A DNA stretch of 64,000 nt, from NCBI RefSeq assembly GCF_002078875.1, contig NC_034414.1, forward strand, positions 34,007,660-34,071,659. Reading direction: 5' to 3'. This document shows, piece by piece, positions 1 to 64,000 of the stretch (its first letter is position 1; each line of letters begins with the position of its first letter). The notes under the pieces were generated by a model. It ran no database searches, was not told the DNA's origin, and saw nothing but the letters and a program-made list of their open reading frames with translations. The stretch is from Numida meleagris. Its lineage: Eukaryota; Chordata; Aves; Galliformes; Numididae. Both the position numbers and the translations under genes were made by a program.

Positions 1-1560
1 GTTACTGTACACTTATGTAAAATATTATAAAAATAGGATGAGGGAACTTGAAATAACTGCATATGTTGAAGCCCAACAAATCAGCGGTTGCATTATTCTG
101 TTTCCTATATATCTTTCTTCCTTTGCAAAAAGGAAAAAAATCCTTTGCTTTGTTTTCCATGCCACCTGTACAAAAATCTACCTTCAGTTTAAGGATCAAA
201 TCTTATGGGTCAGGATCATAAGGATTCTCACACAGAGCTGTGAGATACTTGTTTTTTACACATTAAAGACTTTTGACTTTGTAATTTTAAAGATTAATTT
301 TGTCAGAGGGAAAAAATTGCAGAGCAAAGGCTATTGTTGCTTGTGTTCTGCTGTGGATAGAAACATAAGACTAACTTAAAAGTATGTGACCATGTTGTCC
401 TCTAGTGGCTGCCCAAGAGAATATCCAACCATAAATTTCACAAGAAACATTGCTACAATGGAAATTAGTGTAAGTCCTGGAAATTCTTGATTCTGGAACG
501 ATTTGGTAACTGGATCTCCACATAATCAATCTGAGTGATTTCTGTTCTAGCAACAGGCCATGCAAGCCTCAATCTTGCCACTCCTGAATTACACCTCTTA
601 GCAACATCTTAAATTTTGCTTCCGAAGGGTCTTTATGGGGAGAAAATACAATTCCACACCTGTGAAGTTAAAGTGTGTCTTCTTGGAGAGGACATCTACA
701 GAAGTAGATGGTAAAGAAATTATTTCTGTTTCTCGGAGAGCTCTGTTCTGAAGCCCGCTGGGCCTGGTGCCTAACAGACAACTCAAATACTTTGCATGGT
801 AGTGAATAATAACTTATTAGATATAATAAGGCTCTTTTGCTCCATTATTTTAAAACAGAAGTGCAACATATAAGACAAACATAAATAAAAAAATAAAACA
901 CGCATGTTTCTTAATATAATGCATGTTTAAACTACACATCAAACCTCCTACAGAACAGAGATCTCTAAAGGTAGCCATCTTTCTCAGTGGGACTTCTGGA
1001 GCTTGCAGGGTCTCCATCAACCAGTTAGCATCTGCCATTGGAAGACTGAAAGTTGAATGAGGCATTACACAGGCTGCAAGGCCTAGATATTCTATGTATT
1101 TCCAGTAGGTAAATCTACCAGTCATTTAAGCCACAATGAAGACTTTTCATGGTAAAGCAAAGGCAACAATGAATGTATTTCATCACTGATCTTGAAGTTA
1201 GAATGCAGTTTCTCTTCTATCAATATGTAAGTACATCAGTTATGTACTTTATGTTTGTCTTTCACCAAATGATGACTACTGAGGTGGAGAAGGTAACTGA
1301 GTCTCATAAGGTCATGCCTAAAATCCACAAAGCTGAGGAACAAATGCACCTCTAAATTGTCTGCCCTATGGACCTCTGACTGTCTTTTGTCAGACAAGGA
1401 AGCTAAGTGCATTGATGTTAATTTATAAACAGAATAAAAGCAACACTAGAACAATCAGCAGTTACTGTGCACACATATTCTCTTAGACATCACGAGTTTA
1501 ATGCTAATAATAGTTGGAGTATGTGTATATGAAGCCATAGAGTAGTGCAGAGCAGAGAAA
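1..1560. other. AT-rich stretch without recognised gene
   Basis: Open frames here are short (113 residues at most), overlap on opposite strands and resemble no family I know. No repeat family, RNA gene or promoter could be recognised. I read it as ordinary unique non-coding DNA. Confidence 0.6.
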
Positions 1561-1564
1561 ATTA

Positions 1565-1787
1565 GAATGGAATGGTGTGGGGTGGAGTGGAGTGGGGTGG
1601 GGTGGGATGGAATGGAATGGAATGGCATGGAAAAGAATAGAATAGAATAGAATAGAATAGAATAGAATNNNNNNNNNNNNNNNNNNNNNNNNNNNAGAAT
1701 AGAATAGAATAGAATAGAATAGAATAGAATAGAATAGAATAGAATAGAATAGAATAGAATAGAATAGAATAGAATAGAATAGAATAG
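1565..1787. repeat. Pentamer microsatellite, GGAAT/GGTGG-like passing into (ATAGA)n
   Basis: The left part (about 1565-1632) is made of GGAAT, GGTGG and GGAGT-like pentamers. From about 1636 it becomes a very regular ATAGA array, interrupted by a run of N. The array ends where a minus-strand CR1 3' end begins. The reverse complement of the CR1 tail (CATAGAAT) contains the same ATAGAAT string, so the array may have grown from that tail. The long minus-strand open frame across it is only a translation of the pentamer (FYSIL repeats). Confidence 0.95.
1669..1695. other. Assembly gap of 27 N
   Basis: Twenty-seven N bases lie inside the ATAGA array. The true array length is therefore unknown and could be much longer or polymorphic. 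Confidence 0.99.
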
Positions 1788-2109
1788 GAGGAATAGCTCA
1801 GCTTGGTTGGAAGGTTCCTTCAAAGATCATCTAGTCCACTTCAGGGCTAACCAAAAGTTTAAGCATATTAATGTGGGCATTGTTCAATTTTTTCTTGAAC
1901 ACTGACAAGAATGGGACATTAACCACCTCACTAGGAAGTTTAAGGGTTTGACCATCCTCATGATAAAGAAATTTTTCCTAATGTCCAATCTGAACCTCCC
2001 CTGGAGCAGATTTGTGCCATTCCTGTGTGCCTTGCCATCACAGACATAAGAGATCTGTACCTCTCTCTTCACTTCCTCTGTTCATGGAGTTGTAGAGAGC
2101 AATAAGATC
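1788..2109 (-). mobile_element. CR1 LINE 3' fragment, minus orientation
   Basis: The sequence reads as the reverse complement of a CR1 3' end. The tail side is at the left (TTGGTTGGAAGG... then a form of AAAGATCATCTAGTCC). The stretch TTGTAGAGAGCAATAAGATC at the right matches, in reverse, the CR1 segment 'GATC.TATTGCTCTCTACAA'. It is 5' truncated, as is usual for CR1, and broken by many small changes. No intact reading frame remains. Confidence 0.88.
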
Positions 2110-5100
2110 AAGGAAAAAAAAAAAAGATTGTTCTGAGCCACTGAGAAAAATTGGAGTAAAAGTTATATTATTTGAATTTATGCATTAGTATAAGAAGGCA
2201 GCATTAGCAGAAAGTAGAACAGATCTGCAAGAAAGAATGCCCTCTAGTCATTGGACATTGTTTCACAAGTAGGACAATAGTACTAGAAATCTATTTATTC
2301 CCCTGCTTGCCAAATTGGCATGTAAGAATATTCTTGTAAGAATAACATAAGTTTTTAATATTTTCTGCTGTAATGAGGATTTTTTTTTCTTTCACTAAGA
2401 CATTTCTAGAAGATAGCTTCCAGATTCTCCAAAAGTCTCCACACTTACTCACACAGCTATAGAATGCTGCATGACAACATCAAAAAGCAGCATAGTTTAA
2501 TAACCCTACAGCACCTCCTAACTGTTGCTTAGCTGTTGTGCTCATCTTGCCAATTTCATCTTGGTTGCATTTTGTTTTCTCTTAACTTTGGCAGCTGGGC
2601 GTATGTTAGAGGGCAGACCTAAGGGAGCACAAGGAAATTCTGACTGTTTACTAATAGCTTTCCTTGAGAATTGCCATAGATAAAAATCTTCCCTCCTCCC
2701 ACTCATGATCTGAAGTGTTAGATTGCGCCTTGTATGTGACATTGCTTCCAGCTGGGACTGTCACAACATGATCATCACTCTCTTTTGAGAGTACAACATC
2801 CGCAAGATAACAACACTAGTAATGGATTTCAAGCCATTACTCTCCTACTAAGGAATCTAAAAACAGGTCTAGGAAAATGCTGTGGATATTTGCTTCTGTT
2901 TCCTCTCCTCCCTATGTTTTGCTGGAAGAAATAGTTTGTTCCCTTGAAATCAAAGAACCAGTAAGATCTACTGGTGGCTTCTTATTTTAGAAGCTCACAG
3001 ACTGATAGACAAAGAGATATAGAAGTTACAAAAAATTCAGAGCAATTACAAATATGTTGAGAAACAGAACACAGGAAAATGTAGCTTTAAGAAACCTACA
3101 CTACGTCTAACCCAGATACACAAAGAAAAAAACTATATTATAAAAGATATGCTGTGAAGGTACACAAAAGCTTTAACAGCATAAACCTGCAATTTCAGGA
3201 TAGTTAACAAAGGTACCTGAAACACTTCCATGCATACTGTTGTAAGTAAATTCAGTTTAGAAGTTTTCAACGAAAGTGTTTCTTTTGAAAAATACCTGTT
3301 TTTGTGGGAAAGGAATCCTTTCCAACAAATAAATTAATTGAATATCTAGAAATTGATAAGCATAGACTAATAGATTATAAATTGGAAAATAATAAGTTTT
3401 GAACAGTTTCAACATTTTTGACTGATTGTCCCCAGTCTACATGAAGCAATTTCTCAGCTGTACTTCATTTCTAGTGAAGCATTATGGTCTTCTGTTTGGA
3501 ACACTGACCACTCTTGTGCTTGTTCATTCTTCTTTACAACTGTGAGGCAGTAATTTTTTAGTATTTTGGCAGCCAGGCTTTTTTTTAAATTAAATTCCAA
3601 GGTAGATGAAAGTAGGATGCACAGTTGAAGTGCAACTCCTTTTTTTATATTTTGCATGACCAATAGACAAGAAAAGGTTGAAGAATGAAGAATACCTTAA
3701 TGCACAGAAAAATATCCAAATCACACATCCTTGTGTGATTAGGAAAAGTTTGAAGGGAAAATGACTGGGAAAAAACAGATCAGATGATCCAGTCTTTTGA
3801 AAGCTATCATGAAGAAACAAATACTGATGGAAGTGGACCTCTTGGCCTCAGTTTGTATGCAGAAAGACAGTGCAGATCAGAGTGGCAGAAGAATGTCTCT
3901 GACTGCTTGTGGTACTCTGTGAATTCCCAGAGCATCTACTCACCAGAAGTTCTTGTTGCACAGTGAGAGCATGAATGTGTCTATGTACACACATATTCAA
4001 TTCTAAGCCAGGAAGAAATTAAATTTTGCAGATAGTAAATTGTAATAATTTAAATTATAATGCTGAAAATAATAATTCTGATATCCAGAGATGATCACAC
4101 ATACAGCCCTAGGGAACATTGGAATTTCTGAAATTGTGGACTCCTGAGATGATCCTAAGCTTTGAATATCTTTGATTTATAGAGTTAAAAAATCTAGTTT
4201 CTGTGCACTTCATCTCTTCTTGGTGTTTGTCATAGAACTTTCACAACTCAAGTCTTATTTGCAGTCAAATAGGCCAGAAAGAATCATGGATGTTGAAATG
4301 GGTAATACGTGGCTGGTAGGTGATGTTCATCTGCAGTGTAATCTTGACAATTAAGATATTCAGAAATAAATGATTCTGAAGTTAAAACAGGAGAAGAAGA
4401 TATATATTTTTTTCCATTGTTTTTAATTTTGAAACTAAAGTCCCCAACATTCCATGATACATTAAAGAAGGATTTCTTTGTTTGTTTTCTTCACGGGGTA
4501 ACTCAGAAATCTCATTGCTTATTCTGAGAGTTTCTCTGAGTTCTTGATTGTAGTAAACTGAAAAAATAAATGTTTGACTACAATACTTTTACTCAGGACA
4601 CTATATAAAAATACATACTTCTGTTTTTTAAATTACATATTGATTTTTAAAATAAAACACAAAGACCTGCCTGGAACTTAAGTTTACCCAATGTTAAAAT
4701 GTTAACTTATATTTGTATGAATTAGAAGTCAGTAAATATAATCACATATAAATCTGGTGACACTGGGTTCAAGTATCAGTGAAATGTACTGTTTTACTCT
4801 ATTTTACTAATGTCTTCTTACAGCACTTCAACAGTTTTCAGCCCAGAAAATTTAATGCTATATTGCAATGGATTTAAAGAAGTCCAATATTTTGTTAATT
4901 TCATATAAAGAGAATGTAATGAGTTTGCTCTACTTGTTATACAGAGACATATAAAACCATTTGGTACATATTTTAGAAACAAATATTTGTGTTATCCATT
5001 GCACTGTGAGAGTATATTAATCAGAATTAACTTGAAAAGAAAAAAAAAAAGGCCACTGAGGCACAATGGTTTAAGTAAAGTTCACAGAAGAGGAACACAT

Positions 5101-5253
5101 CTGGTTATTTTCTTTACTCAGCTTAAATACTGAGTATAAATCACAACTTTTCTTGGATTTTATAATACATTGTTTTTCCATAAGTGATTTATTTCCTACT
5201 CTAACTATTCCTGAAATTTCATTTTAATAAAAAAAAAATTTAATTAGATCTGC
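2110..5253. other. AT-rich stretch without recognised gene
   Basis: Frames here are 60 to 76 codons and overlap on both strands. A frame at 3784-3966 has protein-like composition but no recognisable domain, splice context or paralogue in the window. I assign nothing. Confidence 0.6.
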
Positions 5254-5622
5254 AGAGACCTCACTGCTCTCTTCAAATACCTGAAAGGTGATTGCAGTGA
5301 GAGCGGGGTTGGTCTCTCCTCACTGGTGACAGGTGACAGGACAAGGGGAAAGGGCCTCAAGTTGCGCCAGGGGAGGTTTAGGTTGGCTATCAGGAAAAGC
5401 TTCTTTACAGAAAGGGTTGTTAAGCACTGGAATAGGCTCCTCGGAGAGGTGGTTGAGTCACCACCCCTGAATGTGTTTAAAAACCATTTGGATGTGGTGC
5501 TCGGGGACATGATTTAGCGGTGGATTGTTAGAGTAAGGGTAGTATGGTTAGGTTGCAGTTGGACTTGATGGTCTTGAAGGTCCTTTCCAACCTGAGCAAT
5601 TCTATGATTCTATGATTCTATG
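5254..5622 (+). mobile_element. CR1 LINE 3' fragment, plus orientation
   Basis: The fragment holds the last codons of CR1 ORF2 and the 3' untranslated region. It ends in three copies of ATTCTATG, the octamer tail typical of CR1. The plus-strand reading contains [20 protein letters not shown] and stops at the TAG of ATGATTTAG near 5517. It is nearly identical to the 3' part of the CR1 at 14867-15440, with roughly eight differences over about 370 bases by eye. Both copies therefore come from one comparatively recent subfamily. Confidence 0.93.
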
Positions 5623-8600
5623 AAAAAGACTCCAGTAATATTTTGAAGTAAAAGAGGAACAAGAACTTCTGATTGGCACTGTTGCTTGAAAGGTGGCCCC
5701 TCTAATGAGGCAGAAATCCATCAAGGATGCTTTTTACACTCTCTAAAATCTGCCAGATGTCAAACCTAAAACTGTGAAAGTTATAATGCAATTCTAAAAT
5801 TATAATATTAATAATAATAAAAATAATAATAACCATGTGCTCAAATGCAGAAAGCAATCCTAGGCAACAAAGGCTCATGTGTAATTCCTTCCTTTTTATT
5901 ACTTGCCCGACACACTCTTCATCATAATATTTTCTCTCTTCTTCTACTAACAAAAGTACCATCATCATCTATATCCAATGTGAGCCCAATGCCAGTACAA
6001 AACAGTATAAAAAAAATGTAAAGTATTATTTTTTACATTCTATCAATATAAAAAGTGAGCCTTCATTCTCATTTGCAGTTCTGCATCTACACTGTCATTC
6101 TTCCTATACCGTACAGCAGGACATGGTCACTAACACACAGCTAAATTCCTACAGACCTTAAATAACCTCAGCTGTGCTCTGAGCAGAAATCCACATGGCA
6201 GCAAATACATATGAATTTTCAAAGGTGAGCTAAGTTGGTTGCTGTGCTTTGCTGTGAATAAACTTCTTTTATCTAATGTCAGAACAATAGAGAAAAGGAA
6301 TGTATGGAATGGTTTACCTTTCTATGTAAGCTTCTTACAAGCTAAGGGAGATATTTGTTTTGAAAGATGAGAAATCCAAAGGCATCTCTTTCCATGCACT
6401 CAACCAATCTTTTAAAAAGTAAATAAAATGCCTGCTAGATGCATATCTCTTAGATTCTTTATCCATAATATTGTTTGATTTTTTTTCCTTTTTCTAGAGC
6501 AACACAGAAGTCCACATTTGTGTTTGCAGGGAATAAGGTTAACTTTTAACTTGGCTGAAGTCCTGGCTCTGCAGGTCCCTGTGTTTTGTAATTTGAAGGT
6601 TAAATTCTTCTCAGAGAACGTGGCTGGAGTTAGTGTTCTCAATCCAAATAACTATAGGAGCTGTCTGACCTTTGTAAGAGCAAGTCAATTTTTGTACTGT
6701 CAGAAGAAGCACTGTTGACAATAATATTCACAATCACAAGGAAAAACGGTTTGCCACAAGCATATCACTGAAGGCGAATCAGTGAACAGTTAGATAAAAC
6801 CGTTTTAACTGGATTCAAAGAGTCTCTTTTACACAGCTTCAGGTTGTATTCAAAAGCCTGAAGACCTGCAGTGTCCACAGCTCTCCTACAAATTTCAACA
6901 AGATCAATGGAAAAAATAATAATGAAAGAGAATTGGGACTCATGTGCTCTAAACGTTTTGACCTCTAGGTCATCTACTCTCTAGCAAATTCAGGCAAGTG
7001 TAACTGGAAAATATATAAAATAATTGCCTATTGCCTTTGTCCTCCACCCAGCACAAATTGCAAAACAGGTCTAGTATCAAAATCATTTGGTGAAAAACAC
7101 TATATTAGCACGTATTACCTTGAGAATCTCACTGCATATCATAAACATTTTTACTTTTCTATTAAGAACACTGGGACTTTTGAATATCTGATAAATAACC
7201 ATTTTTAGTCAGAATCTCAAGCAAAAGCAGCTTTGTTTTGGACTGAATAATGGTTTGCAGAAACAGAGAATAAAGTATCCTGTCTTGAGAGAATTCTAGA
7301 ATTATGAAAATATGCTCAGGTTTCTGTTTGCAATTACAAATACAAGTATGCAAGCAAGGGAAAAAGAAAACAAGGAACCCAATCAAGAAAGAATGACCCA
7401 AGATATTCAGCACATAAGTGATAGATAGATATTTTTATGAAAAAAAATCAGGAAAAAAAAATTCTGAGCATTTGAGAGAGACACATATTGTGGAAAATCT
7501 TCTTTATTTCTCCCTTTACTCTAAGACTGATCCAAGATTATTAGAAATCTCAATATTTTTTATACTCTCTTAACTCTAAAATAAATGGATTTGGACCATT
7601 CTTTCTCACATCTATACATTCAATAAATGAAATGTCTGTGTATATTTTAATGACATCATACATTATGTCTGAAACTTTTCAGAATAGTATAAAACACAGC
7701 TTGCCTGAATCAGAGTAAGTTTTTGGCTCTGTATAAAGGAGGATTCAAAGGAAGAGCTAAGTCAGTGGAAATTTTGCAACTTAGCTGACATAATAAACTA
7801 AGATACAGCTTCATATCTTTTTTTTTAAGCTATTTACTTAGTTCTTTGGCTCATGACCTGGCTTATGTTTTGACACATCTGTTACAGACTGCAACCAGGG
7901 CAACAAGCAAATGTTGGAAATTTTGTAACACTTAAGGAATGTTTAAATATTATTTGTGGGAACACCCGACAAATAAAAAAGGAATTTAAACTAAAAACTG
8001 GTAAATTTAGGCCCACAGTCTACAAACATGTATTCTGCACATTCTTTTCTTCAATAATACAAGATGTTATCTTCACATAAAATCATTAGCTGTTCTATCA
8101 TGTATATGATTTTAATGTGATTGGGTTCTTTAAAAAAAAATCCTGCAGGAATAGGATACATTTCAGTATTAACTTTCATGCCAAATAGACGATTTTGACA
8201 AAAATTTCTATTCCATAATTGTAAACATGGACTTTTCCCATCAAATGCTTCATTCAGAAAGCTTCGCTTGAAATAGAACGGCTTTGATTTTAATAGATCA
8301 AGATACTTTATTTTTTCTTCACTGTACTAAAGACACTTCCATTTCCATCTGTTGCAGCACTAATTTGTGTACACTGATGTTTCAGTAATATTTAGTGATT
8401 TGTGTTACAGTGTTATCTAGAATTTAGACTTCTTTCATATAACTGATGAGTAGGTCCTGTCTCTGAAAAGATACATGGAGATTAAAAATTATTATCCTGA
8501 CTTGCATCTGTTCAATCTCTAGGCATACAATGAGATGCACTGTGGGCATTGCAGTGCAGCTTCTCTCTTTAGAGATGTAGGCAGATGTAAAATGGACTGA

Positions 8601-8730
8601 GAAAACCACAATGACGACAGAGAGAAAGCTCTAATAGTTTGAATTAAAATGACTCAGAAATATATAATAGCTTCCAAATGTCAGCTACACAGAAAAGTTT
8701 GTTTTGCTCAACTTTTTAAATCTTAAAAGT
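5623..8730. other. AT-rich stretch without recognised gene
   Basis: Only short overlapping frames are present, with AT-rich simple sequence near 5800-5835 (ATAATA runs). No repeat family or RNA gene was recognised. Confidence 0.6.
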
Positions 8731-8987
8731 GAAGGGTAGATTTAGACTAGATATTAGGAAGAAATTATTTTCTGTGAGGGTAATGAGACACTGGAACAGG
8801 TTGTCCAGAAAGGCTGTGGATGCCCCCTCCCTGGGGGCCTTCAAGGCCAGGCTGGATGGGACTTTGAGCAACATGGTCTAGAGGGAGGTGTCCCTGCCTA
8901 TAGCGGGGGGGGCGGGGGGGATTGGAACTAGATGATCTTAAGGGTCCCTTCCAACCCAAACCATTCTATGATTCTACAATTCTATGG
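8731..8987 (+). mobile_element. CR1 LINE 3' fragment with G-run
   Basis: Recognisable CR1 segments in order are GAAGGGTAGATTTAGACTAG, then GACACTGGAACAGGTTG, then GGGGGCCTTCAAGGCCAGGC. They are followed by CTTCCAACCCAAACCATTCT and a degenerate octamer tail ATTCTATGATTCTACAATTCTATGG. The usual short G-run before GGAACTAGATGATC is expanded here to a G8-C-G7 stretch near 8904-8920. This copy belongs to a different CR1 subfamily from those at 5254 and 14867. Confidence 0.92.
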
Positions 8988-10180
8988 TGACTCCATGGAG
9001 CTGTTACCATGGAAGAAGTATTCATTTAATTTATTTGACTTTTCAGACAGTTTCTGAATATTAGTTGTTCAAACAATATTTATGGTTTGAAACAAAGTGC
9101 AAAACATAATAATAATCATCATATCCAACTGAAGTTTCTGAAAAATGATTTTGTTACTTCATATGAAGTTATCTTCCTCTCTAGGAGGAAGGAAATAGAT
9201 TTTAATGGTTCACAGCTGCCTTGGGCAGCAGATTATATTCTTCAAGGTTTCTAATCTCTTCAGAGAAGGAGACATAATGTAGTTCCAAAAGAATTACATT
9301 TTCCCTGCTTGGATAACATTTATGACAGGATTTTATATTGCTTTTTTCTTTTTAAAATCTGATCATTTGTTTTATGTCAGGAGTTGTGCTCATTATTTCT
9401 AGAACTAATTATTTCTAAAGAACTTCTGATGAGAACTTATAGGGAATATTCTCACACAGAACAAATACAAGCTGTTATCTCAATAGCCAATCAAGACTTT
9501 AGCAGTACTTTATAGTTTAATCAGAAATAACATTCAGGATTTCAGGTTGTTCAGAGCTCATTTACATGTTTCTTAAAGCACAGTATTACCTTCAGATCAA
9601 GACTTGATTTTTCCGTTCTTTGGAAAACTACTCCAAATATATGTTTGCAAAAATCAATTCTCATTTTCTTAAATACCATATATATTTGCAGTTAAGTCCA
9701 CATATTTCTATTACATTAAGAACTTTTTTTCTCCCATTACTTTAGAATCTAGAAGTGAAAGGGAAGAAAAGGGCAAAAACTTTTGAGGTTCACTGCTACA
9801 ACTGAACTAGACAGCTCTGGATATATGAAAAGTTATGTAAAAGGAAAAAAATCAACATATGAGATACAAATTATCAAAAGAAGCACCGAAATTAAAGGTT
9901 ATGTATGTATGTAAAATACCAAATAAACAGAGATCTAAAAAGATCACATGCAGATATACCGTTAACTGTAGCTTCAGCCAGGCACAAATACACCTTCTTT
10001 CCTGTATTAGAGCAAAGAGCACATGCAAAACCTCAACAGACTAGGGTATATATGAGAAAATACTTGTGTTCAATGATCGGAATGAAGTGGCTTAGTGAAA
10101 AAAGAATGCAGGTGAAATGAACATGAAATGTGTGAGTTTGTTTGTTTTCCTCAAATAGGCATTGCTTTTTATATTCCAAA
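8988..10180. other. AT-rich stretch without recognised gene
   Basis: No repeat family, RNA or convincing reading frame was found between the CR1 tail and the start of the LTR at 10181. Confidence 0.6.
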
Positions 10181-10626
10181 TGTAGAATGCCCCATGGTCA
10201 ACTGGTACAACAGAGGAACTTACTGTGTTGTAGTAGGCGTGTCACGGATCTCGGTCTGTAACACGGAAAGGCCCTTCCCCATATGCTTGTTATTGGTACA
10301 CCTACATACTTGAACCTGTGACGTAGACACAGGGGGCCGTGCTTCTTTGTTTTCATAACAAGGGGCACAACAACTCCGTGTATGGCCTTTCGGAAGTGAC
10401 AGGTCAGAAGCAGGAGATTTAATATGATTGGCCAGGAGCTCTGCGTGAGCTTCTGGAACAGTCTAGTAAAAAGATAAGAAATACTATATATTTCTGTAGC
10501 TCTCACTAATAAATGCCATTTTGCTGCTCATCATATTGATGTTACGTGCAGTTGCTGGCCAGAGACCAGGTTTAGGTTCTCTACGTGCAAGAATAATACT
10601 AAAAGGGTCGCCGGACATCGGTAACA
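10181..10626 (+). mobile_element. Endogenous retrovirus LTR (tRNA-Phe-primed type)
   Basis: The segment begins with TGTAGAATGC and ends with CGGTAACA, so it has TG...CA ends over 446 bases. Two bases later a primer-binding-site-like sequence begins, which fixes the right boundary and the plus orientation. A TATATA lies at 10485-10490 and AATAAA at 10508-10513. That close spacing resembles the short-R layout of avian leukosis-type LTRs. The left boundary is inferred from the TG end only, because no matching duplication can be tested with the right side truncated. I cannot name the family. Confidence 0.8.
10508..10513 (+). promoter_or_regulatory. LTR polyadenylation signal AATAAA
   Basis: AATAAA lies about 18 bases after the TATATA of the same LTR. 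It is about 115 bases before the LTR end, consistent with a U3 signal and a short R. Confidence 0.6.
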
Positions 10627-10628
10627 AA

Positions 10629-10646
10629 TGGTGCCAAAACCCGGGA
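10629..10646 (+). promoter_or_regulatory. Primer binding site, tRNA-Phe-like
   Basis: TGGTGCCAAAACCCGGGA lies two bases after the LTR terminus. The complement of the 3' end of vertebrate tRNA-Phe with CCA is TGGTGCCGAAACCCGGGA. Only one base differs, and it is a CG to CA change of the kind produced by methyl-CpG decay. This supports a provirus primed by tRNA-Phe. Confidence 0.8.
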
Positions 10647-10700
10647 AGTCGGTAACAAAATGAAACAAATGAAGAAAAAAAAATGAAGAAATAAAATGAA
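10647..10700 (+). mobile_element. Short remnant of retroviral leader
   Basis: After the binding site the sequence reads AGTCGGTAACAAAATGAAAC and passes into AAATGAAGA-rich low-complexity DNA. No gag-like frame follows, so the provirus is cut off within about 60 bases of the LTR. The LTR-terminal string CGGTAACA reappears at about 10650-10657. Confidence 0.5.
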
Positions 10701-11539
10701 GAAAATATTTTTGCTTTTCTGCAGTGTTCATATTTAAGTAAATTTTTATGAATTTCACAGGAGAATATAAGCATATAAAGCATGTCTGCAACTTGAAATG
10801 CCTCTTCCTTAGAAAATGTGTTCATTCTGGGACATATCCATGCAATGAAAAAGGGGTCCAAGGGATTTCACTGAGTAATTAGGGAAGTTCTTACAAAAGT
10901 ATTATAAAGAAATGAATGCCTGGTTTTTACTGTAGATCAGCCTTGGCTAATACCAAGCACATTAAGGTCAGAATGAAGCAGTTTGCAAAGATCTACTTAT
11001 CATTTGTAGTTAACAAGTTCAGAGTTTTTAACATGACATGCAGAGTGGTATGCAAGTAATTTACTGTTTTATACTCTCAAGTCAGCATTATTGGTGCATT
11101 CTGAAAAGTGTTGGTAACACAGGAGAAACAAAGTGGAAATGAACAGTTACTGTATTTGCCACAGAAGAAATTAGTGATTAAAGTACAAAGGAATAGATTA
11201 GGACTTATTTGACAAGTTAGTCAAATGTATATTTAAATTCAAGTACAGAAATTTAACAGTTTTGTTGTTGATAAGTAACCTGTACAATTTTATCACTAAT
11301 GGAAAGAACTTTCTGAATACCAATTTTTTTCATCCCTGTATTTATGGACATCTATGATTAGGGAAATTGCTTTATAATATTCACTTATTATTTGCAAGTC
11401 AGAGAAAGTCTCCAGTGATGACTAATTTACTGAAGTCAGGTTATGAAGTGCTTGTCGGTGAAAACAGAGGGCAAACTACCTTAATTTTGTATTTTGCATC
11501 TTTTAGGTCCTGCTTTATTGTGAAATAGGATTCTACACC
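10701..11539. other. AT-rich stretch without recognised gene
   Basis: No feature could be supported between the two LTR loci. Confidence 0.6.
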
Positions 11540-12084
11540 ATTGTTATTGGTATTCCACATCATAACATCATGTAGTACCCTGGGAGTTAAAGAGTTAATG
11601 CTCCAGCTTTGTGGATCTTTGATAGTTTCGGGTATACCTGTCTCAGAAGAGAAGAACTACACATCCCAGAGGACTGCTCACAGTTCTGTTTCCATTTTCC
11701 GTTCAGAGGGAAAGATAAAACTGTTCACAGGTCACAAGATGGTCCCCTTTTTTCCCTTTCTGTTCATCTCAGCTGCATGTGCTCCCTAGCTGTCTTGCCT
11801 TCAGCATTAGAGTGAGGCCTTCGGTTTTTGGACACTCTCTCTCTCAGTTTATTTATTAGCCTCAATTCCAATTATATTGTATGATATTGGGTTATCTTGC
11901 ATTCCAATATTATATTTAGTAAATTAGTTTTCCCCTTCAGATCACTGCTGCTGTTTTGTTTTTAGGCTCATCTCCCATCTCCTTACCCTTTCCTCTTTTC
12001 CCTCTTTACTGTCACATGGCTCTGTGGGTCCCCTCACCCCATTAGTCACAGAACCAGCCCAAACCGGCCCATACGTTGATGACA
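11540..12084 (+). mobile_element. Main-family solo LTR, longer subfamily, 5' end clipped
   Basis: It contains ATTCCACATCATAACATCAT and AGTTAAAGAGTTAATGCTCC, both shared with the LTR at 16941-17520. The right end is GTTGATGACA, a variant of the family's usual GTTGACA terminus. The family start TGTCATGG is missing, so about 24 bases are absent or diverged at the left. The element belongs to the longer (about 580-bp) subfamily, which carries the AGTTAAAGAGTTAATGC segment absent from the 529-bp copies. No primer site or internal region follows. Confidence 0.85.
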
Positions 12085-12142
12085 ATAATGTCTCTTTCAC
12101 TTCCCATGTGAGATTTTAAGTTGATTTATTAGCAGCAGCAGC
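12085..12142. other. Short unique spacer
   Basis: This is host sequence with an AGCAGCAGCAG run between the end of one LTR and the target duplication of the next. Confidence 0.6.
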
Positions 12143-12148
12143 CACATT
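12143..12148. repeat. Left target-site duplication CACATT (6 bp)
   Basis: CACATT here matches CACATT at 13104-13109 exactly. The two copies flank the outer LTR. Confidence 0.8.
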
Positions 12149-12251
12149 TGTTGCTGTCTCCTCCCGTGGCTGTCCATCCTCCCGACCCGAGGCTGTCCGT
12201 GCTCGCTCGGACAGAGTCTCTCAGTCACCAATGCAGTGGAAGCAGAACTCG

Positions 12252-12257
12252 TTTATT
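12252..12257 (-). promoter_or_regulatory. AATAAA signal of the outer LTR
   Basis: TTTATT on the plus strand is AATAAA on the minus strand. It lies just downstream, in element orientation, of the TATA-like sequence at 12275-12281. Confidence 0.6.
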
Positions 12258-12558
12258 CCCAGGGACGCTCCCGGTATTATACCTGTACAACCAACCGCAC
12301 CCACGACACGCACTGGTTTTGTAACTTCTGTCTAATCACAGCCTTGGTCATGCACTGTGCACGAGGCTCCATGTCATGGGCTGCCCGTCCTCCTTCTGGT
12401 CGGTTCTTCCATCTTCTACATCCTTCTTTGACTGCACGGGTACTTTCCCGACTTTTGGAGCTTCCAGGTTCATTCAGTCGCTCGCGCAGGCACAATAGCT
12501 ATTCTTGCATAGCGGCATCGAGTACTAATGAGCGGCTATTGCTTAATAAGCAGCCGTT

Positions 12559-13088
12559 TGTCAACGGTTTATGGGCGTTCGGCCCGGTTCCGTGACGAAG
12601 GGGACAGGGGATCCACGGGTCCACACCCCGTGAAAAGGGAAAAGGGAAAAAGGGGAAGGAGATGGCCCTGAGAGCAAAGAACAGCGGCAACAATCTGAGG
12701 AGAAACAAACTAATTTACTAAATAAAATATCGGAATGCAAAACAACACACTATAATACAATATAAATACAATTTAAGCTGATAAATTCAATACAGAGAGA
12801 GAGAATGTCCCAAAATCAAGGTAGGCCTTACTCTACTACCGACGATAAGACGGCTGGAGAGCGAGGTGCTGCCAAGACGAGAGACGGGCGGAAAAAGGGA
12901 GGAGGTCTCGTGATCTGCAAGTTTTTATACTGCGAGCTTTTATCTTTTCCCTCCGGCTGGAAAATGGTAACAGAGGAGCAAAGTACCGTGGGGACTGTAG
13001 TAGTCCTTCTCTTCTGAGAACCAGGTATATCCACTACATGATGTTATGATGTGGAATACCAATAACCGAAAATCACAAAACCATGACA
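12559..13088 (-). mobile_element. Main-family solo LTR, complete, minus strand
   Basis: It runs from TGTCAACGG to CCATGACA on the plus strand, so the element reads TGTCATGG to GTTGACA on the minus strand over 530 bases. An exact 5-bp duplication CCGTT flanks it at 12554-12558 and 13089-13093. It carries the family's TATA box on the minus strand (TTTTTATA at 12922-12929). It inserted ten bases from one end of the older LTR, so it is the younger of the pair. No internal region is present, so it is a solo LTR left by recombination between two LTRs. Confidence 0.93.
12922..12929 (-). promoter_or_regulatory. TATA box of the main-family LTR
   Basis: TATAAAAA on the minus strand lies in the segment AAAGCTCGCAGTATAAAAAC, which is conserved in the copies at 21641 and 47186. 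Confidence 0.65.
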
Positions 13089-13103
13089 CCGTTGCAACCC
13101 ACA

Positions 13104-13109
13104 CACATT
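13104..13109. repeat. Right target-site duplication CACATT (6 bp)
   Basis: This is an exact match to 12143-12148 and marks the right edge of the outer LTR. Confidence 0.8.
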
Positions 13110-14866
13110 CATTCTGTGGATTTTTCTGTTTACTAAGGACTGACTTGAGCCCTTTCCTGTGCATGTAGTTATCTTGAGCTTGAAACACTGCAAGAATGCA
13201 AGCATTTGCTCTTACTCAGTGGGTTATACAGAGAGCATCAAACCATACCCTCATACATAGTCTCAGTCACGACAAAGAGTATTAAATCTTAAAACTGAGT
13301 ACTTCCCCTCAAGTAGAGGAGATAATGAATAATGCAAAATCAGAACAGTGCATTAGAAACTGTGTTTTTGCAATTATACCCCACATATTCTTAGGCCAAA
13401 TGTTCACTTTGAAATAAAAATAAGCTCTTTATTTTTATAAATTTTAAAGTCATTTTTCACCACTGAACAATTAAAACATTAAATCCTATCCTATAGTCTC
13501 ATATACCAATCAACTATATTCTGGACAACTATATATACATTGAACTTTTCAAATTAGCCTGGTGGAATTTTATGCAATATACTTTGGATCAAAATTCTAG
13601 TCATTCTAAACTTTTGGAATAAAAGCTACTTTTAAAAAATGGCATTAATTAACATTATTTTCATGTTATAAGTTTTTCTATAGTTGTCGCTGAGGCTGGC
13701 TGCTACGCAACACAGGAGGTACAAGTTGTTTTAGTCCCTGAATGTTTCAAATTTGCAACTGGTTTACTTCTGGAAATACTCATCATCTATTGTTATTTAT
13801 TCTGTTGATTCACTGAAATTGCATCAGAGTCATTGAGAGATGTTAGGAACAACTACTGCTTCCAGCAACTCCATTCTCACCAAGTCCTCCTGCCCTGCCA
13901 TGGAATCCCTGTCCTGGACACCAGGGGATGGAAGGTCTCTTGTCCCAGGCAGAGGGACACAGCTGCTCACACACTCATCTCACAGGCACTCCACCCTCTC
14001 AGGTACCCCTGAATACCAGCATGGAGACCGTGCTCACTTAATACTCATGGCTGGACCTGGACCTAGGGTCTTCTACACGCTGGCTAGTCCAGCTTGAAGT
14101 TTTTGAGCTATTTATACATACAAACCTTCCAAAATATGATTTTTGGGAGAGACACAGATGCTTGGCCCCCTCAGGTACTGTGACTTGCCCCTCACTCACC
14201 TCATACTGGTCCCCTAAGTAGTACACTTTCAGGACAGGTACAGTTCTCACCCTGAACTGAAGAGGCTGCTCAGGAGATTTCTGTTTATGTTGCTTCTTTC
14301 TTGGACCTCTTTAATAAAACTTTCAGTGAAAGTTTTAGATCAGCTTTTCTAACATGCACTTTCAACCTGATAAGGTCTAATGTTATACATTCTTTTCCAA
14401 AAATCTGGGACTTTTGGATTTAGAAAAACAACAAAGTGATCACATGTAGGTGAAAAAGTGGGCACAGTACATTCTATCTTCAATAATATGATAACTGACT
14501 AAAGGAATCTGCCTTTCAGTCCTGAGCAGGGAAGGCTGAAAGTCTCATAGTCTCTCTGGATGCTTCTCCTTGGAGAACATCCATGCAGAACTAGCAACAC
14601 TAAACACACTGAGACCCAATTCCTTATGCTGTACAGTCAATTTGATCAAGATGGAGTTAATGTTTACCTATACTGCCTTTCGAGTTTCTGGATTCTAAGA
14701 ATAAAGAGTCATCAGCTTCAAACTTACTAATGAATCAAACTTACTAGTTAAGTCAGCAACCCCTAAAGCTCAGAATAGAACTTTTAGAAGTTTAGATACA
14801 TATTCATAATAAATGCATATATAGTAAGAATCACTTCCTTTTCTGCCTTCCAAGTATTAAAGCCTG
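13110..14866. other. Unique DNA with a GC-richer island (13840-14320)
   Basis: Most of this stretch is AT-rich and featureless. From about 13840 to 14290 base composition rises visibly. The island holds an 85-codon plus frame (13840-14097) and a 70-codon minus frame (14038-14250), and an AATAAA follows at 14313-14318. Neither frame matches a family I know. It could be an old LTR, a terminal exon or a decayed retroposon, and I cannot choose between them. Confidence 0.5.
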
Positions 14867-15440
14867 AATCCTGCTCCTGTACTCGGCATTGGTGAGGCCC
14901 CACCTCAAGTACTGTGTTCAGTTTTGGGCACCTCAGTACAGAAAGGACATTGAGGTGCTGGAGCAGGTCCAAAGAAGGGCAACAAGGCTGGTGAAGGGCT
15001 TGGAGAATATGCCCTACAAGGAGAGTCTAAAGGAACTGGGGCTGTTTAGTCTGGGGAAGAGGAGGCTGAGGGGAGACCTTATTGCTCTCTTCAAATACCT
15101 GAAAGGTGATTGCAGTGAGAGCGGGGTTGGTCTCTCCTCACTGGTGACAGGTGACAGGACAAGGGGAAAGGGCCTCAAGTTGCACCAGGGGAAGTTTAGG
15201 TTGGATATCAGGAAAAACTTCCTTACAGAAAGGGTTGTTAAGCACTGGAATAGGCTCCTCGGAGAGGTGGTTGAGTCACCACCCCTGAATGTGTTTAAAA
15301 ACCATTTGGATGTGGTGCTCAGGGACATGATTTAGCGGTGGATTGTTAGAGTAAGGGTAGTATGGTTAGGTTGCAGTTGGACTTGATGATCTTGAAGGTC
15401 TTTTCCGACCTGAGCAATTCTATGATTCTATGATTCTATG
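14867..15440 (+). mobile_element. CR1 LINE 3' fragment with readable ORF2 C-terminus
   Basis: It begins in CR1 ORF2 (GAATCCTGCTCCTGTACTCG) and runs through the stop codon and 3' region to three tandem ATTCTATG octamers. Few frame-breaking changes are seen, so it is among the least decayed CR1 copies in the window. It is the longer sibling of the copy at 5254-5622. The 5' truncation is typical of incomplete target-primed reverse transcription. Confidence 0.95.
14889..15335 (+). pseudogene. CR1 ORF2 C-terminal fragment
   Basis: A 148-codon open frame encodes the C-terminal end of CR1 ORF2, downstream of the reverse transcriptase catalytic core. Recognisable strings are [20 protein letters not shown] and [20 protein letters not shown]. 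The frame closes at the natural ORF2 stop. The endonuclease and the catalytic domain are absent because of 5' truncation, so it cannot encode a working enzyme. The first methionine is incidental; the frame is open upstream. Confidence 0.85.
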
Positions 15441-16940
15441 GCATAACCTATTAAATAGAAAGCTTTTATTGTAGGGAAACACAATACTAATTAAATGAAA
15501 AGCCTGTGGTGAATTTGTGTTTCTAAATTTTCATTAAATATGGTAGTAAGTAATGACAAATCAAGTCTATGTTTTTTTCTTTCAGAAATGCCAAGTAATG
15601 TAATGAAATATAATACAAGTAATTCTGAAAGTGTACTGAGAATTTCTTCCCATATGTACTCACAGTTTTTGTCTCATACTTAAAAAATACTTTAGACAGA
15701 TGCTTTTATTATAATCATTTTCATTCATGTTTAATTAAGGACTTAAGTAAGACAAATTTGTAGTATGTTTCTTATCTTCCAAATAACAAAGAAACACTTT
15801 AACAAAAATACTTCCTTTTTCTAGCAGTATATTCAATATTTTCTAGGTTTAATGCATAGCAAAAAAAAATGCTAACTGTTCAAAAGAAAATTACATCAAG
15901 ATCATCATCACATATCATCTGGTAACACTTTCATTTCGTGAAAAGTTTTATATTTCCCATCTTTAAAGTTCAGAATCCACAGATTTTTTATCACTCTCAT
16001 GCTGATAATGCACTTCAGTAATTTTGCTGTATAGCAAACATTTCTTTGTGCAAGTATTAAATAGGTAATTAAGCTGAATAATGTTACAAATCAGCGGGTC
16101 TGTTTAGAATGCCAGCATGTTCTTTCCATTAATATAAAAAAAAAATGGGACTGGCATTATTACCAATGCATAACAGATGTGATTCAATGAATAACTGCAA
16201 GGTGCATTCCCTTGTACACAACTGTGCTACTGTAAGCACAGTACTTTATTCACTATGTCTTACAAGACATACATTTTATCTTCTTTTTCTAAGGTAAGAA
16301 TCTTGTGAACTAATAAAAAGGAAACGAAGGCAACATAATGCCAGTGTATCCTCTGTTTCAAAATCAAACTTTTAAAAATAATAGAAATTATAAACTTTTA
16401 AAAATAATGAAACTGAACATTGACATAATTCTTAAAGGTTTTCAAAAGACACAGTTTTCTGATTTTGTCCAGTATCTGCAAAACTACAGTATTGTCTAAT
16501 ATCTACAGTAATATAAGCAAGCTGCTTCTGTGTTCCACTCACTCTCACTCATTGTCCTCTACCAAGCTTTATCAACTTACGATTGTAAAGTCATCAAACC
16601 AGCCAAAAATCTTTATTGTCATAGCCACAGAAAGATGAAGTGTATAGTGCTTGATTTAATGGAGTTGAAATTTATTAATGAAGACAAATCAGATAGTAGT
16701 TTTGTGTTCCAAGGACTGTGGGTTTTTTGGTCCATTAGGGTTATTTCAGTATCAGTTTTCCCACTATATTCTTTGTCCTCTGACATTATCTGAATCACAT
16801 TATGAAGAAGTGAAGTGTAGGCAAAGGAAGTTATTTTTTTTACTGAAGTTCTTTTCTTCAGCACATCAGACCACACTTTTAATGATAGCTAGAGACCATT
16901 CACGCATTCACTTTGAGATTATTCTTTGAATTTGACCCAC
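15441..16940. other. AT-rich stretch without recognised gene
   Basis: Short overlapping frames between 16530 and 16929 have no recognised similarity. No repeat family was seen. Confidence 0.6.
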
Positions 16941-17520
16941 TGTCATGGTTTTATTATTTTTGTTATCAGTATTCCACATCATAACATCATGTAGTGCACT
17001 GGGAGTTAAAGAGTTAATGCTCCAGTTCTGTGGTTTGTCGATATTTCTAGGTACCTGGTTCTCAGAAGAGAAGAAGAACTACATACCCCAGAGAACTTTG
17101 CTGTTTCTTTTTTCATTCAGAAGGAAAGATAAAACTGTTTGCATATCACAAGACGTCCTTTCTTTTTTCCCTTTCTGCTCATCTCAGCTGCATGTGCTCC
17201 CTAGCTGTCTCACCTTCAGCATTAGAGTAAGGTCTTCAGTTTGTTGGGCACTCTCTTTCTCACTCATTTTATTTGATTTATTAGCTTCAATTTCAATTAT
17301 ATTGTATGATTTTGTATTATATTGTGTTACCTTGCATTCCGATATCATATTTAGTAAATTAGTTTGTTTCTCCTCAGATCGTCTCCACTGTTTTGTTTTA
17401 GGCTCATCTCCCTACCCTTTTCCCATTTACCCCTTTCCTCTTTCCCGGGGCATAGGTCTGTGGGTCCCCCCACCCCATTAGTCATGGAACCAGACAGAAC
17501 TGGCCCGTAAACTGTTGACA
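16941..17520 (+). mobile_element. Main-family solo LTR, longer subfamily, complete
   Basis: It spans TGTCATGG to GTTGACA over 580 bases, with an exact 5-bp duplication CCCAC on both sides (16936-16940 and 17521-17525). It carries the AGTTAAAGAGTTAATGC segment also present at 11540-12084. The TATA segment found in the 529-bp copies is not clear here. The 178-codon frame across it is a pass through LTR sequence, not a gene. Confidence 0.93.
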
Positions 17521-17525
17521 CCCAC

Positions 17526-19625
17526 AAAATTAAAAAAAAAATAATAATAAAATACCACTCATATTACATTGGAACAACTTGAACTGATGGTTTATTTGTA
17601 ACTGAACAAATTTTGGTTGCAGTCTCATAATCATAATTTTTATGTGGGTGGTCAGCGAAAGTTACCTCATCTTGGCTGTCAGTAAAGATAGAGGAAACAG
17701 TCTTTAAGCTACAAAGACTTAGCTGCTGTAGTAATTTTTTTGTTAGCTGAGAATGAAACTCAAGAGTGAAAAGCTAAGTACTCTTTCCTAATCTGCAGTC
17801 CATACAGATGTGTTAGAAGCACAAGTTTGTTTGGATTGATTTATTTTTTGAACATATGAGTGAGCATAGGAGATAACTGCTTCCTAGATTGATTATGACA
17901 CTCCTGGTAACTATCACAAAGCTACTGAAAAAGAAGACAGTACTGCAGAAAAAGACACTGATGAAATGAATATTTTCAACAGCAATCTTGTTCTTGATGA
18001 CTGAAAAGGAGATAGGTTACTGGCAAGAAGTTATCTTCTCAATTCTCATGATTCACCTTTTTATACTTTTCCCAGCAGCAAACAACCCAATTCAAAGAGG
18101 AAAATAAATTCCTTTAAAATTATGCATCCCTTGAATAAGCAAACAAGACTACAGAATAAACCATTTTTTAAACTTGACTTGTGGCTAATAGCTTAAAAAT
18201 TTTTGAGCTCTTCTTTTAGGTGGTAACTTTTCTTGAATTGCAATATATGTGTTTGCTTAATATATGGTCTCAAATCCATCCCTGCCATCAGCTTCTCCTT
18301 TTTCTTTTTCACCTGCCATTGAAATTACTATCCTTGTTACTTGTAATGATCATCCCTAGTTTGTAGAAAAACGTGAAGGTGAAAATCCTGTTCTCATTAG
18401 AACTAATTCCGTCTTTAATACTTGGAAGAGAAGCAGGCACATACAAATGCCATTATCACACTAGTAGCTTATTTTCTTTTATTTTCTTGCAAGTTTTAGG
18501 TAAAAAAAAAAAAAAAAGAGGGGGGCATTAAGTACTCTTTTTTCAGTGCTCCCCTGGTGAACATTTGATCTCTCCTTTTTGTGACCAAGTTTATTTCTGT
18601 GCATTGGGCCAACCAAGTATGGCAATAGGACTTCCTTCCACTAACAACCCCAAATAGATTTTTTAATTATAAAAAAGATTTCCTTCACATAGATAAAATT
18701 AATCACCTTTATTTCATTGAGTAAAATGGAAGCAAGTATGTAAACATGATTTCACTAAACAAATCATTTTTCAGTCTTTTTATAACAGATACTTTTGCCA
18801 GCATATTTTTTTCATACGTAAGTATCAGTGCAAGTATCTTCACAATGACACCAATATTTATTGTGAATATGTGCTGATAAATATTAAAAGGTAATAAAAT
18901 ACGTGCAGAAGATAATTTTTAAACCAAGATTAGATTTTCAATTAAAATATTTGCAAAAGGGGAGATACATGTGGCCATGTCAGCAAACTCAGGACGAGTG
19001 ATAAAGCGGAGAAAGAGGCACATTGAAAAAGACAGAACATCAGTGCTACCGTATGTCTTCAAAATTTATAGCAAGATACCATGACTACTGTTATTAAATG
19101 CTGCTGAAAGGTCAAGTAAAATTAAAACAGTGTAATGGCCATACTCAGTAATTAGGAACAAGCCATCAATTTCTTTTGTCTGAAGAATTTCCAATACTAA
19201 ATGGCACTCACTAAGAAATCAGGCAAGAATGTATTTAAAAAGTGTCTTTATGATAATTAGTAAATAAATGACACAGGAAAAAAAGCATTTGCTTTATCCC
19301 TCTTTTACCTTTAATAGATCATAAACAAGTAATTAAGGTTTTACAGTCTAATGCAATAATATATACCAACTAAATCATTTAAAACATTTTCAATTTCAAT
19401 CATTATAAAATTATCTGTTTTACTTTATTTTTCAACTGTTGACACAGTGTTACCTGCAGGATAATATTTGAAACATACATTTCCCATGAATGAGCACAGC
19501 TGGTTAAATGGTAAGGTACCAAGTAAATTAAGGTAGGTATTGGAATGTCAATATTTCAGTGAGTTACAAATAATTTTAAACAAATTTTCACGGAGTTATC
19601 TCTAGATCTATCTGTGACTGTGACA
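17526..19625. other. AT-rich stretch without recognised gene
   Basis: Unique-looking AT-rich DNA with a poly-A run near 18501-18515. No gene, RNA or repeat family could be supported. Confidence 0.6.
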
Positions 19626-19691
19626 GGGGGACAGCAGGCCCACAGGCCCACTAGCCCAAAAAAAAGGGGGGGGCTGAGGGGCTGGAGGGGG
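19626..19691 (-). mobile_element. GC-rich leader fragment adjoining a reversed LTR end
   Basis: On the minus strand the LTR end is followed by a C- and T-rich tract, then TTTTTTTTGGGC and GGCCTGCTGTCCCCCTGTCA. A similar order follows the LTR tail at 57473-57650. I infer a shared post-LTR leader rather than host sequence. Confidence 0.5.
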
Positions 19692-19804
19692 TGTCAACAG
19701 TTTACAGTCTGTTTCAGCCCAGTTCTGTGACTAATGGGGCAGGACGACCCACAGACCCATGCCCTAGGAAAGGGAAATGGGGAAAAGGGGAAGGGTAGGA
19801 AGAT
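19692..19804 (-). mobile_element. Main-family LTR 3' fragment, minus strand
   Basis: TGTCAACAG on the plus strand is the reversed family terminus. The next about 110 bases match the 3' part of the LTR, including the GGAAAAGGGGAAGGG block. The rest of the LTR is missing to the right, so this is a truncated copy. Confidence 0.8.
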
Positions 19805-20382
19805 CTTAGCATGTGTTTTTTCCTTGTCTAATTCTAGTATGCTATTATCCGAGTATGTCAGATATAATGAGAAGCTTTAAGTCGATGACAAGATTTTAAT
19901 GATGGAAATTTTAAACACTACTTCATGTATTAAAAATTATGAATTATAATCGATTTGGGGAAGAACTCAAATTCATTATGGGCATTTCAGCTTGGGAATA
20001 ATACTAGAATGTGAAAAGGAGAAATTTCATAGAATCACATAAAATATTTCAGAAGTTTGTCTTCCACATTGTCTGGAGAACACATCCATGTCTGGATTCA
20101 CCGGGTTATGAAAAGGATTTTAATTTAACTGTGTTCCTATGACATCTGAAATTAGAAATGATCTGAAATATTTTGCTGAGCTTTTGCCAACGGAGAAAAT
20201 GCATTAACAGTAGGAACAGAAAGCCCAGTATATACCTCACACTGTTTATGCTGAGTGCTCATGGAACTGCAACTCAGTTGCAAGACAAGATAAGTTTTTC
20301 AATAGCACATTTCTAGTCATCTCAAATTTATCTTCTACCATTTTATGTTGCATGTTACGTTTATTTATAAATCTTTCCCTAT
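19805..20382. other. AT-rich stretch without recognised gene
   Basis: No supported feature. A short CATAGAATCACATA near 20028 recalls a CR1 tail, but no CR1 body follows. Confidence 0.55.
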
Positions 20383-20676
20383 GAGGGCAGGCTGAGAGAG
20401 CTGGGACTCTTCATCGTGGAGAAGAAAAGACTCCAGGGAGACTCAATAGTGGCTTTTCAGTTTCAAAAGGAAGGCTATAAGAAGGAGGGTGACAGACTCT
20501 TCAGCAGAGTGTGTTGTCACAGGACAAGGGAAGGTGGTGAATGTCCCATCCCTGGAGACATTCAAGGTGAGGCTGGATAGGGCTCTGAGCAACCTTTAGG
20601 TGCCCCTGCTCATTGCAAGGGGGTTGGACTACATAATGTTTAAGGGTCCCTTCCAACACAAATGATTCTATGACTC
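20383..20676 (+). mobile_element. CR1 LINE 3' fragment with internal deletion
   Basis: It contains GGCAGGCTGAGAGAGCTGGG, then CTGGAGACATTCAAGGTGAG, then GGTCCCTTCCAACACAAATG and one tail octamer. The interval between the ORF2 end and the 3' region is shorter than in other copies, which points to an internal deletion. It is strongly decayed. Confidence 0.88.
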
Positions 20677-21282
20677 CCTGATGCTTTTTTAATGTTATTT
20701 TTAAAATGCATTTGTTGATGAAATAATTCTAGTATAAGAATCATGAAATCATCTGTAGGTTTTTATTTAAAGCCTCAAATTCTTTCCTGACAGAGTTAAA
20801 AAAAAAAAGAAATCAAGATTTAGGTAACATACTGTGATAAAAATAGTGTGAATGAGAGAGAAAGATTTGTTTCCTTCTGTAAAAGCACATACAATCTGAA
20901 TGATACCTAATGATAACCTTCCAAAACAGGCCGCTGTTATCTATCTGAAACCTGCATCAAATTAAATGTGTTGTCTTGTCCTATCTATAAAACACATTGT
21001 GCAGCATTGCATCATTGACATATAATGAAAAAAGAAAACTCTGCCATCACTGAACTACATCTGGAACTGCACTGATGATGGACTGCAGCTGCTGCCTGCC
21101 TTTTATGTGAAATGTGGTATACAAGTACACAGAGGTATTTACTTCAAAATCCTTTGCATGTAAAATAATATCTGATAAGTGTATGCATTTTTACTTCATC
21201 CCATGCACAGAGTTCAAAATGCTATCAAACATAAAAAAGATATACATACAACATTTCTAAGGCAAGTTGATGAAGTATGGAG
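20677..21282. other. AT-rich stretch without recognised gene
   Basis: No supported feature. Confidence 0.55.
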
Positions 21283-21640
21283 TGTAATGGTTTTGTGATT
21301 TTCGGTTGTTGGTATTCCGCATCATAACATCATGTAGTGTATGTACCTGGTTCTCAGAAGAGAAGGACTACTACAGTCCCCACGGTACTTTGCTCCTCTG
21401 TTACCATTTCCGGCGAGAGGGAAAAGATAAAAACTTGCAGATCATGAGACCTCCTCCCTTTTCTTTCTGCCCGTCTCTCGTCCTGGCAGCACCTCGCTCC
21501 CCAGCTGTCTTATCGTCGGTAGTAGAGTAAGGCCTACCTTGATTTTGGGACATTCTCTCTCTCTGTATTGAATTTATCCACTTAAATTGTAATTATATTG
21601 TATTATGGTGTGTTGTTTTGCATTCCGATATCTTATTTAG

Positions 21641-22169
21641 TGTCATGGTTTTGTGATTTTCGGTTATTGGTACTCCACATCATAACATCATGTAGTGGAT
21701 GTACCTAGTTCTCAGAAGAGAAAGACTACTACATTCCCCATGGTACTTTTCTCCTCTGTTACCATTTTCCAGCTGGAGGGAAAAGATAAAAGCTTGCAGT
21801 ATAAAAACTTGCAGATCACAAGACCTCATCCCTTTTCTGGCCATCTCTCGTCTTGGCAGCACCTCGCTCTCCAGCCGTCTTATCGTTGGTAGTAGAGTAA
21901 GGCCTACCTTAATTTTGGGACATTCTCTCTCTCTGTATTGGATTTATCAGCTTAAATTGTATTTATATTGTATTATAGTGTGTTGTTTTGCATTCCGATA
22001 TCTTATTTAGTAAATAAGTTTGTTTCTCCTCAGATTGTTGCTGCTGTTCTTTGCTCTCAGAGCCATCTCCTTACCCTTTTCCCCTTTTCCCTTTTCCCGG
22101 GGTGTGGACCCATGGATCCCCTGTCCCCTTCGTCACGGAACCGGGCCGAATGCCTGTAAACCGTTGACA
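21641..22169 (+). mobile_element. Main-family solo LTR, complete, inserted in another LTR
   Basis: It spans TGTCATGG to GTTGACA over 529 bases. The flanks TTTAG (left) and ATTAG (right) are a 5-base duplication with one mismatch. It keeps the TATA box at 21800-21807. Because it splits another member of the same family in the same orientation, the family was active at two different times at this site. Confidence 0.93.
21800..21807 (+). promoter_or_regulatory. TATA box of the main-family LTR
   Basis: TATAAAAA lies between two copies of the heptamer CTTGCAG. It is preserved in this copy and lost in the outer LTR. Confidence 0.65.
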
Positions 22170-22321
22170 ATTAGTAAATTAATTTGTTTCTCCTCAGATT
22201 GTTGCCACTGTCTTTGCTCTCAGGCCCATTTCCTTACCCTTTTTTTCCCCTTTTCCCGGGGCATGGGTCCATGGGTCCCATTCGTCACAGAACCAGGCCA
22301 AATGCCCGTAAACTGTTGACA

Positions 22322-23251
22322 GGAGTATCTTGACTTTCAAGATTCCCAGAGAGCAGTTTACCTTAAATTATTATGAATCATTGCGAAATTCAGAATCTTG
22401 CAAGTTTGGAGCTGAATTCAACAGTAATAAATCATTAGCATGAAAGAAATCAAATACCTGGGGTATATTATACGTTATCATTAACTATTTATGCTGTTCT
22501 TTTGAGCGTCATTTTACTCTATCCTTAATCAGTTGTCTTTTCATGTGCTAACAGGTTGAAATCTGAAGACAAAATTTTATTCATATTTTGTATTTCTTCT
22601 TTCTTATGCACAACATTTATATTCAATTCGGATTTTTTGTTTGTTTGTTTAAAAAAAAAACCTGTAGAGAGAGTTTGCTCACCTTTCTATTCAATCTGCT
22701 TATCCTTTCAAAAACTAGTTGTGCATAATTTTTGCAATACTTCTGAACACTAGACAAATAATCACATTCTAGTCTCATGGCCTTATTTATATAGTTTTCA
22801 CTTTCCCTCTTGAGCATATCCTTATCAAGCTTCCAGGGAGCCTATAAATATCTACAGTTTATCCCATTACACACATTTGGCCTTTAATTGATAAATCAAT
22901 GCAATTAATAACACTTACTCAGAGCTCAATCTATACACTACCTGTTGCTTTTCTAAATAATCTTTATAAAGCTCTATACTTGAAAAATAAAATATCAAAC
23001 ATTCCCCTGCATCTGTTTTTTTTTAAAAGGAACAGTTGAAACTACAAGAGAATATGCAACTCCTGACACAGAAAACATTTCTTGATTAAAAAGCTGAAAA
23101 ACTATGTACAATTTCTCATTTACAAAGCCATATGTTGGTTGTTATCTCCTGTAGAAAGACCAATCCAGAATGTGCACAGTGCCCAAAGAACTGGCTTTTC
23201 ACTTTAACTATTTGTAAAAGGAATATAACGGAAAAAGAAGGCCAGCTTTCA
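22322..23251. other. AT-rich stretch without recognised gene
   Basis: No supported feature. Confidence 0.55.
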
Positions 23252-23705
23252 TGAAATCATAGAATCATAAAATATCCTGAGTTGGAAGGGATGCCCAAAG
23301 ATCGAGTCCAGATTCTGGCTCCTCACAAGATCATCCAAAAATCTAACCATATGTCTGAGAGTGTTGTTCAGATGCTTCTTGATCACCGGCAGCTCAGTGT
23401 CATAACCATTTCGCCAAGGAACCTGTTCCAGAGCCAGCCTACCCTCTCAGTGAAGAACCTGTCCTGACATCCAGCTTTTCCCTGTTGCAACTTTCTGCCA
23501 TTCCCTTGGGTCTTGTCACTGTCACCAGAGAGAGGAGATCAGCTCCTGCCCCTCCGCTTCCCCTTGTGAGGAAGTTGTAGATCGTGATGAGGTCTACCCT
23601 CAGTTTCCTCCTGGCTGAACAAACGAAGGTACTTCAGCCACCCCTAGTACATCTTCCTCTCTAGACCCTTCACCATCTTTGTAGCCCTTTAGCCTATTCA
23701 GAAAC
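23252..23705 (-). mobile_element. CR1 LINE 3' fragment, minus orientation
   Basis: It begins with the reversed tail ATCATAGAATCATAAAAT. It then reads in reverse through the CR1 3' region (CTGTTCCAGAGCCAG, GTCACTGTCACCAGAGAG, GAAGTTGTAGATCGTGATGA). It ends near CCCTTCACCATCTTTGTAG. The subfamily is older and more diverged than the plus copies at 5254 and 14867. Confidence 0.88.
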
Positions 23706-24799
23706 GTTGATGCTTCCTGGATATGGTATACTCAATGACTGGCATATGGCCCTATGTTTGGGCAAAGCAGAACTGTACTAGTCCGTCTCCATGCACCACC
23801 TTTAGTACTTCCTATGAATTCATCCCATGTCATTACAGGCATAACATGAGAAACTTAGTTACATGAACTCTCCATTTGGTAAACTGAAAAAGCTAGCAAA
23901 TAAAAGGAGATGATCAAGTCCTTCAGTGGGATAAATTGCTCTTTATCTTTTGAGGATCTCTATTTTTCCTTTTGACTATGGAAGAAGTCTGAGGCAACTT
24001 CAACTCTGATTTAGGCAGCATATTTAGATGCTTAATGCTAAATGGGATTAAGCTAGTCTTAAAAGTTTAGGGCACAGTAAGGCTGATGCTTCAGCAAAAG
24101 ATTTACTTATCCCTTGAAATGATTCAACCCTTTTTTCTGTATTAGTAGTTTGAAGCATCTGGAACAGATTACAGAATTCGAGTATACACACCCAAATACC
24201 AACAATAAAGAGACTTAATTGAATTTGGTTTTAAAAATAGGTTAATTCCAAGTAATCTTCTGTTTTATTGCCTAATACTGGCTAAGTAAAACATAATAGC
24301 CAGATCTTGCTAAAGTTAAGGAAACTGCACAGGAAGCATAACTTGTGAAGGTATTATAAATAAAAAGATGTTTCACGTTTTCTTCCTCACGTAGTATAAC
24401 AGTAGTCTTTCAAAACTGTAATGAGCATAATAAAAAGAAAGATGTCTTCCAAAGATATATTAACCAATTCTTGTATAATCTGAAGTGAAATCATCATAGC
24501 ACAAGAATAATAAGAAAATTTCAGACCTGAATGAAAACCAAAAGTAATTGAACTGTTATAGTGAGAAGATGGCTGTGATATAAAATGAATAGCCGGATTT
24601 TTCACTGTTTGAATTTGGTATAGATTTTTGCGTGTGTAAAATACTACTACTTTAGATCTTGAGGATTCTAGAATAATTTCTTGTACTCTTATTTTTGTTG
24701 TTGTTGTTTTATTTTGGGGAGGGAGGGTGTAATTACATAGCCTCATTTGAAAACCCTGCTGATGCCACTAGGACATTTGATTCCTCCACTCCATTTTCA
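23706..24799. other. AT-rich stretch without recognised gene
   Basis: A 119-codon minus frame at 24387-24746 has no recognisable domain. Nothing else is supported. Confidence 0.55.
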
Positions 24800-25050
24800 G
24801 ACTGATTGAGACAAAACAGTGGATGTGAGCACAGTGAGGTGATGTGTTTCAGCAGTGGCAGCAGTAACAGTGGGTAACTTCTGCTGGCGTAGATTTTTAC
24901 AAGCATAGCAGGCCGGCTCTTGTTCAGTACTGGTGAAAATGCATAGCTAGTGGTGGCAACTATGTTGAAAAATAGTGTTTTGTAGTTGAGAATTCACTCC
25001 ATCAAATGATGTTATTGTGCCCTTTGTAGTTTTCATGGAAATCTATAAAA
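24800..25050 (+). mobile_element. Mariner (Galluhop-like) fragment
   Basis: GACAAAACAGTGGATGTGAG, TTTCAGCAGTGGCAGCAG and GAGAATTCACTCCATCAAAT recur in the same order in the element at 31628-32174. Terminal inverted repeats are not preserved at either end. Read in frame, the first string gives a DKTVDVSTV-like segment from the N-terminal part of a mariner transposase. Confidence 0.8.
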
Positions 25051-28000
25051 GATTTTTGAAGCCACCTATATAATCTTGACTTTACTGAACATTTTCTAAA
25101 CCGGATAGAAAGACAATATTTAAGGAGCTTCCTGATTAATGAGTTCCAGAGAACGTTCTTGTTCTGTTCGTACTTCATTTATAATAAATGGAATCTGAAA
25201 GATGAATTTCCTTCATTATTAACACATACAACTACATTGAGATTATTTCTGTTTTATGATATCTTGGATAGATAATATATAAACATTTTTTAGTCACAGA
25301 TTTGTATTTTGTATTTTTAGTATATCCAGTCCAATTTTACACGTTTTTGGAACTCTGATTTTAATGAGATCACTGAAAGAATAAGTGAAAATTTCAGTAT
25401 TCACAAAATGCGGGTTTGCTATAGACCATTCCCAAAGCTCATAAACAAGGAACATTCTTAAATCAAATTTGGACATACCAAGAATTACTACAGGCATATT
25501 TCCCAAAATTTGTTTTGGCACTTCTACAGTACAGTTTCATGATAATCTCTTATAGGCTAGGACACCAACATTCACATTTCTGGTATGAAGGAAAACAATT
25601 GCAGTGAGTGCAATTGGTGCCAGAGCACCAAGCTTTTGATGAACTATTTGAAGCCTAAAGGCATGACATTTACGAGAAACCACATCATGTTTTCTATAAA
25701 TATATACAGCATATTCTATAATGACATTAAAATGTAATGAAGGGAAATTTAAAATTGGAGCTGAAAATTCAGTCTCATTTTTTCATTTCAGAGTAGTGGT
25801 ATGGATGATGAGATTGTAGAATGGTAAGTATTGCACAAAAGCCAATAGGATAATTGTTCTTATAAGGTACATACAAATCATACTTCTTTCAATGTTCAAG
25901 TGAAGAATTATAAAAATAACAAATAAAATTTGTAGCCAAATACATGTTATTTCTATTGAAGATTGACCTCTCTGCTATTACATTAGAATAGAAACTCACT
26001 ACTATGGTGGGAATGGTAGCAAGATTTTTCTCAGTATGTTCAACTTATGATTTCATGTGTTTTTTAGGAAAATATTAGATAAATAGTTTCAGCATTCCAC
26101 GTCATGTGAAAATATACATATATGCATTTATAAAAGATCATGTAAACACATAAGACAATCTTTTTAATTTAAAGAATGTAATTCAAAACTGTAATTGTTG
26201 TTTTTAAAAATGACTAGGAGGAAATACTGTTGAAGTAATATTTTCTTTTGCTATGAAATATGTTTTCAGGCTTTGAAGAACATATTATATTTGATTGATA
26301 TTTAACAATTTGTCCACTTTCTTAAGTAAAGTAGCAGTTATTACTTCCCATTATTTGAAAAAAAAAAAGTTTAATATTTTACTTAAGGAATATCTTAGGA
26401 ATTGGTTGCACTTTTTATACATTCCTCAAAATGAAACAAGACCTCTTCAGTACAAAAGTTGTTGAAGTTTATTTTATGGAAAATTCTATCTAGCTACAAC
26501 ACTGTGTCCTGATTTTACTAAGAAACTTCTTCAGGAGTAGAGCAAAAAGATTGAGAAAGAGGTGAGTGAGAACCTTTCTGATTTGTTATGAGAGGCTGAT
26601 GATGAAACTTGCTATTAGGATTTTTAGATGATTGTATACAGGAACTGAATTGGACTTGGCATAGCCCTGGAAATAATAATGTTTTATAATGGATTAAGAA
26701 GTAAATATCTTGAAAAGGGCATACTAGAAGTCAAACATGAACCAAAGTGCTTACAAATAAATCTATAAAATTTTCTTGAAATGATAGAGGGTCATCAATG
26801 ATGAGAACAAAATGTGGATGCACAGAACCAGAAGGAAAACAGTAGGAAAAAAAAAGTACAGATAGATGGTGATTCTACTACTCTAAAAATTACAGAGTTT
26901 ATCAAAACTAACTACTGCCTCTAATCAGTAACAGCCAGAGGAGGAGTAAAACCTGAAATTATTGTTAATTTCAGTTCAACGCTGATAGCTGGGGATCTTG
27001 CTCCTGGACAATGTCTGGCTTGGCTTAAAACTTGCATGTAGCCAATGAAGGCATAGGCTGTTAAGGAAGGACGTCAGCCTACTTTGGAAAGTCAGTGATT
27101 CACTGGATCACTGCTCCTCCCATTCTCCTTTCTTGAAAATCTACCAAGGTGAAAAGAAGAAAACTCAACTCTTTCAGTTTGGAAAAAGTGATTGATTTTT
27201 CTGGTCCTAGGTAGAAGTACAAATAAAGGGTGCTTTTTTTTTCATTTTTTGTTGGGTAGTTTTGTTTTGTTTTGTTTCGGAGGTTTTTGTTTTGGTCAGA
27301 CATGAGAAGTCTAAAGTGTTTACAGATTAAGTTCATTTTGATTGTGCAACTTGCATTTGAATCTCAGATGTTTTTCATTTTGGACTGGAAATTCTGTGCT
27401 ACATATCCTGATAGGGAATAAATCCCTTTTCTCCCTGTATTCACATATAGAACATTAAACTGAATGGGGAGATCTGGTATAAATTCCTTCTGACTCCTTA
27501 CAATATCAGGACAAGAACACATTTTTTACTCCTTTTCTTTGGCAAATGAAAATACATGTATCTTGCTCATTGCTGCCTTCATGGTAAAAATAGGGATCCT
27601 TTAAACTTTCAAAACAATTATTTAAGTCTACATAGAACACTGTTATTTGATTCTAATCTAGTTGAATGAAGTGTAATTATTTTTAGATTCAAATAAAATC
27701 CATTGATTTTAGTCCTTAACCTAGAAAATATAACTTTAGTAATGACTCCTTTCTACAATACTGATGGAATGAGGAGACATACATGCTATGTAATAGAAAA
27801 TATTACTTAAAGTTTACCCTTTGCAATTTGGAGAGGTAAAAAAGGCAAATCCTTATGGGATAGTAAAAATATACTCTGAAAATGATAGTCACAAAGTACA
27901 CTATAAAAGCATTCATTCAAGAAGATAAGAAACAACCTGTCATCATTAAAATGCCACAAAATTTACAGAGGCCAGTATTTCTTCATGTTAGGGGCTATGA

Positions 28001-31000
28001 ATATAATGATAATGATTAAGCAGTTACAATACTAAGACTGCTGCATAAAATATTTTTATTTCATATGAACGTTTTCAGTCTCTCTATTCTCACTTTCACT
28101 TTCCTTCCAAAACAAAAATCCTTCTCAGTCATTTTGTGAGCAGCCAAGTGAACCAAACAGTCAATTTAATTAAAAAGGAAGAGAACTTCAGCCCATAGGG
28201 AAAAGGGTCCGGTAAAATGCCAGAGGACTTTCTATTAAAGAGGTATAAAGTAAACAGTCCAAAACAATGACAAAAACCCACACTGGTGTCAAAAACACAA
28301 CAATATAATGAGATTATATGACCTTTTCCTATCTTAAAAATAAATTGCCTTGTCAATATAACAGAGACATGTTTTTTATGAAATAGTACAAGTATAATTT
28401 TCAGTTACATAATTTTATCTATTATTTTCTCAGAAGTCTAGGAAAAAATCTATTTTAATAAGTATTTTGAAGAGTAGGGAAGTGAAATGAACTTGTTTTA
28501 AAGTTTCCCACATAAAGACAAACTTACTGAGTTTAATATCAGTGCAGGTCACCTATCATTTGGAAAGCCTCAGAGAAAATATATAATTTTAGTGCATAAC
28601 TAAGTTAAATACATAAAGAGCAGAAGAAACTTCTATGGCCTTCATTAGTCTTCTTTAGTCAAAAAAAGAATTTATTAATGAAAAATAAACTTGCTCTGCA
28701 TTCTTTTGTGTCTAGTTTACTGGTGGGAAAGATCTGAGAATCTGAAATTCTGTTCCCACTTTTCTGAAATACTTCACAAACAATATAGACAGACATAAAA
28801 TAGAAGCACCTCATTTATTAATTTAAAAAAAAATCATTAGTTGTTTTCCATTATAGAACCTTTGTTCTACAGTAAAACTATATCCTTCTGCCCTTTGAAT
28901 TCCTGACAAAACTTTTGGCTTTGGCAACCCTGCCCCCAGTCTTCTGCATGAGCTTTTCATAAAATGTAAGAAGGATGTATGCGAAGCAAAAAGATTTTTT
29001 GGTATAATATTATAGTATAATATTATAAAATTATTCTCTTCACTTGGGACTTGTCCCAAAGCCATAACAGATTAACAAGCTGCCACATGACATAACTGCA
29101 AACTGATGGCTGATTCTGTAACAGACCTGCTTTGAGCTGCGTTTTTCTTAAGATACGGTAGAAAGCATTAGTCACAATTCAACATAACTTTTTTTATGAA
29201 ATGACTATATAAGAACAGTATTGAGGGACTTCATTATTCAGTTTCATAGTGCTTTCATAACATATTAGTATTTAAAAAAAATAGGAATTTGTGCTGCATG
29301 ATTATATCTCCTATGAATAGTAAAAAAAATGTTTTTAATGAATTTCTCAGATCATTCATTCATCCTGGGCTTTACAAATGAATCTTCAGCACATTTGTTT
29401 TCATATCAGTAATAAAAAAAACCTACATGAACTCTCTCCACCTGCATTTACATGTGTAAGCTCTATCTGTAATGAGTAAGTTTATCAGAAAGAACCTGGA
29501 GCCTTGCAATTATTGCTTAGTTAATTATTGCATTGATAAAATAAACACTTGAATCAAATTTATTGTATTGTTTTTACTCTGTAGTTTAAATGGTGACTCA
29601 TAAAAATAACTGTTACAAAGGAAGGAGATAGCATTTTGAAGCCAGGGGGAATTTGATCTGCTGAACAAAAGAGTAGTCTCTCTTTTGTTTTTGGAAATAG
29701 AAGGTTTGGGACCCATTTTGATATGTCATTGCTGAACAAACTTTCCTTTTCCAATTTTATAATATTATTTTTAAAATAAGATGATAATAATAGGTAAAAA
29801 ACAATTCAAAGGATTACTCTAACTTATTATTATTCCCATGGTTCCTTTTAGATTACTATATTTTACAGCTATCTTGAGGAAGCTCAATAAGAACATTTCT
29901 CACTATCATTCTTTGGCAGCCACAGGTGAATCCAGAGCTATTTTTGCCTGGGGTATTAGAATAGGTCTGAGGATATAATAATATTTTGTATTTTTCCATG
30001 TGGTAGTTAATTGAAAAATATACAATTTTGTTAATATTTTTTGGTTAAAATATATTAAGAAGGTCAAGAAAAGATCTGAAAAGGATTTAGGTCCCTTACT
30101 CCTAACAATTGGTAATAAATGGAATCTGGGCTTCTAATCAGCTACCAAAAAGTTGAATTGTATGTAATCTTATCTGAACATTTTCTTCTTTGGTTAATAT
30201 TTACAAGAATTTTCACTTCATTAGACAGCTATTTCATAACAGTTGAGAGGGATCTTGTTAGAGAAACTTGATCCAGTATCCGTATTAATCATCACTGTAA
30301 AAACAGCAACTAAGCCATAAAACAAAAAAAACAATCAATTAAATACCAAAGAACCTGCTATAGGAGTACATTAATGGTTCAAAACAAAATGTTAGTTTCT
30401 GTAACTAAATCCCATTTTAAGATCTGTAGGATTGAGAGTTTTATTTGTTTGGTTGGAGTTTTGTTTTTCAAACTAATTAAGTCTTTACTTGCTTAGGAAT
30501 ATTTTGAGCAAACTTTGAATACAGTAATGCAATTTTATCTCTTAAGAAATTTGTGAAAATGATCCATACTGATTGGTAGAACAGAGTGAGAAGTAAGAGT
30601 CTTCCATTTTCTTATGCGTTTTGTTTGAATTACCTCTTTAATTCCATATCTCTTATTTGTTAGTAAAGGGATATTACAGTTAGGCATTCTTTCATTTGTT
30701 TAAATGACATACCCATACTATGTATGCAGTTCTACAAATTCTTTCCTAATAATTCTCAGAATACAAGCATAAAGAAAAGAAAGAAGAACAGAATTTCAGA
30801 TGGTCCATTCAATGAGATTAACATAGCAAACTTTCATAATCCTACACAATTTTCATATTTTCAAGAATGACTGAAATTAGTAGAACTTGTAAAATTATGA
30901 GAACTTTAAAAGAAATTTGAAAACATTGTATGAAAATAAATATTCCTAATCTTTTCAAACTCTGCCTAAAATTAGCCATACAACATTCTTGATCTGCCAA

Positions 31001-31627
31001 TACAGATTCATGCATTGCTTTTAAACAGATTTTTAAAAATTCATTTAAAATTTTTCATTTTGCTTTCTGTTTAGTTGGTTTTTTAAGACAAAATGTTATC
31101 AACATTCAAAGTAAGATATTTATTAATAAATTATAACAATATGACACTATATTTTATTACCAGCTCAAATATTAAAAATAATAACCTACTGTGGGATAAA
31201 TATTAATATATATTTTTAGTTTAAATTTGGTTATTTGTTCTTTGAGCAAAACATGAAAGCCAAAGAGCTAAGTACTTATGGAAATTCAGTTGTCGGTACG
31301 AATCTCAAATTTTCCATATACTGAAATTCATGCAGTCAAGGAGAAATATTATATTCAGTTAACAAAAATTTTATTCTGATGTTTCTAGTAGACTGGAGAG
31401 ATATCTTTACTTTTGTGAATAAGAAACAAGGACTTTGCAATACAGCTAAACAGCTGTTACAATGAATCCCAAAGGTGTTTGCACTTCTATAGTGATTGAA
31501 GTGCTTCTTATAGACAAAATGAGCATTATTATATACTCTCAGGTTCAATGTATTGAACTCACACTGCATGTAATGAAGTTTATGCTTGCTTCCCTCAATG
31601 ACAGAATTTAGTGTACGAATAAAAGCA
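25051..31627. other. Long AT-rich unique stretch without recognised gene
   Basis: About 6.6 kb with no CR1, LTR or mariner sequence and no frame above 80 codons. Minor low-complexity items are a GTTTT-rich tract (27232-27296) and a TATAATATTATA pair (about 28998-29022). It behaves like gene-desert or intronic DNA. Confidence 0.6.
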
Positions 31628-32174
31628 TGAGGGCTGCTCCAAAAATAATGCCTCCCATTGTACTATTTTGGCCCACAACGTCAAAGGTGCTTGGTGGTGG
31701 TACAGCAGAAGAGGTGAAACCTTCCTACCAATTTTCCATTACATTTTGTTGCCATGTGACAGATAGCAGCTGAGGGGGAGTCTGACATGGAAGTCACTAT
31801 GGAACAAAGGTGTGTCACTGAATTCCTCCATCCTGAAAAAAATGGACCCATAGACATTCATTGAAGCTTGATGAATGTTTATGGAGACAAAATAGTGGAT
31901 GTGAACACAGTGAGATGGTGGGTGGTGGGTTTCAGCGGTGGTGGGTTTCAGCAGCGGTGGCACTGGGTTACCTCCACTGGTGCAGATTTCTACAAGCGCA
32001 GCATACTGGCCATTTTTCATCACTGGTGAAAATGCATAGGTAATGATGGTGACTATTCTGAAAAACAGTATTCTGTAGTTGAGAATTTGCTCCATCAAAT
32101 GGTGTCATTGTTCTCTTTGTAGCTGCTGTAGTTTGCACGGAAATAATTAGGAGGCATTACTTTCAGAGCAACCT
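31628..32174 (+). mobile_element. Mariner (Galluhop-like) internally deleted copy
   Basis: Left end GGGCTGCTCCAAAAATAATG and right end GGAGGCATTACTTTCAGAGC are inverted repeats of each other. The inside encodes MNVYGDKIVDVNTVRWW in frame near 31870, which matches the N-terminal DNA-binding part of mariner transposases. At about 547 bases it is under half the usual 1.2-1.3 kb of a complete mariner. No DDD catalytic region is seen, so it was mobile only with help. Confidence 0.87.
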
Positions 32175-33325
32175 GCAGATCTGTCTTATGAGAAGGTGAA
32201 AATCAGTCATAAATGCAAGCAACTCAGTTCCAGCTTTATGGCATACGAAATTGTACCCTCCCAGTGTTTGAATCACATACATATCAGAAAGGATACTGAA
32301 AGGTAGAGGTGCCTCTATGGCTGTGTTCAGAATGAGAGGAAGAAACTTTTGAAACAAAGTCTCATAGTGCAATCTAGAGATAAACAAATGCAACACATAA
32401 ATTTACTTTTTGATATAAGTTTGAAATGCTGCACACGTAGATTCTTTTCCACAATTCCCGGTCTTCTTAGGATAAACTCTTCTCCCTGCAATATAATAAA
32501 GAATTCAGAAGCTTTAGATTTCTTCAGAAGAATAAGGCTGCTCTTTAATGTTGCTATACTACATCAGCTATGCCTTCTTTCTGCCTCGATGGAGAGACCC
32601 CTAAAACTAATCTACGGAAGTACCCAGTCATCTACTTTGAATTCTGTACTCCGTGTGAATTTCTGCATTTTAAAGAATTTGTACAATCTATTGCTCAAAC
32701 ACTTCACAAGTTATCAAAACATGAGTTGAATACTAAATGATGTTGATTTGATTCTTTCTTGGGTATAGAGGAGTTTAAAAGTGCTCTTTGGAATTTCATG
32801 GAGTACAAAGAACACATAGCAATTGAGCTTTATATTCAGTTAGATTTAAAACTAAGAACATTTTATTAATCTACTGGAATTAAAAAAGAAAATAAATAAA
32901 TAATGATCACATATTATCACAGTGAAAATTTTATTCAAAGCTTAATAACTAAAAGAAATGAAGCTTCCTGATGCTTATTTCAGGAGTTTTTTCACAGCAT
33001 GGGTTGGAGTAAACGAATACATAGGCTTTGTGAAGAAAATGTCACAAACTATAATTGAACTTTGTTCTTAGAAGTCCCATTATTATCTTCACGTTATATG
33101 ATGGAAAATTCTGAATCAGATTTTAACAGTATCCATAGGATAACATAGCTTGGATATGTCCTTGCACATTTGACAATGGTGGGGCTCTCTAGACATAGCT
33201 ATATGAAAGAATGCCATACTATACAGATATCTGAGCTACTTCCAAAAAATCTACTGGAAATGGAAATTGTAAAATCAAGGAATTATTCTTGAATTAATTA
33301 ATTCTGCTGAGAAGCTATGTAAGAA
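32175..33325. other. AT-rich stretch without recognised gene
   Basis: A 126-codon plus frame (32349-32729) overlaps a 77-codon minus frame. Neither shows a known motif. I treat both as chance. Confidence 0.55.
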
Positions 33326-33562
33326 GAATCACAGAATCACAGAATGAAACCTGATAGCAGCTATTAAATCATAGAATGAATCATTCAATGAATCACAGAA
33401 TTGTTTGGTTGTAAGGGACCCTAAAGATCAAATTCTAACCCCCTGTCATGGGCAGGGTTGCCAACCACTAGATCAGACTGCCGAGGTCCCCATCCAACAT
33501 GGCCTTGAGCTCCTTCATGGATGGGGCATGCACACCTCATTTGGGCAACCTGCTCCTTCTAT
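33326..33562 (-). mobile_element. CR1 LINE 3' fragment, minus orientation
   Basis: The reversed tail GAATCACAGAATCACAGAAT and a second ATCATAGAATGAATC stretch are followed by the reversed CR1 3' region. That region includes AAGGGACCCTAAAGATCAAA, CAACATGGCCTTGAGCTCC and GGGCAACCTGCTCC. It is 5' truncated. The repeated tail may reflect two tail units separated by a short insertion. Confidence 0.88.
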
Positions 33563-34171
33563 CAAAGAAGCATTGCAATAATTCAGCACACTGCTTCCAA
33601 GTGCAAAGGAATGCTGTTGTTGTATGGGGTTTCATAGATATAACTTAACATGTGATTACTATCTGTTAGCTTTCTCATTCTTCTAGTCTCACCTGACTCC
33701 TGAAACTCTTATGACAGATTTCTTATCCATATTATTTTTCTGAGAAAAGCAGAAATATGTGTGTACATTGGAGGCAGAGACTCCACGTATTTCTTTAAAT
33801 TCCCATGGCAAGGGACATCATGGGAGCCGGAAAAGAATACGGAAAAACATTGTATTAAGGAGTATGCTTATCACAGCATATACAGCAAAGCCCATAGTTG
33901 CTTTTTGCAGATCTGCAGATCTAATATGACCATCTTCATCACAAAATAATTCAGTCTCCATTAGTACTCTTTTACATTTTTAAAGCAGCATTATAAAGTA
34001 GAGGTATAATCAATGCATGCTAGCACTTCACTACCAACACTTCCAGTATATTTCTCAGTGTTTTCATAACATAAAGACTTATAAAGGGACAAAGGAAAAA
34101 AAAATAAAAAGGAATAAATCTGCTGAAAGCAGCTTAATAATTTCAATACTGGTTGAACCTTTTTCGCCTCA
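33563..34171. other. AT-rich stretch without recognised gene
   Basis: No supported feature. Confidence 0.55.
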
Positions 34172-34258
34172 AGTCAGATCAGCAGCTTCAGCAGGGGGTT
34201 GTATTAAGTGATCTCCAAAGATTCCTTCCAACACCTATGATCCTGTGATTCTTTGATT
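34172..34258 (+). mobile_element. CR1 3' tail remnant
   Basis: CAGGGGGTTGTATTAAGTGA, GATTCCTTCCAACACCTATG and a GATTCT tail match the last about 85 bases of CR1. The remainder is missing. Confidence 0.8.
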
Positions 34259-34679
34259 TAGTACATTTTGCTTACATCAGCTTGTGCTGAACCCCAGCCT
34301 GGCTCTAGGCTTTCAGCCTCCTGCCAAATGCTGTCCTTTTCCCAGCACAGGGTGTGTGATGGATAGAATCTGCCAGAAACCCAAGGGCAGTTTCTTCTTT
34401 TTGTGGCCTCTAAGTATTAGAGAAAAAGTCTGCTGCATGGACCCAAAGCTACTATTTGTTGGTATGTGTTATAGCTGGATGGCTCCAGCAGGTTAATAGC
34501 ATGAGCTATGCATAGAAGTCACAGTTCAGTTACCAAATCGAAATATAATTTCTAAGTATATGATGACACTAATACTTCCTTGAACAGCATTTTTTCTGTT
34601 CTGTGATAGTCTTGTGAATTCACTCTAAGGAGGTGTAGGTTTTATGATTCTGGAAAGTAAAATTAGTCAAGTAATGGCT
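34259..34679. other. Unique stretch without recognised gene
   Basis: A 70-codon frame at 34284-34496 has no recognised similarity. Confidence 0.5.
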
Positions 34680-36095
34680 GCCAGGTATGTCCCCAGTGAA
34701 GAAGAAAGGGAAACCACTCCCATTTTTAAGAAGGGGAGAAAAATAGACCTGGGGAACTACAGGCAGGTTAGCTTACATCTATACCTGTGAATATCATGAA
34801 GCAGATCTACCTGGAAGAAATTTTAAGGTACGTGCAAGACAAGGAGGTGATCCAAGACAGTCAGCATGGCTTCACTAAGGGCAAATGGTGCCTGACCAAT
34901 AGGAGGCCTTCTACACTGGGATGATAGCATTGGTGGACAAAGGAAGGGCAATTGATGTCATCTACCTTGACTTGTGCAAGGCCTCTGACATGAGACAACA
35001 TCACATCCTTATCTCTGAATTGGTGAGATAAGGATTTGAAGGATGGACAGTTCAGTGGATAAAGAATTTGTTGGATGGTTGCAGCCAGAGGATTGTGATC
35101 AGCAGTGCTACATCCATGTGGAAGCTGGTCAGGAGTGGTGTCCCCCAGGAGCCTGTCTTGGGATCAATGCTCTTTAACAATTTTGTTAATGACATAGCAG
35201 GATGGAATGCATCCTCAGCAAGTTTGTGAACTGTAGCAAGCTGAGTTCCTATGGCAGAAGAAAGGGATGCCATGCAAGGGGACCTGGACAGGCTTGAAAA
35301 GTGAGTTAATGTGAACCTAATGAGGTTCAATAAGGCCAAGTGCAAGATGTTGCACTTGGATGGCAGCAATCCCAGATACATGTACAGACTGGAAGGAAAA
35401 CTCATTGAGATCAAGCCTTCATAGAAGGACTTGGGAGGTTCTGGTAGATGAGAAGCTGAATACAAGCCAGCAGCCTGTGTCTGCAGCCCAGAAGGTGAAC
35501 AGTATCCTGGGCTGCATCAAAAGAGAGATGGCCAGCAGAGTGTGGGAGGTGATTATCTCCCTCCACTCTACCCTTGTGAGGTCTCATCTGGAGTACTGTG
35601 TCCAGGCCTGGGGTCCCCAACACAAGAAAGACATGGAGCTGCTGGATAGGGTCCAGAGGAGGGGCACAAAGATGAACAGAGAGCTGGAGCACCTCTCCTA
35701 CAAAGAAAGGCTGAGGCAGCTGGGCTTGCTCAGCCTGGAGAAGAGAAGGCTCTGGAGACATCACTGTGGACTTCCAGTTCTTGAGGAGATCTTATAAACA
35801 GGAGGGATTCAGACTTTTTGCATGAACTGACAGCAGTGGGAAAAGAGGGAACAGTTTTAAACTAAAAGAAGGGAAATTTAGATTAGATGTTAGGGGCAAA
35901 TTTTTCACTGGGGGGATGTTGAGGTATTGGAACAGATTCTTAAGAGAAAATGATGAAGTCCCATCCCTGGAGGCATTCAAGGCAAGGTTGTTTGGGGCCC
36001 TGAGCAGCTTGCTGGCAATCCTACTGAGGGCAGGGGGTTTGGAACTGGTTGATCTTTAAGATCTCTTTCAAGCCAAGCCATTCTATGAATCAATG
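34680..36095 (+). mobile_element. Long decayed CR1 LINE copy (ORF2 RT region to 3' end)
   Basis: This is the longest CR1 in the window, about 1.4 kb. It enters in the reverse transcriptase domain (CCTGGGGAACTACAGGCAGG, GTCAGCATGGCTTCACTAAGG). It passes motif A in damaged form (ATCTACCTTGACTTGTGCAAG). It then covers the ORF2 C-terminus (GTACTGTGTCCAGGCCTGGG) and the 3' region, ending near CCATTCTATGAATC. Several frameshifts split the reading frame, so it is inactive. Antisense frames of 117 and 137 codons inside it are shadows. Confidence 0.93.
35360..35797 (+). pseudogene. CR1 ORF2 C-terminal fragment
   Basis: An open frame of 145 codons includes HLEYCVQAWGPQHKKDMELL and LSYKERLRQLGLLSLEKRRL, both typical of the CR1 ORF2 C-terminus. 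It lacks the catalytic core, which lies upstream in other frames. Confidence 0.8.
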
Positions 36096-37160
36096 ATCAG
36101 CACCACTTTCTGCAAGTTCTGTGCTCATCAGACAGGAGTACCATGATCACCACAATGCATAAATACTTCAGTGATGTATAAGCAATAAGCAGGCAAGGCA
36201 GGTTATTTGAGAAAATATATTTTGCATGCTGTTCCAGACATCAATATGACAACTGTAGGCTAGATTTTTTTTTTTAGTGTCATAGAAGATGGAAGTTGAT
36301 CTTGTGAATTCTTGTCCAAATCCATGTATTTCATTTAGGACTTCTGCCATATACTCTGGCAGCTTAGGAAATGAGGAGATATGTGTTAATTAATTTCCGA
36401 CTTCGTTAGTAGTTAAGGTTTCTGGACAGGATGGAATACGAGTAATTAATACTTACAGCATTAAATTACAGCTTTCTTATTGCAGATTTTTAGTTTACAA
36501 GTCATGTTGAAATTCATGTAAGTTTCTTCTCTATTTACCGCGTACATTCCCTCATTCCACTGTATTAGCAAGGAAGCCTACACCTCAAAGGTGACTTTAT
36601 TGGCCCAAGACAGCTGTCTAGCTAATCACAGTGTCGGGCTATGAATTGACTCACCGTAATGAATGCACCAGGGATGTTACTGTTTGGCAATACATGGATA
36701 CGGCTTCTGGAGCTGGGTCCAGCTTACAGCCAGAAGGGAAGGTTCCCATTAAAATTAATAGGCTGCTTGCTGCTTTTTATCAGTGTATTATTGAAATGGT
36801 GTTCTTTCAAGGTTGCACAGCTGGTTTAATGCTGATTATGTTTTAAGCCAGAATGGATAATTAAATAGGACAAAAATGAGTTTAGGGTTATTCATGACAG
36901 AAAAGATGCCAAGAACTGTACAACAAAGGCATCTTGCTGATAAAGCAGAGAGAAAAGATATATTTACTGCAAACTATTAGTCTATGGGCTTTCCCTTCTG
37001 CAGAGGAAATCAGCTCTATTAAAAGTTTTTTTTAATTTTCAATTTACTAAAGCAAGTCCTCAGCTGTTACTAGTGCTGAAGAAACTCTTACATGAAAACA
37101 GGATAGGAAAACCAAAATAGCATAGGTTCCCCAGCTTTTATGGATTTAACTACACTAAGT
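36096..37160. other. Unique stretch with possible conserved element (about 36540-36860)
   Basis: No repeat is seen. The 36540-36860 part is less AT-rich and has a balanced, complex composition with TAAT, TTAATTA-like and CAGCTG motifs. That is the look of many vertebrate conserved non-coding elements. A 71-codon frame (36631-36846) crosses it but shows no known domain. Conservation cannot be judged from one sequence. Confidence 0.35.
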
Positions 37161-37690
37161 AGGTAGCTCCAAAAGTAATGCATCTTATTTATTTCCATGG
37201 AAACTATAGCAGCCAAAAAGAGCACAATAACATTATTTGATAGAGCAAATTCTCAGCTACAAAACTGTTTTTCAACATAGTCACCACCATTAGCTGTGCA
37301 TTTTCAACAGCAATGAACAAGAGTATGCATTCTGCTGTTGTAAATACCTGTACAAGCAGAGGTGACCTACTGTCCCTGTTGACTCTGCTAGAACTGTGCT
37401 CACATCCACTGTTTTGTATCCAGAAACATTCAGCAAGCATCAATGAATATTAATGGGAGCAATTTTTTCAGGATGGAGGGATTCAGTGCCACACCTTTGC
37501 TTCATCTGTACTTACATGTCAGACGCCATTTTGTCAGAATGCCCCCTGATGCCATATGTCACTTGGCAACAAGATGTCATGAAATACTTGTGGGAAGGTT
37601 CAACCTCTTCTGCTGTACCACCAATATCTGCCTCTGATGTTGTGGATCAACATAATAAAATAGCAGGTATTACTTTTGGGGCAGCCCTCA
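37161..37690 (-). mobile_element. Mariner (Galluhop-like) internally deleted copy, minus strand
   Basis: Left end GGTAGCTCCAAAAGTAATGC and right end GGTATTACTTTTGGGGCAGC are inverted repeats matching those of the copy at 31628. The transposase-like segment runs on the minus strand (ECFWIQNSGCEH in the alternate frame shared with the other copy). It is about 530 bases long and lacks the catalytic part. Confidence 0.87.
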
Positions 37691-40600
37691 TTATTTTCTT
37701 CTCTTTTTAAGAAAAAGAAGAAAAAGTTGAAAAATGAAAAATTATAGTAAAAACTACTGTGCACTATATTGGGCACTGCCTTTGACAGCTATGTTTGCCT
37801 TATTTTCCGAACTCGGAATAAATAACTTTTGTTACTTTATTTCAGTCCAGCAATCATTAACTGATTTCTCTGAACTACATTCAAGTTCCCGAGAAAGATT
37901 TATATCCCAGTTTCCAGTAAAATGAATTGTGCCTGCAGATCTCTGCAGTAGCACTGCAGAAATAGTAACAGCTTAGTGTCAAGCAGCTACATTACATAAT
38001 ACTAGAATATAAATTCTGCTTCTTAAGGCTTTATAGAATGTTTTCTTCTTTTTAGCTGCACTTAATTATTACTTGGTTTTTCTCAAACATGGAAGTACCA
38101 GCCTTGTATTTGAGTCCTGAAAATAAAATCTGAACTAAGTAAAGTGAAAAACTGAAGAGCACTATTAAAAATAAATGCTCTCAAAACGTGAAATCTTGAT
38201 CAAAGATGAAAGGATAGCTGGCAAATTAATTATCTAGGAGATATGCAGGCATATGTAAACTTCATCCATAAAGAAAAAAACAACAAAAAATCTCTAAGTA
38301 AGGTGACTTCTAAACTTACTTCTAATTGATTTTACTTACAAGATTTTAATAAGAATAGACAGTAAAAGGGAAAGAGATGTTAATGTTTCCAACAAAAGTT
38401 TTGTGTTTCCATCTGTAGACTTATTCTAAAGAAAATGTAGCAGTTTCAATTGATTTTACATATGTAAAAGAGAAATTAATGATAGTTAGAATGTATTGCA
38501 GAATTGATTTCAACACTGAAAGAGCTAACTAAAAGAATGATATCAATCAAAACCCAGGTATTAACGAAAAATTAGTGGTCTTAAATGCTTGTTAGCTTCA
38601 GAAGTAGAGACTAGAGAGAAAAAATATATATCAGTTTTATTCATTTTCACTTTTATTTTTCTGAACAGCTAAGTTCATTTTGAAGAACAACTCTAAATAG
38701 ATATTTTGCTACAAGTACTTATTTAATAAGAAATTGTTAATTCATTCTCAGAAGTCTATTTGTTTCTTACTAATTCTAATTGTTAGTTCTAATTTGCTGC
38801 TTGTTCTATATGGATTGCAGGTCCTCGTGGGATCTTGATAAATTAATTTCAGTCACTGATTGTCCCTGTACAGCATTGAAATAATTAAAAAATACATTTG
38901 AGATCTGATCTTACATTTCAAATTGAATTCTTTTTTGATGCAATTTTGATTACATTTTTACCTCCCAAGTGAAAGCCTAAAGATCTGCAATCTTTCTAAG
39001 CACAGATGATTTCACACATTTTTAAAGCAAAAGCTCAATAAGATCTTGCAACTATTAACTTAGTGCTTGGCACTAAATAAAAACCTCTAGTATGAGCTGC
39101 TTCTTTCAGTCTGTAATTGGAAAAGTTTTTATCAAGTTTTTCTTTACCACCCTTTAACTTTTGTGAAATATCATATTCTTTTATGTTGTACTTTGGAAAA
39201 CTACTCAGTATCAACGGAAAATGTGTAAGCTCTACAATATGTCCTCTGCCTCACACAATGCTGAGGCCAGAAGACATTTTTGCTATTATTAGTAGCAGCT
39301 CTATTTTCTCTTTTAATATGTAACTTTTGCAACTATTTTCTGAGTTCAACTAAGAATTAGTGTTCTTCTACATTAGCAGTTGTCAGTACTATTTAAATTC
39401 CAAGTCCATGACATGGTATTTCACAGTCATTAAATGTCAAGATGAGCAAGGCTAGTAAACAAAAAAGAATGAAAAGAAAATATCTGCCAGCTGTTTGTAG
39501 CGCTTTCCAGATGAAAAACTTCACGCTCTCCAAAGTGTTAGAGGTCTAACAAGGCAGTAGGATAAATTCTTGAATTCCAATTTACATATATTAGATTATT
39601 CTCCTCATCAATCAGTGAATGTATTCATTCAGTTTTAAATCTCAGTTATTTCAACACAGAATGACTTGTTTTCTCTTGTTGGTAAGATATGTGAATAACT
39701 AATTTTGTAAGCACTATTATAATCTAATTGTCAGACATATTTTTCCTGTAATCTAATTTTAATATTGTCTTTTATAGAATTGTGGGGGATTACTAATGCA
39801 GAAACACCATCAACTACCTAAAATATTTCACTACATCCATGACAATGATTTGAGTAGGAGAATTTATCATATATTTTCATAACTGCAACACTAAGAATTC
39901 CAAGGGATATCTACCTGTAGTGAAGATGTATCAAACAATTTGCTTTTTTTTTTTTTTTTATTACTGGTATGTTAAAATCCTAGCCTTGAAATGAGCGCAA
40001 GTCCTGTTGACTTTAAAAATTACTCACCTTTAATATCTTAGAATGTTGTAAGTGAAAAAATTAAATATACATGAACAATTTTCTCTGCATTTGTGAAATG
40101 ACTGCGCATTATTTTATCCTCTTATTTTTTGAAGTATCTCATATTAATTAATTTAGAGATATATCTAGGCAGAGGTAGTTTTCTTCAAGTTCATAGTTTC
40201 TTTGCAGAATTTTGCTTTCACACAACATACTAGAACCTCAAATGCATCCGAAATATTGATTTTCTGCTCACAAATTATTGCATTTATGAAGAGGCTTAAT
40301 TCACATCTCAATACATGCAATGGTGTTTGAAATCAGTGAATTTCTGATTGAATATTTAGTTACATAACTGTGCCTGGTTTTTATCCATGGATTTAATAAG
40401 AATGTTCACACAGAACTTGGTTTTGAGTAACATCACTTTCTAGTTCTGAGTTAATTTTACGAGCTTAATGCACAGTCTCTTCCCCATACGATAATCTTCA
40501 TAGTTCATTGCTTCAGAGAAATATCTATTACTTGGACACCTTTGCTCACTCTTCCTTCAACCATGCACTCTCCACTGAGAAATGAAATCTGATGATATGT

Positions 40601-41189
40601 ACATTCACATATATATATATATAAAGATCTCCTGAATTTTGTTATCAGAAGTTTACGATACAGTGAACACCACTGAGAAACTAAGGTTTTATAAATAGCA
40701 GCAATATTAAAAATTAATCCCAGTATTAGTGTGCAAGAAAAAACATTAAATCACTCTTTCTTAAAAATAATTGCCATCTTAAAATTCTTTGATATAATTA
40801 GTGGCAAAAATGGTTAGAACTGAGTAAAGGTAGATTTTGTCCTGTTAGACCTCTCATTGTTTATTCTGAAATTAATCCACTGTACCTGAACAAAAGCAGT
40901 ATACTCTTATTAAAAGAAATGCTATTTATTGCAATATATACTCAGGAGAAATACACATTTAATTTCTACGGAGTTTGACAGACTAATGATAGAAGCTACT
41001 TCTTTTTACTTCTCTTACTACATGTTAACTATGCATCTAGGAAATCTAATGACTGCAACAAACAGCTGTAGATAACATGCAAGATTCATGTTAAAAAAAA
41101 AGAGCCACAAAACCAACCAAACACTGTAAATTAGCCAAATTATCTTTCTGTTCTGGAGTCCTAATTACTTCAATTAAAAAAAAAAAAGT
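37691..41189. other. Long AT-rich unique stretch without recognised gene
   Basis: About 3.5 kb with no recognisable repeat apart from a poly-T run (39943-39959) and an ATATATATAT tract (about 40610-40624). No frame above 70 codons is convincing. Confidence 0.6.
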
Positions 41190-41785
41190 TATTCCTCCCC
41201 AGGAGCAAGGCTGTACACTTGCTCTTGTTAAACCTCATCTGGTTCCTCCCTGCCCAACTCTCCAGCCTGTCCAGGTCATATTGAACTGCCTTCAAGTGTG
41301 TTAGTCAGTTCTCCCAACTTTGTATCATAAGCAAACTTCCTGAGGGTGGACTCTATCACTTCATCAAGGTTGTTAATGAAGATGTTGAACAAGACCAGAA
41401 CCAGCACCAACCCCTGGGGATCACCACTAGTTACAGGCTTCCAACCAGACTGCACTGCTGTTGACCACCTTCTGAGCTCTGCCAGTCAGCCATTTCTCAA
41501 TCCACCTCACTGTCCACTCCTCTATCCCATATTTTCTGCGTTTCATAACAAGGATATTGTGGGAGACCATCTCAAACATCTTGCTGAAATCAAGGTACAC
41601 AATCCACTGCTCTCCCAGCCAGTGATGACATTGCAGAAGGCTGTCAGGTTGATCAAGCATGCCTTTCCCTTAGTGAATCCATGTTGACTGCTCCTGATAA
41701 CCTTCTTCTCTTCCAATTGCTTGGCGATGGCATCCAGAACAAATTGTTCCATCATCTTTCCAGGGATGGAAGTGAGTCTGACTGG
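41190..41785 (-). mobile_element. CR1 LINE ORF2 fragment, minus orientation
   Basis: Read on the minus strand it covers the reverse transcriptase domain from the VMEQ region through motif A to the segment after GDTKLG-like sequence. It lacks the CR1 3' tail, so it is truncated at both ends. It stops abruptly at ACTGG, where a solo LTR begins. Confidence 0.9.
41427..41755 (-). pseudogene. CR1 reverse transcriptase fragment, frameshifted
   Basis: Two overlapping minus frames make up the RT core. The first (41543-41755) reads AIAKQLEEKKVIRSSQHGFT. The second (41427-41660) reads VYLDFSKMFEMVSHNILVMK, where the D of YLDFSK is the motif A catalytic aspartate. A frameshift separates them. The motif C catalytic pair is not visible in either frame. 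Confidence 0.8.
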
Positions 41786-42549
41786 TGTAAGAGATCATTC
41801 CTTTTTCTGCACCTTTGCCTCAAAGCTTGCTGTTGGACACAGATGGACAAGTCCAGGCAAGTCCTGGTTGACATTCGAGAAATCCTCTGTCTGAAGATTT
41901 GCAGGCCAGAGGCAAGGAGAGAGAGATAAGTAGGAGCTTAACAGCCAAGAAGCAGTCTTTTGTGTGGGGTCATCTCGAGGGAGATAACCATACCTCTATG
42001 CTCAGGCATACCTGCACATGACTCTTACCTAAGTGCCCAGGAATGCCGCGTTGGCTGAAGAAGAGGATTAAAAAAGGGACCTACAACCAAGAGGTTGTGT
42101 CTGACATCACATGCCTCATGATGTGATACCTGCCTGCTGCCGGAGTCTCCCAGGCCTGCTACCTGGGACCTGACTGTTTCTCTTAGACTCACTGTCGCTG
42201 TACCTGCTTGATGCCTAAGGACAGCCACTCTGCTGCTGCCTTCTCCTGCACTCTTGCTCCTGTATCAGCCTCAGACCATCGAAACGGCATGCAATGGGAC
42301 GCTGCTCGATCTTTGGTGGTGACTATCCCCGCTTTACGTAATATTTGCTCCTTTGCTGTCTTTCCTATTGCCCACTTTCCCTTCCCCATCGCCCTAACTC
42401 ATAATAATCGCCAGCCTTCCCTTCCCCATCTCCCTGATTGACTTGGATTTGTAATAAACTGGTTGGACCAACATTTGAACTGTTGTTTCTTAATCTCACA
42501 TCAGGTATACATATATCAAAGAACCTGCTCTGATAATCAGAGCAAGACA
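41786..42549 (+). mobile_element. Solo LTR of 764 bp with 5-bp target duplication
   Basis: It starts TGTAAGAGATC and ends GCAAGACA. ACTGG precedes it (41781-41785) and follows it (42550-42554). AATAAA at 42453-42458 and a TATA-like GATTAAAAAAGG near 42066 fit plus orientation, with R and U5 at the right. It shares no clear sequence with the main LTR family. The 5-base duplication would fit an ERVL-like or related class. The several 60-80-codon frames inside are not genes. Confidence 0.75.
42453..42458 (+). promoter_or_regulatory. LTR polyadenylation signal AATAAA
   Basis: AATAAA sits about 95 bases before the LTR end, a normal distance for an LTR. Confidence 0.6.
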
Positions 42550-42554
42550 ACTGG

Positions 42555-45500
42555 GTAAATATCTATGTAAATATCATGAAAGTTGTTTCCATTACTTCCC
42601 AGCTCAATTTCTTTGAACAAACAGAAAAACGATATAACCCATGTGTAACAAATATTTTATTACACACAAATCTTCATCTGCCATACAATCCCACTGATTT
42701 TTAGAGGTTTAATAATCATGATCTGATGAGCAGTGTTTAAACAACTGATTCTCCTATTATGAATCTTTAAACAGGCTTAAAACAATATAGAAAACAAATG
42801 TTATATTTTTGTCTATGATTTGGCATAAAGTGAACCTTTCCTTTGACCTTAACTCATTTGGTAAGATTGTATTGTGTAGAGGACAGAGATGTATCTTGAT
42901 GAGTGGTGTGTAGAAGGTGAAGATGTGTACTATCTATGATAGGTAACAGGAATTTACTACTGAAAGAAAATACAAACCTTCAGCAAATCTTTTAATCTAT
43001 ACCACCATAGTCACTAGACATTAGAACAGTGACTGAATCTCCCTTTTTAAAAAATGTTTTACAATGACATTCCATGAAAACAGTACTTTCAACACATTGC
43101 AAAGTGGTATTTACCAACTGAATCAGATTTACAACATTGCATAAATCCTAGGTGAAATTCTGGTCCCAGTGAGAGTTTTTCCACTAATTATAGAATGGCT
43201 ATTAGTTTGTCATAGTCCAGCATGTAAATTTTCACAATAATGCAAATTAGAATATAAAATATAAAAGCATACTTTATGACCTCTAGAGCATTACATATGG
43301 ATAAGTGTGACATCATTTCAGTTAGAATTTAATGATAGGACTTTGCAATTAAAAACATTGTACTTGCTAAAAAGCACAGGAAAAGAAATGGCATGATAGG
43401 AAGGAAAATCTAATAAATGTTAATATCCCCTGTCTCTGATTGCACAGCACATGTAGCTTTTTTTTCTTGTTCACAATAGCTGCAATGTGGAACAAACAGC
43501 AAAGTGAAATATTTAGTGTCTTAATTTTCAGTTAGGACTTTTTGCACTTGAGAAGTGTCACCAATACTTTCTGGAAGAATCCTGTGTATGTTGCTTAATT
43601 TGTTTAAGTGAAGAAAAAAGCCAATCTCAAATTCACTTCTAATGAGCCATGTGCTAACGTCAGGTCTCTGCTGTCCACTCAAATGCCATGGAACACATCT
43701 GACTTTATAATGAGCCAAACAGTTGTCTCCTCATAATCTTGTTTAGCCTTCTGTTAGGTATCTGTTTCCAAATTTCACAATACTATAGTGGAGATTATGT
43801 GCTTTCATGGCTAAAACCCAGTTGAAGATGTGCTTGTTCTAAAATCCCTCACATTTTGTCAAAATTATTTGCAAGCAGTTGCCTTCATATCCTTTGCCGT
43901 GAGAATGTTTGACCTTACGGAGTCCAAATGGCTTATTGCCTAGTTTTGATCTACTTTGTACACTAATGGGGAAGAGATCAAAACCAGATGACAGACATCA
44001 AGGCAAATGGCCAGTGGCAGAATGGTTGGCCTGTACGCAGAAAACTGAAATAAACCTGCCAAGTATTATTCATCTCAAGGGAAAACTACCTCAAGCTGGC
44101 TGCTTTTACGATTAACTCCTAAATGGTTACTGAGTACCACCACCAAAATTTATTTTGAAATTTGACAGCTTGAACCTTATTTTCTCTTCTAAAATGTATT
44201 TTCTTGCATTCGTTTTAGAAATAAATGCAGAAGAACTACGGTTTGATAAATGCACGTGAATGCAGACAGCTCTTGAGAAAATACAAATATGGCTGTAAGA
44301 AGGACACAGTAAATTTTTCTTTCCATATTATTCTTAGGGAAAGGATAGTGTTAAAAAAATTTAGTTTCAAATACCTATAATCAAGTAGGTTGGTTGTTTG
44401 TGTGCTGGATTATTTTCTCTTATATTACCCAAGCAAAAGGGTTTAACTATAGATCCGGCAAAAGAAAAAGTTTGAAAAACACACAACAGTTTATATTCTT
44501 GCTGAAAATAAAATGTTAGAATATGTTTATACACTATGATTGTTTATCACCTTTGCTGGCAAATAAATTTTAGACTCAGAATTACTAACAGTTAAAGGGC
44601 TTTGCAAAATTAATGGCTTAGTAAACAAACACTATGATCATAATTCAGAGTCACAATACAGCCTCCATAAATTACACTTTTTATTTAAGTATGATAGCTT
44701 GTATTTCTTAACACTTAAATATCCCTCAAATGTGTTCATATTTGGATGTTGAAGATTAGAATACAGAAGAGTGTAGTAAAAGAAATCCCAACATACTCTT
44801 AATGTGTTACTGTTCTCTTTCTTACAGAAAGTAAAATGCACAAAACATCATCATACATTGACCCAGACACCCCGCCCCCACCCCAAAAATTATAACTCAG
44901 CCAAATATCCTAACTATTTTTTTTCCTGGCTTGTCACCTGTGTTTATACATACAAACCAAAAATCATGTTTTATGTTATAACATATGTTATAACACTATT
45001 ATTATGCGTTACAAGCAGATCTTTAACTGAGAAACATGAGAAAACTTTAGTCAGCTAGGGATCCTGCAGGGTAAAGAGGAAGAGAAGCATTTTACATTGA
45101 TTCAGAGGCTTCAGTCCTTACCCTGAATTATAAGGACCGCATCATTCACATGCCTTTTCCAGAGACCAAGGTCCCCAAGGCTGTTCTCAGACCTGTATCT
45201 ATGAGTACTAATCCGAGATGATCCAGCTGTTTATTTTACTGACTGAAGTAATAAATAATTACCAGCAGACATTAAAATATAAATACAATGCCAACACTTC
45301 TTAACTGATAGACTTTGTAAAAACAGCTTGTGCTGTTGGAATGATGTAGAAACAGTAAACCTGTGTGTGCTTTGGTTATCCAGTCCTATACAAAAACACT
45401 GCTGGAGTTCCTGATACTCCACATATTCTATGGGATTTCACAGCAATCTTTTGCATAAGCTACTGATAATGTTGGTTTTATACAATCCTCAAAGTGTGAT

Positions 45501-47092
45501 AATGCTGTGGTGGAATTGCTTTCTAACACAGATAATTTGGTAAGTGACAAAAGAAGACTATCACAATAAAAATGAGACATAGTAAGTATTAAATCTTCCT
45601 TATCCGTTGTTGTTGTTGTTATATTTTCATTTTTAGCTATTTTGAGGTGGCAAAACATGCAGCATTGATTTCTTCTCTATATTCATAAATGAAAAACGTA
45701 TTCAATTTCTAACAACTTTGTGGTTGTTAGACGTTTTTCAGCCTCCATCTTCCACATTTTCTTTCCTCTTCATTCATCTGGACACAAGAAAACATACAGT
45801 TTAAGAATATCTGAGCTGAATGAGATTAGTGTCTGTAATTGAGACAGTTTTGCTTGTGTACAGAATAAGACTTCTTAAACTTTTCATGAAAGAAGTGCAA
45901 GGCATATCATACCGTTTTCAAGGTCTCCTTAATTTTACTTTAAGAATGAGAAAATAATAATAGTAAGTAAAATCTCCGTGTAAAAGTAGCATTCATTTTC
46001 AGGAAACTTAATTATAGCCTACTAAATGGCAGCTGTTTCTTGCAGCATATGCAGAGAATATTTCCTTGTTTATGGACTCTTACGCAAAATAAACCCAAAC
46101 ATATATTCTTTCTCTAGGTAAACAACTAAGTTAAACTGACAGCAAGTTGCTGCAGAGAAAATCTTGTGGACATATTTTATTTCTACCTCAGAGTTTCTGT
46201 TTATCTTAACACATTCTGCTAAAAAGAAGTATTCTATATTAGTTTACATTGTCTTTTTTGCAATGCCTTTCAGGATAGCAGTTATACTGATTACTGTGAT
46301 AGCTAATGACAAGAAAATAGAGATAGAAGTTAGGTTTGAGACAAGAACAGTTAATCAAAAATATAAAACCTTCAGTTTACGTTTGCTAGCTAGATTGGGT
46401 GGAGACTGGATTTTCTATGAAAGTGACAATGTTTTCCTTTTGAAAAAAAAACAGTTGTAGTTGGATAGATATTTAATTATATTTATTAAAGTAAAACCTT
46501 CTGTTTTTGGCAAAATTTTATATAACATGAAATTTCAACAAAAAATGAAGTTTCCTCAGAAATATAATGTTTAATTACAAAAATACCTTATTAAAAATGA
46601 TGATCTTACAAAATATTTATAAATTTGTATTAAATTTATTGAAGTTAACTGATTCTCAGGACCATCACTTTCCAAATGAAAGCCATTTCTTCAGTTGCAG
46701 AACAGATGATCAGTTCTATGTTTAATTGTTATTCACTTTTCTGTAGTTTGCTTCTGGCTGAAAAGCTTAGAGTACTCTGAAGCAATTATGGTTATCAACA
46801 CTAAGTAATGCTGTAATTATTTCGTAATTGATAAATGAGCCTTCTTTAACTGGCAAAATAATAATACTACATACCATCTAGAATTAATATCACTACTGTT
46901 TTCTAATATACATATATTTCCCAGTTGTTTTTCCAGGTATATGAACAAATTTGGGTTCTTGTGTAGCTAGCATACAATGTTGGGAATTCTATGTTACTTG
47001 AGAATTACATTCATACATTTTGCTTATTGCTTTTTGTTGTTGTTTTTTTCCCCCTTGGTTCATTAAAAATTAATATTTTATGGGTAAAAAAT
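42555..47092. other. Long AT-rich unique stretch without recognised gene
   Basis: About 4.5 kb without transposon sequence. A segment at 43860-44110 has complex, less AT-rich composition and could be a conserved non-coding element. A 22-base perfect palindrome lies at 44974-44995. A TTGTTGTTGTTGTT run is near 45607. Confidence 0.55.
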
Positions 47093-47185
47093 AGAATTTC
47101 TAGGTTTTTGTTCTTATTTTGAAGAGAAAGGATTTGGAAATATGAGATTTTACTTGAGAGGAAAAGCAGCTTATTCGGCATTCTT
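47093..47185. repeat. Left copy of 93-bp direct repeat flanking an LTR/tRNA insertion
   Basis: The segment from AGAATTTCTAGG to GCATTCTT is repeated at 48080-48172 with a single difference (G at 47177, A at 48164). The left copy ends on the base before the LTR start and the right copy begins where the tRNA-like sequence ends. It therefore behaves like a very long target-site duplication. Confidence 0.95.
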
Positions 47186-47714
47186 TGTCATGGTTTTATG
47201 ATTTTCGGTTATTGGTACTCCACATCATAACATCATGTAGTGAATGTACCTGGTCCTCAGAAGAGAAGGACTACTACAGTCCCCACGGTACTTTGCTCCT
47301 CTGTTACCATTTTCCAGCCGGAGGGAAAAGATAAAAGCTCGCAGTATAAAAACTTGCAGATCACGAGAGCTCGTCCCTTTTTCCGCCGTCTCTCGTCTTG
47401 GCAGCACCTCGCTCTCCAGCCATCTTATCGTCGGTAGTAGAGTAAGGCCTACCTTGATTTTGGGACATTCTCTCTCTCTGCATTGGATTTATCAGCTTAA
47501 ATTGTAATTATATTGTATTATAGTGTGTTGTTTTGCATTCCGAGATCTTATTTAGTAAATTAGTTTGTTTCTCCTCAGATTGTTGCCGCTGTTCTTTGCT
47601 CTCAGGGCCATCTCCTTACCCTTTTCCCCTTTTTCCTTTTCCCGGGGCATGGGCCCGTGGATCCCCCGTCCCCTTCGTCACGGAACCGGGCCTAACGCCC
47701 GTAAACCATTGACA
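47186..47714 (+). mobile_element. Main-family LTR, complete
   Basis: It spans TGTCATGG to ATTGACA over 529 bases, with the TATA box at 47345-47352. It is very similar to the copy at 21641-22169 and to the minus-strand copy at 12559-13088. It lacks the usual 5-base duplication: its left flank is the 93-bp repeat and its right flank is a single N followed by a second LTR piece. Confidence 0.93.
47345..47352 (+). promoter_or_regulatory. TATA box of the main-family LTR
   Basis: TATAAAAA lies in the conserved GCTCGCAGTATAAAAACTTG context. Transcription would be expected to start roughly 30 bases downstream. Confidence 0.65.
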
Positions 47715-47715
47715 N
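47715..47715. other. Single N, probable assembly join
   Basis: A lone N separates a complete LTR from a partial copy of the same LTR's 3' third. This is where two contig ends with overlapping sequence may have been joined without merging. Confidence 0.9.
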
Positions 47716-47876
47716 ATCTTATTTAGTAAATTAGTTTGTTTCTCCTCAGATTGTTGCCGCTGTTCTTTGCTCTCAGGGCCATCTCCTTACCCTTATCCCT
47801 TTTCCCGGGGCGTGGACCCGTGGATCCCCGTCCCCTTTGTCACGGAACCAGGCCGAACGCCCATAAACTGTTGACA
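47716..47876 (+). mobile_element. Partial main-family LTR (3' third)
   Basis: It starts at ATCTTATTTAG, which corresponds to about position 360 of the complete LTR, and ends GTTGACA. It differs from the neighbouring LTR at several bases and by a small deletion, so it is not a simple copy error. It is followed by leader-like sequence, so it acts as the 5' LTR end of whatever lies to its right. Confidence 0.88.
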
Positions 47877-48012
47877 TTTTTTGGTGGAGAATGCGGGCAG
47901 TAAGTCTGTGTATATATAGGTATACATTTCTGTGTGTGTAATGCATGTTAATTATTGTTTGTTTGCATATGTATATTGACATGATGTAGTGATATGGAAT
48001 AAGGGGTGGAAA
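47877..48012 (+). mobile_element. Leader-like sequence after the partial LTR
   Basis: TTTTT is followed by TGGTGGAGAATGCGGGCA (47882-47899), placed where a primer binding site would be. Its first nine bases equal the complement of a tRNA-Ala 3' end, but the rest needs gaps. The remaining about 110 bases are T- and G-rich (TGTGTGTG, TATATATAG) and encode nothing. A string ACATGATGTAGTG near 47980 resembles ACATCATGTAGTG of the LTR itself. Confidence 0.5.
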
Positions 48013-48080
48013 TGGTTCCCTCACCGGGAATCGAAGCCGGGCCGCGGCGGTGAGAGTGCCGAATCCTAACCACTAGACCA
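48013..48080 (-). pseudogene. tRNA-Glu (CTC) sequence, 5' truncated, with CCA end
   Basis: On the minus strand this reads nucleotides 8 to 75 of tRNA-Glu, including an anticodon loop CTCTCAC (anticodon CTC) and the 3' CCA. CCA is added after transcription in eukaryotes, so its presence points to copying from a mature tRNA. The 5' acceptor strand is missing. Three substitutions are seen against the usual vertebrate sequence as I know it. They lie in the acceptor/T-stem junction, the conserved first base pair of the T loop, and the anticodon stem. It should not be a working gene, because the B box and acceptor stem are damaged. Confidence 0.88.
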
Positions 48081-48172
48081 GAATTTCTAGGTTTTTGTTC
48101 TTATTTTGAAGAGAAAGGATTTGGAAATATGAGATTTTACTTGAGAGGAAAAGCAGCTTATTCAGCATTCTT
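48080..48172. repeat. Right copy of 93-bp direct repeat
   Basis: It matches 47093-47185 at 92 of 93 positions. Its first base (A) could equally be tRNA nucleotide 8 in reverse complement, a one-base microhomology at the junction. Confidence 0.95.
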
Positions 48173-48387
48173 AATTTTCCTTTAGAGTTCATTTGAAGAG
48201 AAGAAGCTGTGTTAGCAACTTAGAAGTTTATCTTCTTCTTGCAAATGGAATGAGATGTTGACAGTTGTTCCTAGAAAAGAGGCATAGTTATTATTTGCTG
48301 TGTGTGCAATCAGAAATTGCACTGCAGTCTGTTTTGCCATCTTGTTTCAGTACTGTATAAAGTATGTATATATTGTACTGTGTTGCC
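48173..48387. other. Unique stretch, no feature
   Basis: Host sequence continues from the right copy of the 93-bp repeat. Nothing was recognised. Confidence 0.5.
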
Positions 48388-48545
48388 AGCAAGTCAAGGG
48401 AGGTGATCATTCCTCTCTGCATTAGTAGGACTGCATCTGGAGCACTGTGCTCACTTCTGGGCTTCCCAGTCCAAGAAAGACATGGAGCCACTGAATAGAG
48501 CCTGGTGAAGAGACAGAGAAAGTTTTATGGGACTAGAGCATCTCT
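48388..48545 (+). mobile_element. CR1 LINE ORF2 C-terminal remnant
   Basis: The strings TTAGTAGGACTGCATCTGGA, GCACTGTGCTCACTTCTGGG and AAGAAAGACATGGAGCCACT follow CR1 ORF2 in the right order. Both ends are lost. Confidence 0.8.
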
Positions 48546-51500
48546 CAAAACTTCTGAATATCTTCAGAGTTCAAGGTTTTTTTGATTTTGTTGGACTTAG
48601 TATATATCTTCATTTTCAGAAAAAAAATTGAGGAAAGCTTTGAAAACATGCACTCATGTAAATATGATTCATTTAACAATCAGAATAGATAAGAAGACAG
48701 CCTGGTGTGAAAACATGACTGCACAGCAGGATATTTTCCCCACAAACATATATTTGTATTTTGTAACTGCTTTAAAAAAAAACTTTCATAAAATACAGGC
48801 ATGCCATTAAAATGTATTAGGTGGTCCATTTACACCAGCTTATTTTTGTTGTCATTCAAAATCTATTGCGTCAAATAAATTTCTGGCTGATCATCCTAGC
48901 AGGTTCTTGAAGTATTCATAAGGGTTGCAAGGCAAATTGGATTCCTCTGCAATATATTAACCCACAAACCCTGAATAAAATTAATGACAGCTAAACGTTC
49001 CAAAAGCTCCTACCTCCAAAAATTCAATGCCTCCCAGAACTTTTTGCCTTTTTTTTTTTTTTTATCATCTGTGTGACCTACTTTCTTCTTCTTAGCTACA
49101 TCTTATTCTGTTACTGGGGACCGGAGGTTATACAGCATAGGAACTCTCTGCTCTATTTAAGACCAAAAAAAAACAAAAACAAAAACAAAAAAAAAACTGT
49201 TGAATTCAATGTCACAGCAGAGTTTTATAGTAGAGAGGAATTGCCTTGATAAATGGCCCTGACATTAATGTTTTCATGACTCTACCTTCAATGTTATTGC
49301 ATCACAGTGCAGAGTGCAAAAGTAAGGCCACTGCTACCTTCTGACAGCATATTAAGCTGAAGCTCCTTCTATTTCTATATCCCATAGGAACAATAAATGG
49401 AGAAAATAACACATTTACAAACTGATAAAACCCAGCAAAGCTAATAAAATCAGACACTTTATAGCTTGGCTAATAGAGTCCTTTGAAGGGCATCAAATAA
49501 CACATCATGTACTGCTCTGGAGGAAATCAATTTTGGTACAGCAATATTCTGAAATATGTGTTTGTATAGGCAGGAGATACTAAAGCTAATCAAATAATAA
49601 TAGAAAAATTTTAATTAATGCACTGTTTGTTAATATGCATGTATTTGGCTTTGATAGGAGCAGCAATAACCTATAGAATAGTTCCAATTTCAATGAGAAT
49701 GTTCTTTAAAATTTTACAAATATTTCAAGTGTTACACTCTCCTGCCTAACATTTTGTCTAACAGCCTATTAGAAGGGCATTGTGATATTTTTGTTAATGC
49801 CACACAACTGTGACAATAACAAAATTTTTCAATTTTTCTGGGTCCAGAAATTAATGCAAATCGTTTCATATTCTGATACTACATTCTATGCAGCCATAAA
49901 AAGATATGGGTTGTCTTTGTTGGTACATTGTAGTTTAAAATAATACTACAATTCCACTTTTCTTTTGATATGACAAAGCTTGATTTCACCATGCTTACCT
50001 GAAGTAACAAGCATCATTTCTAGTCTATGTTGATGTATAGCTACTTGTTCTAGCTACCTTGATCCCAGACCAGTTCTACCATTTTAACAGTGTTTGATCT
50101 GTAAGGAGTCCAAAAACAAACTTGTTAAGTAGTATTGAAATGTGCTGTAGAGTGCCTTGAAAGGCAATAACACTTATTTGTGCTCTGATTTTATCAGGTC
50201 TGACAAGCTAATCAAGGTTAGGGCTGGATACTAATAACAGAGAGATTTCCAAGGACAAACTAGACAAACTAGACTGAGAAAGAAAGGTTGTACTCTTCCA
50301 GTTTTGTCATTATCTGAAAGATTCTGAAGGGAATTTTAGTCTGGTTTACAGGCCTTTTTGATTTTTTAAGTCACAAAAAGCTAAAAAGTGAGACCCATTT
50401 ACTATAATTGCTAAAAAATAACACACAGTATCAAAACCTAAAAACAGATAGTACATGCTCTTGCTCCAAGGAACTTAAAGCAGAAAGGCACAGTAGTAGG
50501 TCGTAGAGCACAATAAATTATTATTATTATTATTATTATTATTTTTAAAGCAACAACACAAGAGACTGTGAATAATGTAAATGAAAACCATTAAGGCGAT
50601 ATTAAGTTTTTATAAGTAATTGGCTGTTAATGCTTTCAGGTATAGTCTTTAACTTACACTGAGCTTTAGTGCAATTACTGATTGATGTCATTTACCATTT
50701 ATATTTTGTCTTTGAAATTGATTCACATCTTAGGTATGTGAAATAATTTTTACTAATAGGAAATTTGAAAACTCCGAAGAGCTTTCAGAATTTAAAAATT
50801 CTAACCAAATTTTTGTAAAGTTATAGTTTTTTGAATACTGAATTACAGGACATACTTTTCTAAAAATCTACTCTCCATCTAGCAAAATAAGGGTGCACTA
50901 TGCTGTCAGTTTAAGTAGTAGGTTGAGCTAAAACAAAACTGATTGTTTTGAAAAATTCCTAAGAATATTACAATGCATACTATAAACAATACAATTTGCA
51001 ATAATTATGATTCATCTATAAGAAGGCTAAAAGATATTATTCAAATATCTTTGAAAAACATTTAACCATGCCATATGCATGGTAGAAATCTGCTCATGTA
51101 ATTTTCTGTATGAGAGAACTTCTTGGTATTGGACAGAAGTGACCAGATGACAGTAGTATTTCACTCAGTGATGTCAGATAAAATTTTACCAGAACATTAA
51201 AAAAGTACTTTTATTAGCTGTGATATACCTAAATTGTCATATTTCAATGTGACTGGGCTGTCATATTTCCAACCAATATACATTTTACCTCAGCTTTCAA
51301 AATGAGCCTACAAAATTGGTGCTGTAATTGTTTGGGATTACACATAGTAATCTCAGGGTCTGTGGTAGCATAAATATCTCAGAACATTTTCTGACTAGTA
51401 GAAACTCTTCTGAGAATACAAATGGTTCTTGTTACAATGCTTCTTTTAAAAAATAAATATTTTTAAAATAAAAAAAATGTCAAACTACTTCTTACTTTTG

Positions 51501-54500
51501 AGGTGTTTATTTTTTTTTCACCTTTTGAGCTCTTCCAATATATGGAGCAGTGGAGCAGCTACCATAGTTAAACAGCTGGATTTGTCACGTGATTGAAATT
51601 GTTCTGGAATATTTTTATGAGATCACAGCATACTTTGTTTTACCAGAAAGACTTCTGCATGCTCTATGATTCCATAATTTGAGGTCAGTGTAGTTCTTTA
51701 ATAGTTGATCAAAATAATATGATATGTCTTGGAAGTCAAGAATAAGCATTTCAGGAATGTTATTTATCCCATCTAAGCATATGCCTGCTATATTTTCAGT
51801 CATGCTAATTAAATGTTGATGTATGCTATACTGATATGCTATGTATGCTATGACTGATATTGATATGCTGATCATACATACTGTAGTTTTGTCTTTTAAT
51901 TAAGGACAGAAAATAGTTTTGTGCTGAATAAAGCTAAGAACTGAAATTTTTATTCTGTGCTGAGGTAGTTGATCACTGGCTGCAAAAGTGATTTTTTTTT
52001 TAAGGAATAGAGAATTTGACTTGGAATAAAACTGTGTCATTTAAAAATTGATATATTGAAGAGCCAGAAAAAAATAAACCCTCATCTCAGTTTGACTGGA
52101 GGAAAACATACTAAGGAATAGATTTATTCATCTAGTAAGTTAACATATTAAGGTTAACCTCCTTTTCCCAACCTGTGGAATGATGAGGATCACTGTATTA
52201 AGTCATAGGTTTCTGCTGTGGCTCAGTTTGTTAACATAACAGTGTTATTCAATTTAAGAACATACATTATCTATCTCTGTCTTTTCTGCAATAGTCATTT
52301 CCTTATCTTTTCTTCCATTCTTTTTTTAACATCCCTTTTGTCTGGTTTGCATCAGCTACCTTTCTGAGATAATCTAAATGACGTAAATCTTTTTAACCCA
52401 GATGTACCACATAAACTGATGAATAATAAATATAAGATACATGCCTAAATATCTATAGTTAATAGTAATGTCTAAATGATAACCACCTGGATAATTTCTT
52501 CTCGTTTGTGTTTAACTATTTTCTACCAACACAGGCTTGAATTGCTGAAGATATTAACACAACATGCAAATGTTTTGTGACCCTTATGCCAGCAGAGCTG
52601 CAACAATATCATCATTAATTAAACAATAAGCAAATAGAACTCTTCTCTCCAAAAGTACCCTGCAGTACTTCCTATAGTTAAGATGGAAAAAAAATCAAAT
52701 TTCCATTAAACTTTATTTTTGCGTGACATCTTGTGAACAGTCTGTTCAAGATTTTTTCTCCTAGAATTCTTAATGTACTGTGTGAAGACTATCAATAGAA
52801 GACGACTACAATCTTCTAAAACATTAAAGCTTTCGGAGCAGTGGAGATTAATTTCCCAGAATGTTCTACAAATTCTTTCTCTCTATAGTGTTCTGTCTTC
52901 TTGCAGGTTGTGTGCTTGCTGAATGTATTCTGATGATAACTAGGATTGTATCTTAGCACAGCATTTGTGACTTACTACAGACAGGTTATTGTCTATGCAT
53001 CCTGCTGCTGAGAATGGATTTGTTATTAAAGGAATGAGTCTTAATATCTTTATTACTCTTTGAGTATATTATAACTTAATTGTCACTTCTAATTTGTCCT
53101 AACTACTTCTTGAGATGTTTCCACAAGAGAACAGTTAATAATTGAGACTTTTTAAATACCGTCCTTATTCTGGCCTGGGTTCAGTATATTTGAGTGTGCC
53201 AATGTAAGTTCACTACTTGGCAGCTATTTTTATCATTACTTATCCTCTCTGCTCTCATCTGACCCCTGTTTCACCACACCTTTGCTTGCTGCCTTTCTTC
53301 ACTGCTATATGTGCCAGTTTAGCATTGAACATAGACCTGCTCACCTGTTCCTAGAGGATTCTAGTCCTCTGATCCACTGTTACAGCCTCCTGACTAAGTT
53401 TCCACCCTCTTTTTTCTCAACTGGAGATTAGTTTCTCATGGGAAACTAATGTTTGTGTCTCAGGAGGTACATACTGACTGACTGGGATGAGAATCAGAAT
53501 TTCACAACTCTAAATTCTTGGTAATCAGTGTTCCCTTCAATAGAAGGAGTTCTATTCCTCAACTTTAGTTATGGTAAAACACTGTCAGATGAAGAGTTAT
53601 TACCAATGTTAGCTCTCCTTCAGTGGTTAATGCTCTTTCTATAACTTTGTGAGTAGCCAGGGAAAGATTTAACATTCAGATTCCCACTGGCTATGACTTC
53701 CAAAATTCCACAACAGCATGCTGACTAACATGGACAAAACTTTCATTGTCTGTGAAGATCATGTTATCAATAACATAATTTGTAAAGTGTTTTTGCCTTT
53801 AAATATCTTGCTTGAATTTCTTCCAGAATTTCTGAAGTATTAACATTTTTTTCTAACCTTCTCTGGTTCTTGTTGTGATTTCTTGTGTCTATATAACTCC
53901 TTGCTGTTGAAAATTGTACTTGTTTACATTTAAGTCTTATATTCTTCCATGTTGATTATTTACTTAATTTTAGCATCTGTACAGAAGATACATACCCACC
54001 CTCCCCATCCCCCAGTTACTTACACTTTCCTTTCTGCATTCAAACTGAGAAGAGACCTTAATTCTACCTGCACTGTTTTAGATTGCTTAGATTTCTTTCA
54101 CCACCAGGCTTCCAATTTATGACTCACAAATTCGATTTATTTATGTTCCTGTTTCTTGCCCAGGTCTGTGAATTGGAAGAAGTCTTGATGTACACATAAA
54201 TGACATTTAAGTGCATAAAAAATATCTGTGATAACAGCCAAAGAAATCTATTATAAAAACTGGCTTCTGACATGGACCTAGCTTTGACCTCCTCATATAT
54301 ATACTTCTAATTTAATAAAGAAAAGATATTTTTCCCACTGTTTCTCCACCTGTGTTTCTTTCTTCATCATCCTACAATAAGGCTTGTCTTGATCTACTAG
54401 CAGCTCTTAAAAAACTATGCAGTTTTTGCTGGGCAGTTTCCAATCATCTAATCCCTGGCAGCTGCTCAAAAGGTCACAGGATTATATTTATACAAGTGTT

Positions 54501-54959
54501 TTGATGTTACCAGTAGGAATCTAAAGAGCTCTGTTTTTCAAATAAGGTTTATATCTATTCCTGGTTTCCTCTGGAAAATGGCAGTGAAACAACACTTGCA
54601 ATTTTCTGCACTGGATGTAATCTGCAGTATAACTAATGCATCTTCATTAGAGTGAGAGGTTTCATCACATGTTTTGTGTGCTAAAATCTAGCAGCAAGAG
54701 AAGCAGTGATGAGGTTTGGAGTATGTCCCAGACCTGTGAGGACCACATATATATCACAACTAGTTCAGCTTGCAGTGGCCTATATAAAGTCACTTCAGCA
54801 TTCATTCTGGATTATAAGGCAATGTTAAATGAAACAGCCCCTAGTTAGGCTCTTAAGACATTTATTCAAAAATGATTCTTCTGGATAGGTGGACACCTAT
54901 CCAATTCACAAAACTACTTCATTTATTAGTAAAACACTTAATATGGTGAGATTTCATAA
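48546..54959. other. Long AT-rich unique stretch without recognised gene
   Basis: About 6.4 kb with no transposon families. Low-complexity items are poly-T (49050-49065), an A-rich AAAAAC tract (49167-49197), and an (ATT)n run (about 50518-50543). Frames are at most 86 codons and are not convincing. Confidence 0.6.
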
Positions 54960-55149
54960 GAGTTCAGGACCACGAGGGGAGAGAGGAGGGTAAAAAAGCA
55001 AGGACAAAACTCTAGAGACTTCAGGAGAGCAGCCTTTGGACTCTTCTAAGATCTTCCTGGAAGTCTCAAGGATTCAGGTCCTGGAAAAAAGAACTGTTCA
55101 AGAAAGCTAGTTAATTTTCAAGGAGCAAGAGCAAGAGAAGCTCAACCCA

Positions 55150-55359
55150 ATGAATAGAAAGTCAGGCAAGAAAGGTAGGTGGCCTGTGTTGGCAGACAAG
55201 TTGATCCTGCCTCAAGTTGAACACAAAAAGAAAAGATACAGAAGGCGGAAGCAAGGACAGTTAACCTGGGAGGAATGTGGAGGCATTGTTGAAGCATACA
55301 AGGATGAAGTTAGGAAAGCCAAAGCCCAAGATGTGATTTTAGCAAAGATAACCGTTTAG
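55150..55359 (+). pseudogene. CR1 ORF2 linker fragment
   Basis: The 69-codon frame contains HKKKRYRRRKQGQLTWEECG and YKDEVRKAKA. This is the basic linker typical of CR1 ORF2 just upstream of the reverse transcriptase. Only this piece is readable. Confidence 0.75.
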
Positions 55360-55378
55360 AAAATTATTAGTTACGTAC

Positions 55379-55794
55379 TGAAGATTGGCAAGATAACTTG
55401 ATGTCAAGGCATAAAGGATCTTTACACATGCGTAACCTCAGGAGGCAGCTCTGCTTAAAGATAGATCCTGTCGTGCAACCAACCGCTGTGAAGGAGAGAT
55501 CAAAGGACTCCGGCTGCTCATTATTCATGGTGTAAGATTATTGAGTCTTAGGTTGCTTTTTAGGTGCATGCTCAACTGGACCTCAGCTGCTAAAACAGGT
55601 TTCTGCTCTCTCTTCTTTCAGCCCCTCAGTTTGAGACAGATTTGTGGTCGTTTATCCATCTCAGCAAGAATATTATCAGTACTGTTGCTCATTGTCTTCC
55701 TGTGCAAAGCCTTGCATGCAAGGCCAGGCTGAAAGAGGGAGCTGAGGGAAGGAAGGGGCGGGGGGGAGGGAGGGGGGCAGGAGGAGCACACTAT
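55379..55794. other. Unassigned insert inside CR1, with a G-rich tract
   Basis: This segment separates the two CR1 blocks. It is not recognisably CR1, and I could not find TG...CA ends with a duplication. A G-run at 55755-55777 (four G tracts split by single bases) has the form of a G-quadruplex. The 63- and 96-codon frames here are not recognisable proteins. Confidence 0.5.
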
Positions 55795-56448
55795 CACACG
55801 GATCAGATCAGGGTATACTTAAACAAACTGGATGTACATAAGTCCATGGACCCTGAAGAGACGCACTCAAGAGTGCTGAGGAAGCTGTCAGATGTCATCA
55901 CAAGGCCTCCTGGTACAAAGTTCTGCACTTGAGGAGAAACAACACCAGGCAGTAGCACATGCTGTGGGACAACATTCCCATGCAGGAGAGGAAGGCTGAA
56001 GTCTCACAAAGTCTAAAAAAGAACCACAAAGAAGTTTAAGGAACAGGAACATCTCTCCTATAAGAAAAGGCTGAGAGAACTGGAAATGTTTAGCTTGGAG
56101 AAGAGAAGGCTTATGGCAGGACCTTGTAAAGATGTACGTATCTGAAGGGAGGCTACAAAGAGAGAGCCAGCTTCTTTCCACTTGTGACAGGACAGGAGAA
56201 AATGGGCACAAACTAAAACACAGAAGGTTCCTCCAGAACATAGGGAAACACTTTTTGGCTGTAAGGATCACTGAGTATTGGTTCCAGCTGCTCAGAGGCA
56301 TTGTAGGGTTTTCCCTCTTGCAGATATTCAAAAGCTGCCTGGACATGATCCTAGGCAACCTGATCTAGGTGTATGTGCTAGAGGTGGGGGATTGGATCTA
56401 ACAACATCAGGGATCTCTTCCAACCTCAACCACTCCATGATTCCATAA

Positions 56449-57472
56449 TATTCTCTAAGATTAATAAGTGAAATTTATCATAGAACAAAGACTCATGATT
56501 CAGTCCTCAAAAATCCTTAGATTTCTTCTCAGTTCCTAGATCACAGAGTGCCTGGGGCTTTTGGGTTAACTGAAGCATGACTGGTATATTGGCCTTGTCA
56601 TTTTTTTGTCAATCTCGGTGAAAAAGTGAGAAACAAGTATGTGGAAGGTGATGTACTCCTTTGCTTCTGGCTTCTCTCATCTCTCTGAATAATAAAAGAG
56701 AGATCGCTTGGAGAAACTTATGGTCCCTTGATTGTATGACGTTAGTCATCAAAATTTTATTTAATGAAAAGGATACAAAATTGACTTGAAGTTTTAATTC
56801 TTAGAAGGCAAATGTTATTAAATAACAGCAGTTAAATTCTAATATTCCTAGTTTCACATACTTAAACTCCAGTCTGTACATTCTGACAAATTAATTCACA
56901 CATAATGAAAATTACACATGATTTATTTTCAAAACATACATCAGGCATGGCTTCTGGCTCATCCTTCAAAGTTATATGATGTCCAGCATCAGGACATATT
57001 CCTGCGATAAGTATAAAAAGCATTAAAGGCTAGCCAAGGTGCCCTCAGGTTGACTTGCAGCCTTGATGTTCATACTGCTAAGCAGTGTGATAAAGTTTAA
57101 GTTCCATCAGAGTGTGAAAAGTGCTCTTTGGAAGTGTTTTTCTTCATGACCAAGCAATTAGCAATAAATAGGAGGGGCACTGCAAGTGAAGCAGATCCCA
57201 TCCAGATGCACCCTGATGTCCTTTCTCTGCCCTGTACCAGAAAATGGATGAGATTATTACTGAAAATTATCAGCTTCAGTTTTGCATTTAGTAAAAATGA
57301 AACTAACACACCAAGATTAAGTCGCTCCTGCTTTGTAGGAGAAAGGTGTGAAAGAAATAGAATTTCACTGTCAAGCAATACAACAAAACACAATCTAAAA
57401 CAATCCTGCAGTTTACTGCGTAAGATTTTCAGCCTGTAAACTCTGTGTTATAATTCTACTAGCCTCATTTTT
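56449..57472. other. AT-rich stretch without recognised gene
   Basis: Overlapping frames at 57097-57439 are on opposite strands and unmatched. No repeat family was recognised. Confidence 0.55.
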
Positions 57473-57650
57473 GATATATTTAGTAAAATTAGTTGTTCCT
57501 CCTCAGATTGGTGCCGCTGTTTCTGTGTTAGATCGACCTACAAGTCCCCTGCCTTTCCCCTCTTCCCTTTGTTTCCCCAGGGTGCAGGTCCACGACTTCC
57601 CTGCCGTTTTAGCTGCTGGACCACCCAGGGGCGGCCCCTACCCGCTGACA
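57473..57650 (+). mobile_element. Main-family LTR 3' fragment (diverged)
   Basis: TTTAGTAAAATTAGTTGTTC and CCTCAGATTGGTGCCGCTG match the 3' third of the LTR, and the end GCTGACA is a variant of GTTGACA. It is more diverged than the other copies and lacks the 5' two thirds. Confidence 0.82.
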
Positions 57651-57746
57651 ATTTTTTTTTTTTTTTTCCCTTTCTCTTTCCTCATTTTTTTCTTTTGGGC
57701 CTGTCCCCCTTGTCAGGGACGCAGACCCTTAGATAATACTGTGACA
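57651..57746 (+). mobile_element. Leader-like pyrimidine-rich sequence after LTR end
   Basis: A run of 17 T, further CT-rich sequence, then TTTTGGGCCTGTCCCCCTTG follow the LTR terminus. The same order of landmarks follows the reversed LTR end at 19626-19691. This suggests that both preserve the first bases of an internal region. Confidence 0.5.
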
Positions 57747-58225
57747 GGATGATATGGGAGACAGCGTCAAACGCCTTTCTAAAATCAAGGTAGACTACAC
57801 CCCTTGCTCTCGTCCCCATCCACCCAGCCAGTAATGCCATCAGAGAAAGGCACCAGGTTGGTGAAACCATGCTGACTATTCCCGATAAACTTCTTCTCTT
57901 CCAATTGCCTGGAGATGGCATCTAGAACAAGCTGTTCCATCACCTTTCCAGGGACCGAGGTGAGGCTGACTGGCCTGTAGTTTCCCGGATCCTCCTTCTT
58001 GCCCTGTTTAAAGATTGGAGTGACACTGGCTATCCTCCAGTCTTCCGACACCTCTTCCATTCTCCGAGACCTCTCAAAGATGATAAAGAATGGTTCAGCA
58101 ATCACCTCTGCCAGCTCCCTCAGCACAAGTGGATACATCCCATGGGGGCCCATGGGTTTATGCATATTGATGTTGCCTAGAAACTCTTGCACCATCTCCT
58201 CCCTCACCAAAGGCGAGCCTTCCAT
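57682..58225 (-). pseudogene. CR1 reverse transcriptase fragment, one frameshift
   Basis: The frame at 57785-58225 (146 codons) contains KEDPGNYRPVSLTSVPGK and SRQLEEKKFIGNSQHGFT, hallmarks of non-LTR reverse transcriptases. It then shifts to the frame at 57682-57921, which holds VVYLDFRKAFDAVSH with the motif A aspartate. Motif C is not included. The start codon of the longer frame is incidental. Confidence 0.82.
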
Positions 58226-58258
58226 TTCCCAGACTCTCTCACTTACCTCCAGGGTACA
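57747..58258 (-). mobile_element. CR1 LINE ORF2 RT fragment, minus orientation
   Basis: On the minus strand this covers CR1 ORF2 from the region upstream of the RT core to motif A. It has no 3' tail, so it is truncated on both sides or joined to the LTR leader by a later rearrangement. Confidence 0.9.
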
Positions 58259-61200
58259 AGACTGCCAAGGGGGAGACTATGCAGTGAAGATAGAAGCTAT
58301 ATTTAATTTTTTACATTCTTATACAATTATAAGTAGTTGAATTTTATGTCTCTTTTCCCTAATAACAAACTTCTCACTTACAAAATGAAATAGAGATACT
58401 TGACAAATTACATATTCTAGTTCAGTAACCTTGATTTTCTGTTGTACTGGTCCTCAGCAATTTGAAAGACATTGGCAGCCCAGGGGCATACTATTAAAAT
58501 GGCTTTCACATAGTACGCATTTCTTTTGAGCTTTTATTATTTTATTGAAGATTTAATATCGTCTAAGAAAAAGAATATTGTGTTCTATTCATACTCCGCA
58601 TCCCTACATCTCTTGGGATTTCCTTTAAATAATGATATACAAAAAGAAATGCACGGCTGCTCTAATTTCCTAAAGCGAAATCCGATAACGTTTGGCAGAT
58701 ACATTTTAAAAAATTCCCTTAAGGAATGAGAAATATAAAAAAAAAACTACCATCAACCATTTCTTTTTTTTCCCAGGTAGATGCCATACGGTCTCTAAAT
58801 TCTACTGTGTATATAAAAATTACGGAATAATCTATTAATTTTTGAAGAGGTCAGTTACACAACAATAGAAAACTGTTTTCCCCTGAGCACAGCATTCATA
58901 ATAGCCTTCTAGAAACAGGCTTGTGTAAATCTTCAGCAGAGTTGAGAATAGGAAACAAATAACTTCCTTTTGGAAGTTTCATTTTCTCCCTTATTTTTTA
59001 GGTGTATGATGCAAAAAGAAAAGAAAATTAAGGCAGTAATAATAAAAAAAAAAGTAGTAAAGCAAAGCTTTAAAACATAACAGAAAGTTGAATAATAGAT
59101 ATTTAATCTGTGGTTAGATCCAAAGTTACACAACTTTTTAAAGATCCTCATAAAAGATAATATCTAAAATGTTACTATTAAAAGTTCAGTGAAGCTTATC
59201 TGTTGCACAGAAAGGTCAAATGTTGTGAGCCTTTTTATCCACCCAAAATCAGGCATTGTATAGGAACACCATATAAACCCCAGCTGAGTTCATTTAAGCA
59301 CTAATGATGGTACTAGCAATAAGACAGACAGGAGTATCACCCCTGTGTATATTGCTTGTACACAGAAAAGATCTGTGGCTGCCTTACTATGCATCCTCTA
59401 TTATTTTCATAGCTAATATGGTGCCAAACATAAACTTGACTAATCCCCAACCTTCCTAAGCCTGCGCATCTCTCTCACCTTCTCACAGCATATTTCTATC
59501 ATTTAAATTAACACACAGGTCCCATACCAAGGTTTTCTTTCACCTCCCTTTTATGTCATCTTCCATCCACAAAATGCAGCCTTGTCTCTATGGATACTGC
59601 AACACCAGTCCTCTTGTACTGGAACACAGATATATTCATCAGTTGAGGGTAAATGATTTCAATAAGTCATCTTTCATCATCTGCTGCAAAGCTATATGAA
59701 ACCTTGCTAGGACTCCTAGCACTTTCTGCAGATTATTTCATCTCACAAAATAGTTCAGAGTGATATCAGCACATACTAAAGAAAGATTTGCTGTTAAGAA
59801 TTCATCCAATTCATTCATAAGATGAGTTCTCATTGTAACTTTGTGCACTTCGACTGACTTACTCCATCAGTACAATTCTGTATTAAAATATCTGAAAAGG
59901 CAAAGGTAGTTTAAGAGGTTCTCAGTCTATTTCCTGTTTGTTTGCATCACTCCTCCCTGCTTGGGGCTTTTGTTCATACTGTTATTTGAAATGACAGACT
60001 AGCGTCCAAAAAAAATCCAAACAGATTAGTGAAAAAAAAATGAAAGAAAAAAAAGGAATTACATAGTAAATATTAAATCCTTATCATAAACGAACATTCC
60101 CACCTGATAATCTTTTTCTTTACTCTTCTTGAAATTGTCTCAAGTAACTATGTAAGCTTTCAAGTACCATGGTAGAAGAAAAAATTACATTAGCTTAAGC
60201 TGTGATATAAAAATCTTTTTTAAAGGAGTTACCTTATTAACGCCAAGTGAGTTGTTCAGATAACAGCTGTATGACTGCTATGTTATGCAGCTCAATAGTA
60301 CCCAAGCTGTTCACTGTCATCTCTGTCTACCAGTAGAATAGCTTCAATTCAATACAGACACAAAATGCAAAGAAAATGACGTAAAATAAAGGCCATAAAA
60401 ATATTTAGACTTCTCAACTGCTCCTAAACTATTGCAAAGATAAATTTATAATACATTAATGACTGGTGTAAAGAGAACTGACAACTGTGCTGTTTTTTAG
60501 CATAAATACTTGGAATTTTAAAACATTTCAAGTATGAGTAAAAAAAATTCAAAACAGTTTTATAACTCTTAAAGTATTATCTTAAAGTATTTTCTTTCAC
60601 CCACTCACTCATCAATGCCTGTTTTTTCTTTATATGTAAAATGCAGAATCTATAAACTTGACCAACAGAAGACATGAAATACATAATAATAAGGGTGGGT
60701 CCTAGTAACATAATGCATTAAACAATGACCCACAAGTGGCCTATTTTCTTAGCTGCTTTTGCATCTCGATTTTCTGGTGGATACCTAAATCAAATCAAGC
60801 AGTAACCCAGGAAGGTTTGCAGCAATGTAATTTTCTGTCTGCAGTACATGGGGAATGATCACAGTGATGAGGTCTGAACCTTAACCAAGAGCTCAACCAT
60901 TCTGCATTTAATGCATCAAAGAACACACTTGGCACCTGAAGTTTAAAAAGCATCAGAGATCATTGACACTTCAAGAACACTATACCCTCCACATGGCAGG
61001 AAGACTTGACCTGCATTAATTCTTATTACAAACAAGTTCCACACTGCAAAAGCCTCTCTTCACAGCAATATCCTTAGGGGAACTACAACAGAACATGGGT
61101 TAGAGAACTACCTCTAACACACTTCATAATGGTTGTTCCATCCGTCTAATGATACTAAAGACTGTTCAAAGGAAAATCCCCACAAAATAAGTAATTGCCC

Positions 61201-61872
61201 TGATAACCACTCTATTGCAAGTGTTCCGTTACACTCCTATTACACCTCTTAACTAATGTACATCTCAACTTCAAATTAAGTAAAGGAATTAACAGCAAAA
61301 TTACTAAAAGCAAAAATTTAACACAAATCATAATCACTATTAAAAAAACGCTTATTGCCTGTAATTACTGTACAAAACCAAAGGTAAACATGATCTCAAA
61401 AGACAATTAAAGTTAACAGCTTACTAAATAGATATCGGAGTAATTAATTGATAGACGAATTCTAAATTATAAACACAACCACCATAGCAAAAACAGAAAA
61501 AAGTGAAGAACACTATGGAAGATCAAAGGAGCAAACATACTCACTTTTAAACAAAGATTTTTTTAATTGTAAACTATTTCAAAATCAACCCTTTCACATA
61601 CAATTTCTCATGACCAATAAGGGATACAAAAGGATTACGTGACACACAAATGTGAGAACGCAGAAAGTAACTAAAATAACAGATGATAACCATCTTCAAT
61701 TAACACCATCGAGCTTTCTAAAACCAGTATTCATACTTCCAAGAGCAGCAGCTCCTAAAAATGACCAAGATCACCTTACAACCAAGAACACCAACACCAG
61801 AAAGAGAAGCAACCAGGGAAGCCAACACCCCGAGGGCACCCGGCACTTGAACAAGTAGCCAAAGACAACTGA
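58259..61872. other. AT-rich stretch without recognised gene
   Basis: About 3.6 kb without recognised transposon or gene. From about 60900 onward the plus strand looks rich in A and C. A frame at 61652-61858 (68 codons) is unmatched. Confidence 0.55.
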
Positions 61873-61918
61873 GATGTGCCATGCTTTTGCCCAGGGAGAC
61901 TCTCCCTTTGCCCATCCG
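61873..61918. repeat. 46-bp repeat, left copy
   Basis: From GATGTGCCATG to GCCCATCCG. On the minus strand it encodes the same initial word (MGKG.. then SLGKSM) as the right copy at 63955-64000. Confidence 0.9.
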
Positions 61919-63954
61919 TAGTCATCTTCTTCCTTCCTCCTCTTCCTCACCGTCGCCGCGCCGCATCCTGCTGCTTCTTTCTTCAGCAGCTGATCCTTCA
62001 GATGAAGGAGGAGACCCTCAGACCCGAGGAGCGCTAACTCCCTCGGCTAAAGGGGGCAGGGAAGCCAACACCCCGAGGGCGCCCGGCACACGACCACCCA
62101 GCCAAGGACGACCCTGCACCCCCCGCCCCCAGTTTGTCCCAGGAGGGAGGAAAATCAAAAACAAACAAACAAAAACAAACCCACACACAACTTAAAGCAG
62201 CTTTTCTCACCTCACTGACGCAACGCGGGGGTCCGGGCGGCGATGCAGCAGGGCGCAGAGGCGGGCAGCCTGGGCAAATGGAGCTGGGCACGTAGAGCGG
62301 CGGCCAAAGAGTCGGCTCCTCCCCTGCTTACAGGGGGGCCCCAGCCACCGCTTCCATTGCAAAGTGCCTGGGACTCCAGCGCCAGGGCCCTTACTTACAG
62401 GGCAGCCCTGGTCCCAAAGGCTGAGGGAGGCTCCTTCTCTCCCAGTCAGGGGCACCTTGACCCTGCACCCCGCTAACGGGGTGGTCACCCCACACAGGCT
62501 GCCAGCGGAGCACAAAGGCTCCCACACCCAGACCCTGGTTACAGGCGGGCCGACGACACCCACGGAGCCACAGAGCTCGGTTTCCCCCACAGCAGCGGGA
62601 ACGACTCTCAGCAGCCAGGCAGCGGGGCAGCACGGACAAAGGCCGCGCTCGGGCTCCAAGCCCCAATTTCCAGGCAGGGCGCAAGCCCAGCCCCACGCCT
62701 CTGAAAGGCCGGGGACACAGATACCCACCTGAGTACAGGGGGTTCCTCAGAACACATCTCATCTTGAACAGGGGGCACGCGCAGCCCTGCCTACAGGGCG
62801 GCTCCCCACGCCTCACCACCTCCAGAAAGCCCCACGGAGCACGCAGCTCCCGCCAGCGCTCGACGGACAGGCCGGCCCGCCCGGCTGCAGCACAACACCA
62901 AGCACAACACCACGTCCTTGGGAGCCCAGGGAGCAACCTCGACCCACACAGCGGGGAGGTCGCCCCAGCCTCAAGCAGCACCTCAACCTGCGCCCTCTAT
63001 TGGGCCAGGGAGGGGTCATTCCCACCAGCTGGCTAAAGCAGCCGGCTGCAGCACTGCAGCCTCCCCAGACCTGCTTACAGCAGGGCGGGCTGCTCAGGGG
63101 ACAGAGGGCTCCAGGGCTCGTGACACACACCCCGAGTACAGGGCTGCCACGCTGGCACATAGCCAGCAGGACAGGCGGCCGCGCAGGCACAGACCCAAGC
63201 CCTGGCTACAGGGCGGCCTTGGCCACAGAACTACCTAACGCGCTAGCTCTGCTCTGTCCTAAGAAAGAAAAAAAAAAGGGGCAAGACAGGAGGACACTCG
63301 CGCCGCTCGCGGGACTGAGCGGGAACACCCCGCTTGCTGCGTGCGTCAAGTCCTCCATTCCCCCCTGGGAAGCCTAAGCTTGGCTGCAGCTATTTTCAGG
63401 GAGGCCTAACAGGAAAGCTCAGTCTCTCCGTCACCCACGCAAACGCAAGCAAGGCAAGGAAGGGGAACGCACGCACACGGATACTGCTTTCCAGAAGGGA
63501 AGGAGAACACAGCACAGCCAATGCCCGGGCAAAAACCCGTACCCACGAGCAGCAGACAAGAGCCTCTGACCCGCCCCCAAGGCTGCACGGAGGCCACGCA
63601 CCTCAACGTGCCGAGGGGCTTCTCAGGTGGCCAAGGGCCAAATGGCGCAACACGCACCCCGAGTACAGGGCTGTCACGCTGGCAGGTCACCAGCAGGCAA
63701 CCAGGCTGAGTGGGCGGAGGAAGAGGGGCAGGGAAAGGGCGCTACCCTGCTTACAGGGTGCCCTCGGGGTCCGGCGAGCTCCGTTTCCCACTCGGGTGCG
63801 GAGAAGTGGCTCTCGCCCTCCGTACAGGGGGCCACGTTCCCCGGGCAGCCAAAGGAGCAACGAGGCAAAAGGCCAACTACAGCAAAGACCCAAGCCCTGG
63901 TTGCAGGGAGGTCGCCCAGCACAAAGCCGGCAGGTGCCGGCAACGCTCTACTGT

Positions 63955-64000
63955 GATGTGACATGCTTTTGCCCAGGGAGCCTCTCCCTTTGCCCATCCG
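63955..64000. repeat. 46-bp repeat, right copy at window end
   Basis: It matches 61873-61918 at 44 of 46 bases and runs into the window edge, so the match may continue beyond. Confidence 0.9.

Follow-up and report, generated by a model that had tools for sequence, protein, structure and literature searches.

The window analysed here (the whole stretch of 64,000 nucleotides, G000:C9:34007660-34071659) belongs to a 1.04-Gb assembly of 2461 contigs, which was also the genome searched. Within it, an insertion of 894 bp (47186-48079) lies between two copies of a 93-bp host sequence that differ at a single position (G at 47177 versus A at 48164) and abut the edges of the insertion to the base (Table 1). 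The insertion begins with TGTCATGG, the LTR terminus of its family, and ends in an Rfam tRNA match on the minus strand, so that the first-pass annotation, which had claimed both the 93-bp host repeat and an insertion running from an LTR terminus into an antisense tRNA-Glu, had its outline right. When the window was compared with itself (megablast, word 20, dust on; plus-strand repeats of at least 50 bp and at least 95% identity considered), one other such repeat was found, a 368-bp pair elsewhere, and the 93-bp repeat is therefore not a matter of chance. The long duplication of 93 bp at the element is known from one assembly alone.

Table 1. Features of the insertion and of its flanking duplication (positions in the window)
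Feature	Position	Strand	Basis or remark
Left host-duplication copy	47093..47185	+	92/93 identical to 48080-48172
Complete LTR, 529 bp, TGTCA...TTGACA	47186..47714	+	29 other full-length copies read in genome
Single N	47715..47715	.	directly behind 3' end of first LTR
Second, partial LTR (R-U5, LTR position 360 to end)	47716..47876	+	9 mismatches and 9 gap columns (8 + 1) versus first
Primer binding site (PBS), 18 nt	47882..47899	+	complement of TGCCCGCATTCTCCACCA, exact match
Internal segment, 112 nt, ending in polypurine tract	47900..48011	+	precedes 3' LTR in other copies
Polypurine tract (PPT) AAGGGGTGGAA	48001..48011	+	end of 112-nt segment
One extra A between PPT and tRNA copy	48012..48012	+	sequence read
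tRNA-Glu sequence, anticodon CTC, CCA to about position 9	48013..48079	-	Rfam, alignment, genome loci
Right host-duplication copy	48080..48172	+	92/93 identical to 47093-47185

The members of the 368-bp pair (5255-5622 and 15073-15440) are direct repeats of 97% identity, the second of which overlaps a CR1-like reading frame. The window contains reading frames that appear CR1-like, and it looks avian. A gap of 27 N at 1669-1695 lies within an (AGAAT)n array.

The partial second R-U5 behind the single N went unmentioned in the first-pass annotation. Tandem duplication of U5 is ruled out as its origin, as the two R-U5 pieces are different copies of the family. It is either the trace of a separate event, in which an LTR nested in this LTR later recombined, or the product of misassembly at the N. 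If an LTR had nested here, as is seen at 21283-22321 and in L002, and the two 5' parts had then recombined, the outcome would be exactly the doubled R-U5 seen; a misjoin would likewise give it. Together with the N, the doubled R-U5 is a sign of imperfect assembly at this place, and contig joining at the N might then be held responsible for the 93-bp repeat or the tRNA junction as well. We consider this highly improbable. The N does lie directly behind the LTR end, beside a doubled R-U5 that is identical to the matching part of the first copy over its first 79 letters, but this identity, considered as the trace of overlapping contig ends (p 0.003), is weakened as evidence of overlap by the 6 of 29 other copies that also match the majority there. 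In addition, at least 298 bp separate the N from the tRNA junction and from where either 93-bp copy meets the element, and the junctions fall at meaningful boundaries (TG, PBS end, PPT end and CCA), which are not what a misjoin would choose. The artefact near the N that had been offered as an alternative on first reading may affect the doubled R-U5; from the inner edges of the 93-bp copies, however, the N is at least 365 bp away.

A stretch of TTTTT separates the second R-U5 from the PBS. The sequence to which the PBS is complementary, TGCCCGCATTCTCCACCA, is presumably the CCA-ended 3' end of a vertebrate tRNA-Ala. The same 18-mer is printed as a grass carp small RNA, the "microRNA" cid-miRn-131, in PMC4698583; it ends in CCA and looks like a 3' tRNA fragment. 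The PBS motif stands behind the LTR in three other loci as well (L007, L008 and L070, with small changes in the first two), and so it is the family's own.

The genome search with 47900-48079 (best 40 of 210 candidates scored; 30 loci kept, one of them the window's own) identified what follows the PBS. Apart from the window's own match, all 39 break off somewhere from query position 112 to 119, and in the window the similarity to the internal 3' region goes no further than 48011. Directly behind the 112-nt segment comes the start of U3 in 25 of the 29 other loci from these best 40 candidates, the exceptions being L041 and L042, which carry an inverted U3 end, and L048 and L033; the 112 nt are therefore the end of the internal region with its PPT. 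The 5' leaders of L007, L008 and L070 differ from 47900-48011, which indicates that the internal region between PBS and the 112-nt segment has been deleted here. The first-pass annotation had called this segment a leader, a reading that has to be given up in favour of the PPT-proximal 3' end of the internal region, as the segment precedes the 3' LTR elsewhere and the true leaders are different. The idea that 47900-48079 is filler of other origin was dropped, since genomic copies put the segment before the 3' LTR. The order of the element is thus LTR, PBS, internal deletion, PPT, and then tRNA-Glu in place of the 3' LTR.

The tRNA-Glu sequence is not a normal primer retained at the PBS. The PBS is of the tRNA-Ala type and stops at 18 nt, no tRNA sequence continues from it, and the tRNA-Glu copy follows 113 nt further on. 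The Rfam tRNA match (48024-48080, 25.3 bits, E 0.023) is below the gathering score of 29 and leaves model positions 1-7 and 64-71 uncovered; in direct alignment, 63 of 68 letters are identical to human tRNA-Glu (UUC), CCA included. The copy ends at position 8 or 9, one A (48080, position 8) being ambiguous with the host repeat.

All six candidates in the genome search for tRNA-Glu were scored; as very common words were skipped, at least five loci exist besides the insert. The five that were found match the query only from 4 to 67, lack the CCA and are all called tRNA-Glu by ARAGORN (three with anticodon CTC, two with TTC); the closest two differ from the insert in 4 of 64 letters. Run on the window and on the insert, ARAGORN calls no tRNA gene. 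The presence of CCA in the insert and its absence from these five loci show that the sequence was copied from a mature tRNA, and a patch of a tRNA gene is ruled out as the source on the same grounds. The copy extends past position 58, where plus-strand synthesis on a tRNA normally stops (PMC13191261). At letters 31, 53 and 67 (conventional numbering) it differs from all five other loci. Three such differences are more than the one change in the 93-bp copies would suggest, not significantly so (Fisher p 0.31), and these letters are copying errors, later mutations or the mark of an unassembled gene.

As an exact pattern, the PPT-tRNA junction has one match in the genome, the locus itself, and there is accordingly no sign of a tRNA-derived SINE or a recurrent LTR-tRNA element with this junction. 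Exact searches with one or two short patterns gave no match in IMG/VR or in prokaryote genomes. The suggestion, made on first reading, of a reverse-transcribed product of LTR, leader and tRNA is therefore upheld in that a transcript ended in tRNA, as the CCA indicates, and fails for the leader.

How unusual the duplication is can be judged from other members of the LTR family. The genome search with the insertion listed 44 matches (best 40 of 5054 candidates scored), from which 30 loci were kept including the one under study, leaving 29 other full-length LTR copies for comparison. Within this sample from the best 40 candidates, all 30 LTRs start with TG, and the others are flanked by exact duplications of 5 bp (23 of 29) or 6 bp (1 of 29); in L003 and L025, 4 of 5 letters agree when matched by eye, in L007 and L008 the LTR is followed by the PBS so that the right end lies elsewhere, and L030 has no recognisable flanking duplication. 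We also looked for repeats across the LTR at E<=1e-4, taking 600 bp to the left and 1000 bp to the right (for L007 and L008 the right side is internal sequence): none of the 29 other loci has one, and the locus under study is the only positive of the 30. Thus, 93 bp here stand against 5-6 bp in 24 of 29 other copies, and the earlier judgement that this is not normal integration was sound.

Of the other LTRs in the window, those at 12559-13088 and 16941-17520 have the duplications AACGG and CCCAC; the LTR at 11541-12084 was left out of these readings. At 21283-22321, where the outer LTR has the four-letter duplication GGAG, an LTR is nested within the R-U5 region of another of the same family, and L002 (G000:C1:28550258-28551326) has an LTR nested at the same R-U5 site. 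The TTTAG duplication around the nested LTR is exact in L002 and has 4 of 5 letters in the window; the shared site reflects either an insertion hot spot or a shared origin.

Long repeats around a provirus need not date from its insertion. Later recombination has been offered as the source of long duplications at HML-2 loci (PMC5488345), and the 93-bp copies could in principle be pseudo-duplications of this kind, or the result of local duplication. We regard this as quite unlikely here, for the copies abut both edges of the element to the base, and no further repeat across the element is found in the flanks (600 bp to the left and 1000 bp to the right of the LTR).

The two ends of the element differ in character. 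On the left, the TG at 47186 is preceded by host TT, whereas in PPT context TG is preceded by AA. The AA is gone at this end, which means that two terminal letters have been lost, as integrase processing, which removes two terminal letters (PMC5041404), would leave it. The left end, with its TG start and absent AA, is thus integrase-like. The right end is abnormal, consisting of PPT, a single A and the complement of tRNA-Glu with no 3' LTR behind it, and the duplication is far above the family norm. In work with HIV and avian vectors, proviruses with one bad end were joined by integrase at the good end, and the bad end was extended by host polymerases on nearby templates, most commonly leaving duplications much greater than 5 bp (PMC5041404). 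The locus has each structural feature of such a one-ended aberrant provirus; integrase would have acted on the left, and host enzymes on the right. We therefore think that the locus is probably a germline fossil of aberrant, one-ended integration of an endogenous retrovirus, in which a defective transcript was joined by integrase at its good end and by host repair at its tRNA end. Against this, L030 shows no flanking duplication, and odd right ends also occur without tRNA, L048 and L033 having other sequence behind the PPT.

Joining by integrase at one end has to be weighed against capture without integrase: ligation of the reverse transcript into a double-strand break whose staggered ends of about 93 nt were filled in. 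Such capture would yield exactly one long direct duplication and would tolerate any right end. A stagger of 93 nt is unusual, however, and on the left the element starts precisely at the processed LTR terminus, with AA gone, a point at which blunt or trimmed capture would arrive only by luck. Capture at a staggered break, which the first-pass annotation had favoured, is consequently not needed: with a processed LTR terminus on the left, one-ended joining explains the duplication better, and we hold capture to be unlikely. We give still less credence to a chimaera made by a LINE enzyme that copied an antisense LTR transcript and a tRNA. LINE enzymes do form chimaeras with small RNAs elsewhere, but there is no tail at either junction, the left end is a processed LTR terminus, and PBS and PPT stand in retroviral order; we therefore consider this origin barely credible.

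Under one-ended integration, reverse transcription would have produced a short defective DNA, composed of the LTR and the 18-nt PBS followed by a jump over the internal genes that landed 112 nt before the 3' LTR. The DNA would then have reached the PPT and continued into a copy of mature tRNA-Glu, although the events may have occurred in another order. The U3 end, being normal, would have been processed and joined to host DNA by integrase, while the tRNA end would have been no substrate for this enzyme; host enzymes would instead have extended it and attached it a short way off, so that 93 bp of the target were copied, as precedent suggests. The tRNA may have served as a wrong minus-strand primer beside the PPT, or as a template that reverse transcriptase entered at the CCA end.

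The joints inside the element allow some further conjecture. At the joint between PBS and 112-nt segment, 10 of the final 14 letters of the PBS agree with those that stand before GTAAGT; of 1487 positions this is the only one with such a score in L032 and L049, and in L045 it is one of 3. The length of 14 was picked after looking, and other lengths give 7/10, 8/12, 10/16, 10/18 and 11/20. As far as these letters go, the joint would suit a misplaced transfer of plus-strand strong-stop DNA. The leader of L078, from a related family, has 11 of 12 letters in common with the region of the joint, and a homologous template switch from a leader like that of L078 or L079 would also be possible.

The family of L078 and L079 is related to the present LTR family and shares its PBS motif, and the leaders of these two loci begin with GTGAGTCTGT or GTGAATCTGT, resembling the PPT-proximal GTAAGTCTGT of the family studied here. 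They are also the two other matches to the pattern of the joint between PBS and 112-nt segment (up to 2 mismatches) and are without the 112-nt segment, which disposes of a lineage of mini-elements sharing the same deletion from PBS to PPT.

At the joint between PPT and tRNA, letters 6-10 of U3, TGGTT, are the first five letters of the tRNA-Glu complement, a match noticed post hoc for which 0.009 would be expected in 8 start positions at window frequency. Priming by the wrong tRNA, with mature tRNA-Glu starting minus-strand synthesis at the U3 start beside the PPT and so leading to a natural germline one-ended integration, is a conceivable but rather doubtful account of this joint. Methylation of the tRNA-Glu would have to be low enough for copying to pass position 58 and come close to the 5' end, and the resulting linear DNA would have a good U3 end on one side and a tRNA end on the other. 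The TGTC then expected between PPT and tRNA is, however, missing. Reverse transcriptase may equally well have left its template at the PPT end and resumed at the CCA end of the tRNA, with one untemplated A added. The break falls at this PPT end in L041, L042 and L048, too.

The element resembles several known systems in part. Aberrant integrations of avian sarcoma-leukosis and HIV vectors described by the Hughes laboratory likewise have one normal end and another that is truncated or carries extra sequence, and their host duplication is usually much longer than 5 bp; those integrations followed mutation or drug treatment in culture, whereas here we are dealing with a germline fossil whose bad end is made of PPT and tRNA copy (PMC5041404). 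Germline LTR elements with long flanking duplications are known from HERV-K (HML-2), where PMC5488345 gives 8 loci with duplications >10 bp. Six of these duplications measure 61-450 bp, a truncated provirus has 111 bp, and for 2 of the 8 loci the empty site was determined; the sections consulted describe no tRNA copy or reverse-transcription fault at their ends. In 2-LTR circle junctions with PPT or tRNA/PBS sequence, primer-derived sequence makes the viral end unfit for integration; there the normal primer is kept at the PBS and the DNA circularises, while here a different tRNA stands at the PPT and the DNA is integrated (PMC9198661). In read-through plus-strand strong-stop DNA, unmodified tRNA is copied past position 58 toward its 5' end, joined to U5-PBS and not, as here, to the PPT (PMC13191261). 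A limited literature search, weak as evidence of absence, found no description of a tRNA-ended provirus. One-ended events have been described for vectors, and long duplications for HERV-K; to these the fossil with its tRNA end adds a new variant. It suggests that the reverse-transcription faults of cultured viruses (misused tRNA, jumps at the PPT end and one bad end) also happen in the germline and are inherited.

One other copy provides a contrast. In L042 (G000:C1717:202236-202347 and following), the PPT is followed by 27 nt that end in an inverted U3 terminus, and then by CAAGG. L074 (C1717:195126), which shares contig and strand with L042 and lies 7.1 kb upstream of its 112-nt segment, has CAAGG with the start of U3; the first 100 bp of the LTR are visible there before a run of N. 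CAAGG thus stands on both sides of the L042 provirus, 7.2 kb apart; when one mismatch is allowed, the pattern of CAAGG plus U3 start has 66 matches across the genome, including 8 exact ones. Apparently, two U3-type ends were used by integrase in L042, and this single case is suggestive of a 5-bp duplication accompanying a right end that is wrong but seemingly integrase-usable. Within one genome, the copies offer a natural test of the one-ended rule, a usable end with 5 bp in L042 against 93 bp at the locus described here. There is one case on each side, and this pair could become a statistic if PPT-ended copies were surveyed throughout the genome. Of the remaining odd PPT ends, L041 (G000:C35:22911808-22911920), with 11 nt of inverted U3 terminus behind the PPT and then other sequence, is of the same kind as L042; L048 diverges at the PPT end, and L033 after the first four letters of U3.
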